From assembly GCF_000520595.1 (NCBI RefSeq), contig NZ_KI914978.1:55324-101075 (forward strand): a DNA stretch of 45,752 bases. The letters are read 5' to 3'. Of this stretch, positions 1 through 45,752 are shown in pieces. Both the position numbers and the translations under genes were made by a program. The notes under the pieces are model-generated. The model ran no database searches. It was not told the origin of the DNA and worked only from the letters and a program-made list of their open reading frames with translations. Origin of the DNA: Arthrobacter sp. H5 (lineage in GTDB: Bacteria > Actinomycetota > Actinomycetes > Actinomycetales > Micrococcaceae). Position 1 is the stretch's first letter, and each line of letters opens with the position of its first letter.

Positions 1-159
1 AAGTGCGGCTGCTGCCCGCTCCAGGCCCGCCTGCGTATCAATAACCAGCGGTACACCATCACGGGGTTCATCGAGAAGCGGCAGCGGGGCGGGGGCCTCC
101 TCAATGGCCGGGCTGTCACCTGCGGTATCGACGTCGGGCTCAGGTTTCTGCGGGGTCAT
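1..159 (-). CDS. RNase D-like / HRDC-domain protein, N-terminal fragment (runs off window)
   Basis: Only the first 53 codons are present; the gene continues beyond the left edge. The ATG is at 159 and the protein begins MTPQKPEPDVDT. An acidic, proline-rich leader leads into PLVIDTQAGLERAAAAL near residues 36-52, which resembles the opening of the 3'-5' exonuclease domain of actinobacterial ribonuclease D proteins. An RNase D/HRDC gene downstream of DUF3000 is a common actinobacterial arrangement, and that context is much of the support. Full-length relatives would process or trim the 3' ends of structured RNA. No catalytic residues fall inside the fragment, so the call rests on the short N-terminal match and the neighbour. 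Confidence 0.6.
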   Translation of the reverse strand, partial: MTPQKPEPDVDTAGDSPAIEEAPAPLPLLDEPRDGVPLVIDTQAGLERAAAAL

Positions 160-220
160 GATGGCTTCAGTCTATCCGGCCGCACGGCACACGCAGCGCT
201 GCCGGTTTCGGCGGGTCAGT

Positions 221-248
221 CCGTCGGGTTAGTTCCGTCGGGTTAGTT
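221..248. repeat. 14-bp tandem duplication at the DUF3000 stop codon
   Basis: The unit CCGTCGGGTTAGTT occurs twice back to back (221-234 and 235-248) and is followed by a partial, diverged third copy. The TAA stop of the DUF3000 gene (245-243 on the minus strand) lies inside the right-hand copy. It looks like a local slippage duplication; no function is implied. Confidence 0.75.
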
Positions 249-881
249 CCGGCGGCGGTTTGGCAGCGACGCAACCCCATCAGGAAGTGGTGGGAGCCCG
301 GCAAAGGTGCACACCATGTCCGCCCACGCTTCCAAATGGTTCTGGATCCTGTCGGTGTCAGGTGTCCAGGACGCGCGAAGCTCGATGTCAATGGTGTCAA
401 CCCGGTCGGCCAGCGTGCCGTAGCTCTCAGAGAGGATTCGGGTGGCGGTGCCTCCGGCCGCCCGGTGTCCGGCGCCGTGGTTGGTCAGCGCTTCCACCAG
501 CCAGGTCCAGGCGACTGAACCCAGCAGCGAGTCGTTGCCCATGTCGGGCTCCAGTTGGGCGCGAATGTACGTCACCACCCGGAAACTGCCGTCCCAGACT
601 TCTGAACCATCCGGATCATAGAGGAGAATGAAGCGGCCTGTTGCCAGTTCCTCGGGCTCTTCCTGTGCGAAAGCCGCCATGGCGGGACCATGGACCGGCA
701 ACCGGCCGGGGCGTGCATCGCGAAAGACCTCGGCACCCAGAGCGACTGCGAAGGGTGCAAGACGCGATGGCGCCGGGATTTCGTCCAGCCGGATTTCGCT
801 GCGGCACTTCGCACTGCGCAGCTCGGACAGTGCGTTCAGGAATTCAGGAGGAACCTGTGACAGGTCGCCTTTTGCGCTCAC
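243..881 (-). CDS. DUF3000 domain-containing protein
   Basis: This 212-residue protein matches the actinobacterial DUF3000 family along its length. The family opening is visible around residues 9-50 (VPPEFLNALSELRSAKCRSE, then LAPFAVALGAEV), followed by a GRFILLYDPDGSEVWDGSFRVVTY-like core. Its function is unknown. The gene sits directly upstream of the RNase D-like gene on the same strand, a conserved pairing, so the two may share a role in RNA metabolism; that is inference. The start is GTG at 881. I see no Shine-Dalgarno sequence, but a TAGCCT -10-like hexamer (888-893) lies 6 nt upstream of the start, consistent with leaderless transcription. Confidence 0.85.
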   Translation of the reverse strand: MSAKGDLSQVPPEFLNALSELRSAKCRSEIRLDEIPAPSRLAPFAVALGAEVFRDARPGRLPVHGPAMAAFAQEEPEELATGRFILLYDPDGSEVWDGSFRVVTYIRAQLEPDMGNDSLLGSVAWTWLVEALTNHGAGHRAAGGTATRILSESYGTLADRVDTIDIELRASWTPDTDRIQNHLEAWADMVCTFAGLPPLPDGVASLPNRRRN

Positions 882-893
882 CTTGGAAGGCTA
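882..893 (-). promoter_or_regulatory. Putative leaderless promoter of DUF3000 gene
   Basis: On the minus strand a TAGCCT -10-like element (893-888) is followed by 6 nt and then the GTG start at 881. No ribosome binding site is present. This is the spacing expected when the transcript begins at the start codon. Confidence 0.45.
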
Positions 894-938
894 TGCCACA
901 AGATGCTTACGCCCCGGCAGGCACGCCGGGCCGGTCGG

Positions 939-2012
939 TTACGAGGCGGCCACCTCGCGCCTGATCGCGGCAGCGAAGTTATCAACGTCTTCACGCGTGG
1001 TGTCGAACGAGCACATCCAGCGGACCTCGCCGGTCTTTTGGTCCCAGTCATAGAACCGGAACGACTCCCTGACCCTGTCAGCCGCTCCGGGGGGAAGGAC
1101 GGCGAACACGGCGTTTGCGGCGGTCTCCTGGGTCAGGCGGACGCCCTCGATGTCCTTGACCGCTGCTGTGAGGCGGGCAGCCATGGCGTTGGCATGTGCT
1201 GCGGATCGTAGCCATAGTCCGCCTTCCAGCAAGGCGATCAGCTGTGCCGAGACAAAACGCATCTTCGAGGCCAGCTGCATGTTCATCTTCCTGAGGTACT
1301 CAAGCCCCTGAGCGGCCTCCGGGTTCAGCACAACCACGCACTCACCGAACATGAGGCCGTTCTTGGTGCCGCCAAAAGACAGGACGTCGACGCCGGCGTC
1401 CCGGGTGAATGCGCGAAGAGGCAGGTCCAACGCTGCGGCAGCGTTAGCAACGCGTGCACCGTCCATGTGCAGGGACATTCCGCGTTCGTGGACATGATCG
1501 GCGATTGCACGGATCTCCGCAGCCGAGTAGAGAGTGCCAAGTTCAGTGGTCTGCGTGATGGACACGGCGAGCGGCTGCGCCCGATGCTCATCACCCCAGC
1601 CCCAGGCCTCTTGGTCAATCAGTTCCGGCGTGAGTTTTCCATCCGGAGTGGGGACCGGAAGGAGCTTGATGCCGCCCACACGCTCTGGTGCGCCGTTCTC
1701 ATCCACGTTGATGTGGGCGCTCTGAGCACAAACCACGGCGCCCCACCGCGGCAGCAGGGATTGCAGGCTCAGGACATTGGCTCCGGTGCCGTTGAAGACC
1801 GGAAACGCCTGCGCGCCGTCGCCAAAGTGCCCGCGCATCAGTTCTTGAAGGCGCTGGGTGTAGACGTCGTCGCCATAGGCGGTTTGGTGGCCGCCGTTGG
1901 CAGCCGCGAGGGCCGCAAGCACCTCGGTGTGAACACCTGAGTAGTTGTCCGAGGCAAAACCCCGGAGGGTGGAGTCGTGGAGGGAGGTATGGGTGGAGAT
2001 GGTTTCAGTCAC
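939..2012 (-). CDS. ltaE: Low-specificity L-threonine aldolase (PLP-dependent beta-eliminating lyase family)
   Basis: This 357-residue protein is the usual length for threonine aldolase, a fold-type I PLP enzyme that splits threonine or allo-threonine to glycine and acetaldehyde. Visible landmarks are the opening GFASDNYSGVH, the NGTGANV cofactor-pocket loop (74-80), HMDGARVAN (182-190) with the PLP-binding Asp, and SFGGTKNG with the Schiff-base Lys near 217. The gene starts with GTG 26 nt after the SDR gene and is probably the last member of the DUF6421-SDR-aldolase operon. No strong Shine-Dalgarno sequence is present. A related beta-hydroxy amino acid aldolase specificity cannot be excluded. 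Confidence 0.88.
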   Translation of the reverse strand: MTETISTHTSLHDSTLRGFASDNYSGVHTEVLAALAAANGGHQTAYGDDVYTQRLQELMRGHFGDGAQAFPVFNGTGANVLSLQSLLPRWGAVVCAQSAHINVDENGAPERVGGIKLLPVPTPDGKLTPELIDQEAWGWGDEHRAQPLAVSITQTTELGTLYSAAEIRAIADHVHERGMSLHMDGARVANAAAALDLPLRAFTRDAGVDVLSFGGTKNGLMFGECVVVLNPEAAQGLEYLRKMNMQLASKMRFVSAQLIALLEGGLWLRSAAHANAMAARLTAAVKDIEGVRLTQETAANAVFAVLPPGAADRVRESFRFYDWDQKTGEVRWMCSFDTTREDVDNFAAAIRREVAAS

Positions 2013-2038
2013 GGTATCCAGTATCGCTTACGTGGTTG

Positions 2039-2785
2039 TCAGGGAAGATCGGCGAGCATCACGCGGCGACCGTTCAGCGCTGCGGCGTCCTCAGTGAACA
2101 GGCCGGCCATGGTTGTTGCTACGTGGCGCACATCGGTATGGCCGGGGAAGCGTCGTTCCGGGCTGCCTGCCCGCATCGCGTCGTCCACGAGGGCCTTGAC
2201 CACCACAATGCAGGCCGCCGCAGTGGCTGGTGTGTCGTCGTCGTTCCCGCTGTGCCTCGGGCTGAACTGATCTGCAATGGCCCTTACCCAGGCCTCGGCA
2301 GCGGACTTGACGGCCGCATAGGACGCATTGCCCGCAGTGGGGCGGTCCACGGCGGTTGCCGAGACGATGGCGAGTCTTCCCCGCGTGGAGGCGGCGAGGT
2401 CCGGCAGGAACGCCCTGCTGGTATTGCGCAACGTCGTGACCACCTGACGGTGCAGGAAGTCGTAGTCTCCATCGGATTGGCCGGCAATTCCATCGCCTCC
2501 ACGCCAGCCACCTACCAGATGGATTAGCCCATCAGGCATGAGCCGGTCCTCCCGCAGACCTGCCGCGAGCTTCTGGACGTCTTCGGCTTGGCTCAGGTCA
2601 CACGTCTTCAAGACCACGCCGTCGACGTCGCTCAAGGCACCTTCCAACCGCCCCGCATTGGACCCGACGGCCACCACCCGTGCACCGGCTCCGGCAAACT
2701 GCCGGGCGCAGGCAATGCCAGCCGGACTGGATGCTCCGGCAATCACGATCGTGAGGCCCGAGAGGTCCTGCGCCGCATCGCTCAT
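2039..2785 (-). CDS. SDR family NAD(P)-dependent oxidoreductase
   Basis: This 248-residue protein has the classical short-chain dehydrogenase layout. An N-terminal beta-strand and glycine-rich turn (TIVIAGASSPAGIA, 12-25) bind the dinucleotide. The catalytic Ser is near 142, with Y156 and K160 in YAAVK. The glycine motif is GASSPAG rather than the standard GxxxGIG, so cofactor preference is uncertain. Its ATG overlaps the stop of the upstream DUF6421 gene by 4 nt (ATGA), indicating translational coupling. The substrate is unknown; genetic linkage to threonine aldolase suggests a hydroxy-amino-acid or carbonyl compound, but that is inference. Confidence 0.85.
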   Translation of the reverse strand: MSDAAQDLSGLTIVIAGASSPAGIACARQFAGAGARVVAVGSNAGRLEGALSDVDGVVLKTCDLSQAEDVQKLAAGLREDRLMPDGLIHLVGGWRGGDGIAGQSDGDYDFLHRQVVTTLRNTSRAFLPDLAASTRGRLAIVSATAVDRPTAGNASYAAVKSAAEAWVRAIADQFSPRHSGNDDDTPATAAACIVVVKALVDDAMRAGSPERRFPGHTDVRHVATTMAGLFTEDAAALNGRRVMLADLP

Positions 2786-4161
2786 GCCGCGTCCCCGGTA
2801 ATTCCAGCGGTGGACTCGATGACCGGCTTCAGTTTGCGGTTGAGCGCTTCAAAAAACATGGACAGCGGAAATTCATCATCAAGCACGGCATCGGTCAGCC
2901 CGCGCGGGGGACCGTCGAGCGGCAGCGACTCCGGGCCTTTCGCCCACACCGACGCAGGATTTGGTGTAACTGTCTCGGAGACGAGTTGATACGCAGCCAG
3001 CCAATGTGCTGTCTTAGGGCGGTCGATGGAGCGCCAGTACAGTTGCTCGATCCTCTCGCCAAGTGCAATGACGACGCCGGGAATTTCCGCCCAGTCAATG
3101 GTCAGCTTGGTGTCCGTCCAGTGCAGAACGTGGTTCTGGTGCAGCCAGGCGAAGAGCAGCTGCCCGCCCAGTCCGTCGTAATTGCGCACCCTGCTCCCGG
3201 TGATGGCAAAGCGGAAGATGCGGTCGAAGATCACCGCGTACTGGACCAGGCGCGCGTGGCGGCGGGCGTCGTCGGACGCATTCTCGTCCTTGGCGATGCG
3301 CACCGATTCACGGAAGGCGGTAAGGTCGCAGCGCAGTTCCTCCAGCGAGTAGAGAAAATACGGCATGCGCTGTTTGATCATGAAGGGGTCAAAAGGCAGG
3401 TCACCGCGCATGTGGGTGCGGTCATGGATAAGGTCCCACATGACGAACGTCTCCTGGGCCAGCGTCTGGTCCGCCAGCAGTTCGAGTGCCTCATCAGGCA
3501 GGTCGAGCTTGGTGGTATCCGCCGCGGCACGAACAACACGACGGAAACGCGCTGCCTCACGATCGGCGAAAATAGCGCCCCAAGTGAATTGCGGGGTCTC
3601 ACGGACTGCGACCGTCTCCGGGAACAGGACCGCGGAGTTGGTGTTGTAGCCCTCGGTGAAGTCAAGGAAGCGGATGGGAACGAACAGCTTGTTGGAGTAG
3701 TCCCCGGCTTCGAGTTCGGCAATGAAATCCGGCCAGACGACCTCGAGCAACACGGCTTCCACCAGCCGGTTGCTGCTGCCGTTTTGGGTGTACATCGGAA
3801 AGACAACCAGATGACGTCGGCCGTCAACGCGGTCAACTTGTGGCTGGAATTTCAACAGCGAGTCCAGGAAGTCCGGCGTGCCCAGGCCGGCGTCTTTCCA
3901 TCGCCCGAAGTCCACGATCAGCGCGGAGAGGTACTCCGAGTCGTGGGGAAAAGCGGGGGCCAGTTCGTGGATCGCTTCGATGATGGCCTTCACATGGGCC
4001 GTCGCCGCGTGATGATCAGCGCTTTCCGGAACCGAGCCGTCCTTGGCCTGCAGGGCCTGCATTGAGGAGGCGGCGTCCTTCAGGCTTAACCACGACCGGA
4101 GCTGTTCCGGAGCGTCAGTCCACACTGTTTGTACCAGCATACCTTGGATTGTCTGAGTCAT
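2782..4161 (-). CDS. DUF6421 family protein
   Basis: This protein of about 459 residues appears to be soluble and has no signal peptide. It matches the large uncharacterised actinobacterial family DUF6421. Family-like stretches include VFPMYTQNGSSNRLVEAVLLEV, MWDLIHDRTHMRGDLPFDPFM and QLLFAWLHQNHVLHW. The several His and acidic residues in the conserved middle part (DLIHDRTHMRGD) could bind a metal, but no enzyme activity is known. I chose the ATG at 4161, preceded by AGGTGGGG, over an upstream ATG at 4188 that has no ribosome binding site. The gene heads an operon with the SDR and threonine aldolase genes. Confidence 0.8.
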   Translation of the reverse strand: MTQTIQGMLVQTVWTDAPEQLRSWLSLKDAASSMQALQAKDGSVPESADHHAATAHVKAIIEAIHELAPAFPHDSEYLSALIVDFGRWKDAGLGTPDFLDSLLKFQPQVDRVDGRRHLVVFPMYTQNGSSNRLVEAVLLEVVWPDFIAELEAGDYSNKLFVPIRFLDFTEGYNTNSAVLFPETVAVRETPQFTWGAIFADREAARFRRVVRAAADTTKLDLPDEALELLADQTLAQETFVMWDLIHDRTHMRGDLPFDPFMIKQRMPYFLYSLEELRCDLTAFRESVRIAKDENASDDARRHARLVQYAVIFDRIFRFAITGSRVRNYDGLGGQLLFAWLHQNHVLHWTDTKLTIDWAEIPGVVIALGERIEQLYWRSIDRPKTAHWLAAYQLVSETVTPNPASVWAKGPESLPLDGPPRGLTDAVLDDEFPLSMFFEALNRKLKPVIESTAGITGDAA

Positions 4162-4299
4162 GGGATGCCCCACCTGCTCTCTCTTCATCAGTTGACCGGC
4201 AGACCGACACGCGGCTGCCTCTACTGATTCGAGCGTAGCAATGGCTCAGTTATTCTTACTACTCAGACCACTGGGCATAAGATATTCTGGCGCTTAATG

Positions 4300-4321
4300 G
4301 GTGCTGTCGATGAGACAGCCC
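4300..4321 (-). terminator. Possible terminator hairpin downstream of msrB
   Basis: GCTGTC (4303-4308) and GACAGC (4314-4319) form a stem with a 5-nt loop, extended by flanking G/C pairs. It lies about 25 nt beyond the msrB stop. There is no clear U-run on the minus strand, so it is a weak call. Confidence 0.35.
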
Positions 4322-4345
4322 AAGCCGTGGTTGAGCTTCGCTCGA

Positions 4346-4795
4346 CTACTCCTCGGGCACCAGCTTCATGGAGATTGAGTTGATGCAATACCGCTGGTCG
4401 GTAGGCGTGCCGTAGCCTTCACCCTCGAACACGTGTCCCAGGTGGGAGTTGCACCGGGCGCACCTTACTTCCACCCGTTCCATCCCCATTGCCCGGTCAC
4501 GGATGTACCGGACGCGCTCTTCGGCCAGAGGCGACCAGAAGGAGGGCCAGCCGCAGTGGGAATCAAACTTTTCATTACTGGTGAACAACTCGTGGCCACA
4601 CGCCCGGCACTGGTACACCCCTTTGGTGTGGGTGTCAGTGTATTCGCCGGTGTAGGGACGCTCGGTTCCAGCCTGGCGCAGCACGTGATACTCCGCCGGG
4701 CTCAGCTCCGCACGCCATTGATCCTCCGTTTTCTCCACTGCGTCCGCGGCAGCAGCGGTCTGGGTGGTCTCAGATGCATTCTCAGATGTGCTCAT
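4346..4795 (-). CDS. msrB: Peptide-methionine (R)-S-oxide reductase MsrB
   Basis: This 149-residue enzyme reduces methionine-R-sulfoxide in oxidised proteins and is thioredoxin-recycled. All family signatures are present. Two CxxC zinc pairs are at about 63/66 (CRAC) and 112/115 (CARC). GWPSFW is at about 82-87, and the catalytic Cys near 137 lies in RYCINS, close to the C terminus. I chose the ATG at 4795 (MSTSENASE), preceded by GAAGAA; an in-frame upstream ATG at 4891 would add 32 residues lying within the neighbouring gene. It follows the unknown gene by 14 nt and is probably cotranscribed with it. Confidence 0.93.
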   Translation of the reverse strand: MSTSENASETTQTAAAADAVEKTEDQWRAELSPAEYHVLRQAGTERPYTGEYTDTHTKGVYQCRACGHELFTSNEKFDSHCGWPSFWSPLAEERVRYIRDRAMGMERVEVRCARCNSHLGHVFEGEGYGTPTDQRYCINSISMKLVPEE

Positions 4796-4809
4796 GGTTT
4801 CTTCAACGC

Positions 4810-5301
4810 CTAGGAGTCGCCGATAAATCCCGACCCCGAGTACAAATGGAGTACGGGGATACCAAGCTTGTCCTGGGCCTGGTTTGCCCAATCCGTGTGA
4901 AATGTGTCGGCTACTGCGTGCGGCCTGGTGACCACAACCGCCTGCCCAGCGGCTAGCTCCGAGACTGCATCCACCATTGCGGCAACGGCGTTGTCCCCTA
5001 CTACCCGCCCGTGTGCAGTCAGTCCCGCGGAAGCGGCTGCCTCGAGTGATGCAGCGAGCGCCGCATCGGCCGATACCCTTGACTCCTCCGCGCTGGGCTG
5101 CCCGTGCGAGAGCTCCCGAAACGCATCGGCGAACTCAAAAAGGCTCAGATGGTGGAAAAACTCTCCGAGAATATTCTTATGCCGGTCCTCGGGTATCAGA
5201 ACAAGGAACTGTGCAGACTGATCACCCGATAGTGACACCAGATTGCGCACGTCGGTTTCATTCAGGCTTTCTTCCGTCAACACCACAATTGTCTCGCCCA
5301 T
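4810..5301 (-). CDS. Conserved hypothetical protein (alpha/beta, stress-protein-like)
   Basis: This 163-residue protein is of unrecognised family. The pattern is alternating hydrophobic strands and helices: TIVVLTEE at the N terminus, FLVLIPED near 33-40, an Ala/Glu-rich helical middle (about 70-95), and QAVVVTRPHAVADTFHTDWANQA followed by IPVLHLYSG at the C terminus. This resembles a nucleotide-binding or universal-stress-protein-like fold, but the characteristic GxxGxxx motif is absent. It immediately precedes msrB on the same strand, so a link to oxidative or general stress is possible. The ATG has a TAGTCT hexamer 7 nt upstream and no ribosome binding site. Confidence 0.75.
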   Translation of the reverse strand: MGETIVVLTEESLNETDVRNLVSLSGDQSAQFLVLIPEDRHKNILGEFFHHLSLFEFADAFRELSHGQPSAEESRVSADAALAASLEAAASAGLTAHGRVVGDNAVAAMVDAVSELAAGQAVVVTRPHAVADTFHTDWANQAQDKLGIPVLHLYSGSGFIGDS

Positions 5302-5314
5302 GTCTCACAGACTA
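5302..5314 (-). promoter_or_regulatory. Putative leaderless promoter for the unknown gene and msrB
   Basis: A TAGTCT -10-like hexamer (5314-5309) is followed by 7 nt and the ATG at 5301. No Shine-Dalgarno sequence is present, so transcription probably starts at or beside the start codon. Confidence 0.42.
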
Positions 5315-5404
5315 GTGCGGGATGGGGCCCACACCTAGGGCCACGCGCCGACACTCCACAGCGCCAATGTCGACGACGCACCCGCTGCCGCGCAAGAATG
5401 GAGC

Positions 5405-6670
5405 ATGCCGTTGAATCCCGATGCATCAGTTGCGCTCCGCAGCCCGGTCCCCTGGCTCAAGTGGACTGCGCTTGGGATCGGCGTCGGTGCCGCGGGTACC
5501 TCGGCGGTTGCCGCGGCTACTTCGGCACTCGCTGCGCATTTCGCACGCCAAGTGGTGATCCCTGCCCGCAAGCGGGACGAGAACCTGGAGATTCTGGCAG
5601 TGGTCGGTGCCGGTGACAGTATGCAGGTGATCCTTCCGGCCAATGACGACACGACGGTGGAGGGCACCTACAGTCTCTATTTCGACGGCGGCGCCGGACA
5701 CGCGCGCATTGGCGCGATCCGCTCCTACGTACCCCGGGAGGGAACTGTTCAGCGTGAGGTCGAGGCTGTTTATACAGGAGAGCTGCGTCACGCCACCAGG
5801 GGATGGTGGAGCGGAGCCGTCTACCCCACGCCGTCCGCGCTTGGTTTTGCCAACGAGCAGGTGGAAATCCCCGTTCACGGAGGAGCGGCCCCGGCCTGGC
5901 TCATCCGCGCGGAGGCTCCGTCCACCACCTGGGCAATCATGGTTCACGGCAGGGGAGTGCAGCGCACCGAAGGCCTGCGGGCGGTTCGCACAGCCCGTTC
6001 GCTGGGCATGACCAGTCTGCTGGTTTCCTACCGGAACGACGGCGAAGCACCCTACGCGCCGGACGGCAGGTATGGACTCGGAATGACCGAGTGGCAGGAC
6101 ATCGAGGCGGCAGTGGACTACGCACTGGGTCATGGTGCGGAAGATATTGTGCTGTTCGGCTGGTCCATGGGGGGAGCCATCTGCCTGCAGACCGCCGACC
6201 TCTCCCGGCATCGCGGCCGGATTGGTGCGCTGGTGCTGGACGGCCCTGTAGTCAACTGGATTGAGGTCCTGGCCTACCATGCCCGGCTGAACCGTATTCC
6301 CGCTCCCGTCGGAAGGCTTGGACAGTGGTTGTTGTCCAACGACACCGGGCGGAAAGTGACCGGGCTCGCCGCACCCCTGGACCTCAAGAGTATGAACTGG
6401 GTTGCACGGGCGGACCAGCTGAGAATCCCCACCCTCATTGTGCACAGTGAGGACGATGAGTTTGTCCCGGTGGGTCCGTCAGCGGAGCTGGCCGAAAAGA
6501 ATCCGGGATTTGTCAGCTTTGAGCGGTTTCACCGGGCCCGGCACACCAAGGAGTGGAATGTGGACCCGGTCCGATGGGAGCGAACGGTTGCGTCGTGGCT
6601 TTCACGCACACTGCTTGGCCGGGTGTCGCCGGGAAAGTGGACTCAGGCGGCGGGGGATTCACGGATCTGA
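5405..6670 (+). CDS. Membrane-anchored alpha/beta hydrolase
   Basis: This 421-residue protein has an N-terminal hydrophobic segment (about 20-48, Ala/Gly-rich) that could be a membrane anchor or uncleaved signal, then a beta-rich region and an alpha/beta-hydrolase domain from about residue 175. The nucleophile elbow GWSMGG lies near 255-260. The acid is probably the Asp in HSEDDEFVP (about 350), and the His lies in FHRARHTKEW (about 372). Family members are esterases, peptidases or thioesterases; the substrate is not predictable here. The 3' end overlaps the convergent sufE gene by 28 bp. Only a GGAG lying very close to the ATG is seen as a ribosome binding site. Confidence 0.83.
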   Translation: MPLNPDASVALRSPVPWLKWTALGIGVGAAGTSAVAAATSALAAHFARQVVIPARKRDENLEILAVVGAGDSMQVILPANDDTTVEGTYSLYFDGGAGHARIGAIRSYVPREGTVQREVEAVYTGELRHATRGWWSGAVYPTPSALGFANEQVEIPVHGGAAPAWLIRAEAPSTTWAIMVHGRGVQRTEGLRAVRTARSLGMTSLLVSYRNDGEAPYAPDGRYGLGMTEWQDIEAAVDYALGHGAEDIVLFGWSMGGAICLQTADLSRHRGRIGALVLDGPVVNWIEVLAYHARLNRIPAPVGRLGQWLLSNDTGRKVTGLAAPLDLKSMNWVARADQLRIPTLIVHSEDDEFVPVGPSAELAEKNPGFVSFERFHRARHTKEWNVDPVRWERTVASWLSRTLLGRVSPGKWTQAAGDSRI

Positions 6671-7089
6671 CGTTTGATCCGGCCTAGCATGGCTGCCATT
6701 CCACGCATGCGCAGCGGCGTGATGGCCCGGGTCAGCCCAAGCCGCTCCGGCACATCGTCCGGTACGGCCAGAATTTCCGCCGCAGGCAACCCGTTCAGGC
6801 CTTCGAGCAGTACGCCGGCAAATCCACGGGTTGTGGGAGCTTCCTGCGGTGCCGAAAAGTACAGCGATACAATCCGTTCCGGCAAAGGCGCAAACTCCAG
6901 TGTCAGGAACAGGGGGCTTTGGCACTCCACCACCTGCTCCAGGAGCTCCGGATGCTCCCGGAAACGCTCCGGGAGCTCCGGGAGTCCCCGCGAAAATTCA
7001 AGTAGCAACTGCAGCCTGTCGGGCTCGTCCAACGCCTGGAAATCGTCCACGATCTCCGCCAGCTGCTGAGGTATTGCGGTTGTCTCCAC
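6643..7089 (-). CDS. sufE: SufE family protein (cysteine desulfurase sulfur acceptor)
   Basis: This 148-residue protein matches SufE, which accepts persulfide sulfur from a SufS-type desulfurase for Fe-S cluster assembly. The conserved helical N terminus (ALDEPDRLQLLLEFSRGLPELP) and the active-site Cys56 in VVECQSPLF are present. The start is GTG at 7089 with AAGGA 8 nt upstream. It lies 45 nt after the rhodanese gene sseA, a common actinobacterial pair, so both probably serve sulfur trafficking. No SufS gene is in the window. Confidence 0.92.
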   Translation of the reverse strand: METTAIPQQLAEIVDDFQALDEPDRLQLLLEFSRGLPELPERFREHPELLEQVVECQSPLFLTLEFAPLPERIVSLYFSAPQEAPTTRGFAGVLLEGLNGLPAAEILAVPDDVPERLGLTRAITPLRMRGMAAMLGRIKRQIRESPAA

Positions 7090-7134
7090 GGTTGTGATCC
7101 TTGAAAGTGTTTGTCGGATGGCTTGTGGTTAATG

Positions 7135-8037
7135 CTACGCCCGGGCTGGTACTTCGCCGGGTGCGTCGCCCTTGGCGATCGGGACCCGCACCGCGTTGCC
7201 CCACTCGGTCCAGGAGCCGTCGTAGTTGCGGACATGCTGGAACCCGAGGAGATGCTGGAGCACAAACCAGGTGTGGCTGGAACGTTCGCCGATCCGACAG
7301 TAGGCAACGACGTCGTCCCCGTCTTTCAAGCCGGCTTCGCCCCGGTAGATGGCGTCCAACTCGTCGCGACTGCGGAACGTTCCGTCCTCGGCGGCAGCAC
7401 GCGCCCACGGCACGGAGGCCGCAGAGGGAATATGACCGCCACGCAGGGCGCCCTCCTCAGGGTAGGCAGGCATGTGGGTGCGTGCGCCGGTGTACTCGTC
7501 AACCGAGCGCACATCGATCAGTGGATTGCCGAAGTGCTGCAGAACGTCGGTCATATAGGCCCGAATGGGTGCGTCGTTGCGCTCGATGACTGGATAATCA
7601 GTTGCCGCAGGCTGTGGTGTGTCAGTGCTGACGCTCCGGCCCTCCGCAATCCACTTGTCGCGGCCGCCGTCCAGCAAGCGTATGTCCTCGTGTCCGAACA
7701 GGGTGAACACCCACAGCGCATAGGCGGCCCACCAGTTGCTCTTATCCCCGTAGATCACCACGGTTGAATCGCGGGAAATACCCTTCGCAGACATTAACCG
7801 CGCAAAACCTTCACCGTCAACGTAGTCCCGGGCCACCTCGTCATTGAGGTCCGTGTGCCAGTCAATCTTGACTGCACCGTCAATGTGCCCCGTCTCGTAC
7901 AGTAGTACGTCCTCGTCGGACTCGACCACCACCAGTCCGGGGGTTCCAATGTTTTGCGCGAGCCAGTCGGTCGATACCAACCGCTCGGGGTGTGCGTAAG
8001 CGGCGAACTTCTTGTGGGGATCTGTTGCAACACTCAT
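7135..8037 (-). CDS. sseA: Sulfurtransferase, thiosulfate/3-mercaptopyruvate type (tandem rhodanese)
   Basis: This 300-residue protein has two rhodanese domains. The N-terminal, inactive one spans about 18-135 and has no catalytic Cys. The C-terminal one spans about 160-295, with the active-site loop CRIGER starting at Cys247. CRIGER-type loops are typical of the actinobacterial SseA/CysA group of thiosulfate or mercaptopyruvate sulfurtransferases; which donor is preferred cannot be read from sequence. I chose the ATG at 8037 ([10 protein letters not shown]); the frame stays open to 8184 but without conserved sequence. It is divergent from zapE and probably forms an operon with sufE. Confidence 0.9.
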
Positions 8038-8185
8038 CCGTGGCGCCCTTTCAGCTAAGACAATAGTGACCATGGTCGTCCTCACCCAGCCTAACCATGC
8101 AGCCGATCGATTGCTTCCGGAAAGGTCACGGAAGGCCACAATGACCGTGTGCGGTGGGTCACTAGACGCCCTGGGGACCACCACG

Positions 8186-8209
8186 GTGGCGTATTCTTGC
8201 TTTGCTTAG
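8186..8209 (+). other. Possible short leader ORF (7 codons, one Cys) upstream of zapE
   Basis: GTG-GCG-TAT-TCT-TGC-TTT-GCT-TAG would encode MAYSCFA. A GGGGA stretch (8173-8177) lies 8 nt upstream and could act as a ribosome binding site. Downstream, GCGGG (8209-8213) can pair with CCCGC (8238-8242) before the zapE start. The arrangement recalls cysteine-responsive leader peptides in actinobacteria, but there is only one Cys codon, so this is speculative. Confidence 0.25.
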
Positions 8210-8272
8210 CGGGCACAGCCGGGCGAGAGCAGGTCAACCCGCAACCTTCCACCAAGAGAGACGGCCTGAATC

Positions 8273-9307
8273 GTGGCAACTATCGAGCACTTGACGCAGC
8301 GCACGCCCAAGGTCTCTGTCGATGAGCTTCTCGATGGCTTTTTCCCATCTCCCCGGTTTGGCTCGGTGTCTTTTGACAGCTACCGGCCGGATCCCGGTCA
8401 GCCGTCTCAGGCACACGCGGTCAAGGCACTGCGGGCCTTTGCCGGAGAAGTCAATGTACCGGTCCCGTCCGGGTTTCGCAGGCTCTTCGGGGCCAAGCGG
8501 CCGACGGCCAAGGCCGGCATCTACCTTGACGGCGGCTTTGGAGTGGGGAAGACCCACCTGCTGGCATCGTTGTGGCACGCAACGGAGGGCAGAAAGGCCT
8601 TTGGAACCTTTGTCGAGTACACCAATCTGGTGGGCGCCCTGTCATTCCGCCGGACAGTGGAGGCACTCAGCGGCTACCAGCTGGTGTGCATTGATGAGTT
8701 TGAGCTTGACGACCCGGGAGACACCGTCCTGATGTCGCGCTTGATGCGGGAACTCGCCGACGCGGGGGTGAAGCTTGCAGCCACGTCCAATACCCTCCCC
8801 GGATCACTTGGCGATGGACGGTTCGCCGCGGTCGACTTCCAACGCGAGATCCAGGTTCTGTCAGACCAGTTCGAGGTAAGTCGCATTGACGGAGAGGACT
8901 TCCGGCACCGGGGACTCCCCGATGCGCCGGCGCCGCTGAGCGATCCGGAGCTTCGCCGGCGAATCAGGGCAGTGCCGCACGAGACCACCGTAGCCGAGGA
9001 CCATTTTGATGATCTGGTTAACCATCTGGCGGGAGTGCACCCGAGCCGCTACCGCCAACTGATCGAGGGAGTGGAAATAGTTGCCTGGCACAATGTCGGG
9101 ACCATTACCGAGCAGGCTGTTGCGTTGCGCTTTGTGGTGCTCGCTGACCGTCTGTATGACAGGGACGTGCCCGTCATAGCGAGCGGCGTGCCGTTCAGCG
9201 AGCTTTTTACCCCGGAGATGATGTCCGGCGGCTTCATGAAGAAGTACCACCGCGCCGTGTCCCGGCTGACCGCACTGGCCCGGCAGGGCGGTCCGGCTTC
9301 AAACTAG
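8273..9307 (+). CDS. zapE: Cell division protein ZapE / AFG1-like ATPase
   Basis: This 344-residue P-loop ATPase belongs to the ZapE/AFG1 family. The Walker A motif GGFGVGKTH is at 87-95 and Walker B LVCIDEFEL at 137-145; FRHRG and GVHPSRYRQLIEG follow in the AAA core. In E. coli ZapE acts on the FtsZ ring; in eukaryotes AFG1 helps protein quality control. Its role in actinobacteria is not settled. The start is GTG at 8273 (MATIEH); the ribosome binding site is weak. A strong hairpin terminator follows the gene. Confidence 0.9.
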   Translation: MATIEHLTQRTPKVSVDELLDGFFPSPRFGSVSFDSYRPDPGQPSQAHAVKALRAFAGEVNVPVPSGFRRLFGAKRPTAKAGIYLDGGFGVGKTHLLASLWHATEGRKAFGTFVEYTNLVGALSFRRTVEALSGYQLVCIDEFELDDPGDTVLMSRLMRELADAGVKLAATSNTLPGSLGDGRFAAVDFQREIQVLSDQFEVSRIDGEDFRHRGLPDAPAPLSDPELRRRIRAVPHETTVAEDHFDDLVNHLAGVHPSRYRQLIEGVEIVAWHNVGTITEQAVALRFVVLADRLYDRDVPVIASGVPFSELFTPEMMSGGFMKKYHRAVSRLTALARQGGPASN

Positions 9308-9367
9308 GCATTGGCCTGGAGCTACACCGCAGGCGGCACATTGGAAACTCGCGCATCACCTGGGCAT

Positions 9368-9419
9368 ACGACAAAGGTGCCGGCCCTGCCTCGCGGCAGG
9401 GCCGGCACCTCCTTGTCGT
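9368..9419. terminator. Strong bidirectional hairpin terminator
   Basis: A perfect 15-bp stem (9376-9390 with 9395-9409, loop TCGC) is extended by an outer 7-bp ACGACAA/TTGTCGT arm (9368-9374 with 9413-9419). It sits between the convergent zapE and antitoxin-like genes and can serve both. Confidence 0.85.
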
Positions 9420-9430
9420 GCTAAAGGCTG

Positions 9431-9679
9431 CTAGGCGGAGGGCCTGTAGGGGTCAACCGGTCGGTTGTCTTCGTCACGGTCGACTTTGTCGACCAGATCG
9501 GAGGCCTTGGACTGCGCGGAGTCGATCTTGCCGGAATACTTGCCACCGGTCTTGCTGTCAACAAAATTGCCAGCGTGCCCGATGCCGTCCTTGATTTTCT
9601 CCGAATGCTCGCCCACCAGTCCGGCTGCCTTGCCCTTCAGGACTTCGGCCTTGCCTTTGAGCCCGTCAAATACAGACAC
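9431..9679 (-). CDS. MT0933/Rv0909-type antitoxin-like protein
   Basis: This 82-residue, highly charged, Lys/Gly/Asp-rich protein resembles the MT0933 antitoxin family, named for mycobacterial Rv0909. The diagnostic centre is GHAGNFVDSKTGGKYSGKIDSAQSKASDLVD-like, split here around FVDSKTGG and KYSGKID. The GTG at 9679 has an excellent GGGAGGTG ribosome binding site; the longer upstream reading frame is not conserved. Rv0909 is paired with the toxin Rv0910, but no toxin gene adjoins this copy. The family also resembles CsbD-like stress proteins in composition, so a stress role is an alternative. Confidence 0.72.
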   Translation of the reverse strand: MSVFDGLKGKAEVLKGKAAGLVGEHSEKIKDGIGHAGNFVDSKTGGKYSGKIDSAQSKASDLVDKVDRDEDNRPVDPYRPSA

Positions 9680-9699
9680 AGGCACCTCCCTTCTTATCC

Positions 9700-9716
9700 G
9701 GGAACCTGTTGTTCCC
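9700..9716. repeat. Inverted repeat in the antitoxin-like gene leader
   Basis: GGGAAC and GTTCCC form a perfect 6-bp inverted repeat with 5-nt spacing, located 21 nt upstream of the GTG start. It could be an operator or a leader hairpin. The spacing does not fit the actinobacterial SOS box (GAAC-N4-GTTC). Confidence 0.5.
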
Positions 9717-9850
9717 TCCGCATTACATCTTAGGCGCCGGTGGTTACGAGTGGCCATGGTTTCACCTGTGATTCTGCCGAGAGCGCTGCCTGCGCCGCCG
9801 GATTGCCGCCCGCGCGCAGATGTGACAGCCTTAATGGAGCCAGAAGGCAC

Positions 9851-9892
9851 CCGGACGAGGTGCGCCGTACCCGATCAGCGAAAAGACGGCGC
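9851..9892 (+). promoter_or_regulatory. Guanidine-III (ykkC-III) riboswitch
   Basis: The segment reproduces the ykkC-III/guanidine-III aptamer almost base for base. It begins CCGGACGAGG, continues TGCGCCGTACCCG, and ends AAAAGACGGCGC. The two halves of the pseudoknot are perfectly complementary: GCGCCGT (9862-9868) with ACGGCGC (9886-9892). The P1 pairing CGG/CCG is kept, with one mismatch (A in place of the usual final G). The aptamer ends 2 nt before the Shine-Dalgarno AGGAG (9895-9899) of the downstream SMR exporter gene, so translational control by guanidinium is likely. Target and location fit the known class exactly. Confidence 0.92.
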
Positions 9893-9909
9893 TCAGGAGT
9901 GAGACTGTC

Positions 9910-10224
9910 ATGGCATGGATTGTGCTTGTTGTATCTGGCGTACTCGAGGCCGTCTGGGCCACCGCGTTGGGGAAATCTGAGGGTTTTACCAAGCTGTGGC
10001 CCAGCGTGATCTTCGGTATCGGGTTGATTCTGAGCATGGCTGGTCTGGCCTGGTCGATGCGGACCCTGCCGGTTGGCACCTCTTACGCCGTGTGGGTGGG
10101 GATCGGAGCAGCATTGACCGTGGCCTACGCGATGATCTTCGACGGCGAGGCCGCTTCGCTGATTAAGGTGCTGCTGGTACTTGGGATTGTGGCATGCGTT
10201 GTGGGACTCAAGCTCATTCACTAG
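9910..10224 (+). CDS. gdx: Guanidinium exporter, SMR family (Gdx/SugE type)
   Basis: This 104-residue protein has four transmembrane helices, as in all small multidrug resistance transporters. It works as a dual-topology dimer that exchanges guanidinium for protons. The conserved Glu13 sits in GVLEAVWA, and LPVGTSYAVWVGIGA around 70-84 is the signature of the Gdx/SugE branch rather than the EmrE/Qac drug pumps. The guanidine-III riboswitch directly upstream supports guanidinium as substrate. It is a single-gene unit between the antitoxin-like gene and the tRNA cluster. The ribosome binding site is AGGAG with 10-nt spacing to ATG. Confidence 0.93.
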   Translation: MAWIVLVVSGVLEAVWATALGKSEGFTKLWPSVIFGIGLILSMAGLAWSMRTLPVGTSYAVWVGIGAALTVAYAMIFDGEAASLIKVLLVLGIVACVVGLKLIH

Positions 10225-10276
10225 GAGCGGCCCACGGGCGGTGGATCATTTCCCGCAGCGGCTGATCTTTTTCGGA

Positions 10277-10349
10277 GCGGACGACGGGATTCGAACCCGC
10301 GACATCCACCTTGGCAAGGTGGTGCTCTAGCCAGCTGAGCTACGTCCGC
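10277..10349 (-). tRNA. tRNA-Gly (GCC), copy 2
   Basis: A 73-nt cloverleaf on the minus strand with acceptor GCGGACG/CGTCCGC, the T-loop GGTTCGAATCC and the anticodon loop TTGCCAA (GCC). It is base-identical to the copy at 10620-10692 and lies after an internal hairpin that follows tRNA-Val. CCA is not encoded. Confidence 0.96.
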
Positions 10350-10352
10350 GAA

Positions 10353-10376
10353 AAAGCGCCTCTTACGAGGCGCTTT
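10353..10376 (-). terminator. Terminator between tRNA-Val and second tRNA-Gly
   Basis: A perfect 10-bp stem, AAAGCGCCTC/GAGGCGCTTT, with a 4-nt loop. On the minus strand it is followed by a run of T residues, the form of an intrinsic terminator just after tRNA-Val. Confidence 0.75.
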
Positions 10377-10380
10377 GAGT

Positions 10381-10451
10381 GGGCGATACTGGGATCGAAC
10401 CAGTGACCTCTTCCGTGTCAGGGAAGCGCGCTACCGCTGCGCCAATCGCCC
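10381..10451 (-). tRNA. tRNA-Val (GAC)
   Basis: A 71-nt cloverleaf on the minus strand with acceptor GGGCGAT/ATCGCCC, anticodon loop CTGACAC (GAC), and T-arm ACTGG-TTCGATC-CCAGT. It is third in the minus-strand order Gly-Cys-Val. Confidence 0.95.
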
Positions 10452-10493
10452 GGAAACCGTGTGTCAAACCTCGGCTGCCTTCACCTTACTGGA

Positions 10494-10563
10494 GGTGGGG
10501 ACGGGATTCGAACCCGCGTAAACGGCTTTGCAGGCCGCTGCCTCGCCTCTCGGCCACCCCACC
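10494..10563 (-). tRNA. tRNA-Cys (GCA)
   Basis: A cloverleaf of about 70 nt on the minus strand with acceptor GGTGGGG/CCCCACC, anticodon loop CTGCAAA (GCA), and T-arm GCGGGTTCGAATCCCGT. It is the middle member of the Gly-Cys-Val cluster that is conserved in actinobacteria. Confidence 0.93.
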
Positions 10564-10619
10564 GTGACCCCGATAATGCAGGACCGCTGGCCGATACCAG
10601 CTCATACAGTGACTTGCGA

Positions 10620-10692
10620 GCGGACGACGGGATTCGAACCCGCGACATCCACCTTGGCAAGGTGGTGCTCTAGCCAGCTGAGCTACGTCCGC
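10620..10692 (-). tRNA. tRNA-Gly (GCC), copy 1
   Basis: A 73-nt cloverleaf identical to 10277-10349, with anticodon GCC in the loop TTGCCAA. It is the first gene of the minus-strand tRNA transcript, about 75 nt from the predicted promoter. Confidence 0.96.
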
Positions 10693-10769
10693 AGAAGGAA
10701 TGTTCACGCTGACGCCGCAATTTTTTGGCAAATTACGGCGCGGTTTCGCGCTCTCCAACGAGTAAAAAC

Positions 10770-10797
10770 AATATAGGAGGATTTGGGGTTCGTCCAA
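10770..10797 (-). promoter_or_regulatory. Promoter of the tRNA Gly-Cys-Val cluster
   Basis: On the minus strand, -35 TTGGAC (10797-10792) and -10 TATATT (10775-10770) are separated by 16 bp, close to the housekeeping consensus and unusually strong for this window. A GC-rich hairpin-forming leader separates it from the first tRNA-Gly. The surrounding 10225-10905 region otherwise holds only the four tRNAs and the internal terminator. Confidence 0.65.
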
Positions 10798-10905
10798 TCC
10801 GGGCAACCCCCGGCGCGCCTATTTGACCCTGCGAAACGCGCGGTGGAACTTTGTGCGATGAGACGGGCAGCCGTGACTGTCAGTGCGGGGTGACACACTG
10901 GACGG

Positions 10906-11799
10906 ATGACTGAGCCTCTGCTTGCCCACGCCACCGAGCACGGGCGGATGTATTCCCGTTCCGTCACCGAGCCGCCTGCGGTGCCGTCCATCACCACGGT
11001 GATCTCGCAGGCGCCTTCACCGTCGTCACTCAACGGCTGGTTTGGCTATATGGCCGCGAACTCACTTGCGCAGGACACACGGCTGCCGGCATCCATCGGT
11101 GATCCAGCCAAGCTTCGAAGCGTCATTCAGGAAGCCTCGAGGGCAGCGGACCGTTACCGGGACAGCGCTGCGGAGCGCGGCACCCGGGTGCACTTCTACT
11201 GTGAGCAGGTGGCATTGCGGGCTTTGGACCGTGCGCACCTGGTCGAGGAGGCCAGGCTGGCCCTGTCCGAACACGGGGAAGAGGACTTCGCGTTTCGGTT
11301 CGACGAATGGTGGGACCTCTACCAGGTGCGGCCCATCGCGCCGGAGATCACAGTCTGGAACGCGGAACTGGGGTATGCGGGCACATTGGACCTCGTGGCA
11401 ACCATCGGTGGGCGGCTGTGCATTCTGGACTTCAAGACTAAGGGCACCGATCGCGATGGCGGTGTCAAACAAATGGATGACAAGGTGGTCATGCAACTGG
11501 TGGCCGGCATGAAGGCACAGGAGAGTCTGGTTGACCCGCATGCGGGAACCTGGGAGCCCTGGCGCTCCGGAAATGATCTCATTCTGCTGGGTGTGGCTGT
11601 TGGCCAGACCGAAGTGCGGGCGATGAGGGCCAACCCCGAGGTCCTCAGGCACCACTGGTCCAGGTTCTGCGCGCTGAGGCGCTGCTGGGAAGCTGGCATT
11701 GCTGCTTCGGGCGCAGGGCGTGCCCTGCTTGCCGTGCCGCCCCCTCCGCCGCCTGTGGGTACTCATTCCGCCGGACCGGTAACCGCGCACAGCAGCTGA
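10906..11799 (+). CDS. PD-(D/E)XK nuclease-like hypothetical protein
   Basis: This 297-residue protein has no named family that I recognise, but it carries the motif series of the RecB/Cas4-type PD-(D/E)XK fold. It has GTRVH (His96) and E147 in ITVWNAELG. GTLDLV follows, with D162, then ILDFKTK with D175 and K177. These residues are the usual metal-binding and catalytic set. The start region is degenerate and the last 30 residues are a Pro/Ser-rich tail. It stands alone on the plus strand between the tRNA cluster and def, with no helicase or cas gene nearby. It may be a housekeeping DNA-processing nuclease or a degenerate phage-type exonuclease; the role is unknown. Confidence 0.72.
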   Translation: MTEPLLAHATEHGRMYSRSVTEPPAVPSITTVISQAPSPSSLNGWFGYMAANSLAQDTRLPASIGDPAKLRSVIQEASRAADRYRDSAAERGTRVHFYCEQVALRALDRAHLVEEARLALSEHGEEDFAFRFDEWWDLYQVRPIAPEITVWNAELGYAGTLDLVATIGGRLCILDFKTKGTDRDGGVKQMDDKVVMQLVAGMKAQESLVDPHAGTWEPWRSGNDLILLGVAVGQTEVRAMRANPEVLRHHWSRFCALRRCWEAGIAASGAGRALLAVPPPPPPVGTHSAGPVTAHSS

Positions 11800-11828
11800 G
11801 CCGGGTCCGGCTGCGCACTTCCCGCGCC

Positions 11829-11834
11829 TAGAAT
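11829..11834 (+). promoter_or_regulatory. Putative -10 element of the def operon
   Basis: TAGAAT lies about 50 nt upstream of the def start in a short intergenic gap. No good -35 is visible at the usual distance, which is common in actinobacteria. Confidence 0.4.
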
Positions 11835-11886
11835 GGCTGGGGGCGCATTCCGCCCCAACGGCACGAGTTTAAGGATTCCTCCCGGC

Positions 11887-12507
11887 ATGACCGTATTAAG
11901 CATCAGGATCATCGGCGACCCCGTCCTGCGCACGAGGGCCGCTGAGGTGACAGAGTTTGGTCCTGGCACTGCACGGCTTGTTGAGGACATGGTCGAGACC
12001 ATGCAGGATGTTCAGGGGGCTGGGTTAGCGGCGCCGCAGGTGGGTGTGGGGCTGAGGATCTTTACCTACAATGTCGACGGCGTATTGGGCCACGTGGTGA
12101 ACCCGGTTCTTGAGATGGGTGCGGAGCAGCAAACGGACCATGACGAGGGTTGTCTGTCTGTTCCGGGTCTTGGGTTTCCTCTTGACCGGGCCCGGGAAGC
12201 AGTGGTGCGGGGTGTTGATTGTTTTGGCGTGCCGCTTGAAATTCCGGCAACCGGCGTCCTCGCGCGGTGCTTCCAACACGAAACAGACCATCTGGACGGG
12301 CGTCTCTACATCGACCGGCTGGATGGTGATCACCGCAGGGCGGCCATGCGTGCCATCCGAAGTGCGGAATACAGCAGCGTAGCGTTCCGCACGGCAGCTG
12401 AGCGGGCGCAGTCCACGGGATCCAGCTTCACCTCAAGTGCCGGGCCATCGTCTGCCGGCCCGGGCCGGCGGCATCAGCAAGTCCGTACGGGCGGGAACTT
12501 CCAATGA
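11887..12507 (+). CDS. def: Peptide deformylase
   Basis: This 206-residue metalloenzyme removes the formyl group from the N-terminal Met of new proteins. All three motifs are present: GAGLAAPQVG (44-53), EGCLSVPG with metal ligand Cys89 (87-94), and QHETDH with His131, Glu132 and His135 (130-135). The ATG at 11887 follows AAGGA; the frame stays open upstream to 11833 without family similarity. The C-terminal extension after about residue 165 is Ser/Pro-rich and probably disordered. The stop overlaps the fmt start (ATGA), pairing deformylase with the formyltransferase that makes its substrate. Confidence 0.95.
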   Translation: MTVLSIRIIGDPVLRTRAAEVTEFGPGTARLVEDMVETMQDVQGAGLAAPQVGVGLRIFTYNVDGVLGHVVNPVLEMGAEQQTDHDEGCLSVPGLGFPLDRAREAVVRGVDCFGVPLEIPATGVLARCFQHETDHLDGRLYIDRLDGDHRRAAMRAIRSAEYSSVAFRTAAERAQSTGSSFTSSAGPSSAGPGRRHQQVRTGGNFQ

Positions 12508-13421
12508 AACTAATCTTCGCAGGTACGCCGCAGGTGGCTGTTCCATCCCTGGAAGAGCTTCTGCGCGCAGGCTTTACGGTGTGCGCCGTGCTGACCCGTG
12601 AGGACGCTCCGGTCGGCCGAAAGAAAGTTCTCACGCCCAGCCCGGTCGCCGCGGCGGCCGAACGGCTGGGAATCCCCGTTATTAAGGGAAACCGGATCGA
12701 TGTCCGCGTGATCGATCTCATCGCTTCCTACACGCCCGACGTTGCGGCCATCGTTGCCTATGGCGGGATTGTCCCCGGGAAAGCGCTGGATCTCCCGATC
12801 CATGGCTGGGTCAACCTGCATTTTTCGCTCCTTCCGTCATGGCGTGGCGCAGCACCTGTCCAGCACGCGCTCATGTCCGGCGATGACATCACCGGTGCGT
12901 CGACGTTCCTGCTCGAAGAAGGTTTGGACACCGGGCCGGTATTTGGATCCGTCACCGAAACGGTTCTGCCGACCGATACCAGCGGCGTGCTCCTGGAGAG
13001 ACTGTCCCACAGTGGAGCCGTTCTCCTTGCGCAGACGCTCGATGCCATCGGCCAGGGGCGCGCACATCCCGTGACCCAACAGGGCGCCGTGTCTCTTGCG
13101 CCGAAGCTCACACTTGAGGACGGACGGATCCGTTGGCAGGAGCCCGCTGTGGCTGTGCGACGGCGCATCAACGGTGTCACTCCCGAACCCGGCGCATGGA
13201 CACTGCTCGACGGCGAGCGGGTCAAGCTGGGACCCGTGACACCGCGGCCCGAGATCACGGAGCTACGGCCCGGAGCAGTGGAAACCAGTGGAAGGCGCGT
13301 TGTGGTGGGCACGGGATCCGGCGCGGTCGAACTGGGTTTGATCCAGCCCTCAGGGCGCAGGATGATGGACGCTGCGGATTGGATTCGAGGCGCCGCAAAT
13401 CAGGAGTTGATATTCACGTGA
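12504..13421 (+). CDS. fmt: Methionyl-tRNA formyltransferase
   Basis: This 305-residue enzyme formylates Met-tRNA(fMet) using 10-formyl-tetrahydrofolate. The N-terminal Rossmann domain carries the active-site stretch VNLHFSLLPSWRGAAP (103-118) with N104 and H106, plus the catalytic Asp near 142 in EGLDTGP. The C-terminal OB-like domain for tRNA binding begins near 205 and includes RRINGVTPEPGAW. It overlaps def at the 5' end and rsmB at the 3' end by 4 nt each. Confidence 0.96.
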   Translation: MKLIFAGTPQVAVPSLEELLRAGFTVCAVLTREDAPVGRKKVLTPSPVAAAAERLGIPVIKGNRIDVRVIDLIASYTPDVAAIVAYGGIVPGKALDLPIHGWVNLHFSLLPSWRGAAPVQHALMSGDDITGASTFLLEEGLDTGPVFGSVTETVLPTDTSGVLLERLSHSGAVLLAQTLDAIGQGRAHPVTQQGAVSLAPKLTLEDGRIRWQEPAVAVRRRINGVTPEPGAWTLLDGERVKLGPVTPRPEITELRPGAVETSGRRVVVGTGSGAVELGLIQPSGRRMMDAADWIRGAANQELIFT

Positions 13422-14914
13422 CATCGGATAAAGGACAGCGCGGCGGTCGCCGGCGAAACGAGCAGGGCCGTGAGCGCAACCGCACGGGAGCGCGTCAGTT
13501 CTCCGCCGCGGCACCGGCACAACGGACGCGCCGGGCTGATCCCGCGAGGCTTGTGGCCTTCGAAGTTCTTCGCGCCGTCGCCGAAGATGACGCCTATGCA
13601 AACCTTGTGCTTCCCAGCAGCATCCGAAAGCACCGGCTGCAGAAGCAGGACGCAGGGTTTGCAACGGAACTGGCGTACGGCGCCCTTCGTGGTCAGGGCA
13701 CATATGACGCCATTCTGACCCGCTGTGTGGACCGGCCGCTCGATCAACTTGACCCGGCGATTCTCGATGCGCTCCGGATCGGCACACACCAACTGCTCGC
13801 TATGCGGGTGCCTCCCCACGCAGCCTTGGACCAGACGGTCGGATTGGCGCGGGCTGTGATCGGCGCCGGACCGTCGTCGCTTATCAATGCGGTGTTGCGG
13901 AAAGTATCTGTCCGGTCGCTCGCCGAGTGGACCGCCGAACTGACCGGTGGCCTGTCGGATGCGACCCGGATCAGTTCGCTGACGCACAGCCACCCTGAGT
14001 GGATTGTGCGTGCCCTTCGACAGGGCCTTGTGACACATGGCCGCAGCGCGGACGAGATCGACAGTCTGCTCGCCGCGGACAACGCCGCCCCGATAGTCAA
14101 CCTCGTTGCGCTGCCGGGCATTGGATCCCTGGACGAGGCATTCGCGACGGGGGCGAAACCAGGCACCCTGGCCCCGGAATCGGCACTGTTCGCGTCCGGC
14201 GACGTTGGCCGTTTAGAGGGTATCCGAACCGGTACCACCAGGGTCCAGGACGCCGGGTCCCAACTTGTGGCGCGGGCACTGGCTTTGGTGGAGGTCGACG
14301 GCGGCGGAAGCGGCGGCCAGACCTGGCTGGACATGTGTGCCGGGCCGGGCGGCAAAGCGGCCTTGCTCGCGGCCATTGCTGCGCAGCAGGGTAACGTCCT
14401 GGTGGCCAATGAGCCGGCCGCCCATCGCGCGCAGCTGGTGCGGCAGGCGCTCCGTCCGGTTGACCCGGCAGCGTGGTCGGTCCGCGTCGGTGATGGACAG
14501 GATATTGCCGAGGACTATCCGGACGGATTTGACCGGGTCCTGGTGGATGCACCCTGCACGGGACTTGGCGCACTTCGCCGCCGCCCTGAATCGCGCTGGC
14601 GCCGGCAGCCCTCCGACCTTGCACTGCTCGGTCCGCTGCAGCGGAGCCTACTGCAGGCGGCCCTTGACACAGTCAAACCAGGCGGTGTGGTCGCGTACGT
14701 GACGTGTTCGCCGCATCCCGCCGAAACCACCGCTGTGGTCCAGGACTGCCTGCGCGGCCGGGATGACTTCCGGCTGCTCGACGCCGGTGCGGCTCTGGAC
14801 AAGGCAAGCCTCGACGGCGGTCTGGCTGCCGGAAACGGCTCCACAGCCCAGCTGTGGCCGCACGTCCACGGCACGGACGCCATGTTCCTTGCGCTCATCC
14901 ACCGCCAGCGCTGA
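13418..14914 (+). CDS. rsmB: 16S rRNA (cytosine-967 C5)-methyltransferase RsmB-like
   Basis: This 498-residue protein has a basic, disordered N-terminal tail (about 1-38), a NusB-like RNA-binding domain (about 40-170), and a Rossmann SAM-dependent methyltransferase domain (about 280-495). The SAM loop is [15 protein letters not shown]. The two family cysteines are in [15 protein letters not shown] (motif IV) and [11 protein letters not shown] (motif VI, nucleophile). The start is GTG at 13418, overlapping the fmt stop by 4 nt; the open frame further upstream lies inside fmt. The exact methylated cytosine in this organism is assumed from the family. Confidence 0.92.
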
Positions 14915-14948
14915 ACCCGACAACCCCGATAGTCCCAAGGAGTGCCTG

Positions 14949-15605
14949 ATGACGTGCTGTATCAACCCCAGCATCCTTTCCGCCGACTTCGTCAACCTTG
15001 AATCCGAGCTGGGCCGGATCCGGACAGCGGATGCCGTTCACGTTGATGTCATGGACAACAGTTTTGTCCCCAACCTGACGCTCGGTCTTCCGGTGGTCAA
15101 GAGAATCCTGGCGGTCAGTCCCGTTGCAGTTGATATTCACCTCATGATCGACGACGCCGACCGCTGGGCTCCCGCCTATGCGGAAGCAGGCGCTTCCTCC
15201 GTGACCTTCCATGCCGAAGCGGCAGCGGCACCCGTCCGGCTTGCGCGCGAGCTTCGCAGCAACGGCGCAAAAGCCGGAATGGCGCTGCGTCCTGCCACCC
15301 CGGTGGAACCCTACCTCGACATGCTGCCTGAGTTGGATCTCCTCCTGATCATGACAGTGGAGCCCGGATTCGGTGGCCAGTCCTTCCTGGAAATGACGCT
15401 GCCAAAGATCCGGCGGGCCGCAGATGCTGTCCGTGGCTCAGGCCTTTCCGTTGCCATTCAGGTGGATGGGGGAATCACCGAAGAAACGATTGTGCGTGCT
15501 GCGGAAGCGGGCGCAACGGTATTCGTGGCCGGATCGGCTGTCTACGGGGATGCCGACCCTGAAGCGGCCATCGCGCGGCTCCGAAAGGCCGCAGCAGGCG
15601 CTTAG
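14949..15605 (+). CDS. rpe: Ribulose-phosphate 3-epimerase
   Basis: This 218-residue TIM-barrel enzyme interconverts ribulose 5-phosphate and xylulose 5-phosphate in the pentose phosphate pathway. It shows the opening [10 protein letters not shown], the metal-site [20 protein letters not shown] with the metal His, [12 protein letters not shown] for phosphate binding, and the catalytic Asp in IQVDGGI. The ATG at 14949 has AAGGAG 8 nt upstream. It is the last gene of the def-fmt-rsmB-rpe run and converges on the acVLRF1 gene with a 16-nt gap. Confidence 0.96.
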
Positions 15606-15621
15606 GTTCCGCTGGACGCTC

Positions 15622-16260
15622 TCAGCTCACCGGTATCCCCGTGATGTCGACGCGGATGGACCGCGCATCCACCGCGGCCTGCCGGAGCACGGCCAGACGG
15701 GGATCCGGCACCACCAGGAAAGGCAGTTTCGTGACCTGCGCGTAGTTGGCCAGCAGGTCCGACCCGAGCGCGTTGGTGGTCAGCGTGCGGTCGCCGCCCA
15801 ACTGGATGCTGTCGATGGAATGGCCCGCGAAGATCTCTGCCGCCTTGCTGACGGCAGCATCCACCAGTGCGTCAGCCTGGTTGGACCGTCGGCGGGCGAA
15901 GCGTTGCTGGGACCATCCGCCGGCGGCCGTGCGGGACTGTACGTATTTGGTGCCCGTCTTCGACGCAGTCAGCGTGCCACCTGCTGCCACTCCGACGGCG
16001 TAGCCACCGCGCCTGATCAGCAGCAGTCCGATGACGCGGGGTGCGGCGGCGTTACTCAGGAGCGCTCCAAGGGGATCGGATACGGGCCCATCGTCACCCG
16101 GCCACGGCGGCGTGAGCATGGCGGTACAGCCGTTCTCTGCCGTGAGGGTCACGCCGTCGGGCCCGTTTTCAACGTCAAACGGGCCATTGCGTTCACCGAA
16201 CCGGCGAACCCAGCCCTCCAGCCGCTCCGGCGGCACCAGAACCTGTCGGTTGTCTGCCAC
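15622..16260 (-). CDS. acVLRF1 family peptidyl-tRNA hydrolase-like protein
   Basis: This protein of about 212 residues matches the actinobacterial VLRF1 group, relatives of the eukaryotic Vms1/ANKZF1 and eRF1-like release factors. The signature is [20 protein letters not shown] near residues 110-130; the Gln in GGWSQQR is the presumed catalytic glutamine by analogy with the GGQ and GSQ loops. The basic [11 protein letters not shown] stretch follows. A role in releasing peptide from stalled large subunits is inferred from the family. The GTG at 16260 has a perfect AAGGAGG ribosome binding site. It is divergent from rarA. Confidence 0.82.
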
Positions 16261-16319
16261 CGGTTCCTCCTTGCCGTGAGCGCCCAACGGGCAGTACCTC
16301 GTACGTCAGAGGTTCACAG

Positions 16320-16332
16320 TAGCCTTGGCTGT
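16320..16332 (+). promoter_or_regulatory. Putative leaderless promoter of rarA
   Basis: A TAGCCT -10-like hexamer (16320-16325) is followed by 7 nt and then the GTG start at 16333. No Shine-Dalgarno sequence is present in front of the GTG. Confidence 0.42.
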
Positions 16333-17721
16333 GTGAATGACCTATTCAGCGTGAGCAGTGACGAGTGGGATGACGACGACGCCGCGCCCGGCGGCACCCC
16401 GGGCCGGCCCCGGAGTCCACTTGCGGTCCGAATGCGGCCTCGGTCTGTGGAGGAGGTGGTTGGGCAACAGCATCTCCTCGGTCCTGGTTCACCCCTGCGG
16501 ACGCTCGCCGGCGGCGCTGACGTGCCCCCGGGATCCGCGCCCACCTCGGTAATTCTGTGGGGTCCCCCTGGAACTGGGAAGACCACACTGGCGCATGTGA
16601 TTGCCCGCGGTTCGGGACGCAAATTTGTGGAGCTGTCCGCCATCACCGCGGGTGTCAAGGACGTGCGGAGGGTGATGGATGAGGCGTTGACCTCGCGGGA
16701 CCTGCACCGCACCACCACGGTGCTCTTTCTCGACGAGATCCATCGCTTTAATAAGGCGCAACAGGATGCGTTGCTCCCAGGCGTGGAGAACGGCTGGGTG
16801 GTGCTGATCGCCGCCACCACAGAGAATCCTTCCTTCTCAGTGGTGTCACCCCTCCTGTCGCGCTCCCTGCTGCAGACGCTGAAGCCGCTGACCGCTGAAG
16901 ACATCGCGGACCTGCTGCGCCGCGCTGTCCGGGATGATCGTGGACTGGCCGGGGCAGTTGAGTTGGACGAGGCCGCGCTGGAGCATCTGGTTCGGCTTGC
17001 GGCAGGAGACGCACGGCGCGGGCTGACAGCCCTGGAGGCTGCCGCGGGTGTGGCGCAGTCTGGAACAGGCGTAGACGGCGGACCCGTGCGGGTCGAGCTT
17101 GTTCATGCGGAGAAGGCCGTGGACGTTGCGGCCTTGCGTTACGATCGGGCCGGTGACCAGCACTATGACGTGGCGAGTGCCTTTATCAAGTCTCTCCGGG
17201 GATCGGATGTGGACGCTGCACTGCATTACCTCGCCAGGATGCTGGAAGCGGGGGAAGACCCGCGATTTGTGGCGAGGCGGTTAATGATTTCAGCGTCTGA
17301 GGACGTGGGAATGGCGGACCCAACCGCGCTGCAGACAGCGGTGGCCGCGGCGCAGGCCGTCCAACTGGTGGGGATGCCCGAAGGCCGCATCATCCTTGCA
17401 CAGGCTGTTGTCCACCTTGCCACCGCACCAAAGTCCAACGCGGCGTACAACGGAATAAATGCAGCCGTTGCCGACGTCAGGGCGGGCCGCGGGCAGGGGA
17501 TACCTGCGCACCTGAGGGACGCGCACTATCCAGGCGCGGGACAGCTGGGCCACGGCAAGGGATACCTGTATTCGCACGATGCACCGCACGGTGTGGCCGC
17601 TCAGCAGTATGCGCCGGACGACCTCGTCAACACTGACTACTATGAACCCACGGAGTACGGCGCGGAGCGGGCAATTGCCGTACGGCTTGAGCGGCTGCGC
17701 GGCATTATCCGCAACGGCTGA
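16333..17721 (+). CDS. rarA: Replication-associated recombination protein A (AAA+ ATPase)
   Basis: This 462-residue protein of the RarA/MgsA/WRNIP1 family acts at stalled forks and recombination intermediates. It has an acidic N-terminal leader, then [21 protein letters not shown]. Walker A is [10 protein letters not shown], and Walker B with sensor region is [19 protein letters not shown]. The tetramerisation domain includes [23 protein letters not shown]-like sequence, then [12 protein letters not shown] and [19 protein letters not shown] near the C terminus. The start is GTG at 16333, with family similarity beginning shortly after. It is about 70 nt from the divergent acVLRF1 gene. Confidence 0.93.
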
Positions 17722-17991
17722 TTCCTGCTAGCATTGTGGGTTGACTGGCAAGTCGTATCGAATGCGCCTCCAACCCGCATGCCGTGACGGTATTCACGTG
17801 ACTGTATTTCAGATCAATGATGCTGTAACGGATATTCGCTGGAGAAGTGTGTGTGTCGACTACGTACTGTAGTACCGGAAAGCGGCCCCTTCCGGCTCTC
17901 CGAACGTGGAGGCCAGCAACACAAAGAAAGTGCCTTTGCGCCGATGGCGCCAAGAGCTGCTTTGCCGCAGAAATCACAGTGAAAGGTTAAC
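17722..17991 (+). promoter_or_regulatory. rpsD upstream leader with possible promoter and hairpins
   Basis: This 270-bp gap holds a possible promoter: -35 TTCAGA (17808-17813) and -10 GATATT (17831-17836), 17-bp spacing. A leader of about 150 nt would follow, containing stems such as CCGGAA/TTCCGG (17875-17880 with 17890-17895) and GCGCC/GGCGC just upstream of the rpsD ribosome binding site. Long leaders on S4 genes can carry autoregulatory sites, but no known motif is recognised here. Confidence 0.32.
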
Positions 17992-18618
17992 GTGGCTAAC
18001 AACACACGTGCCCGCCGGAAGGTCCGCATTTCGCGTGCCCTCGGTATTGCCCTGACCCCTAAGGCCGAGAAGTACCTGGAGCGCCGCCCGTACGCTCCCG
18101 GACAGCACGGTCGTGCACGCCGCAAGCAAGACAGCGACTACGCGGTACGCCTCCGCGAAAAGCAGCGTTTGCGCGCCCAGTACGGCATCCGTGAAGCGCA
18201 GATGACCCGCGTCTTCGAGGAAGCCCGCCGCACCAAGGGCCTGACCGGTGAAAACCTCATCGAACTTCTCGAAATGCGTTTGGACGCACTGGTGCTGCGT
18301 GCAGGGTTCGCCCGCACAAGTGCGCAGGCGCGTCAGCTCGTAGTGCACCGCCACATCATGGTGGACGGCGCCCGCGTTGACCGTCCGTCCTTCAGGGTTG
18401 CCGAAGGGCAGCTCATCCACGTACACAGCCGCAGCGAAAAGATGGATCCCCTGCAGGTTGCCGCGGCCGGTGCACACCGCGACGTCCTGCCTGCCGTTCC
18501 CGGTTACCTCGAGGTTCAGCTGGACAAGCTCCAGGCACGCCTTATTCGCCGGCCCAAGCGTTCCGAGGTTCCCGTAACCTGCGAAGAGCAGCTTGTGGTG
18601 GAATACTACGCACGCTAA
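17992..18618 (+). CDS. rpsD: 30S ribosomal protein S4
   Basis: This 208-residue primary 16S rRNA-binding protein opens with MANNTRARRKVRISRALGIA and has YLERRPYAPGQHGRARRK. The S4 RNA-binding domain includes RLDALVLRAGFARTSAQARQLV. It lacks the N-terminal zinc-binding cysteines, so it is the zinc-independent form. The GTG at 17992 has AAAGG upstream. As often in this group it stands apart from the main ribosomal protein operons, between rarA and alaS. Confidence 0.96.
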   Translation: MANNTRARRKVRISRALGIALTPKAEKYLERRPYAPGQHGRARRKQDSDYAVRLREKQRLRAQYGIREAQMTRVFEEARRTKGLTGENLIELLEMRLDALVLRAGFARTSAQARQLVVHRHIMVDGARVDRPSFRVAEGQLIHVHSRSEKMDPLQVAAAGAHRDVLPAVPGYLEVQLDKLQARLIRRPKRSEVPVTCEEQLVVEYYAR

Positions 18619-18670
18619 AGAAGCCACTGCCGACCACGGCGGTGCTGCATAACTGAAGCGTTCCTCGACA

Positions 18671-18699
18671 GAGCCCGTGGCACACGCCGCGGGCTCTTT
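18671..18699 (+). terminator. Terminator after rpsD
   Basis: GAGCCCG (18671-18677) pairs with CGGGCTC (18690-18696), followed by TTT. It is located 53 nt after the rpsD stop and before the DUF948 gene. Confidence 0.65.
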
Positions 18700-18785
18700 C
18701 GAGTAGGTAAGGTACATAGGGAACCAGCGCGGCGGATGCTGCGCAAGCGAACAAACATACAATCCGTTCAGAGGAGATACCGTCC

Positions 18786-19160
18786 ATGTCAGGTGGAGAT
18801 ATCGCCGGGCTCATTGCCGCCGGTGTATTTGCCGTACTGGTGGCTCTGCTGGCCATTCCGGTGTGGAAGCTCGGTAAGGTCTTTGACGAGTTGCGCCAGG
18901 CCATCCGATCCGTGAGTGATGAGACGACGCCGCTCATCGAAGAGGTAACGAGCACCGTCAGCACAACACACCAACAGCTAAAAAACGTTGACGGAATCAC
19001 GTCGAACGTCTCGGATGCGTCAGCCAACATTTCAGCATTGTCCTCTCTGGTCGCCGCGACCGTCGGCGCCCCACTGATCAAGGTGGCTGCTTTTTCCTAC
19101 GGCGTGAGGACCGCGATTGCCAGCCGGCAAAAGCCCGCCCGCCGCCGACGCAGCCGCTGA
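18786..19160 (+). CDS. DUF948 domain-containing membrane protein
   Basis: This 124-residue protein has one N-terminal transmembrane helix (about 8-27, IAGLIAAGVFAVLVALLAIP), then an amphipathic helical or coiled-coil region (about 30-85, rich in Ser/Thr/Val heptads) and a very basic C-terminal tail ending RRRRSR. This layout matches DUF948 proteins, whose function is unknown. The small DUF6167 gene follows, then alaS, a conserved actinobacterial order. GAGGAG lies upstream of the ATG. Confidence 0.85.
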   Translation: MSGGDIAGLIAAGVFAVLVALLAIPVWKLGKVFDELRQAIRSVSDETTPLIEEVTSTVSTTHQQLKNVDGITSNVSDASANISALSSLVAATVGAPLIKVAAFSYGVRTAIASRQKPARRRRSR

Positions 19161-19209
19161 CCTGTCGTAAGCCCCACATCACCGCCAGTACTACAACCTG
19201 AGGAAATCC

Positions 19210-19437
19210 ATGATTAAGCGAGTTCTCTGGATGGCAGCCGGTGTTGCCATTGGTGTCATTGCAGTCCGCAGGGTGACCGAAGCGAAATCAGCATTGGGTC
19301 CGGCCGGCTTGAACCGGGCCGTCGCCCAGGTTTCCGACAGCATCGCCGATTTCGCCGACGCATTACGTTCGGGGATGCAGGAGCGCGAGACCGACCTCCG
19401 CTCGGCACTCGGCGTTGACGCTGACAACATCCGATAG
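19210..19437 (+). CDS. Small membrane protein, DUF6167-like
   Basis: This 75-residue protein has a short hydrophobic N terminus (about 5-20, VLWMAAGVAIGVIAVRR), then a charged helical region containing LGPAGLNRAV. It resembles the small DUF6167 proteins found between DUF948 and alaS in many actinobacteria. Function unknown. GAGGAAA precedes the ATG. It probably belongs to the same transcript as the DUF948 gene. Confidence 0.72.
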   Translation: MIKRVLWMAAGVAIGVIAVRRVTEAKSALGPAGLNRAVAQVSDSIADFADALRSGMQERETDLRSALGVDADNIR

Positions 19438-19497
19438 CCCCTGCACGCCGCGAGCCCATTCCGCGCTGCGCCACGCACCACACGAAGGATCACACCC

Positions 19498-22179
19498 ATG
19501 AAGTCCCAGGAGATCGCCCGCCGCTGGCTCGACTTTTTCGAACGCCGTGGTCACACCGTGGTGCCGTCCGCGTCGCTTGTTTCGAATGACCCGTCGCTGC
19601 TGTTCACGGTGGCAGGGATGGTCCCCTTCATTCCGTACCTCACTGCCCGCGAGGTTGCTCCCTGGGACCGGGCAACCAGCATCCAGAAGTGCATCAGGAC
19701 CGGTGACATCGAGGAAGTGGGCAGGACCGCCCGCCATGGAACGTTCTTCCAGATGTGCGGCAACTTCTCCTTCGGGGACTACTTCAAGGAAGACGCCATC
19801 CGGATGGCGTGGGAACTGCTGACCACGGACGTGGAGGGTGGCGGCTTTGGGCTTCCCCCGGAGAAACTCTGGGTAACGGTTTACCAGGACGACGACGAAG
19901 CCCTCGCCCTATGGCGCGACGCCGTCGGCTTCCCGGTGGAACGCATCCAGAAGTTTGGAAACAAAGACAACTACTGGAACACGGGTCAACCCGGCCCCGG
20001 CGGTCCCTGCTCGGAGATCTTCTACGACCGCGGACCGGCCTACGGCGTGGAAGGTGGCCCTGCCGCCGATGAAGACCGGTACGTGGAAATCTGGAATCTT
20101 GTCTTCATGCAGTACCAGTTGTCTGCAGTGCGCAGCAAGGAAGACTTCGACGTCGCGGGCGAGCTGCCCAAGCGGAACATCGACACCGGCCTGGGGCTGG
20201 AACGGCTCGCGATGGTGCTTCAGGGCGTCGAGAACATGTATGAGACCGACCAGGTTCGCCCGGTCCTTGACAAAGCCGCCGAACTCTCCGGCAAGGAATA
20301 CACCAGCGCCGAATCAAACGAAGACCTGCACCATGTGAACGACGTCAGGATGCGTGTGGTCGCCGACCACATCCGTTCCTCCCTCATGCTGATGTCCGAC
20401 GGTGTGAGCCCCTCCAACGAGGGCCGCGGCTACGTGCTGCGCCGCCTGATCCGCCGTGCCGTGCGCGCCATGCGGCTGCTCGGAGTGGAGAGGGCATGCC
20501 TGCCCGACCTTCTGCCGGTTTCCCGCGACGCCATGAAGGGCGTTTACCCAGAGGTCGAACGGGACTTCGAGCGCATCAGCCGCATCGCCTATGCGGAGGA
20601 AAAGTCATTCCTGCGCACCATCGCCTCCGGGACCGCCCGACTCGAGGAAGCAGTGAAGGAGTCCAAGGCCGGGGGACACCCCCTTTCGGGCGAGGACGCC
20701 TTTGCTCTCCACGACACGTTCGGGTTCCCCATCGACCTCACCCTGGAGATGGCGGGAGAGGCTGGGCTTCACGTGGATGCCGAGGGTTTCCGTGCGCTCA
20801 TGCTGGAGCAACGGCAGCGGGCACAGGCTGATGCCAAGGGAAAGAAGGCGGGCGGGCATGCGGACCTGTCGGTCTTCAATGAGCTGCTCGCGTCCGGCCA
20901 GACAGTGTTCACCGGCTATGACGAACTGACCAGCGACGCTGTGCTGAGTGGCATCGTTCGTGACGGCGTGTCGGTGCCCGTTGCGGGCCAGGGCGAGGAG
21001 ATTGAACTCATCCTCGACCGAACGCCGTTCTATGCCGAGTCAGGCGGCCAGGCTGCAGACGTCGGACTGATCACCGGCAACGGTTTTGTTGTCGAGGTGC
21101 TCGATGTCCAGCGCCCGGTCAAGGGCTTAAGCGTCCACCACGCCAAAGTCCGCGAGGGGGAAGTTCCCAGCGGTGCAGCTGTGACCGCATCGGTCGACCG
21201 GCAGCGCAGGCACGCCGGGGAGCAGGCACACTCCGGTACACATATCGTCCACGCGGCGCTGCACCAGATCCTCGGTCCCGAAGCGCTGCAGCGTGGATCA
21301 TTCAATAAGGCGGGATACCTCCGGTTCGACTTCGCGTGGGGCGAAGGAATCAGCACAGCAGCGAAGTCCGAGATCGAAGAAGTGTCCAATCTCGCGATCC
21401 GCAGCAACCACAGTGTTGAAACCAAGGTCATGCCGTTGAGCGAAGCCAAAGCCCTCGGCGCGACGGCCCTGTTCGGCGAAGCGTACGGTGACTCCGTCCG
21501 GGTGGTGGAAATCGATGGCGAATGGTCCCGCGAGCTGTGCGGAGGAACGCACGTTGAATCGACGTCGTTGATTGGCAGCCTGACCCTGCTCGGCGAGCAG
21601 TCCGTCGGCTCGGGTAACCGGCGCGTCGAGGCGTTTGTTGGCATGGACGCCTTCCGGCATCTGGCAGCGGAGCGTGCATTGGTCACCGAACTCTCCGAAA
21701 TGCTCAAGGTGCCGTCGGCGCAGCTGCCTGAGCGTCTGTCGGCCACGTTGAACAAGCTGAAGACTGCTGAGAAAGAGCTCGACCGGCTGCGGAAAGAGCA
21801 ACTCACAGCCGCCGCGGGCGCACTTGTGGGAACCGCCGTGGATATTGATGGGGTCAGGTTGATTGCGCACGACGCCGGCGCCGTGGGTGGTGCGGATGAG
21901 CTTAGAACACTCGCCTTGGACCTGCGCGGCCGCCTGGGCGCGGGTGCCTCGGTGGTGGTTGCCGCCGGTGTGAGCAACGACCGGCCGGTGGTCCTCGTGG
22001 TGGTGAACGACGCCGCCAGGCAGGCAGGCGTGAAGGCCGGAGCACTTGTTCGGCTGGCCGCCGGTGTGCTGGGCGGAGGCGGGGGCGGCAAGGATGACAT
22101 GGCTCAGGGCGGCGGATCGGACGCCGCCCAGGTTCCAGCGGCGCTTGAAGCCATCCGCTCTGCACTGGCAACCCGCTGA
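19498..22179 (+). CDS. alaS: Alanyl-tRNA synthetase
   Basis: This 893-residue class II synthetase charges tRNA-Ala. The aminoacylation domain opens with RRWLDFFERRGHTVVPSASLV and contains MCGNFSFGDYFKEDAI and GLGLERLAMVLQ. The editing domain carries the zinc ligands HSGTHIVH (HxxxH) and LCGGTHVE. A C-terminal Ala/Gly-rich domain follows, with a coiled-coil-like LNKLKTAEKELDRLRKEQ stretch and a glycine run near the end. The ATG at 19498 has AAGGA 10 nt upstream. It heads the alaS-ruvX-mltG-aro run. Confidence 0.97.
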   Translation: MKSQEIARRWLDFFERRGHTVVPSASLVSNDPSLLFTVAGMVPFIPYLTAREVAPWDRATSIQKCIRTGDIEEVGRTARHGTFFQMCGNFSFGDYFKEDAIRMAWELLTTDVEGGGFGLPPEKLWVTVYQDDDEALALWRDAVGFPVERIQKFGNKDNYWNTGQPGPGGPCSEIFYDRGPAYGVEGGPAADEDRYVEIWNLVFMQYQLSAVRSKEDFDVAGELPKRNIDTGLGLERLAMVLQGVENMYETDQVRPVLDKAAELSGKEYTSAESNEDLHHVNDVRMRVVADHIRSSLMLMSDGVSPSNEGRGYVLRRLIRRAVRAMRLLGVERACLPDLLPVSRDAMKGVYPEVERDFERISRIAYAEEKSFLRTIASGTARLEEAVKESKAGGHPLSGEDAFALHDTFGFPIDLTLEMAGEAGLHVDAEGFRALMLEQRQRAQADAKGKKAGGHADLSVFNELLASGQTVFTGYDELTSDAVLSGIVRDGVSVPVAGQGEEIELILDRTPFYAESGGQAADVGLITGNGFVVEVLDVQRPVKGLSVHHAKVREGEVPSGAAVTASVDRQRRHAGEQAHSGTHIVHAALHQILGPEALQRGSFNKAGYLRFDFAWGEGISTAAKSEIEEVSNLAIRSNHSVETKVMPLSEAKALGATALFGEAYGDSVRVVEIDGEWSRELCGGTHVESTSLIGSLTLLGEQSVGSGNRRVEAFVGMDAFRHLAAERALVTELSEMLKVPSAQLPERLSATLNKLKTAEKELDRLRKEQLTAAAGALVGTAVDIDGVRLIAHDAGAVGGADELRTLALDLRGRLGAGASVVVAAGVSNDRPVVLVVVNDAARQAGVKAGALVRLAAGVLGGGGGGKDDMAQGGGSDAAQVPAALEAIRSALATR

Positions 22180-22214
22180 ACGGCAAGGAAGCGGTCAACG
22201 GATCCGGCACCACC

Positions 22215-22781
22215 TTGCCTCGGGGTGTCAAGGTCGGAGTGGACGTTGGAATGGTGCGGGTGGGGGTGGCGGCAAGTGATGCGGATGGGCTGATGGCCAT
22301 GCCCGTGCACACCGTCCGCCGGGATCCGAAGAAGAATTCCGACCTCCGCCTGCTTGTCCGGGATATCCGGGATCGCGCCGCGGTGGAAGTGTTTGTTGGT
22401 CTGCCCCGCAACCTGAGCGGCTCCGAGTCCGCGTCGAGCCGGATGGCCCGGGATTATGCTTTTCTCCTGGCCGATGCCTTGGCCAAAGCCGGGATGGATG
22501 TGCCCGTTCGCCTGGTGGATGAGCGGCTTTCCACGGTTTCTGCTCACCGGAGTTTGCGGCAGGCTGGCTTGAATACCCGTGAACATCGTAAGGTGGTAGA
22601 TCAGGTGGCAGCTGTCGAAATACTCCAACATGCCATTGACATGCAACGTTCGCGCGGACGGGACGTGGGGGAGCCGGTCGTCGTCCGAAGGCAGGAACGC
22701 TCACAAGGTGTTCCGCCCACCGCTATGGAGGAGCCAGACATTTCGCAGATTCAACGAGCCGGAGAGGACGGGGCACCGTGA
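22215..22781 (+). CDS. ruvX: Holliday junction resolvase-like protein RuvX (YqgF family)
   Basis: This 188-residue RNase H-fold protein of the YqgF family takes part in pre-16S rRNA end processing in bacteria. The motifs are GVDVGMVRVGVAASD at the start, FVGLPRNLSGSES in the middle, VDERLSTVSA, and DQVAAVEILQ with the final acidic residue. The extra C-terminal 35 residues are poorly conserved. The first usable codon is TTG at 22215, 35 nt after alaS; AAGGAAG lies rather far upstream (about 25 nt), so the start is less certain than the gene. The stop overlaps the mltG GTG. Confidence 0.88.
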   Translation: MPRGVKVGVDVGMVRVGVAASDADGLMAMPVHTVRRDPKKNSDLRLLVRDIRDRAAVEVFVGLPRNLSGSESASSRMARDYAFLLADALAKAGMDVPVRLVDERLSTVSAHRSLRQAGLNTREHRKVVDQVAAVEILQHAIDMQRSRGRDVGEPVVVRRQERSQGVPPTAMEEPDISQIQRAGEDGAP

Positions 22782-24001
22782 GCCATCGACATCCACCGTC
22801 CCCGGCTGCCGGACACGGAGCCGACCAGCACCCCGATGATTTCCTCGACGACCACTATTCAACCCATCCGGTGCCGGTAGAGCAGTTCTTCGAAGAAGAC
22901 CTGCCGTCCCGCCGCACCCGTAGGCCGTCAAAGATCCGTCAGCGCCGCCGGCGCCGCCGCACCATAGTGATGCTCGTCGTCGTCCTTGGATTTATCGGTG
23001 TAGTTGTGGCGATTTCCTTGTTCCTGCGGGACCTGCTCGGTGTGGGCGAGATTACCGACTATGCGGGGCCAGGCAATGGCTCCGTGGTGTTCACCGTTGA
23101 GGAAGGTGCTGGTCCGCTGCTGATCGGCAACCAGCTTGCCGAGCAGGACATCGTGGCCGATTCCGGTGAGTTCCTGGCTGCACTGTCCGCGGTGGCCGAC
23201 GGGCGGGAGATACAACCCGGCGACTATGACATGTTGAACCAAATGACTTCCGAGGATGCTGCACTGGCGCTGCTGAACACGGAGGATTCCCAAGTGCATT
23301 ACGCCGCGGTGGCACGCGACCTGCGGCAGGGTGAAGTCCTGGACATCCTTGCCGAATCAACGGGCATCCCGCGGGAGGAGTTCGAATCGCTCACCGAGGA
23401 TCCAACGCAGTTCGGTATTCCGGCGAAAGCGCCAAGCCTGGAGGGTTACCTCTATCCCGGGGAATACCGTTTTGACCTGGATGTGTCAGCGGCCCAAGTC
23501 ATCCAGCAGATGGTGGACAACACCATGGCGCAACTGGAAGAGGCCGGGGTCACCGAGCCGGCGGAGCAGTACCGCATCCTGACCATCGCGAGCATAGTTC
23601 AGGCGGAGGCGGGGCAGGCCGACTATCCGCAGGTGGCGGGTGCCATCATGAACCGTCTTGGCCCCGACAACACTGAGACGAACGGGCTCATCCAGTCGGA
23701 TGCCACGGTGACTTACGGGCTGGGACGCAAGAGCTATAACCTCACCGACGAGGAGAAGGCCGACGAATCAAACCTGTACAACACTTATGCCATTCCGGGT
23801 CTCCCGGTTGGTCCCATCGGTTCGCCAAGCGCGGAGGCCATCGACGCCGCGGTCAACCCCGCTGATGTGCCTTTCTACTATTGGGTGACTGTAGACCTGG
23901 ACACTGGGGAGACCGTGTTCACCGAAACACTGGCGGAGCACAGCCGTTACGTGGCTGAGTATCAGGCGTGGTGTGCTGACAATCCCGGCAGGTGCGAATA
24001 G
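22778..24001 (+). CDS. mltG: Endolytic murein transglycosylase MltG (YceG-like)
   Basis: This 407-residue membrane-bound enzyme cleaves nascent glycan strands and sets their length. It has a hydrophilic, basic cytoplasmic tail (about 1-64), one transmembrane helix (about 65-87, TIVMLVVVLGFIGVVVAISL), and an extracytoplasmic YceG domain. Domain landmarks are LEGYLYPGEYRFD, the catalytic Glu in ASIVQAEAG, GAIMNRL, LIQSDATVTYGLG and YNTYAIPGLPVGPIGSP. The long charged N-terminal tail is usual in actinobacterial versions. The GTG start overlaps the ruvX stop by 4 nt. Confidence 0.95.
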   Translation: MSHRHPPSPAAGHGADQHPDDFLDDHYSTHPVPVEQFFEEDLPSRRTRRPSKIRQRRRRRRTIVMLVVVLGFIGVVVAISLFLRDLLGVGEITDYAGPGNGSVVFTVEEGAGPLLIGNQLAEQDIVADSGEFLAALSAVADGREIQPGDYDMLNQMTSEDAALALLNTEDSQVHYAAVARDLRQGEVLDILAESTGIPREEFESLTEDPTQFGIPAKAPSLEGYLYPGEYRFDLDVSAAQVIQQMVDNTMAQLEEAGVTEPAEQYRILTIASIVQAEAGQADYPQVAGAIMNRLGPDNTETNGLIQSDATVTYGLGRKSYNLTDEEKADESNLYNTYAIPGLPVGPIGSPSAEAIDAAVNPADVPFYYWVTVDLDTGETVFTETLAEHSRYVAEYQAWCADNPGRCE

Positions 24002-24002
24002 A

Positions 24003-24878
24003 TTGGCTTTGTCCCAACCGTCCGCCCGGTTCAGGGCGGGCGTAACAGGACACCCGATCTCCCATTCCAAATCCCCCGCTCTGCACCGGGCTGCCTACCG
24101 CGAGCTGGGATTCGACTGCGGCTATGATGCCTTCGATGTGCCGCCGGGCCACCTCGGGGGACTGATGGCTGAAATTCGCTCCGACCCAACCTGGTGCGGA
24201 CTGTCGGTAACCATGCCGCACAAGGCCGCGGCCATCCCGTACGTGGACGGGATGCTGGGCAGCGCAGCGGACATCGGCGTGATCAATACCGTGACGGCTG
24301 GCTGGAATGCCGAAGGCGAACGCCGACTGGCAGGCCACAACACCGACGTCGCGGGTATTGTCAACGCGGTCAGGCATGCAGGCGCCACCCTGATCTCCCG
24401 GGGAGTCATCCTGGGCGGGGGCGGCACCGCGGCCGCGGCTATGGCGGCGATGCAGGCGCTCGGCGCGAATTTTGTCGATGTGTGTATGCGCTCCACCTCG
24501 CGCGCGGGTGGCCTCACCGCGGTGGCGGACCGGCTGGGCCTTGAGGTTTCGCTCCATTCCTGGGAGCAGGCAGCGGCGCTGCTGTCTACGGCTGACCTCG
24601 TTATTTCAACGCTCCCGCCCAACGGCGCCGATGAGCTCGCAGCGCACTTCATGGGAGACTTATTCGACCGACAGATACTGCTCGACGTCGCATATGAACC
24701 GTGGCCCAGCGCACTTGCGTCTGGATGGGAAGACCGGGGTGGAATCATTGTTCCCGGGCTGGAGATGTTGATCTATCAAGCAGTGGAGCAGGTCCGGCTC
24801 TTCGCCGGGGACGCTTTCACCTCCGAATCCGCCGTCATAAATGTGATGTGTGACGCTGTGGGTGCTCCCCGGCGCTGA
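24003..24878 (+). CDS. aroE: Shikimate dehydrogenase
   Basis: This protein of about 291 residues catalyses NADPH-dependent reduction of 3-dehydroshikimate to shikimate. Substrate-binding [15 protein letters not shown] is at the N terminus, MPHKAAAIP carries the catalytic Lys, and GHNTDVAGI the catalytic Asp. The Rossmann loop is [13 protein letters not shown] prefer TTG at 24003, just after the mltG stop, because CAGGTG lies 9 nt before it. A GTG at 23973 inside mltG is an alternative that would add 10 residues. Confidence 0.9.
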
Positions 24879-24910
24879 ACGGCCACGCCCGTCGTGGCAG
24901 GATTGGACGT

Positions 24911-26109
24911 ATGTTGCGTTGGTTGACGGCCGGAGAATCCCATGGCCCTGCATTGGTTGGAATCATTGAAGGCATGCCCGCCGGCGTCGGTATAGACAGC
25001 GGGATGATCCAGTCTGCCCTTGCTCGCCGCCGTCTGGGCTACGGCCGCGGTGCGCGCATGAAGTTTGAGCAGGATCAGGTGCGCATCATCGGTGGTGTGC
25101 GCCATGGAATCACGCAGGGTGGTCCTGTGGCGATCGAAGTTGGAAACACCGAGTGGCCCAAATGGGAACAGGTGATGTCCGCCGATCCGGTCGACCGCGG
25201 CGAACTGGACGATCTTGCCCGCAACGCTCCCTTGACCAGACCGCGCCCCGGGCATGCCGATTTCACCGGTATGCAGAAGTACGGCTTTGACGAGGCCCGC
25301 CCGGTGTTGGAGCGCGCCAGCGCGCGCGAAACAGCTACCCGTGTGGCACTCGGTACGGTGGCCGCCAAGTTCCTTGACGCGCTGGGCATTACCTTGGTGA
25401 GCCACACGGTTGCTGTGGCCTCTGTGGCAGTGCCCGAAGGTTCCCGGCTGCCGGTTCCCACAGACGTCCTCGCCCTGGATCAGGATCCCTTGCGGTGCTT
25501 CGACCGGGAAACCTCCGACGCTATGGTCGCCGAGGTGGATGCCGCCCACAAGGAGGGTGAAACCCTGGGTGGAGTGGTGGAAGTTCTCGCCTACGGGCTG
25601 CCGCCCGGACTGGGAAGTTACGTGCACTGGGACCGGCGGCTCGACGCACGGCTGGCCGCGGCACTCATGGGGATCCAGGCGATCAAGGGCGTGGAGATCG
25701 GTGACGGCTTCGAAACCGCGGGACGGCGGGGATCCGCGGCACACGACGAAATCGTCCGCGATCCCTCCGGACGCATAGCACGCACTAGCAACCGGGCGGG
25801 CGGAATCGAGGGCGGAATGAGCATCGGCGACGTCCTGCGGGTACGGGCGGCGATGAAACCGATCGCCACCGTGCCGCGCGCGCTGAGGACCATTGATGTC
25901 AGCACCGGGGATGCCGCCAGAGCGCATCATCAGCGCTCCGATGTCTGTGCTGTGCCGGCGGCAGGAGTGGTGGCTGAGGCGATGGTTGCGCTGGTGCTGG
26001 CTGAAGCAGTGACTGAGAAATTCGGCGGCGATTCGGTTGCCGAGACGCTGCGGAACCTCACGGCCTACCTCGACAATATCCCTGCATCCCTCGATACGGT
26101 CGGGCGCTG

Positions 26110-26110
<1 letters not shown>
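24911..26110 (+). CDS. aroC: Chorismate synthase
   Basis: This 399-residue FMN-dependent enzyme makes chorismate from EPSP in the last common step of the shikimate pathway. The start [18 protein letters not shown] is the family signature; [14 protein letters not shown] and [15 protein letters not shown] follow. [12 protein letters not shown]-like sequence and the C-terminal [11 protein letters not shown] complete the pattern. The ATG at 24911 has AGGA upstream. The stop codon and the aroK ATG share one base. Confidence 0.97.
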
Positions 26111-27748
<1,638 letters not shown>

Positions 27749-27770
27749 GGGACCGGTTGCCGGGTCAGGG

Positions 27771-27776
27771 TAGACT
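27771..27776 (+). promoter_or_regulatory. Putative -10 element upstream of efp
   Basis: TAGACT lies in the 109-bp gap between aroB and efp, about 80 nt before the efp GTG. No convincing -35 is seen at 16-18 bp. It suggests that efp-nusB can be transcribed apart from the aro genes. Confidence 0.4.
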
Positions 27777-27857
27777 GATCACTGGTCTTTTGCCCTCAGG
27801 CCCAAGCGGACAATGCCCGCGTCCTGCGGCAATCAGTCAATCGACGAAAGAGAATCC

Positions 27858-28421
27858 GTGGCCACCACGAATGACATCAAGAACGGCACTGTCCTGAAGC
27901 TCGAGGGCAACCTGTGGAACGTCCTGGAGTTCCAGCACGTCAAGCCGGGCAAGGGTGGCGCCTTTGTACGCACCAAGCTTCGCAACATCCTGTCCGGCAA
28001 AGTAGTCGACAAGACCTTCAACGCCGGTTTGAAAATCGAGACCGCGACCGTTGACCGCAGGGACTACCAGTACCTGTACAAGGATGGCGAAGACTTCGTC
28101 TTCATGGACACCACGGATTATGACCAGATCACCGTCCCCGGCAACACAGTGGGAGCCGCCCAGAACTTTATGCTGGAAAGCCAGATGGCAACCATTGCAA
28201 TGCATGAGGGTTCCGCTCTCTACCTTGAGCTGCCGCCGTCGGTGGTCCTTGAGATCACCTACACGGAGCCCGGATTGCAGGGCGATCGCTCCACCGGCGG
28301 CACCAAGCCGGCCACGGTCGAAACCGGCTATGAAATCCAGGTTCCGTTGTTCCTTGAGACCGGAACCAAGGTCAAAGTCGACACCCGCACAGGCGACTAC
28401 CTGGGACGCGTCAACGAGTGA
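27858..28421 (+). CDS. efp: Elongation factor P
   Basis: This 187-residue three-domain factor rescues ribosomes stalled at polyproline. The tip loop is [12 protein letters not shown] with Lys32 in PGKG. The C-terminal part contains the [17 protein letters not shown] and [13 protein letters not shown] signatures. Actinobacterial EF-P with a PGKG loop is thought to work without Lys modification, and no epmA-type gene is seen here. The start is GTG at 27858 with GAAAGAG upstream. The stop overlaps the nusB GTG. Confidence 0.96.
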
Positions 28422-28828
28422 GTGCCCGCAGTAAGGCCCGACGGCGCGCGCTAGACATCCTGTTCGAAGCCGAGCAGCGCTCTGTGACAGCGGTGGAAGC
28501 GCTCCAGGGCCGCCGTGAGAAGACGGATATGATCATCGCCTCATACTCCGTGGAGATCATTGAAGGCGTGGTTGCCCAGTCGGAGCAGATAGACGAGTTC
28601 CTGACCACATACTCCCAGGGGTGGAGCCTGGAACGGATGCCGGCCGTTGACCGGATGATCCTCAGGGTGGGCGCCTGGGAACTGCTCTATAACGACGACG
28701 TCCCCGACTCCGTGGCCGTCAGCGAAGCCGTGCAACTGGCCACCATGCTGTCCACCGATGAGTCGCCGGCCTTCATCAATGGGCTGCTGGGACGGCTGCA
28801 GCAACTGAAGCCCACGCTGCTGGCCTGA
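28418..28828 (+). CDS. nusB: Transcription antitermination factor NusB
   Basis: This 136-residue all-helical protein forms the NusB-S10 complex of rRNA antitermination. The family features are an Arg-rich N terminus ([17 protein letters not shown]), [21 protein letters not shown], and the C-terminal [24 protein letters not shown]. It follows efp with a 4-nt GTGA overlap and is followed by a convergent terminator hairpin. Confidence 0.95.
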
Positions 28829-28853
28829 GAGCACACGCCCTTGCGCGTGCTCT
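28828..28853. terminator. Bidirectional terminator between nusB and prsW
   Basis: AGAGCAC (28828-28834) pairs with GTGCTCT (28847-28853), and an inner CGC/GCG pair closes a 4-nt loop. It touches the stop codons of both convergent genes. Confidence 0.7.
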
Positions 28854-30112
28854 TACACCCGCTTCCGGATGTCCGCCGGGTGCATCGCCGCGAGCAGATG
28901 CTGCCGGGTGCCGGTCAACCCCCAGAGCAGTTTCTGTTCGACAGCGCTGTTCAGCTCAACGTGGTGCCCTGACACGATGCGCTGGCGGGTGAACGCGAGG
29001 CGTGTCGCAGACCGGATGAAGTCGCGCATGACCGGGCGGGTCCCGCAGCGGCCCGCCCAGTCCAGTCCCTGTGACCGCCCTGCGGCCGTGGCGAGCATGC
29101 CGACCTCCTGCGGAGTCAGCCACCCCGCGGCAGCGTACTCGCCGAGCCGGTGCTCGGTGAGCCGCCGTTCGGCGCGGCGCAGAAGGAGCACACCCGCCAC
29201 GGCCGCCCCGAACAACGGGACCTGGATCAGGAAATAGAACACAAAGAAGTCGGTGAACAGAACCACGAGGCCGCCGTTCCAGAGCATGTGGCCGGCAATG
29301 GCCGGAACCAGCCCCAACAGGAAAGCGGGAATGATCCGACGGCCCCCGCCCTTCGCCGCGGCTATTCCAACCACCAGCCCCAACGCCGCTGTGAACATCA
29401 CATGGGCAAACGGCGAGAAGAGTCCCCGCATGACAAATACGGTCAGCAGGCTGCCCAGACTGCCCAGGCCGCCCGAATCGGCCACCGCGGAACCGAAGTA
29501 GAGAATATTCTCGGTGAAGGCGAATCCAGCGCCGACCGCCCCGGCATAGACAATGCCGTCCACCGGGCCGTCAAAGTGGCTGCGGCGGGAGTACACGAGA
29601 ATCAGGACGCCCAGGCCCTTGGCGATTTCCTCCACGAGGGGCGCCTGGAACACCGGGCCGATAACGTCGGGAGCTGTTGTTGCCAGGGCCAGCCCCAGCA
29701 GATCCGTGACCCACATTCCAAGCAGCAGCGTCACGGCCACGGAGACTCCGGCGCCCCAGAGGAAAGCGAAGAGCAGGGCGCCCCGCGGTTCGGGATCCCA
29801 ACGGTCAATCCAGAGGATGCCGAGGACGCAGATGGTCAGCGGAACCAAGGCCAGCACACCGCAAAGCAGCAGCGCTCCGGGACCCAGCATCATGGCTAGC
29901 AGCAGTGCCACGGCAACCACCACCAGCGCGGCGCCGATCATCAGGAGTGCATTCAGCACGCCCGGGCCCCGGCGCACCGGCCGCTCCCAGACCGGTTGGA
30001 TGGGCAGCGCGCCGTCCCATTGTGGAGTTGGCCGATTGCCTGACCCTTCTGCCCACAGCCCGCCGCCTCCGTGTGTCTGAGGGCGGTCCTGGTGGGGACT
30101 GTTCATAGTCAT
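28853..30112 (-). CDS. PrsW family intramembrane metalloprotease
   Basis: This protein of about 419 residues has roughly nine hydrophobic segments between about 50 and 320, and soluble termini. The PrsW motif PLVEEIAKGLG (EExxK) carries the presumed metal or catalytic glutamates; SHFDGPVDGIVYAGAVGAGFAFTEN-like and HVMFTAALG segments follow, with AGHMLWNG further on. B. subtilis PrsW cleaves an anti-sigma factor; the substrate here is unknown. I chose the ATG at 30112 because TATCCT lies 6 nt upstream, suggesting leaderless start; GTG 30118 and ATG 30106 are alternatives. Confidence 0.87.
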   Translation of the reverse strand: MTMNSPHQDRPQTHGGGGLWAEGSGNRPTPQWDGALPIQPVWERPVRRGPGVLNALLMIGAALVVVAVALLLAMMLGPGALLLCGVLALVPLTICVLGILWIDRWDPEPRGALLFAFLWGAGVSVAVTLLLGMWVTDLLGLALATTAPDVIGPVFQAPLVEEIAKGLGVLILVYSRRSHFDGPVDGIVYAGAVGAGFAFTENILYFGSAVADSGGLGSLGSLLTVFVMRGLFSPFAHVMFTAALGLVVGIAAAKGGGRRIIPAFLLGLVPAIAGHMLWNGGLVVLFTDFFVFYFLIQVPLFGAAVAGVLLLRRAERRLTEHRLGEYAAAGWLTPQEVGMLATAAGRSQGLDWAGRCGTRPVMRDFIRSATRLAFTRQRIVSGHHVELNSAVEQKLLWGLTGTRQHLLAAMHPADIRKRV

Positions 30113-30124
30113 GCACACAGGATA
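30113..30124 (-). promoter_or_regulatory. Putative leaderless promoter of prsW-like gene
   Basis: On the minus strand TATCCT, preceded by another T, is followed by 6 nt (GTGTGC) and the ATG at 30112. No Shine-Dalgarno sequence is present. Confidence 0.38.
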
Positions 30125-30144
30125 AGGGTCGGCGACTGCTGTGG

Positions 30145-30150
30145 TAGCTT
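30145..30150 (+). promoter_or_regulatory. Putative -10 element of the pyr operon
   Basis: TAGCTT lies about 60 nt before the pyrR ATG and just upstream of the PyrR-binding hairpin. No matching -35 is visible. A start around 30157 would place the whole hairpin in the transcript. Confidence 0.4.
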
Positions 30151-30165
30151 GGACAGCGCAGCCAA

Positions 30166-30200
30166 CCTTTAAATGCCGTCCTGTGAGGCGGGGAAGGAGG
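30166..30200 (+). promoter_or_regulatory. PyrR-binding hairpin that masks the pyrR ribosome binding site
   Basis: CCTT (30166-30169) can pair with AAGG (30194-30197) and GCC (30175-30177) with GGC (30187-30189). The terminal loop contains CTGTGA (30181-30186), which fits the CNGNGA consensus of PyrR-binding loops. The 3' arm includes the pyrR Shine-Dalgarno AAGGAGG (30194-30200). This is the arrangement described for translational repression of pyr genes in mycobacteria: UMP-bound PyrR would stabilise the hairpin and block initiation. Confidence 0.78.
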
Positions 30201-30209
30201 AAGCGTCAC

Positions 30210-30800
30210 ATGATTGTGCCCACCGTCCAGTCAGGCCAGATGGCCTCACGCGTGGTACTCACTGATGCCGATATCGAACGGGTATTGACCCGCATCGCCC
30301 ATGAAATCCTCGAGGCGAACAAAGGCACCGAAGACCTGGTGCTGCTGGGCATTCCGAGACGCGGCTTCCCGCTCGCGCAGCGGCTCGCCCACAGGATCGC
30401 CCAGACCGATTCCTCGGTCGATCCCTCCTCAATCGTTGGCCAGCTTGACGTCACGATGTTCCGCGATGACCTGAGGCGGCACCCCACCCGTCCCCCCGGA
30501 CCAACCCAACTGCCGCCGTCGGGCATTGACAACAAGGTTGTTGTCCTCGTGGACGACGTGTTGTATTCCGGCCGGACCATCAGGGCCGCGCTGGACGCAA
30601 TCGTGGATCTGGGGCGCCCGCGTATCGTCAGGCTGGCGGTTCTGGTGGACCGCGGCCACCGCGAGCTGCCCATCCGGGCTGATCACGTTGGCAAGAACCT
30701 TCCCACATCATCCGCCGAGAAAGTTCGCGTGCGGATCGGTGAAGTCGATTCAATGGACGGGCGCCCGGTGAACGAGGTTGTCATCGAGGGCCCAGCATGA
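30210..30800 (+). CDS. pyrR: Bifunctional pyr operon regulator / uracil phosphoribosyltransferase PyrR
   Basis: This 196-residue phosphoribosyltransferase-fold protein has the PRPP motif [18 protein letters not shown] in its second half, [13 protein letters not shown] early on, and DVTMFRDDL between them. It binds pyr mRNA in a uridine-nucleotide-dependent way. The ATG at 30210 follows AAGGAGG with 9-nt spacing; the frame is open to 30141 but the upstream part is the hairpin leader. It is the first gene of the pyr operon; its stop overlaps the pyrB start. Confidence 0.95.
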
Positions 30801-31810
30801 AGCACCTGCTCTCGACGACCGACCTGAGCCGCGGCGATGCCATCCTGATCCTCGACACCGCGGAAGAGATGGCCGCCGTTGGCGAACGGGAGGTGAAGAA
30901 GCTGCCCGCCCTGCGCGGACGCACGGTGGTGAACCTTTTTTTCGAGGATTCCACCCGCACCCGGATATCCTTCGAGGCAGCGGCCAAGAGGCTGTCTGCG
31001 GATGTGATTAACTTCGCGGCCAAGGGATCCTCCGTGTCAAAGGGGGAGTCACTCAAGGACACCGCCCAGACTCTGGAGGCCATGAGCGCGGACGCAGTGG
31101 TCATCCGTCACTGGGCCTCAGGGGCGCCGGCGCGGCTCGCGTCGTCGGACTGGATAGACGCCGCGGTCATCAATGCCGGAGACGGCACCCATGAACACCC
31201 CACACAGGCGCTGCTGGACGCCTTTACCCTCCGTCGTCACTGGGCCGCACTGGCCGGAACCAGTCCCGGAGGAAGTGACCTGCGCGGAATGTCGGTCGCC
31301 ATCGTGGGGGATGTGCTCCACTCCCGGGTGGCCCGCTCCAACCTGTGGTTACTGAAAACACTGGGGGCGGACGTGACGCTCGTGGCGCCACCCACCCTCC
31401 TGCCCGTGGGCGTGGACTCGTGGCCGTGCCGCGTCAACTACAACCTCGATGAGGTGCTGCAATCCGGACCGGACGCCGTGATGATGCTCCGGCTCCAGGG
31501 GGAGCGGATGAACGCCGCGTTCTTCCCCTCGACCCGTGAGTACTCGCGCCGTTGGGGGTTCGACGACGCCCGGCTCGCCACCTTGGACGCAGCGGGGGGG
31601 CGCAGCACCGTCATCATGCACCCGGGACCGATGAACCGCGGGCTGGAGATTTCCTCCGCAGCGGCTGATTCACCGCGGTCAACCATTCTGGCGCAGGTGC
31701 GCAACGGTGTATCAGTGCGCATGGCGGTGCTTTACCTGCTGTTGTCCGGCGACAGCAGCGGCGAGCCCGGCCGGATACCCACCCCAATTCTTCAGGAGAA
31801 CCCAGCATGA
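30797..31810 (+). CDS. pyrB: Aspartate carbamoyltransferase, catalytic subunit
   Basis: This 337-residue enzyme joins carbamoyl phosphate and aspartate in the first committed step of pyrimidine synthesis. The carbamoyl-phosphate site [13 protein letters not shown] is at about 47-59, with HPTQALLD and the C-terminal MLRLQGERM also present. No regulatory pyrI gene follows. It overlaps pyrR and pyrC by 4 nt each. Confidence 0.97.
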
Positions 31811-33135
31811 GCGTGAAGTACATCATCAAGGATGCGGCAATGGCGGACGGCAGCCACGCGGATCTGCTGGTGGCTGATGGCCGCATTATGGAAACCGGCG
31901 CTTCGCTGAGCGCGGCCGGAGCGACAATTCTTGACGCTGACGGACTGCTGGCACTTCCCGGCATGGTGGACCTTCACACCCACCTGCGGGAACCCGGACG
32001 TGAAGACGCCGAGACAGTGGAAACCGGAACGCGGGCTGCGGCGCTCGGTGGCTTCACTGCCGTCCATGCGATGGCCAACAGCATGCCCGTGGCGGATACG
32101 GCAGGTGTCGTGGAGCAGGTATTCAGCCTGGGCCGGCGGGCCGGCTGGGTGGAGGTTCGTCCGGTGGGCGCTGTCACAGTGGGGCTCGCGGGAGAACGAC
32201 TCGCCGAGCTGGGAGCCATGGCAGACTCCCGCGCCCAGGTCCGTGTCTTTTCCGATGACGGGCTCTGCGTCCACGATCCCGTCCTGATGCGGCGGGCACT
32301 TGAGTACGTCAAGGCATTCGACGGCGTAGTGGCGCAGCACGCACAGGAGCCACGGCTGACCGCCGGCGCACAGATGAACGAAGGGGCCGTGTCCGCCGTC
32401 CTCGGACTCACTGGATGGCCGGCCGTGGCAGAGGAGAGCATCATCGCCCGCGACGTGCTGCTGGCACAGCACGTGGGTTCCCGGCTGCACGTCTGCCATG
32501 TATCCACCGCCGGGTCGGTGGAGATCATCCGCTGGGCCAAAGGACGTGGAATCAATGTCACGGCAGAAGTCACGCCGCACCATTTGCTGTTGACCGATGA
32601 CCTGGTCCACAGCTGGAATCCGGTCTACAAGGTGAACCCGCCGCTTCGGACGGCCGAGGACGTGACAGCGCTGCGGGAGGCGCTGGCGGACGGCACTATT
32701 GACATAGTCGGGACGGACCACGCGCCGCATCCATCCGAACACAAGGAATGCGAATGGGCGCAGGCGGCGATGGGTATGACCGGGCTTGAAACGGCGCTCT
32801 CGGTGGTGCAGCACTCAATGATCGAAACCGGGTTGATGAACTGGGCTGACTTCGCCCGGGTGACGTCCAGCCGTGCAGCGGAAATTGGGCGCGTGGGCGG
32901 CCAGGGCAGGCCGCTGGCCGCCGGTGAACCGGCGAATATCACGCTGGTCGACCCTGCCGCACGGTGGACCGTGGCTCCGGATAAAATGGCAACCAAGGGC
33001 CGTAACAGTCCCTTCGCCGGGCTGGAGCTTCCAGGTGCGGTACAGGCAACCTTTTTTCGTGGGCACCCCACCGTCCTTGACGGCATGCTGAATACGCCCC
33101 ACCCGAGCGCAGTGGAGGATTCCGCATGGATGTGA
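31807..33135 (+). CDS. pyrC: Dihydroorotase
   Basis: This 442-residue zinc amidohydrolase of the multidomain (type I, PyrC-AllB-like) class closes carbamoyl aspartate to dihydroorotate. Metal-site [13 protein letters not shown] is near residues 56-68, [15 protein letters not shown] follows, and FCH-type ligands come in HVCHVST and [16 protein letters not shown] carries the catalytic Asp. Its 3' end overlaps the next membrane-protein gene by 10 bp. Confidence 0.96.
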
Positions 33136-33659
33136 TCGTCGCCGTCGTGCTCTCCGTACTGGCCATCCTCCTGCTGGTGGGCCTCATGGCGCTGGGATGG
33201 AGGAACCGTCTCCGTCGGCAGGGACCGCTCGCTGAGCCCGTGGGCAGCCCGGCGAATCCCGGAGTGCCGCTGTACGCAGCCGAGGGCCAGTACGTGGTCA
33301 CCACAACGGCGGGGGACTGGCTTGACCGGATCACCGTGCATGGGCTCGGCGTCAAGGCCGTGGCAACAGCGGCGGTCTACGACCATGGACTACTGTTTGA
33401 CCGCACCGCGGGTCCCGACACCTATATTCCCGGCGTAGACCTCCGCCGGGTCAGGGTGGAGCGCGGCATGGCCGGGAAGTTTGTCGAGAAGGATGGCCTG
33501 GTGGTGGTGACCTGGGAACTGGACGGCACGCTGCTCGACACCGGTTTCCGGACCCGGTATGCAGCAGAGGCGGCCCCCCTGCTCGCCGCCCTCGGCACAT
33601 TGATCCAGCAGCGAGACCCATCAGATCCAGCAGACCCTACAACCAAGGAATCACAGTGA
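33126..33659 (+). CDS. Membrane-anchored conserved protein in the pyr operon (PH-like)
   Basis: This 177-residue protein has one N-terminal transmembrane helix (about 3-25) and an Arg-rich stop-transfer (RNRLRRQ). A beta-rich domain follows (about 50-165), with strands such as [10 protein letters not shown] and [20 protein letters not shown], consistent with a PH-like fold. An equivalent gene occupies the pyrC-carA gap in mycobacteria (Rv1382). Its function is unknown; conserved placement suggests a link to pyrimidine synthesis or simple coexpression. It overlaps pyrC by 10 bp and carA by 4 nt. Confidence 0.8.
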
Positions 33660-34870
33660 CCCGGAACCCGTCTAATACAGCTAATTCAGCGGTGCTTGTC
33701 CTCGAGGACGGACGCCTGTTCCGTGGCAGGAGCTACGGGGCTCGGGGGACCGCCCTGGGCGAGGCGGTATTCGCCACCGGCATGACCGGTTACCAGGAGA
33801 CAATCACCGATCCTTCCTACGCCCGCCAGTTGGTGGTTCAGACAGCGCCCCACATCGGCAACACAGGCGTCAACAAGGACGACGCCGAGTCCCGGCGCAT
33901 CTGGGTGGCCGGGTACATTGTGCGCGAGGCCGCCCGCCGGCCGTCCAACTGGCGTTCGGAAATGAGTCTCGACGCCCAGCTGGTCGAACAATCAGTGGTG
34001 GGAATCGAAGGTGTGGACACGCGCGCCATCACCCGCCACCTGCGCGAACGCGGAACCATGAAAGCCGGGATCTTCTCAGGAGAGGCCGCGGCCAGATCAG
34101 ACGCCGAGCTGCTCTCCGAGGTGCAGTCCCAGCGCTCCATGGAGGGATCGCGGCTGGCCGAGGAGGTCAGCATCGACGTCCAGTACGCCGTGGAGCCGTC
34201 GGATCACGGCTGGGAGGGTGAGCCGCGGTTCACGGTGGCCGCACTGGATCTCGGGATTAAGACAATGACGCCCAAACACTTTGCGCAGCGCGGCGTGCGC
34301 ACCGTGGTGCTGCCGGCAAACGCAACGTACGACGACGTCACCGCCACCGGCGCACACGGCGTCTTCATGTCCAACGGACCAGGCGATCCGTCCACCGCCG
34401 ATACCCAGGTTGCGCTGCTGCGCAAGGTACTTGACGCAGGAATCCCGTTCTTCGGGATCTGTTTCGGCAACCAGATCCTGGGCCGCGCGCTCGGTTTTGG
34501 AACCTACAAGCTGCGCTACGGCCACCGCGGGATCAACCAGCCGGTGATGGATCGGCGCACCGGCAAGGTGGAAATCACCTCCCAGAACCACGGTTTCGCG
34601 GTGGATGCTCCACTGGACGGCCCGGTGCAGGCGCCTGAGTCCCGTTTCGGCAGGGTGGAAGTAAGCCATGTCAGCCTCAACGACGACGTCGTTGAGGGTC
34701 TTGCCTGCCTGGACATTCCCGCGTTTTCGGTCCAGTACCATCCGGAGGCGGCAGCGGGCCCCCATGATTCGGCCTATCTTTTTGACAGGTTCATCGACCT
34801 GATGGCGGCAGTCGCCGCCGCACCGGCCGCGGACCTGAACACGAGCATAAACGATGAGGAAAACAATTAG
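33656..34870 (+). CDS. carA: Carbamoyl-phosphate synthase, small (glutaminase) subunit
   Basis: This 404-residue subunit releases ammonia from glutamine for CarB. The N-terminal half includes [36 protein letters not shown] and [15 protein letters not shown]. The class I glutaminase half has the nucleophile in [16 protein letters not shown] (about 266-281) and the His/Glu pair in [10 protein letters not shown]. The residue two after the nucleophilic Cys block is FGN rather than the GH seen in E. coli (GICLGHQ); I believe this is normal for actinobacteria. The GTG at 33656 has AAGGAA upstream; carB begins at the very next base after its stop. Confidence 0.96.
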
Positions 34871-37800
34871 ATGCCCCGCAGAACCGACCTCAAGAGTGTC
34901 CTCGTCATCGGATCGGGACCCATTGTCATAGGCCAGGCCGCCGAGTTTGACTACTCCGGCACCCAGGCCTTGCGCGTCCTGAAGGAGGAAGGCCTGAGGG
35001 TCATCCTCGTCAACTCCAATCCGGCCACGATCATGACCGACCCCGAGTTTGCCGACGCCACCTACGTGGAGCCGATCACCCCCGAGGTGGTCGCCAAGAT
35101 CATCGAGAAGGAGCGTCCCGACGCCCTCCTTCCGACTCTGGGCGGGCAGACCGCGTTGAACACCGCAATTGCCCTGGACAAGAACGGTGTGCTGGACAAG
35201 TACGGTGTTGAACTAATCGGCGCCAACATCGCCGCCATCGAGCTCGGTGAAGACCGCGAGAAGTTCAAGGGCGTGGTGGCACGGTGCGGCGCCGAATCGG
35301 CCCGATCGAAAATCATCCACACCATTGACGAAGCTCTGGCTGCCGCCGAGGACCTTGGCTACCCCATGGTGGTTCGTCCTTCCTTCACGATGGGTGGACT
35401 CGGATCCGGGCTCGCCTATACGGAGCCGGACCTCCGCCGCATTGTGGGCCAGGGACTGCAGTACAGCCCCACCACCGAGGTGCTCCTCGAGGAAAGCATC
35501 CTCGGGTGGAAAGAATACGAGCTTGAGATGATGCGGGACAAAAAGGACAACGTGGTGGTTGTCTGCTCCATTGAGAACGTGGATCCGGTGGGCGTGCATA
35601 CCGGCGACTCGATCACGGTGGCGCCGGCCCTTACTCTCACCGACCGTGAGTACCAGCGGCTGCGCGACATCTCCATCGCGGTGATCCGCGAAGTCGGCGT
35701 TGACACCGGCGGGTGTAACATCCAGTTCGCGGTGGAGCCGGACACCGGCCGCGTCGTCGTCATCGAAATGAACCCGCGCGTTTCCCGCTCCTCCGCACTC
35801 GCCTCCAAGGCAACCGGCTTTGCGATCGCCAAGATCGCCACGAAGCTCTCACTTGGGTACACGCTGGACGAGATCCCCAACGACATTACGCGGCAGACCC
35901 CGGCGTCGTTTGAACCGACCCTGGACTACGTGGTGGTGAAGGTCCCGCGGTTCGCTTTCGAGAAATTCCCGGCCGCGGATCCCACGCTGACCACCACCAT
36001 GAAATCGGTCGGCGAGGCCATGGCAATGGGCAGGAACTTCACCGAAGCCCTCCAGAAGGCGCTGCGCTCCCTGGAGCAAAAGGGCTCGCAGCTGACCTTT
36101 CCCAGCGTGAACGATTTCGACGTGCCTGAACTGATCCAGGCCGCGAGGCGGCCCACCACGGAACGTCTGTCCCAGGTGCAGCGCGCGCTCCTGGGCGGCG
36201 CGTCCATTGAGGAACTGTACGAGGCAACCGGAATTGACCCCTGGTTCCTCGACCAGCTGGTACTGCTCAACGAAGTGTCTGCGGAAATCCGCAAGGCGCC
36301 GGCGTTAACGCCTGAAATACTCCGCCTGGCCAAACGCCACGGGTTTTCGGACGAGCAGATCGGCGCCCTGACCCACACGCAGGAGGCCGTGGTCAGGGGT
36401 GTGCGCCACGCCCTCGGAATCAGGCCGGTCTTCAAGACGGTCGACACGTGTGCCGCGGAGTTTGCCGCGTACACGCCCTATCACTACTCCTCGTATGACG
36501 AAGAGGACGAAGTGGGGCTGCACGCCAAACCATCCATCATCATCCTGGGCTCAGGTCCCAACCGGATTGGCCAGGGAATCGAGTTCGACTACTCCTGCGT
36601 CCATGCCACCATGGCCCTGCGGAAAGCCGGCTATGAGACGGTGATGATCAACTGCAACCCGGAAACCGTGTCAACGGATTATGACGTCTCCACCCGGCTC
36701 TACTTTGAACCGCTCACCCTGGAGGATGTGCTCGAGGTTATTGCAGCCGAGGAGCGCACCGGTGGGGTCATGGGAGTCTTCGTACAGCTCGGCGGGCAGA
36801 CCCCGCTGAAGCTCGCGCAGGAACTGGCCGACGCCGGTATCCCCATCCTTGGAACCTCACCGGCCGCGATTGACCTGGCCGAGCATCGCGGTGCTTTCAG
36901 CCTGGTGCTCGACCGCGCGGGGTTGATATCCCCAAAGAACGGCACCGCTGTCTCGTTCGAGGATGCCAAGAAGATCGCCGACGAGATCGGCTATCCCGTC
37001 CTGGTCCGTCCATCCTATGTACTGGGCGGCCGGGGGATGGAGATCGTCTATGACGAGCCGAACCTCTCCCGCTACATCGCCAATGCAACGGAGATCACCC
37101 CTGACCATCCGGTCCTGATCGATCGCTTTCTGGAGGACGCCATCGAGATCGACGTGGATGCGCTGTACGACGGCAAGGACATGTACCTCGGTGGCATCAT
37201 GGAGCACATCGAGGAGGCTGGAATCCATTCCGGCGACTCCGCCTGTGTGCTCCCGCCAATTACCCTGGGTGCCGATGTGCTGGAGCGGGTCCGCACCGCC
37301 ACCTTCGCCATCGCTGAGGGGGTTGGGGTTCGGGGCCTGATCAACATCCAGTTCGCGTTGGCATCCGACGTGCTGTACGTGTTGGAGGCGAATCCCCGGG
37401 CCTCGCGCACCGTGCCATTCGTGTCCAAGGCCACGGGCGTGCAACTCGCCAAAGCCGCTGCCCTGATAGGCACCGGCGTCAGCGTTGCGCACCTGCGCAG
37501 CGTGCACCACATCCTGCCGGAGACAGGCGACGGCGGCACCCTGCCGTTGGATGCACCGGTGTCAGTCAAGGAGGCGGTACTGCCGTTCAGCCGGTTCCGT
37601 ACACCCGAGGGACAGGTTGTTGATTCCCTGTTGGGTCCGGAGATGCGTTCCACCGGTGAGGTGATGGGTATCGACAAGTATTTTGATACTGCGTTCGCCA
37701 AGAGTCAGGCGGCCGCCAATGCCGCGCTGCCCACAGAGGGCCGCGTTTTCGTGTCGGTGGCCAACAGGGACAAGCGCTCAATCATCATGCCCGTAAAGCG

Positions 37801-38185
37801 GCTGGTGGACCTCGGATTCGAAATTCTTTCCACCGGGGGTACTGCGGATGTGCTTCGAAGGAACGGCATTCACGCCACCACTGTTCGCAAGGTAGCCGAA
37901 GGCGCCGGTGAACACGGGGAGGGGACAGTGGTGGACCTCATCACCGATGGCACCATCGACATGATTATCAACACACCGTCCGGAGGCCAGGCCCGCGGTG
38001 ACGGCTATGAGATTCGGGCCGCGGCTACCTCTTATGGCCTGCCGGTCATCACCACAGTGCCGGAGGTCGGGGCAGCGGTCCAGGCCATTGAGGCCATGCG
38101 CTCCTTTGAATGGTCGGTGACCAGTCTTCAGGACCATGCCGCCAATCTCAGGCAGGCCACCGAGGCCCGCGATGCCGCAGGCTAG
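34871..38185 (+). CDS. carB: Carbamoyl-phosphate synthase, large subunit
   Basis: This 1104-residue subunit carries two homologous ATP-grasp halves, with an oligomerisation domain between them and an allosteric MGS-like domain at the C terminus. The first half opens with [24 protein letters not shown]; the second repeats the pattern as [22 protein letters not shown] near 550. Repeated [16 protein letters not shown]-type and EANPRASRT-type ATP-grasp motifs are present. The C-terminal [20 protein letters not shown] region is the MGS domain that in other bacteria senses UMP and ornithine. Start ATG follows carA directly. Confidence 0.97.
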
Positions 38186-39017
38186 ACGGGGATTCGGGGA
38201 GCGGCTCGCCGCGGCAGTCCGACGCAACGGGAGCCTTTGCGTAGGCGTCGACCCGCACCCATCACTGCTGAGCGCTTGGGGTCTGAATGACGATGAAGCC
38301 GGGCTGGAACGGTTCTCCCTCACCGTACTCGAAGCCGTTGCCGGGCTTGTGCCCGTGATCAAACCGCAGGTGGCACTTTTTGAGCGTCACGGTTCGCGGG
38401 GCTTCGCGGTGCTCGAGCGGCTGCTCTTGACAGCGGCGGACAGCGGCCTCCTGACCATCGCGGATGCCAAGCGGGGGGATATTGGATCCACCATGCAGGG
38501 CTATGCGGAGGCCTGGCTGCGGGACGGTTCCCAGTTGGCGGCGGACGCGGTGACACTCAGCCCGTACCTGGGGTTTGAGTCGCTGCGGCCGGCGCTGACC
38601 GTCGCCGCCGAGAACGCCCGTGGAGTGTTTGTCCTTGCACTGACGTCCAACCCGGAAGGGGCGGCAGTGCAGCACGTGGGCGGCGAAGAGTCGGTAGCCC
38701 GGATCATCGCCGACGCCGCGGCGGCGGAGAACAGGGACCTGCACACGCTGGGTTCGGTGGGGCTTGTTATAGGCGCGACTGTTGGCACCGCCGTCCGTCG
38801 GCTCGGTCTGAACCTGGAATCACTCAATGGGCCTATCCTGGCGCCCGGCCTCGGCGCGCAGGGGGCCGGGCGGGCTGAGTTGCAGCAAACGTTCGGCGCA
38901 GCGGCACCGTTGGTGCTCCCCAGCTCCAGCCGGGGCATCCTTGCTGCCGGGCCAACGGTCAATGGCCTGCGGCGCGCGGTAGCAGAGACTCAGCAGGAAC
39001 TTCAGCCTGCTGAGTGA
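38172..39017 (+). CDS. pyrF: Orotidine 5'-phosphate decarboxylase
   Basis: This 281-residue enzyme forms UMP from OMP, the final step of de novo pyrimidine synthesis. It belongs to the subfamily 2 group: [16 protein letters not shown] at the start, [10 protein letters not shown] and the catalytic [13 protein letters not shown] (Asp-Lys-Asp tetrad). [13 protein letters not shown] follows. The ATG at 38172 lies 14 bp inside the carB 3' end, with a weak ribosome binding site; an in-frame ATG at 38136 is an unlikely alternative. pyrD and pyrE are not in the window. Confidence 0.94.
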
Positions 39018-39033
39018 ACGGCGCACCATTGGA

Positions 39034-39063
39034 TTGATTTTTCGCAGTCCCAGCAGATAGGTT
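39034..39063 (+). promoter_or_regulatory. Putative promoter of mihF
   Basis: TTGATT (39034-39039) and TAGGTT (39058-39063) are spaced by 18 bp, with the mihF start about 75 nt downstream. It would separate the mihF-gmk-rpoZ-coaBC unit from the pyr genes. Confidence 0.42.
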
Positions 39064-39138
39064 CAGTGGAAGCCCATTCCACAAGATCCGCGACTGCCGG
39101 TGCATTGCCGACCGTTTTCAACTGCAAGGGGAGCACTT

Positions 39139-39474
39139 GTGAGCCTGAAGCCTCTCACCGAAAGTGAACGCACCCAAGCGCGGGAGAAAGCAACCGCGGC
39201 CCGTGCGATTAGGGCGGAGCTGAAATCCCGGCTCAAATCCGGTGATATTACCATTGGCGAGGTCATCAACGGCCGCTCCAGCAATGAGGCGGTAGGGAGG
39301 CTGAGGGTTGTGGATCTTCTGAAGGCCCTGCCGGGAGTTGGAGACAAACGGGCCGCGGGCATCATGGACACGGTGGGTATAGCCCCAACGCGCCGGGTCC
39401 GTGGGCTTGGTGTGCACCAGCGCCGGGCACTGATCGAGCATTTGACACAAGAGAATCCTGGCCGAAGCCAGTAG
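39139..39474 (+). CDS. mihF: Integration host factor, actinobacterial type
   Basis: This 111-residue nucleoid-associated protein is the actinobacterial IHF, unrelated to the IHF/HU dimer of E. coli. The N-terminal helix is charged ([20 protein letters not shown]). [20 protein letters not shown] and the helix-turn-helix-like [13 protein letters not shown] form the DNA-binding core. The GTG at 39139 follows AGGGGAG. It sits just upstream of gmk, the conserved actinobacterial order. Confidence 0.95.
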
Positions 39475-39487
39475 TGAGGACACACAC

Positions 39488-40057
39488 GTGCGCCAGCCCC
39501 GGCTGACAGTGCTTGCCGGCCCAACGGCTGTGGGCAAGGGAACTGTATCCACCTTTATTCGGGACAACTATCCGGAGGTGTGGTTGTCCGTTTCAGCGAC
39601 CACCAGGCCACCACGGCCGGGCGAGGTGGAGGGCGTCCACTACTTTTTTGTGTCCGCGTCTGACTTCGACCAGTTGGTCGAATCAGGTGAAATGCTTGAA
39701 TGGGCAGTGGTTCATGGCAGGAATCGGTACGGCACGCTGCGGAGTGCTGTCAATGCGGCAATGGCAGAGGGCAAGTCGGTCCTGCTGGAGATTGATCTGC
39801 AGGGAGCACGGCAGGTCAAGGAGAGCATGCCGGAGGCGAATTTTGTCTTTCTGGCCCCTCCCAGCTGGGATGAAATGGTGCGGCGGTTGGTGGGCCGCGG
39901 CACCGAAACAGAGCATGAGCAGCAGCAGCGGCTGGAAACCGCTAAACTGGAACTTGCTGCCGAACCGGAATTCGACCACACAGTGGTCAATGACAACGTT
40001 CAACGTGCAGCAGATGAGCTAGTTTCACTGATGGGACTTGCCGCGCGCAGGCGCTGA
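39488..40057 (+). CDS. gmk: Guanylate kinase
   Basis: This 189-residue P-loop kinase converts GMP to GDP. The Walker A loop is [10 protein letters not shown] (about 11-20), with [21 protein letters not shown] for GMP binding and the LID region [17 protein letters not shown]. The GTG at 39488 is 14 nt after mihF. It provides guanine nucleotides for RNA synthesis alongside rpoZ. Confidence 0.96.
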
Positions 40058-40091
40058 AAGCTTCAGTTCCTCACGATATTTTGGAGATTTT

Positions 40092-40352
40092 GTGTCAACT
40101 CAGCCCGAAGGCATCATCAACCCGCCGATCGATTCCCTCTTGGAAGCATCGGATTCGAAGTATGCCCTGGTGATCTATGGTGCCAAGCGCGCGCGCCAGA
40201 TCAATGCCTATTACTCGCAGCTGCATGAGGGACTGTTCGAGTATGTTGGTCCGCTGGTGGACACCCGGCTCAACGAGAAGCCGCTGTCGATAGCGCTGCG
40301 TGAAATCAATGAGGGCATGCTCGTTTCCGCACCCATGGAAGCCTCCGAGTAA
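40092..40352 (+). CDS. rpoZ: DNA-directed RNA polymerase subunit omega
   Basis: This 86-residue omega subunit promotes RNA polymerase assembly. The family pattern is [21 protein letters not shown] at the N terminus and [16 protein letters not shown], then [14 protein letters not shown]. The GTG at 40092 (GTG TCA ACT) is preceded by TTTTGGAGATTTT, whose GGAG supplies a ribosome binding site. It lies between gmk and coaBC as in most actinobacteria. Confidence 0.94.
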
Positions 40353-40371
40353 ACAGCCGGGGCACCACAAC

Positions 40372-41586
40372 GTGCGCATAGTCCTTGGTATCGGAGGAGG
40401 GATTGCCGCCTATAAGGTGGCGTCCCTCCTTCGTTTGTTTACCGAAGCCGGACACAATGTCACTGTCATCCCCACAGAGGCAGCAGCCAGGTTCGTGGGA
40501 AACGCCACCTGGGAGGCGCTTTCGGGAAACCCCGTGAGCACCAGCGTGTTTGACGCCGTCGACCAGGTGAACCACGTCCGCCTGGGTCAGGAAGCGGACG
40601 TCGTTGTGGTGGCACCGGCCACCGCAGACTTGCTTGCGCGGTCCGCAGCCGGAATGGCCAACGACCTTCTGACAGGAACACTCCTGGTGGCACGCGGACC
40701 GGTGCTTTTCGCGCCGGCCATGCATACGGAGATGTGGTCGCATCCCGCCACCATGGCAAACGTCACCACGCTGCGGAGCCGGGGCGCCGTGGTGATGGAG
40801 CCGGCCACCGGCAGGCTCACGGGGGCGGACAGCGGTCCTGGGCGGCTGCCCGAACCCGAAGACATCTTCGCGGCGGTAATGGCTGCCTGCCCTCGGGCGG
40901 GTTCTCCGCTGGAGGGCCGCACCGTGACGATCACTGCCGGAGGCACCCGCGAACCGCTGGATCCGGTGCGCTTCCTCGGCAACCGGTCATCGGGAAAGCA
41001 GGGGATGGCCCTGGCCACCGCGGCGCTCTCCGCCGGTGCACGCGTGCGCTTGATCACAGCCCACGTCGAGGTGCCGGCGCCAGCCGGCGTTGAACGCATC
41101 ACCGTGGAGACTGCCGCGGAGCTGCGTCAGGCTACGCTGGCCGCCGCAGTCGACTCGGACATGCTGGTCATGGCTGCCGCGGTGGCGGACTTCCGTCCCG
41201 CGGACGTATCGGGCCACAAGATCAAGAAGCGCGATGACGGCAGTGACCCCGTGATCCGGCTGGTCCGCAATCCCGACATCCTGCGGGAAGCCGTCGGCCA
41301 GCGCACCGGCGGTGCCAGGCCGATGGTGATCGTTGGATTTGCCGCCGAGACCGGCGATGACGACGGAGACCCACTGGAGCACGCCATGCAAAAACTTGCC
41401 CGTAAGGGATGCGATCTGTTGGTCCTCAACACCGTCGGAAATTCCCTGGTGTTCGGAAAGGACAGCAGCGCCGTGACCATCCTTGCGGCCGGCGGCGCCG
41501 AACCAGAACAGGTAAGCGGCAGCAAGCTGGCCATTGCGGAGGCAGTCCTTGCGAGGGCTGCCGCTGAATTGTCCGGGCATAGTTGA
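40372..41586 (+). CDS. coaBC: Bifunctional phosphopantothenoylcysteine decarboxylase / phosphopantothenate-cysteine ligase
   Basis: This 404-residue fused enzyme performs two steps of coenzyme A synthesis. The N-terminal flavoprotein CoaC domain (about 1-180) has IVLGIGGGIAAYKVASLLR, NHVRLGQEAD with the active-site His, and APAMHTEMW. The C-terminal CoaB domain (about 188-404) begins with TITAGGTREPLDPVRFLGNRSSG and includes KIKKRDDG. Instead of the PXMNXXMW motif of many CoaC proteins it has AMHTEMW, and the usual CG-containing flap reads GRLTGADSGPGRL without Cys; I believe this is usual in actinobacteria. The GTG at 40372 follows rpoZ by 19 nt. Confidence 0.94.
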   Translation: MRIVLGIGGGIAAYKVASLLRLFTEAGHNVTVIPTEAAARFVGNATWEALSGNPVSTSVFDAVDQVNHVRLGQEADVVVVAPATADLLARSAAGMANDLLTGTLLVARGPVLFAPAMHTEMWSHPATMANVTTLRSRGAVVMEPATGRLTGADSGPGRLPEPEDIFAAVMAACPRAGSPLEGRTVTITAGGTREPLDPVRFLGNRSSGKQGMALATAALSAGARVRLITAHVEVPAPAGVERITVETAAELRQATLAAAVDSDMLVMAAAVADFRPADVSGHKIKKRDDGSDPVIRLVRNPDILREAVGQRTGGARPMVIVGFAAETGDDDGDPLEHAMQKLARKGCDLLVLNTVGNSLVFGKDSSAVTILAAGGAEPEQVSGSKLAIAEAVLARAAAELSGHS

Positions 41587-41649
41587 TCCGCTGCGACCGG
41601 ACGCGTAGCGCACGGTCATGGAACCAGCCAGCCCTCCCGCCGAAGCAAG

Positions 41650-41661
41650 TAGAGTGATCAC
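41650..41661 (+). promoter_or_regulatory. Putative leaderless promoter of metK
   Basis: TAGAGT (41650-41655) is followed by 6 nt (GATCAC) and the GTG at 41662. No Shine-Dalgarno sequence or riboswitch is present in the 75-bp gap after coaBC. Confidence 0.45.
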
Positions 41662-42876
41662 GTGAATTCAGCCAACACCTCCAGTTCCCCTCTCCGCCTG
41701 TTCACCTCGGAGTCCGTGACCGAAGGACACCCGGACAAGATCTGTGACCAGATCAGCGACGCCATCCTGGATGCCCTCATTGCGGCCGATCCCAACTCGC
41801 GGGTGGCGGTGGAAACCCTGGTCACCACCGGGCTGGTCCACGTCGTCGGAGAGGTGACAACCGAGGCGTACGTGGAAATCCCGGAAATTGTCCGGGAGAC
41901 CATTCTGGGCATCGGCTATGACTCATCAGCCAACGGGTTCGACGGCGCACGCTGCGGCGTTTCAGTATCCATCGGACAGCAATCCCCCGAGATCGCCTCC
42001 GGTGTGTTCACCTCCCTGGAAACCCGGCAGGGCACGGGTCAGGACCCCTATGACGCCCAGGGGGCCGGAGACCAGGGCATCATGTTTGGCTACGCCAGCG
42101 ATGAAACGGCAGTTCTCATGCCCACCCCCATCTGGCTTGCACACCGCCTCTCCGAACAACTGACCAACGTGCGAAAAGACGGCACGTTGGCCTACCTGCG
42201 CCCGGACGGCAAGACGCAGGTCACCATCGGGTACGACGGCGACATTCCCGTATCGGTTGATTCGGTGGTGATTTCCTCCCAGCATGAAGAAGGAATCGGG
42301 TTGGACCGGCTGCGGGCGGACCTGGTGACGCACGTGATCGATCCGGTCCTGCGGTCCTCACCTCTTGATGTGTCCAACGTGCGGCACATCCTCAACCCCG
42401 GCGGCGAGTTTGTGATTGGCGGCCCCGTGGGAGATGCCGGGCTGACCGGGCGGAAGATCATTGTGGACACCTACGGCGGCATGGCCCGTCATGGAGGTGG
42501 CGCGTTCAGTGGCAAGGACCCGTCAAAGGTTGACCGCTCAGCCGCGTATGCTATGCGCTGGGTTGCCAAAAATGTTGTGGCGGCGGGTCTTGCACGGCGT
42601 GCGGAAATACAGATCGCCTATGCCATTGGCATGGCGCAGCCGGTGGGCATCTATGTTGAGACTTTTGGTACTGAGAGGGTGGATCCCGTGTCGATCGGCA
42701 CCGCGATCAGTGAGATCTTTGACCTTCGGCCGCTGGGGATCATCAACGCGCTCGACCTCCTGCGCCCGATCTACCAGAAGACGGCCGCACACGGTCACTT
42801 CGGGCGCGAGGGGGAGGGCTTCAACTGGGAGCTGACGGACCGTGTCGAGGCGTTGAAAAGTTACTTCAACGCGTAG
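41662..42876 (+). CDS. metK: S-adenosylmethionine synthetase
   Basis: This 404-residue enzyme makes SAM from methionine and ATP. Signatures are [19 protein letters not shown] near the N terminus, [12 protein letters not shown], the P-loop-like [19 protein letters not shown], and [17 protein letters not shown]. The GTG at 41662 appears leaderless, so metK seems to have its own promoter. No SAM riboswitch precedes it. Confidence 0.97.
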
Positions 42877-42944
42877 GGAGCGGACAGGCAGCGTGCGGCA
42901 CTGCGAGGGCTGCGCCCTTTCCACTGCCGAATACGGGAGATGAC

Positions 42945-45053
42945 GTGGACGGCGGGCGACAGATGAAGGGCATTCAACAGTCGTTGCTGCAGGGTTTCCC
43001 TGAGGCCCGGCGCCCGGCGGACGCACTGTCAGCCGCTGCGGACAATCCCATTGCCCGGGTTCTGATTGATTCGCCGCTGCCCCACCTTGACCGGGCGTTT
43101 GATTACGTAGTTCCCGTTGAGATGGAGCACCAGGCGGTTCCGGGTGCTCGGGTCAAGGTACGCTTCGCGGGCAAGGAGCACGCCGCTTTCATCACGGCAC
43201 GCACAGACTCCTCGGACAGCTCCGCACGGTTAATTCCGCTGTCGAAAGTGATCTCCAGCCAGCCAGTCCTCACAGCGCAGATTCTTGAACTGGCCCGGGC
43301 CGTGGCCAACCGGTACGCAGGATGCGTCAGCGACGTCCTGAGAGTGGCTGTACCGCCGCGCGTTGCGAGGGTGGAGAAAGAATTTCCGTGTGGCGGCGGC
43401 CCGTCTCTTGCTATCCCACCAACGGCTCCCGGCAAACCCGCAGCGGACCCCGCGGTCAGCAGCTTTGCCCGCTACGGGCACGGTGAGGATTTTCTCCGGC
43501 ATCTGGGTACCGGGCGCAACCCGCGCGCCGTCCTCACCAGTCTGGGCGGCTACGGTACGGCAGCCTGGCCGGAGGAGGTTGCCGATGCGGTGGGTGCCGT
43601 GTGGCACGCGGGACGCGGCGCCGTCGTCGTTGTTCCCGATCAACGCGATTTGTTGCGCGTTGAAGCGGCACTTGAGCGCCGGATTGGTCCTGAGAACTTT
43701 GTCCGGCTGACGGCCGAGGATGGCCCGACGCCGCGCTATCGCAGTTTCCTGCGGCTGGTGCACGGAGACGTGCGCGTGGCCATTGGAACGCGTTCGGCCG
43801 CCTTTGCTCCGGTCAGGGACCTTGGCCTGGTGTGTCTCTGGGATGACGGCGATGACCTCCATCAGGAACAGCGCGCTCCCTATCAGCATGTCCGGGAGGT
43901 GCTGTTGCTCCGTGCAGAGCTGCAGGGCTGTGCCGCCCTGGTCGCGTCGGTGTCGCGCAGCACCGAGTCGCAGCGGCTGGTCGAGTCAGGTTGGGCGCAG
44001 CCGCTGCAGGCCCACCGGTCAGCAGTGCGGACACTTGTCCCACGGGTTATTCACACTGCCGATTCGTTCCATCTGGCCCGCGACCCGCTGGCCAACCAGG
44101 CGCGGATTCCGCATGCGGCGTGGGCTGCGGCACGCGAGGGACTGACGCGCGGTCCCGTTTTGCTGCAGGTTGCCCGGACCGGCTATTCGCCGGCCCTGGC
44201 GTGCCAGGATTGCCGTGAGCCCGCCCGGTGCTCCGAGTGCGCAGGACCACTCGCGCAGCAGGGCAGGGGCGCCGCGCCCGCGTGTAGGTGGTGCGGGCGC
44301 CCCGAACATGCTTGGCACTGCCTCAACTGCGGCAGTGCCCGCCTGCGGGGACCGGTGTCGGGAGCCATGAGGACGGCTGAAGAGCTCGGCCGGGCTTTTC
44401 CCGGAGCGGTGGTGATTTCCTCGGCGGGTGACCACGTTGTGGATTCCGTGGATGATTCGCCGCGCGTAGTGGTGTCCACTCCGGGAGCCGAACCGGTGGC
44501 GCAGGACGGCTATGCCGCGGTGATCCTGCTGGACGGGAATGCCATGCTCAGCAGGGAGTCGCTTCGAGCGGGGGAAGACACACTGCGGCGATGGTTCAAT
44601 GCCGCAGTCCTGGCGCGGCCGGCGTCCGAGGGCGGGGTGGTGGTCATTACAGCCGATGACGATGCCGCCGCAGGACACCTGGTGCGGTGGGATCCCCCCG
44701 GTGCCGCCAGCCGCGAGCTCACTACCCGGCAGGAACTGGGACTGCCCCCCGCCGTGAGGTTTGCCGCGCTGACCGGTTCGGCCGAAGCTCTCGACGCCTT
44801 CATGGCCGGGATCGAGGCCAGCCGGTTTCAGCGCATCGTGGGACCCGTTCCGGTGCCCCCAGCATACGGACAGCCGGTGCAGCAGCCGGGGCAGCAGGCC
44901 GAAGGGCTCATGCGGAAGCGGATACTCCTGTTCTTTGCCTATCGGGATGCCGCCAACGTGGTGGAAGCGCTGAGTGGCCGGAAAGCAGCACTGTCCGCCA
45001 AACGCACCACCGAACCCGTGCACGTACGCTGTGATCTTGCAGGTTTGATCTAG
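42945..45053 (+). CDS. priA: PriA-like primosomal protein N' without helicase motifs
   Basis: This 702-residue protein is the actinobacterial PriA type. The N-terminal 3'-DNA-binding domain is intact (ARVLIDSPLPHLDRAFDYVVP, about 35-60; PGARVKVRFAGK). The zinc-binding module is complete: CQDCREPARCSEC and CRWCGRPEHAWHCLNCG near 420-470. However, the expected Walker A (GxTGSGKT) is replaced by TSLGGYGTAAWPEE and the DEAH box reads LWDDGDD. ATPase and helicase activity are therefore unlikely, as known for mycobacterial PriA. The GTG at 42945 has GGGAGA upstream; ATG 42963 is an alternative. Confidence 0.88.
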   Translation: MDGGRQMKGIQQSLLQGFPEARRPADALSAAADNPIARVLIDSPLPHLDRAFDYVVPVEMEHQAVPGARVKVRFAGKEHAAFITARTDSSDSSARLIPLSKVISSQPVLTAQILELARAVANRYAGCVSDVLRVAVPPRVARVEKEFPCGGGPSLAIPPTAPGKPAADPAVSSFARYGHGEDFLRHLGTGRNPRAVLTSLGGYGTAAWPEEVADAVGAVWHAGRGAVVVVPDQRDLLRVEAALERRIGPENFVRLTAEDGPTPRYRSFLRLVHGDVRVAIGTRSAAFAPVRDLGLVCLWDDGDDLHQEQRAPYQHVREVLLLRAELQGCAALVASVSRSTESQRLVESGWAQPLQAHRSAVRTLVPRVIHTADSFHLARDPLANQARIPHAAWAAAREGLTRGPVLLQVARTGYSPALACQDCREPARCSECAGPLAQQGRGAAPACRWCGRPEHAWHCLNCGSARLRGPVSGAMRTAEELGRAFPGAVVISSAGDHVVDSVDDSPRVVVSTPGAEPVAQDGYAAVILLDGNAMLSRESLRAGEDTLRRWFNAAVLARPASEGGVVVITADDDAAAGHLVRWDPPGAASRELTTRQELGLPPAVRFAALTGSAEALDAFMAGIEASRFQRIVGPVPVPPAYGQPVQQPGQQAEGLMRKRILLFFAYRDAANVVEALSGRKAALSAKRTTEPVHVRCDLAGLI

Positions 45054-45094
45054 CGGGTGTGATCTGGCATGTCCCACCGGCGGCGGGAATTCCC

Positions 45095-45106
45095 TATTAT
45101 GTTGGA
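45095..45106 (+). promoter_or_regulatory. Promoter with -10 TATTAT and leaderless start
   Basis: TATTAT (45095-45100), a near-perfect -10, is followed by 6 nt (GTTGGA) and an ATG at 45107, so transcription probably begins at that ATG. It serves the micro-ORF and the downstream unknown gene. Confidence 0.55.
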
Positions 45107-45148
45107 ATGACCATGAGGCGGCGCGCGGTGCCCGGCACGACGGCTTAG
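45107..45148 (+). CDS. Possible leaderless micro-ORF (13 residues)
   Basis: ATG at 45107 opens a 13-codon frame, MTMRRRAVPGTTA, ending TAG at 45146-45148. The ATG coincides with the predicted transcription start. The peptide is very basic at its N terminus (RRR). The next gene starts 9 nt later (ATG 45158). Such short leaderless ORFs in actinobacteria can be translated and may affect the downstream gene; there is no proof of translation here. Confidence 0.35.
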   Translation: MTMRRRAVPGTTA

Positions 45149-45157
45149 GCGAGACTG

Positions 45158-45583
45158 ATGCCTCACAGCCGGGCAGGCAAGGACGACGGCGCTGGACTGC
45201 CGGACGGTTGGGTGCGCTACCGCGGGCCGCTGCTGGCACTGTGGCGGATCAGACACGAAGCGCAGTTTGGGCCTGCGGCAACCTCCCACCACGCGGATGG
45301 AATTTTTGTCCGCGACCACCGCCGTCCGCTTGCCCAGTGGGTCAACGTCTCCCTGCACGCGGCGGTGCTCGTGGCGCCCACGTCGCCCGCCGAATGGCCG
45401 GTGCAGCGCTTCTCCATCTACTACGCGCCGCCAGCCACCGGCTTTGTCACCGTCCACTCCAGTCCGCATGAGTGGCGGCCCCGGTCCCCGAGGGGCTCGA
45501 GGACCGATGAGGACGCGTTCGTTGAAGCAGTAGCGGCAGCTGAGGAATTCCTCCGCGCTGAGACGTTGTTCAGCGAAGAATAG
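45158..45583 (+). CDS. Conserved hypothetical protein, 141 aa
   Basis: A soluble 141-residue protein of no recognised family. It contains a Trp/Tyr-rich beta-pattern (WVRYRGPLLALWRIRHEAQFG), a hydrophobic run (LHAAVLVAPTSPAEWPVQRFSIYY) and an acidic, Ala/Glu-rich helical C terminus (about 115-141). No signal peptide or membrane helix is visible. The ribosome binding site is weak (AGGCGAG 7-13 nt upstream). It lies between priA and a glycosyltransferase on the opposite strand, and directly after the putative micro-ORF. Confidence 0.7.
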   Translation: MPHSRAGKDDGAGLPDGWVRYRGPLLALWRIRHEAQFGPAATSHHADGIFVRDHRRPLAQWVNVSLHAAVLVAPTSPAEWPVQRFSIYYAPPATGFVTVHSSPHEWRPRSPRGSRTDEDAFVEAVAAAEEFLRAETLFSEE

Positions 45584-45586
45584 ACC

Positions 45587-45752
45587 TCACCGGTTGGCCG
45601 GACGTCGCATCCCATGGATGTCAACTGCCTGCTCAAGGGCGTCCAGGAGCTGCCGGGCCGAGGCGTTCCAGGAGTACGTTGATGCCTGCCGCACCCCTGC
45701 CTGGGACGCCTCCCGCCAGCGCGCCGGGTCACTCAGCTCCTTGACGGCAGCC
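45587..45752 (-). CDS. Glycosyltransferase family 4-like protein, C-terminal end (partial)
   Basis: Only the last 55 codons are in the window; the gene begins to the right. The reading frame ends with TGA at 45589-45587. The visible sequence includes AAVKELSDPARWREASQAG and YSWNASARQLLDALEQAV, the usual C-terminal helices of GT-B family 4 glycosyltransferases. The sugar donor and acceptor cannot be judged. It converges on the 141-aa hypothetical gene with a 3-nt gap. Confidence 0.65.
   Translation of the reverse strand, partial: AAVKELSDPARWREASQAGVRQASTYSWNASARQLLDALEQAVDIHGMRRPANR

Follow-up and report, generated by a model that had tools for sequence, protein, structure and literature searches.

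The results indicate, with a probability of about 0.9, that in Arthrobacter sp. H5 a class III guanidine riboswitch turns on the gene of a single guanidinium/proton antiporter. The riboswitch is located in the window, that is, the whole 45,752-nt stretch of DNA that was analysed, taken from a 4.3-Mb assembly of 104 contigs with a completeness of 99.84%. In the proposed mechanism, transcription would start just upstream of a short hairpin, P0. With guanidinium bound in its core, the 42-nt aptamer would fold as an H-type pseudoknot; the bound fold would hold the P2 helix and keep the 3' strand of the aptamer off the region of the Shine-Dalgarno (SD) sequence and the start codon, so that the ribosome could initiate on the Gdx gene. 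Without the ligand, the GACGG of the 3' strand could pair with the CUGUC just before the AUG, and the SD sequence would be trapped in a hairpin loop. We infer ligand binding, the direction of the switch, the translational level of control and guanidinium as the exported substrate, and mRNA stability may contribute to the regulation.

A covariance-model search with Rfam cmscan bore out the guanidine-III aptamer that the original prediction had placed here. The RF01763 (Guanidine-III) model matched positions 9823–9895 (+) with 60.9 bits (E = 2.9e-10), compared with a gathering score of 36, and the alignment covered the complete model (1–67); the part thought to be transcribed, 9838–9895, scored 53.5 bits alone. 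The aptamer itself occupies 9851–9892 (+) and is numbered here after the T. fusca crystal structure (PMC5696562), with nt 1 at 9851. Its P2 helix (nt 12–18 with 35–41, positions 9862–9868 with 9886–9892) contained seven standard pairs out of seven, as expected of the perfect pseudoknot described earlier. In P1 (nt 1–4 with 21–24, positions 9851–9854 with 9871–9874), three of the four pairs were of the Watson-Crick type and the outer one, 9851/9874, was C-A, which is the single mismatch that had been reported. The core nucleotides named in PMC5696562 (A5, C6, G7, A8, G17, A19, and C20) were all kept. The SD sequence AGGAG was found at 9895–9899 (+), 2 nt after the end of P2 at 9892, again as predicted, and the ATG of the gene of the small multidrug resistance (SMR) family was at 9910.

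The leaders of relatives were used for comparison, with 104 of 111 loci parsed: all 30 family loci, 73 of the 80 named loci, and the H5 window. The search pattern imposed G(G/A)ACGA, UACC, and the P2 pairs 16-37 to 18-35; therefore, the constancy of the ACGA/UACC core and of these pairs, all of which are present in the H5 window, is no evidence. Outside the pattern, P1 pair 2 was standard in 104 of 104 leaders (C-G in 102, U-A in 2), as was P2 pair 15-38, which was represented by three pair types. P1 pair 1 was standard in 100 of 104, two of which have U-A instead of C-G. The outer part of P2 was loose: seven standard pairs were present in 47 of the 99 distinct leaders, full pairing was reached only with nt 13 bulged in 37, and neither way in 15 (L003–L112).

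Two sequence changes distinguish the H5 aptamer, and both were read from a draft assembly, so that a sequencing error is possible. The outer P1 position lacked a standard pair in four of the 104 parsed leaders, H5 included, and the combination CCGG/CCGA was present in the H5 window only. The J strand had the form CGAAAAG, with A replacing the usual C, likewise in four of 104 leaders including H5; the earlier account was silent on this A, as well as on the hairpin 5' of P1 and on the promoter. Together, the outer C-A pair and the C-to-A change could mean that the riboswitch has decayed, with a lowered affinity and gdx constitutively on or off, and the uniqueness of CCGG/CCGA among the leaders agrees with that. 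However, the aptamer retains the core nucleotides of PMC5696562 and every pair of P2; besides H5, three leaders have CGAAAAG and three lack a standard outer pair in P1, and the score of the match is well over the cut-off. We consider such decay very improbable. The P1 A, which according to the earlier account may weaken affinity, is in the outermost pair of the helix.

The region upstream of the aptamer pointed to a promoter and to a transcript start different from what the Rfam alignment would imply. A de novo search of the 60 nt upstream in the 99 distinct leaders returned an extended -10 motif, TGNNANNNT, with a log-likelihood of 239 versus 18–33 for four shuffled sets, for which fewer restarts were used. 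It lay 15–28 nt from nt 1 in 91 of the 99 leaders. In the H5 window, the motif reads GTGACAGCCTTA at 9822–9833 (+), with the hexamer CAGCCT at 9826–9831. A -35-like TTGCCG at 9803–9808 (+), 17 nt before the -10 hexamer, agreed in five of six positions with TTGCCC, one of two reference hexamers (the second being TTGACA) and itself picked once the leaders had been read. The TTG at -35 spacing was present in 26 of 91 leaders versus 6.0 expected from shuffling. A generic sigma-70 scan of 9650–10300 found no promoter.

Downstream of the -10 box, the short hairpin P0 (GCC/GGC, 9839–9848, +) abuts P1. A hairpin with 3 bp (the minimum searched) or more was present near P1 and past the -10 box in 91 of 91 leaders, with a mean score of 13.35 versus 6.99 (sd 0.37) in 100 shuffles. 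According to a hand count of 34 short leaders, the arms were GCC/GGC in 22, GUC/GAC in 10, GCA/UGC in 1, and neither in 1. The Rfam alignment of the presumably transcribed part picked the same P0 arms with a modest posterior. The hairpin itself is already included in the Rfam model, and what is revised here is its register and the start site. The 5' stem of the full Rfam alignment, GCCUU/AAGGC (9828–9832/9844–9848), which was also preferred in the H5 window by a hairpin search on 30 nt carried out without the promoter limit, was rejected: its 5' arm falls within or right beside the -10 box, and close relatives favour GCC/GGC. Because the conserved extended -10 box overlaps this Rfam arm, the transcript start was placed at P0. 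Judging from the position of the motif, P0 probably forms the 5' end of the transcript or lies close to it, and RNA for binding assays should begin at about 9837 given this corrected probable start. A long-range pairing seen in minimum-energy folds, UGACAG (9823–9828) with CUGUCA (9905–9910), was also discarded, as the upstream strand of this pairing runs into the -10 box and is probably not transcribed.

The gene behind the riboswitch (9910–10224, +) encodes a 104-aa SMR protein that matched PF00893 with 78.5 bits (gathering score 23.7). According to the alignment, residues E13, W16, S42, Y59, and W62 are kept; W16 is conserved in Gdx proteins and is Gly or Ala in Qac proteins (PMC7695847). 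Among solved structures, the best match was 6wk5 (E = 5.1e-21, 78 bits), to which 8vxu is near-identical, and the EmrE-type chains came next with about half the score (EmrE, 39 bits). We take entry 6wk5 to be Gdx-Clo. This assignment fits PMC7695847. The NCBIfam SugE model NF008512 gave 94.4, below its cut-off of 126; therefore, the protein was classed as Gdx-like and not as a SugE equivalog. The closest named relatives were proteins of Arthrobacter strains, with 85–88% identity.

Many Qac models of NCBIfam also matched the protein at E < 1e-8, as might be the case if it were a multidrug pump of the Qac/EmrE type that is merely induced by guanidine via the riboswitch. However, the listed Qac and EmrE scores were all under their own cut-offs and under the SugE score, W16 is present at the position of the Gly or Ala of Qac proteins, and 6wk5 scored 78 bits against 39 for EmrE. 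A multidrug pump is thus highly improbable at this locus. From its sequence, the protein looks like a Gdx-type transporter, which is the best reading, and the exported substrate is most likely guanidinium. Both points had been put forward in the original prediction. The Gdx/SugE signatures were recovered as the five Gdx residues, although the SugE cut-off was missed, and the preference for guanidinium over drugs is backed by these residues and by 6wk5 as the nearest solved structure. In addition, the arrangement of riboswitch and gene supports guanidinium as the substrate of the H5 transporter.

RF01763 had a single match in the H5 genome, in which the guanidine-I and guanidine-II models had no match, and the single SMR gene found there with PF00893 was the gene behind the riboswitch. 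Its position is that of a single gene. Downstream, the first features detected were four tRNA genes on the opposite strand, Gly-GCC, Val-GAC, Cys-GCA, and Gly-GCC, at 10274–10692 (-), directly past gdx; the two tRNA-Gly copies were identical over the Rfam match. An ORF of 297 aa at 10906–11799 (+) had no Pfam or NCBIfam match at 0.001. It contains a DFKTK stretch that is perhaps reminiscent of PD-(D/E)XK nucleases. Divergent from the riboswitch, an 84-aa protein is encoded at 9431–9685 (-), with a match to PF14013 (MT0933-like antitoxin protein) of 65.2 bits.

The original prediction had also assumed translational control without an expression platform. The first part is plausible, since no terminator-like site was found in 9650–10300 and the SD sequence is adjacent to the aptamer; the second part is doubtful, as a competing hairpin was predicted and complementarity next to the start codon was enriched in relatives. 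The candidate OFF-state hairpin, at 9885–9909 (+), would pair GACGG (9885–9889) with CUGUC (9905–9909) and CUCA (9892–9895) with UGAG (9900–9903), leaving GGAG (9896–9899) in the tetraloop; it uses nt 34–38 of the aptamer (GACGG) and excludes P2. Pairing of nt 34–38 with the 5-mer ahead of the start was possible in 31 of 100 leaders versus 5.9 (sd 2.2) after shuffling. The computed energy of this hairpin was -7.9 kcal/mol versus -11.7 kcal/mol for P2 as a plain hairpin; P2 is thus the more stable, and the computed energies predict no equilibrium switch. The particular hairpin is put forward tentatively and offers a specific pairing for tests of the OFF state.

When the aptamer was treated as folded, the cost of opening the SD-AUG region in the H5 window fell from 7.53 to 5.39 kcal/mol, a relief that was reached by 8 of 300 spacer shuffles. 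The mean relief over 95 leaders was 2.61 kcal/mol versus 1.37 kcal/mol with shuffled tails (Wilcoxon p = 0.0009, in a test that ignores shared ancestry). The relief exceeded 2 kcal/mol in 49 of the 95 leaders, compared with 40% of shuffles, and in 13 of the 95 the change was in the opposite direction by more than 0.5 kcal/mol. In L020 and L024, close relatives that share CUGUC before the AUG, it amounted to 0.1–0.2 kcal/mol, and L033 showed the opposite direction. The unpaired probability of the SD sequence did not rise with the aptamer folded, going from 0.79 to 0.61 in the H5 window and, on average over 99 leaders, from 0.59 to 0.50. In the unliganded ensemble, shuffling the tails made the SD sequence less open (0.48 vs. 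0.59). As another candidate OFF pairing, the four nucleotides ahead of nt 1 could pair with the region of nt 8–16 in 43 of 99 leaders, which is a raw count with no shuffle control.

These unpaired probabilities do not support a simple occlusion of the SD sequence and would suit a riboswitch that acts mainly on mRNA stability, in which the bound pseudoknot, situated near the 5' end after P0, blocks a 5'-scanning RNase and translation is a by-product. A role of guanidine-III in mRNA stability is given in a 2025 review that cites Richards and Belasco (2021), and the conserved promoter motif would leave no more than about 15 nt between the transcript start and P1 of the H5 aptamer. However, the computed opening energy drops on folding of the aptamer, and more than in the shuffles. 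In addition, 98 of 104 leaders have an SD-like motif, searched with a permissive pattern, that begins 0–4 nt past the aptamer and its P2, a proximity that control of stability alone would not need. Mainly stability-based control is therefore an unlikely alternative in our judgement, and a translational step, which is predicted or suggested for guanidine-III (PMC12186494, PMC5696562), is fairly probable. The same spacing counts show that tight coupling of aptamer and SD sequence is the rule in the group and not something special to the H5 site.

A broader version of the translational reading was derived from the start codons of the relatives. The riboswitches that control gdx might carry a built-in start-codon platform, in which a GUC element lying directly before the start, in many cases extended by additional complementary nucleotides, would pair in the OFF state with the conserved GAC segments of the aptamer (nt 4–9, 29–34, or 34–38). 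Among 92 distinct leaders, 41 had GUC immediately before the start, versus 5 of 242 other SD-preceded ORF starts of the same loci, the latter having been called mechanically by a caller that includes false ORFs. In this first sample, at least five contiguous pairs between the last 8 nt and nt 4–9 or 29–38 were formed in 32 of 92 leaders versus 10 of 237 other starts, the core-pairing counts being based on consensus cores. In the post-SD stretch, at least five pairs were found in 32 of 89 leaders versus 10.5 (sd 2.9) after shuffling, and in 16 of 89 with reversed cores. The second sample was drawn from the class and comprised 128 loci among the matches listed, of which 115 were parsed and 13 were not; five had no start, and 106 leaders were distinct and new. 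Here, GUC was flush against the start in 49 of 106, the last 8 nt formed at least five pairs in 30 of 106, and the post-SD stretch did so in 34 of 92 versus 10.9 (sd 2.7) after shuffling and 9 of 92 with reversed cores. For both samples together, the GUC count was 90 of 198 leaders. Several statistics had been tried on the first sample, and the second repeated the core-pairing test with the start-codon rule being new; all tests of the element ignore shared ancestry.

When the second sample was split by the start rule, GUC was present at 47 of 90 SMR-like starts and 2 of 16 others. Three of these 16 were SMR genes with a GTG start that the rule had missed, each preceded by GTC; the corrected figures are thus closer to 50 of 93 for SMR and 2 of 13 for non-SMR starts, and some of the 13 may be false starts. 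That few non-SMR genes behind the riboswitch carry GUC counts against the start-codon platform. For SMR homologues that have no aptamer immediately upstream, GUC was found at 4 of 29 distinct starts; 38 had been fetched, three were dropped for a GGACGA upstream, and the rest matched others exactly over the 22 nt preceding the start. Rfam detected RF01763 in just one of the three dropped homologues, L278; L250 and L275, with neither riboswitch nor GUC, therefore belong in the count, which becomes about 4 of 31. The starts of L255 and L258 are doubtful, and in tandem second SMR genes, for which the Rfam rescan covered L275 and L278, the spacers are constrained by the preceding gene. The start-proximal element showed no covariation with nt 37 (Fisher p = 0.74). 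Start hexamers swapped between leaders scored the same (p = 0.36), with no leader-specific match; the match is thus to conserved segments. The platform remains a doubtful proposal, and if it is true, the pocket that binds the ligand is itself in competition for the translation start.

A sample of 197 genomes of the family contained 110 with RF01763, and one of 394 genomes of the class contained 175; SMR relatives (E up to 1e-6) were present in 129 of the 197 family genomes. In the best 80 named loci, which had been fetched by protein alone, the aptamer was found by pattern in 73 and by Rfam also in L075. L055, L083, L086, L089, L099, and L109 had no RF01763 match at the gathering score in the DNA examined (349 nt upstream for L089). 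Several other arrangements were observed. In six leaders of the second sample (L113, L117, L119, L121, L122, and L129), the aptamer precedes a protein that is no SMR and has NAEGAWAQQ close to its start. In L148, L171, and L212, the aptamer precedes a membrane-like protein, non-SMR by its start, with QIAGSLLILAAFA or QVAGSLLILAAFA near the start. Two adjacent SMR genes are located behind one riboswitch in some Micrococcaceae (L263, L267; e.g., G058 and G172), unlike in H5. In L242 and L243, leaders of an SMR homologue in another genus, ACAAGACGG resembles the 3' part of the aptamer about 20 nt ahead of the start; a search with RF01763 at E up to 1 gave no match in these leaders, which perhaps hold a degenerate aptamer.

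The H5 transporter and 6wk5, presumably Gdx-Clo, aligned without gaps over residues 1–102 with 41% identity and share E13, W16, S42, Y59, and W62, whereas H5 has V63 for T63 and, in the third loop region, FDGEAAS for FFKEPLT. The H5 riboswitch is an ordinary member of an already described class, which is known, mainly from Actinobacteria, in front of SMR (emrE/sugE) genes (PMC2864571, PMC7736828, PMC12186494). For this class, the proposal has been made that the bound ligand makes competing structures less stable and frees the ribosome binding site, and a Kd of 60 micromolar is quoted for one member (PMC5696562). The H5 aptamer differs from that of T. fusca (5NWQ, PMC5696562) in the outer C-A pair of P1, in the J-strand A for C, in length (42 nt vs. 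41 nt), and in its distance from the SD sequence, which is 2 nt versus the 16 nt stated for T. fusca. At the same time, the two share the core ACGA/A19/C20, the P1 and P2 helices of the H-type pseudoknot, and the position upstream of an SMR gene in an actinobacterial host.
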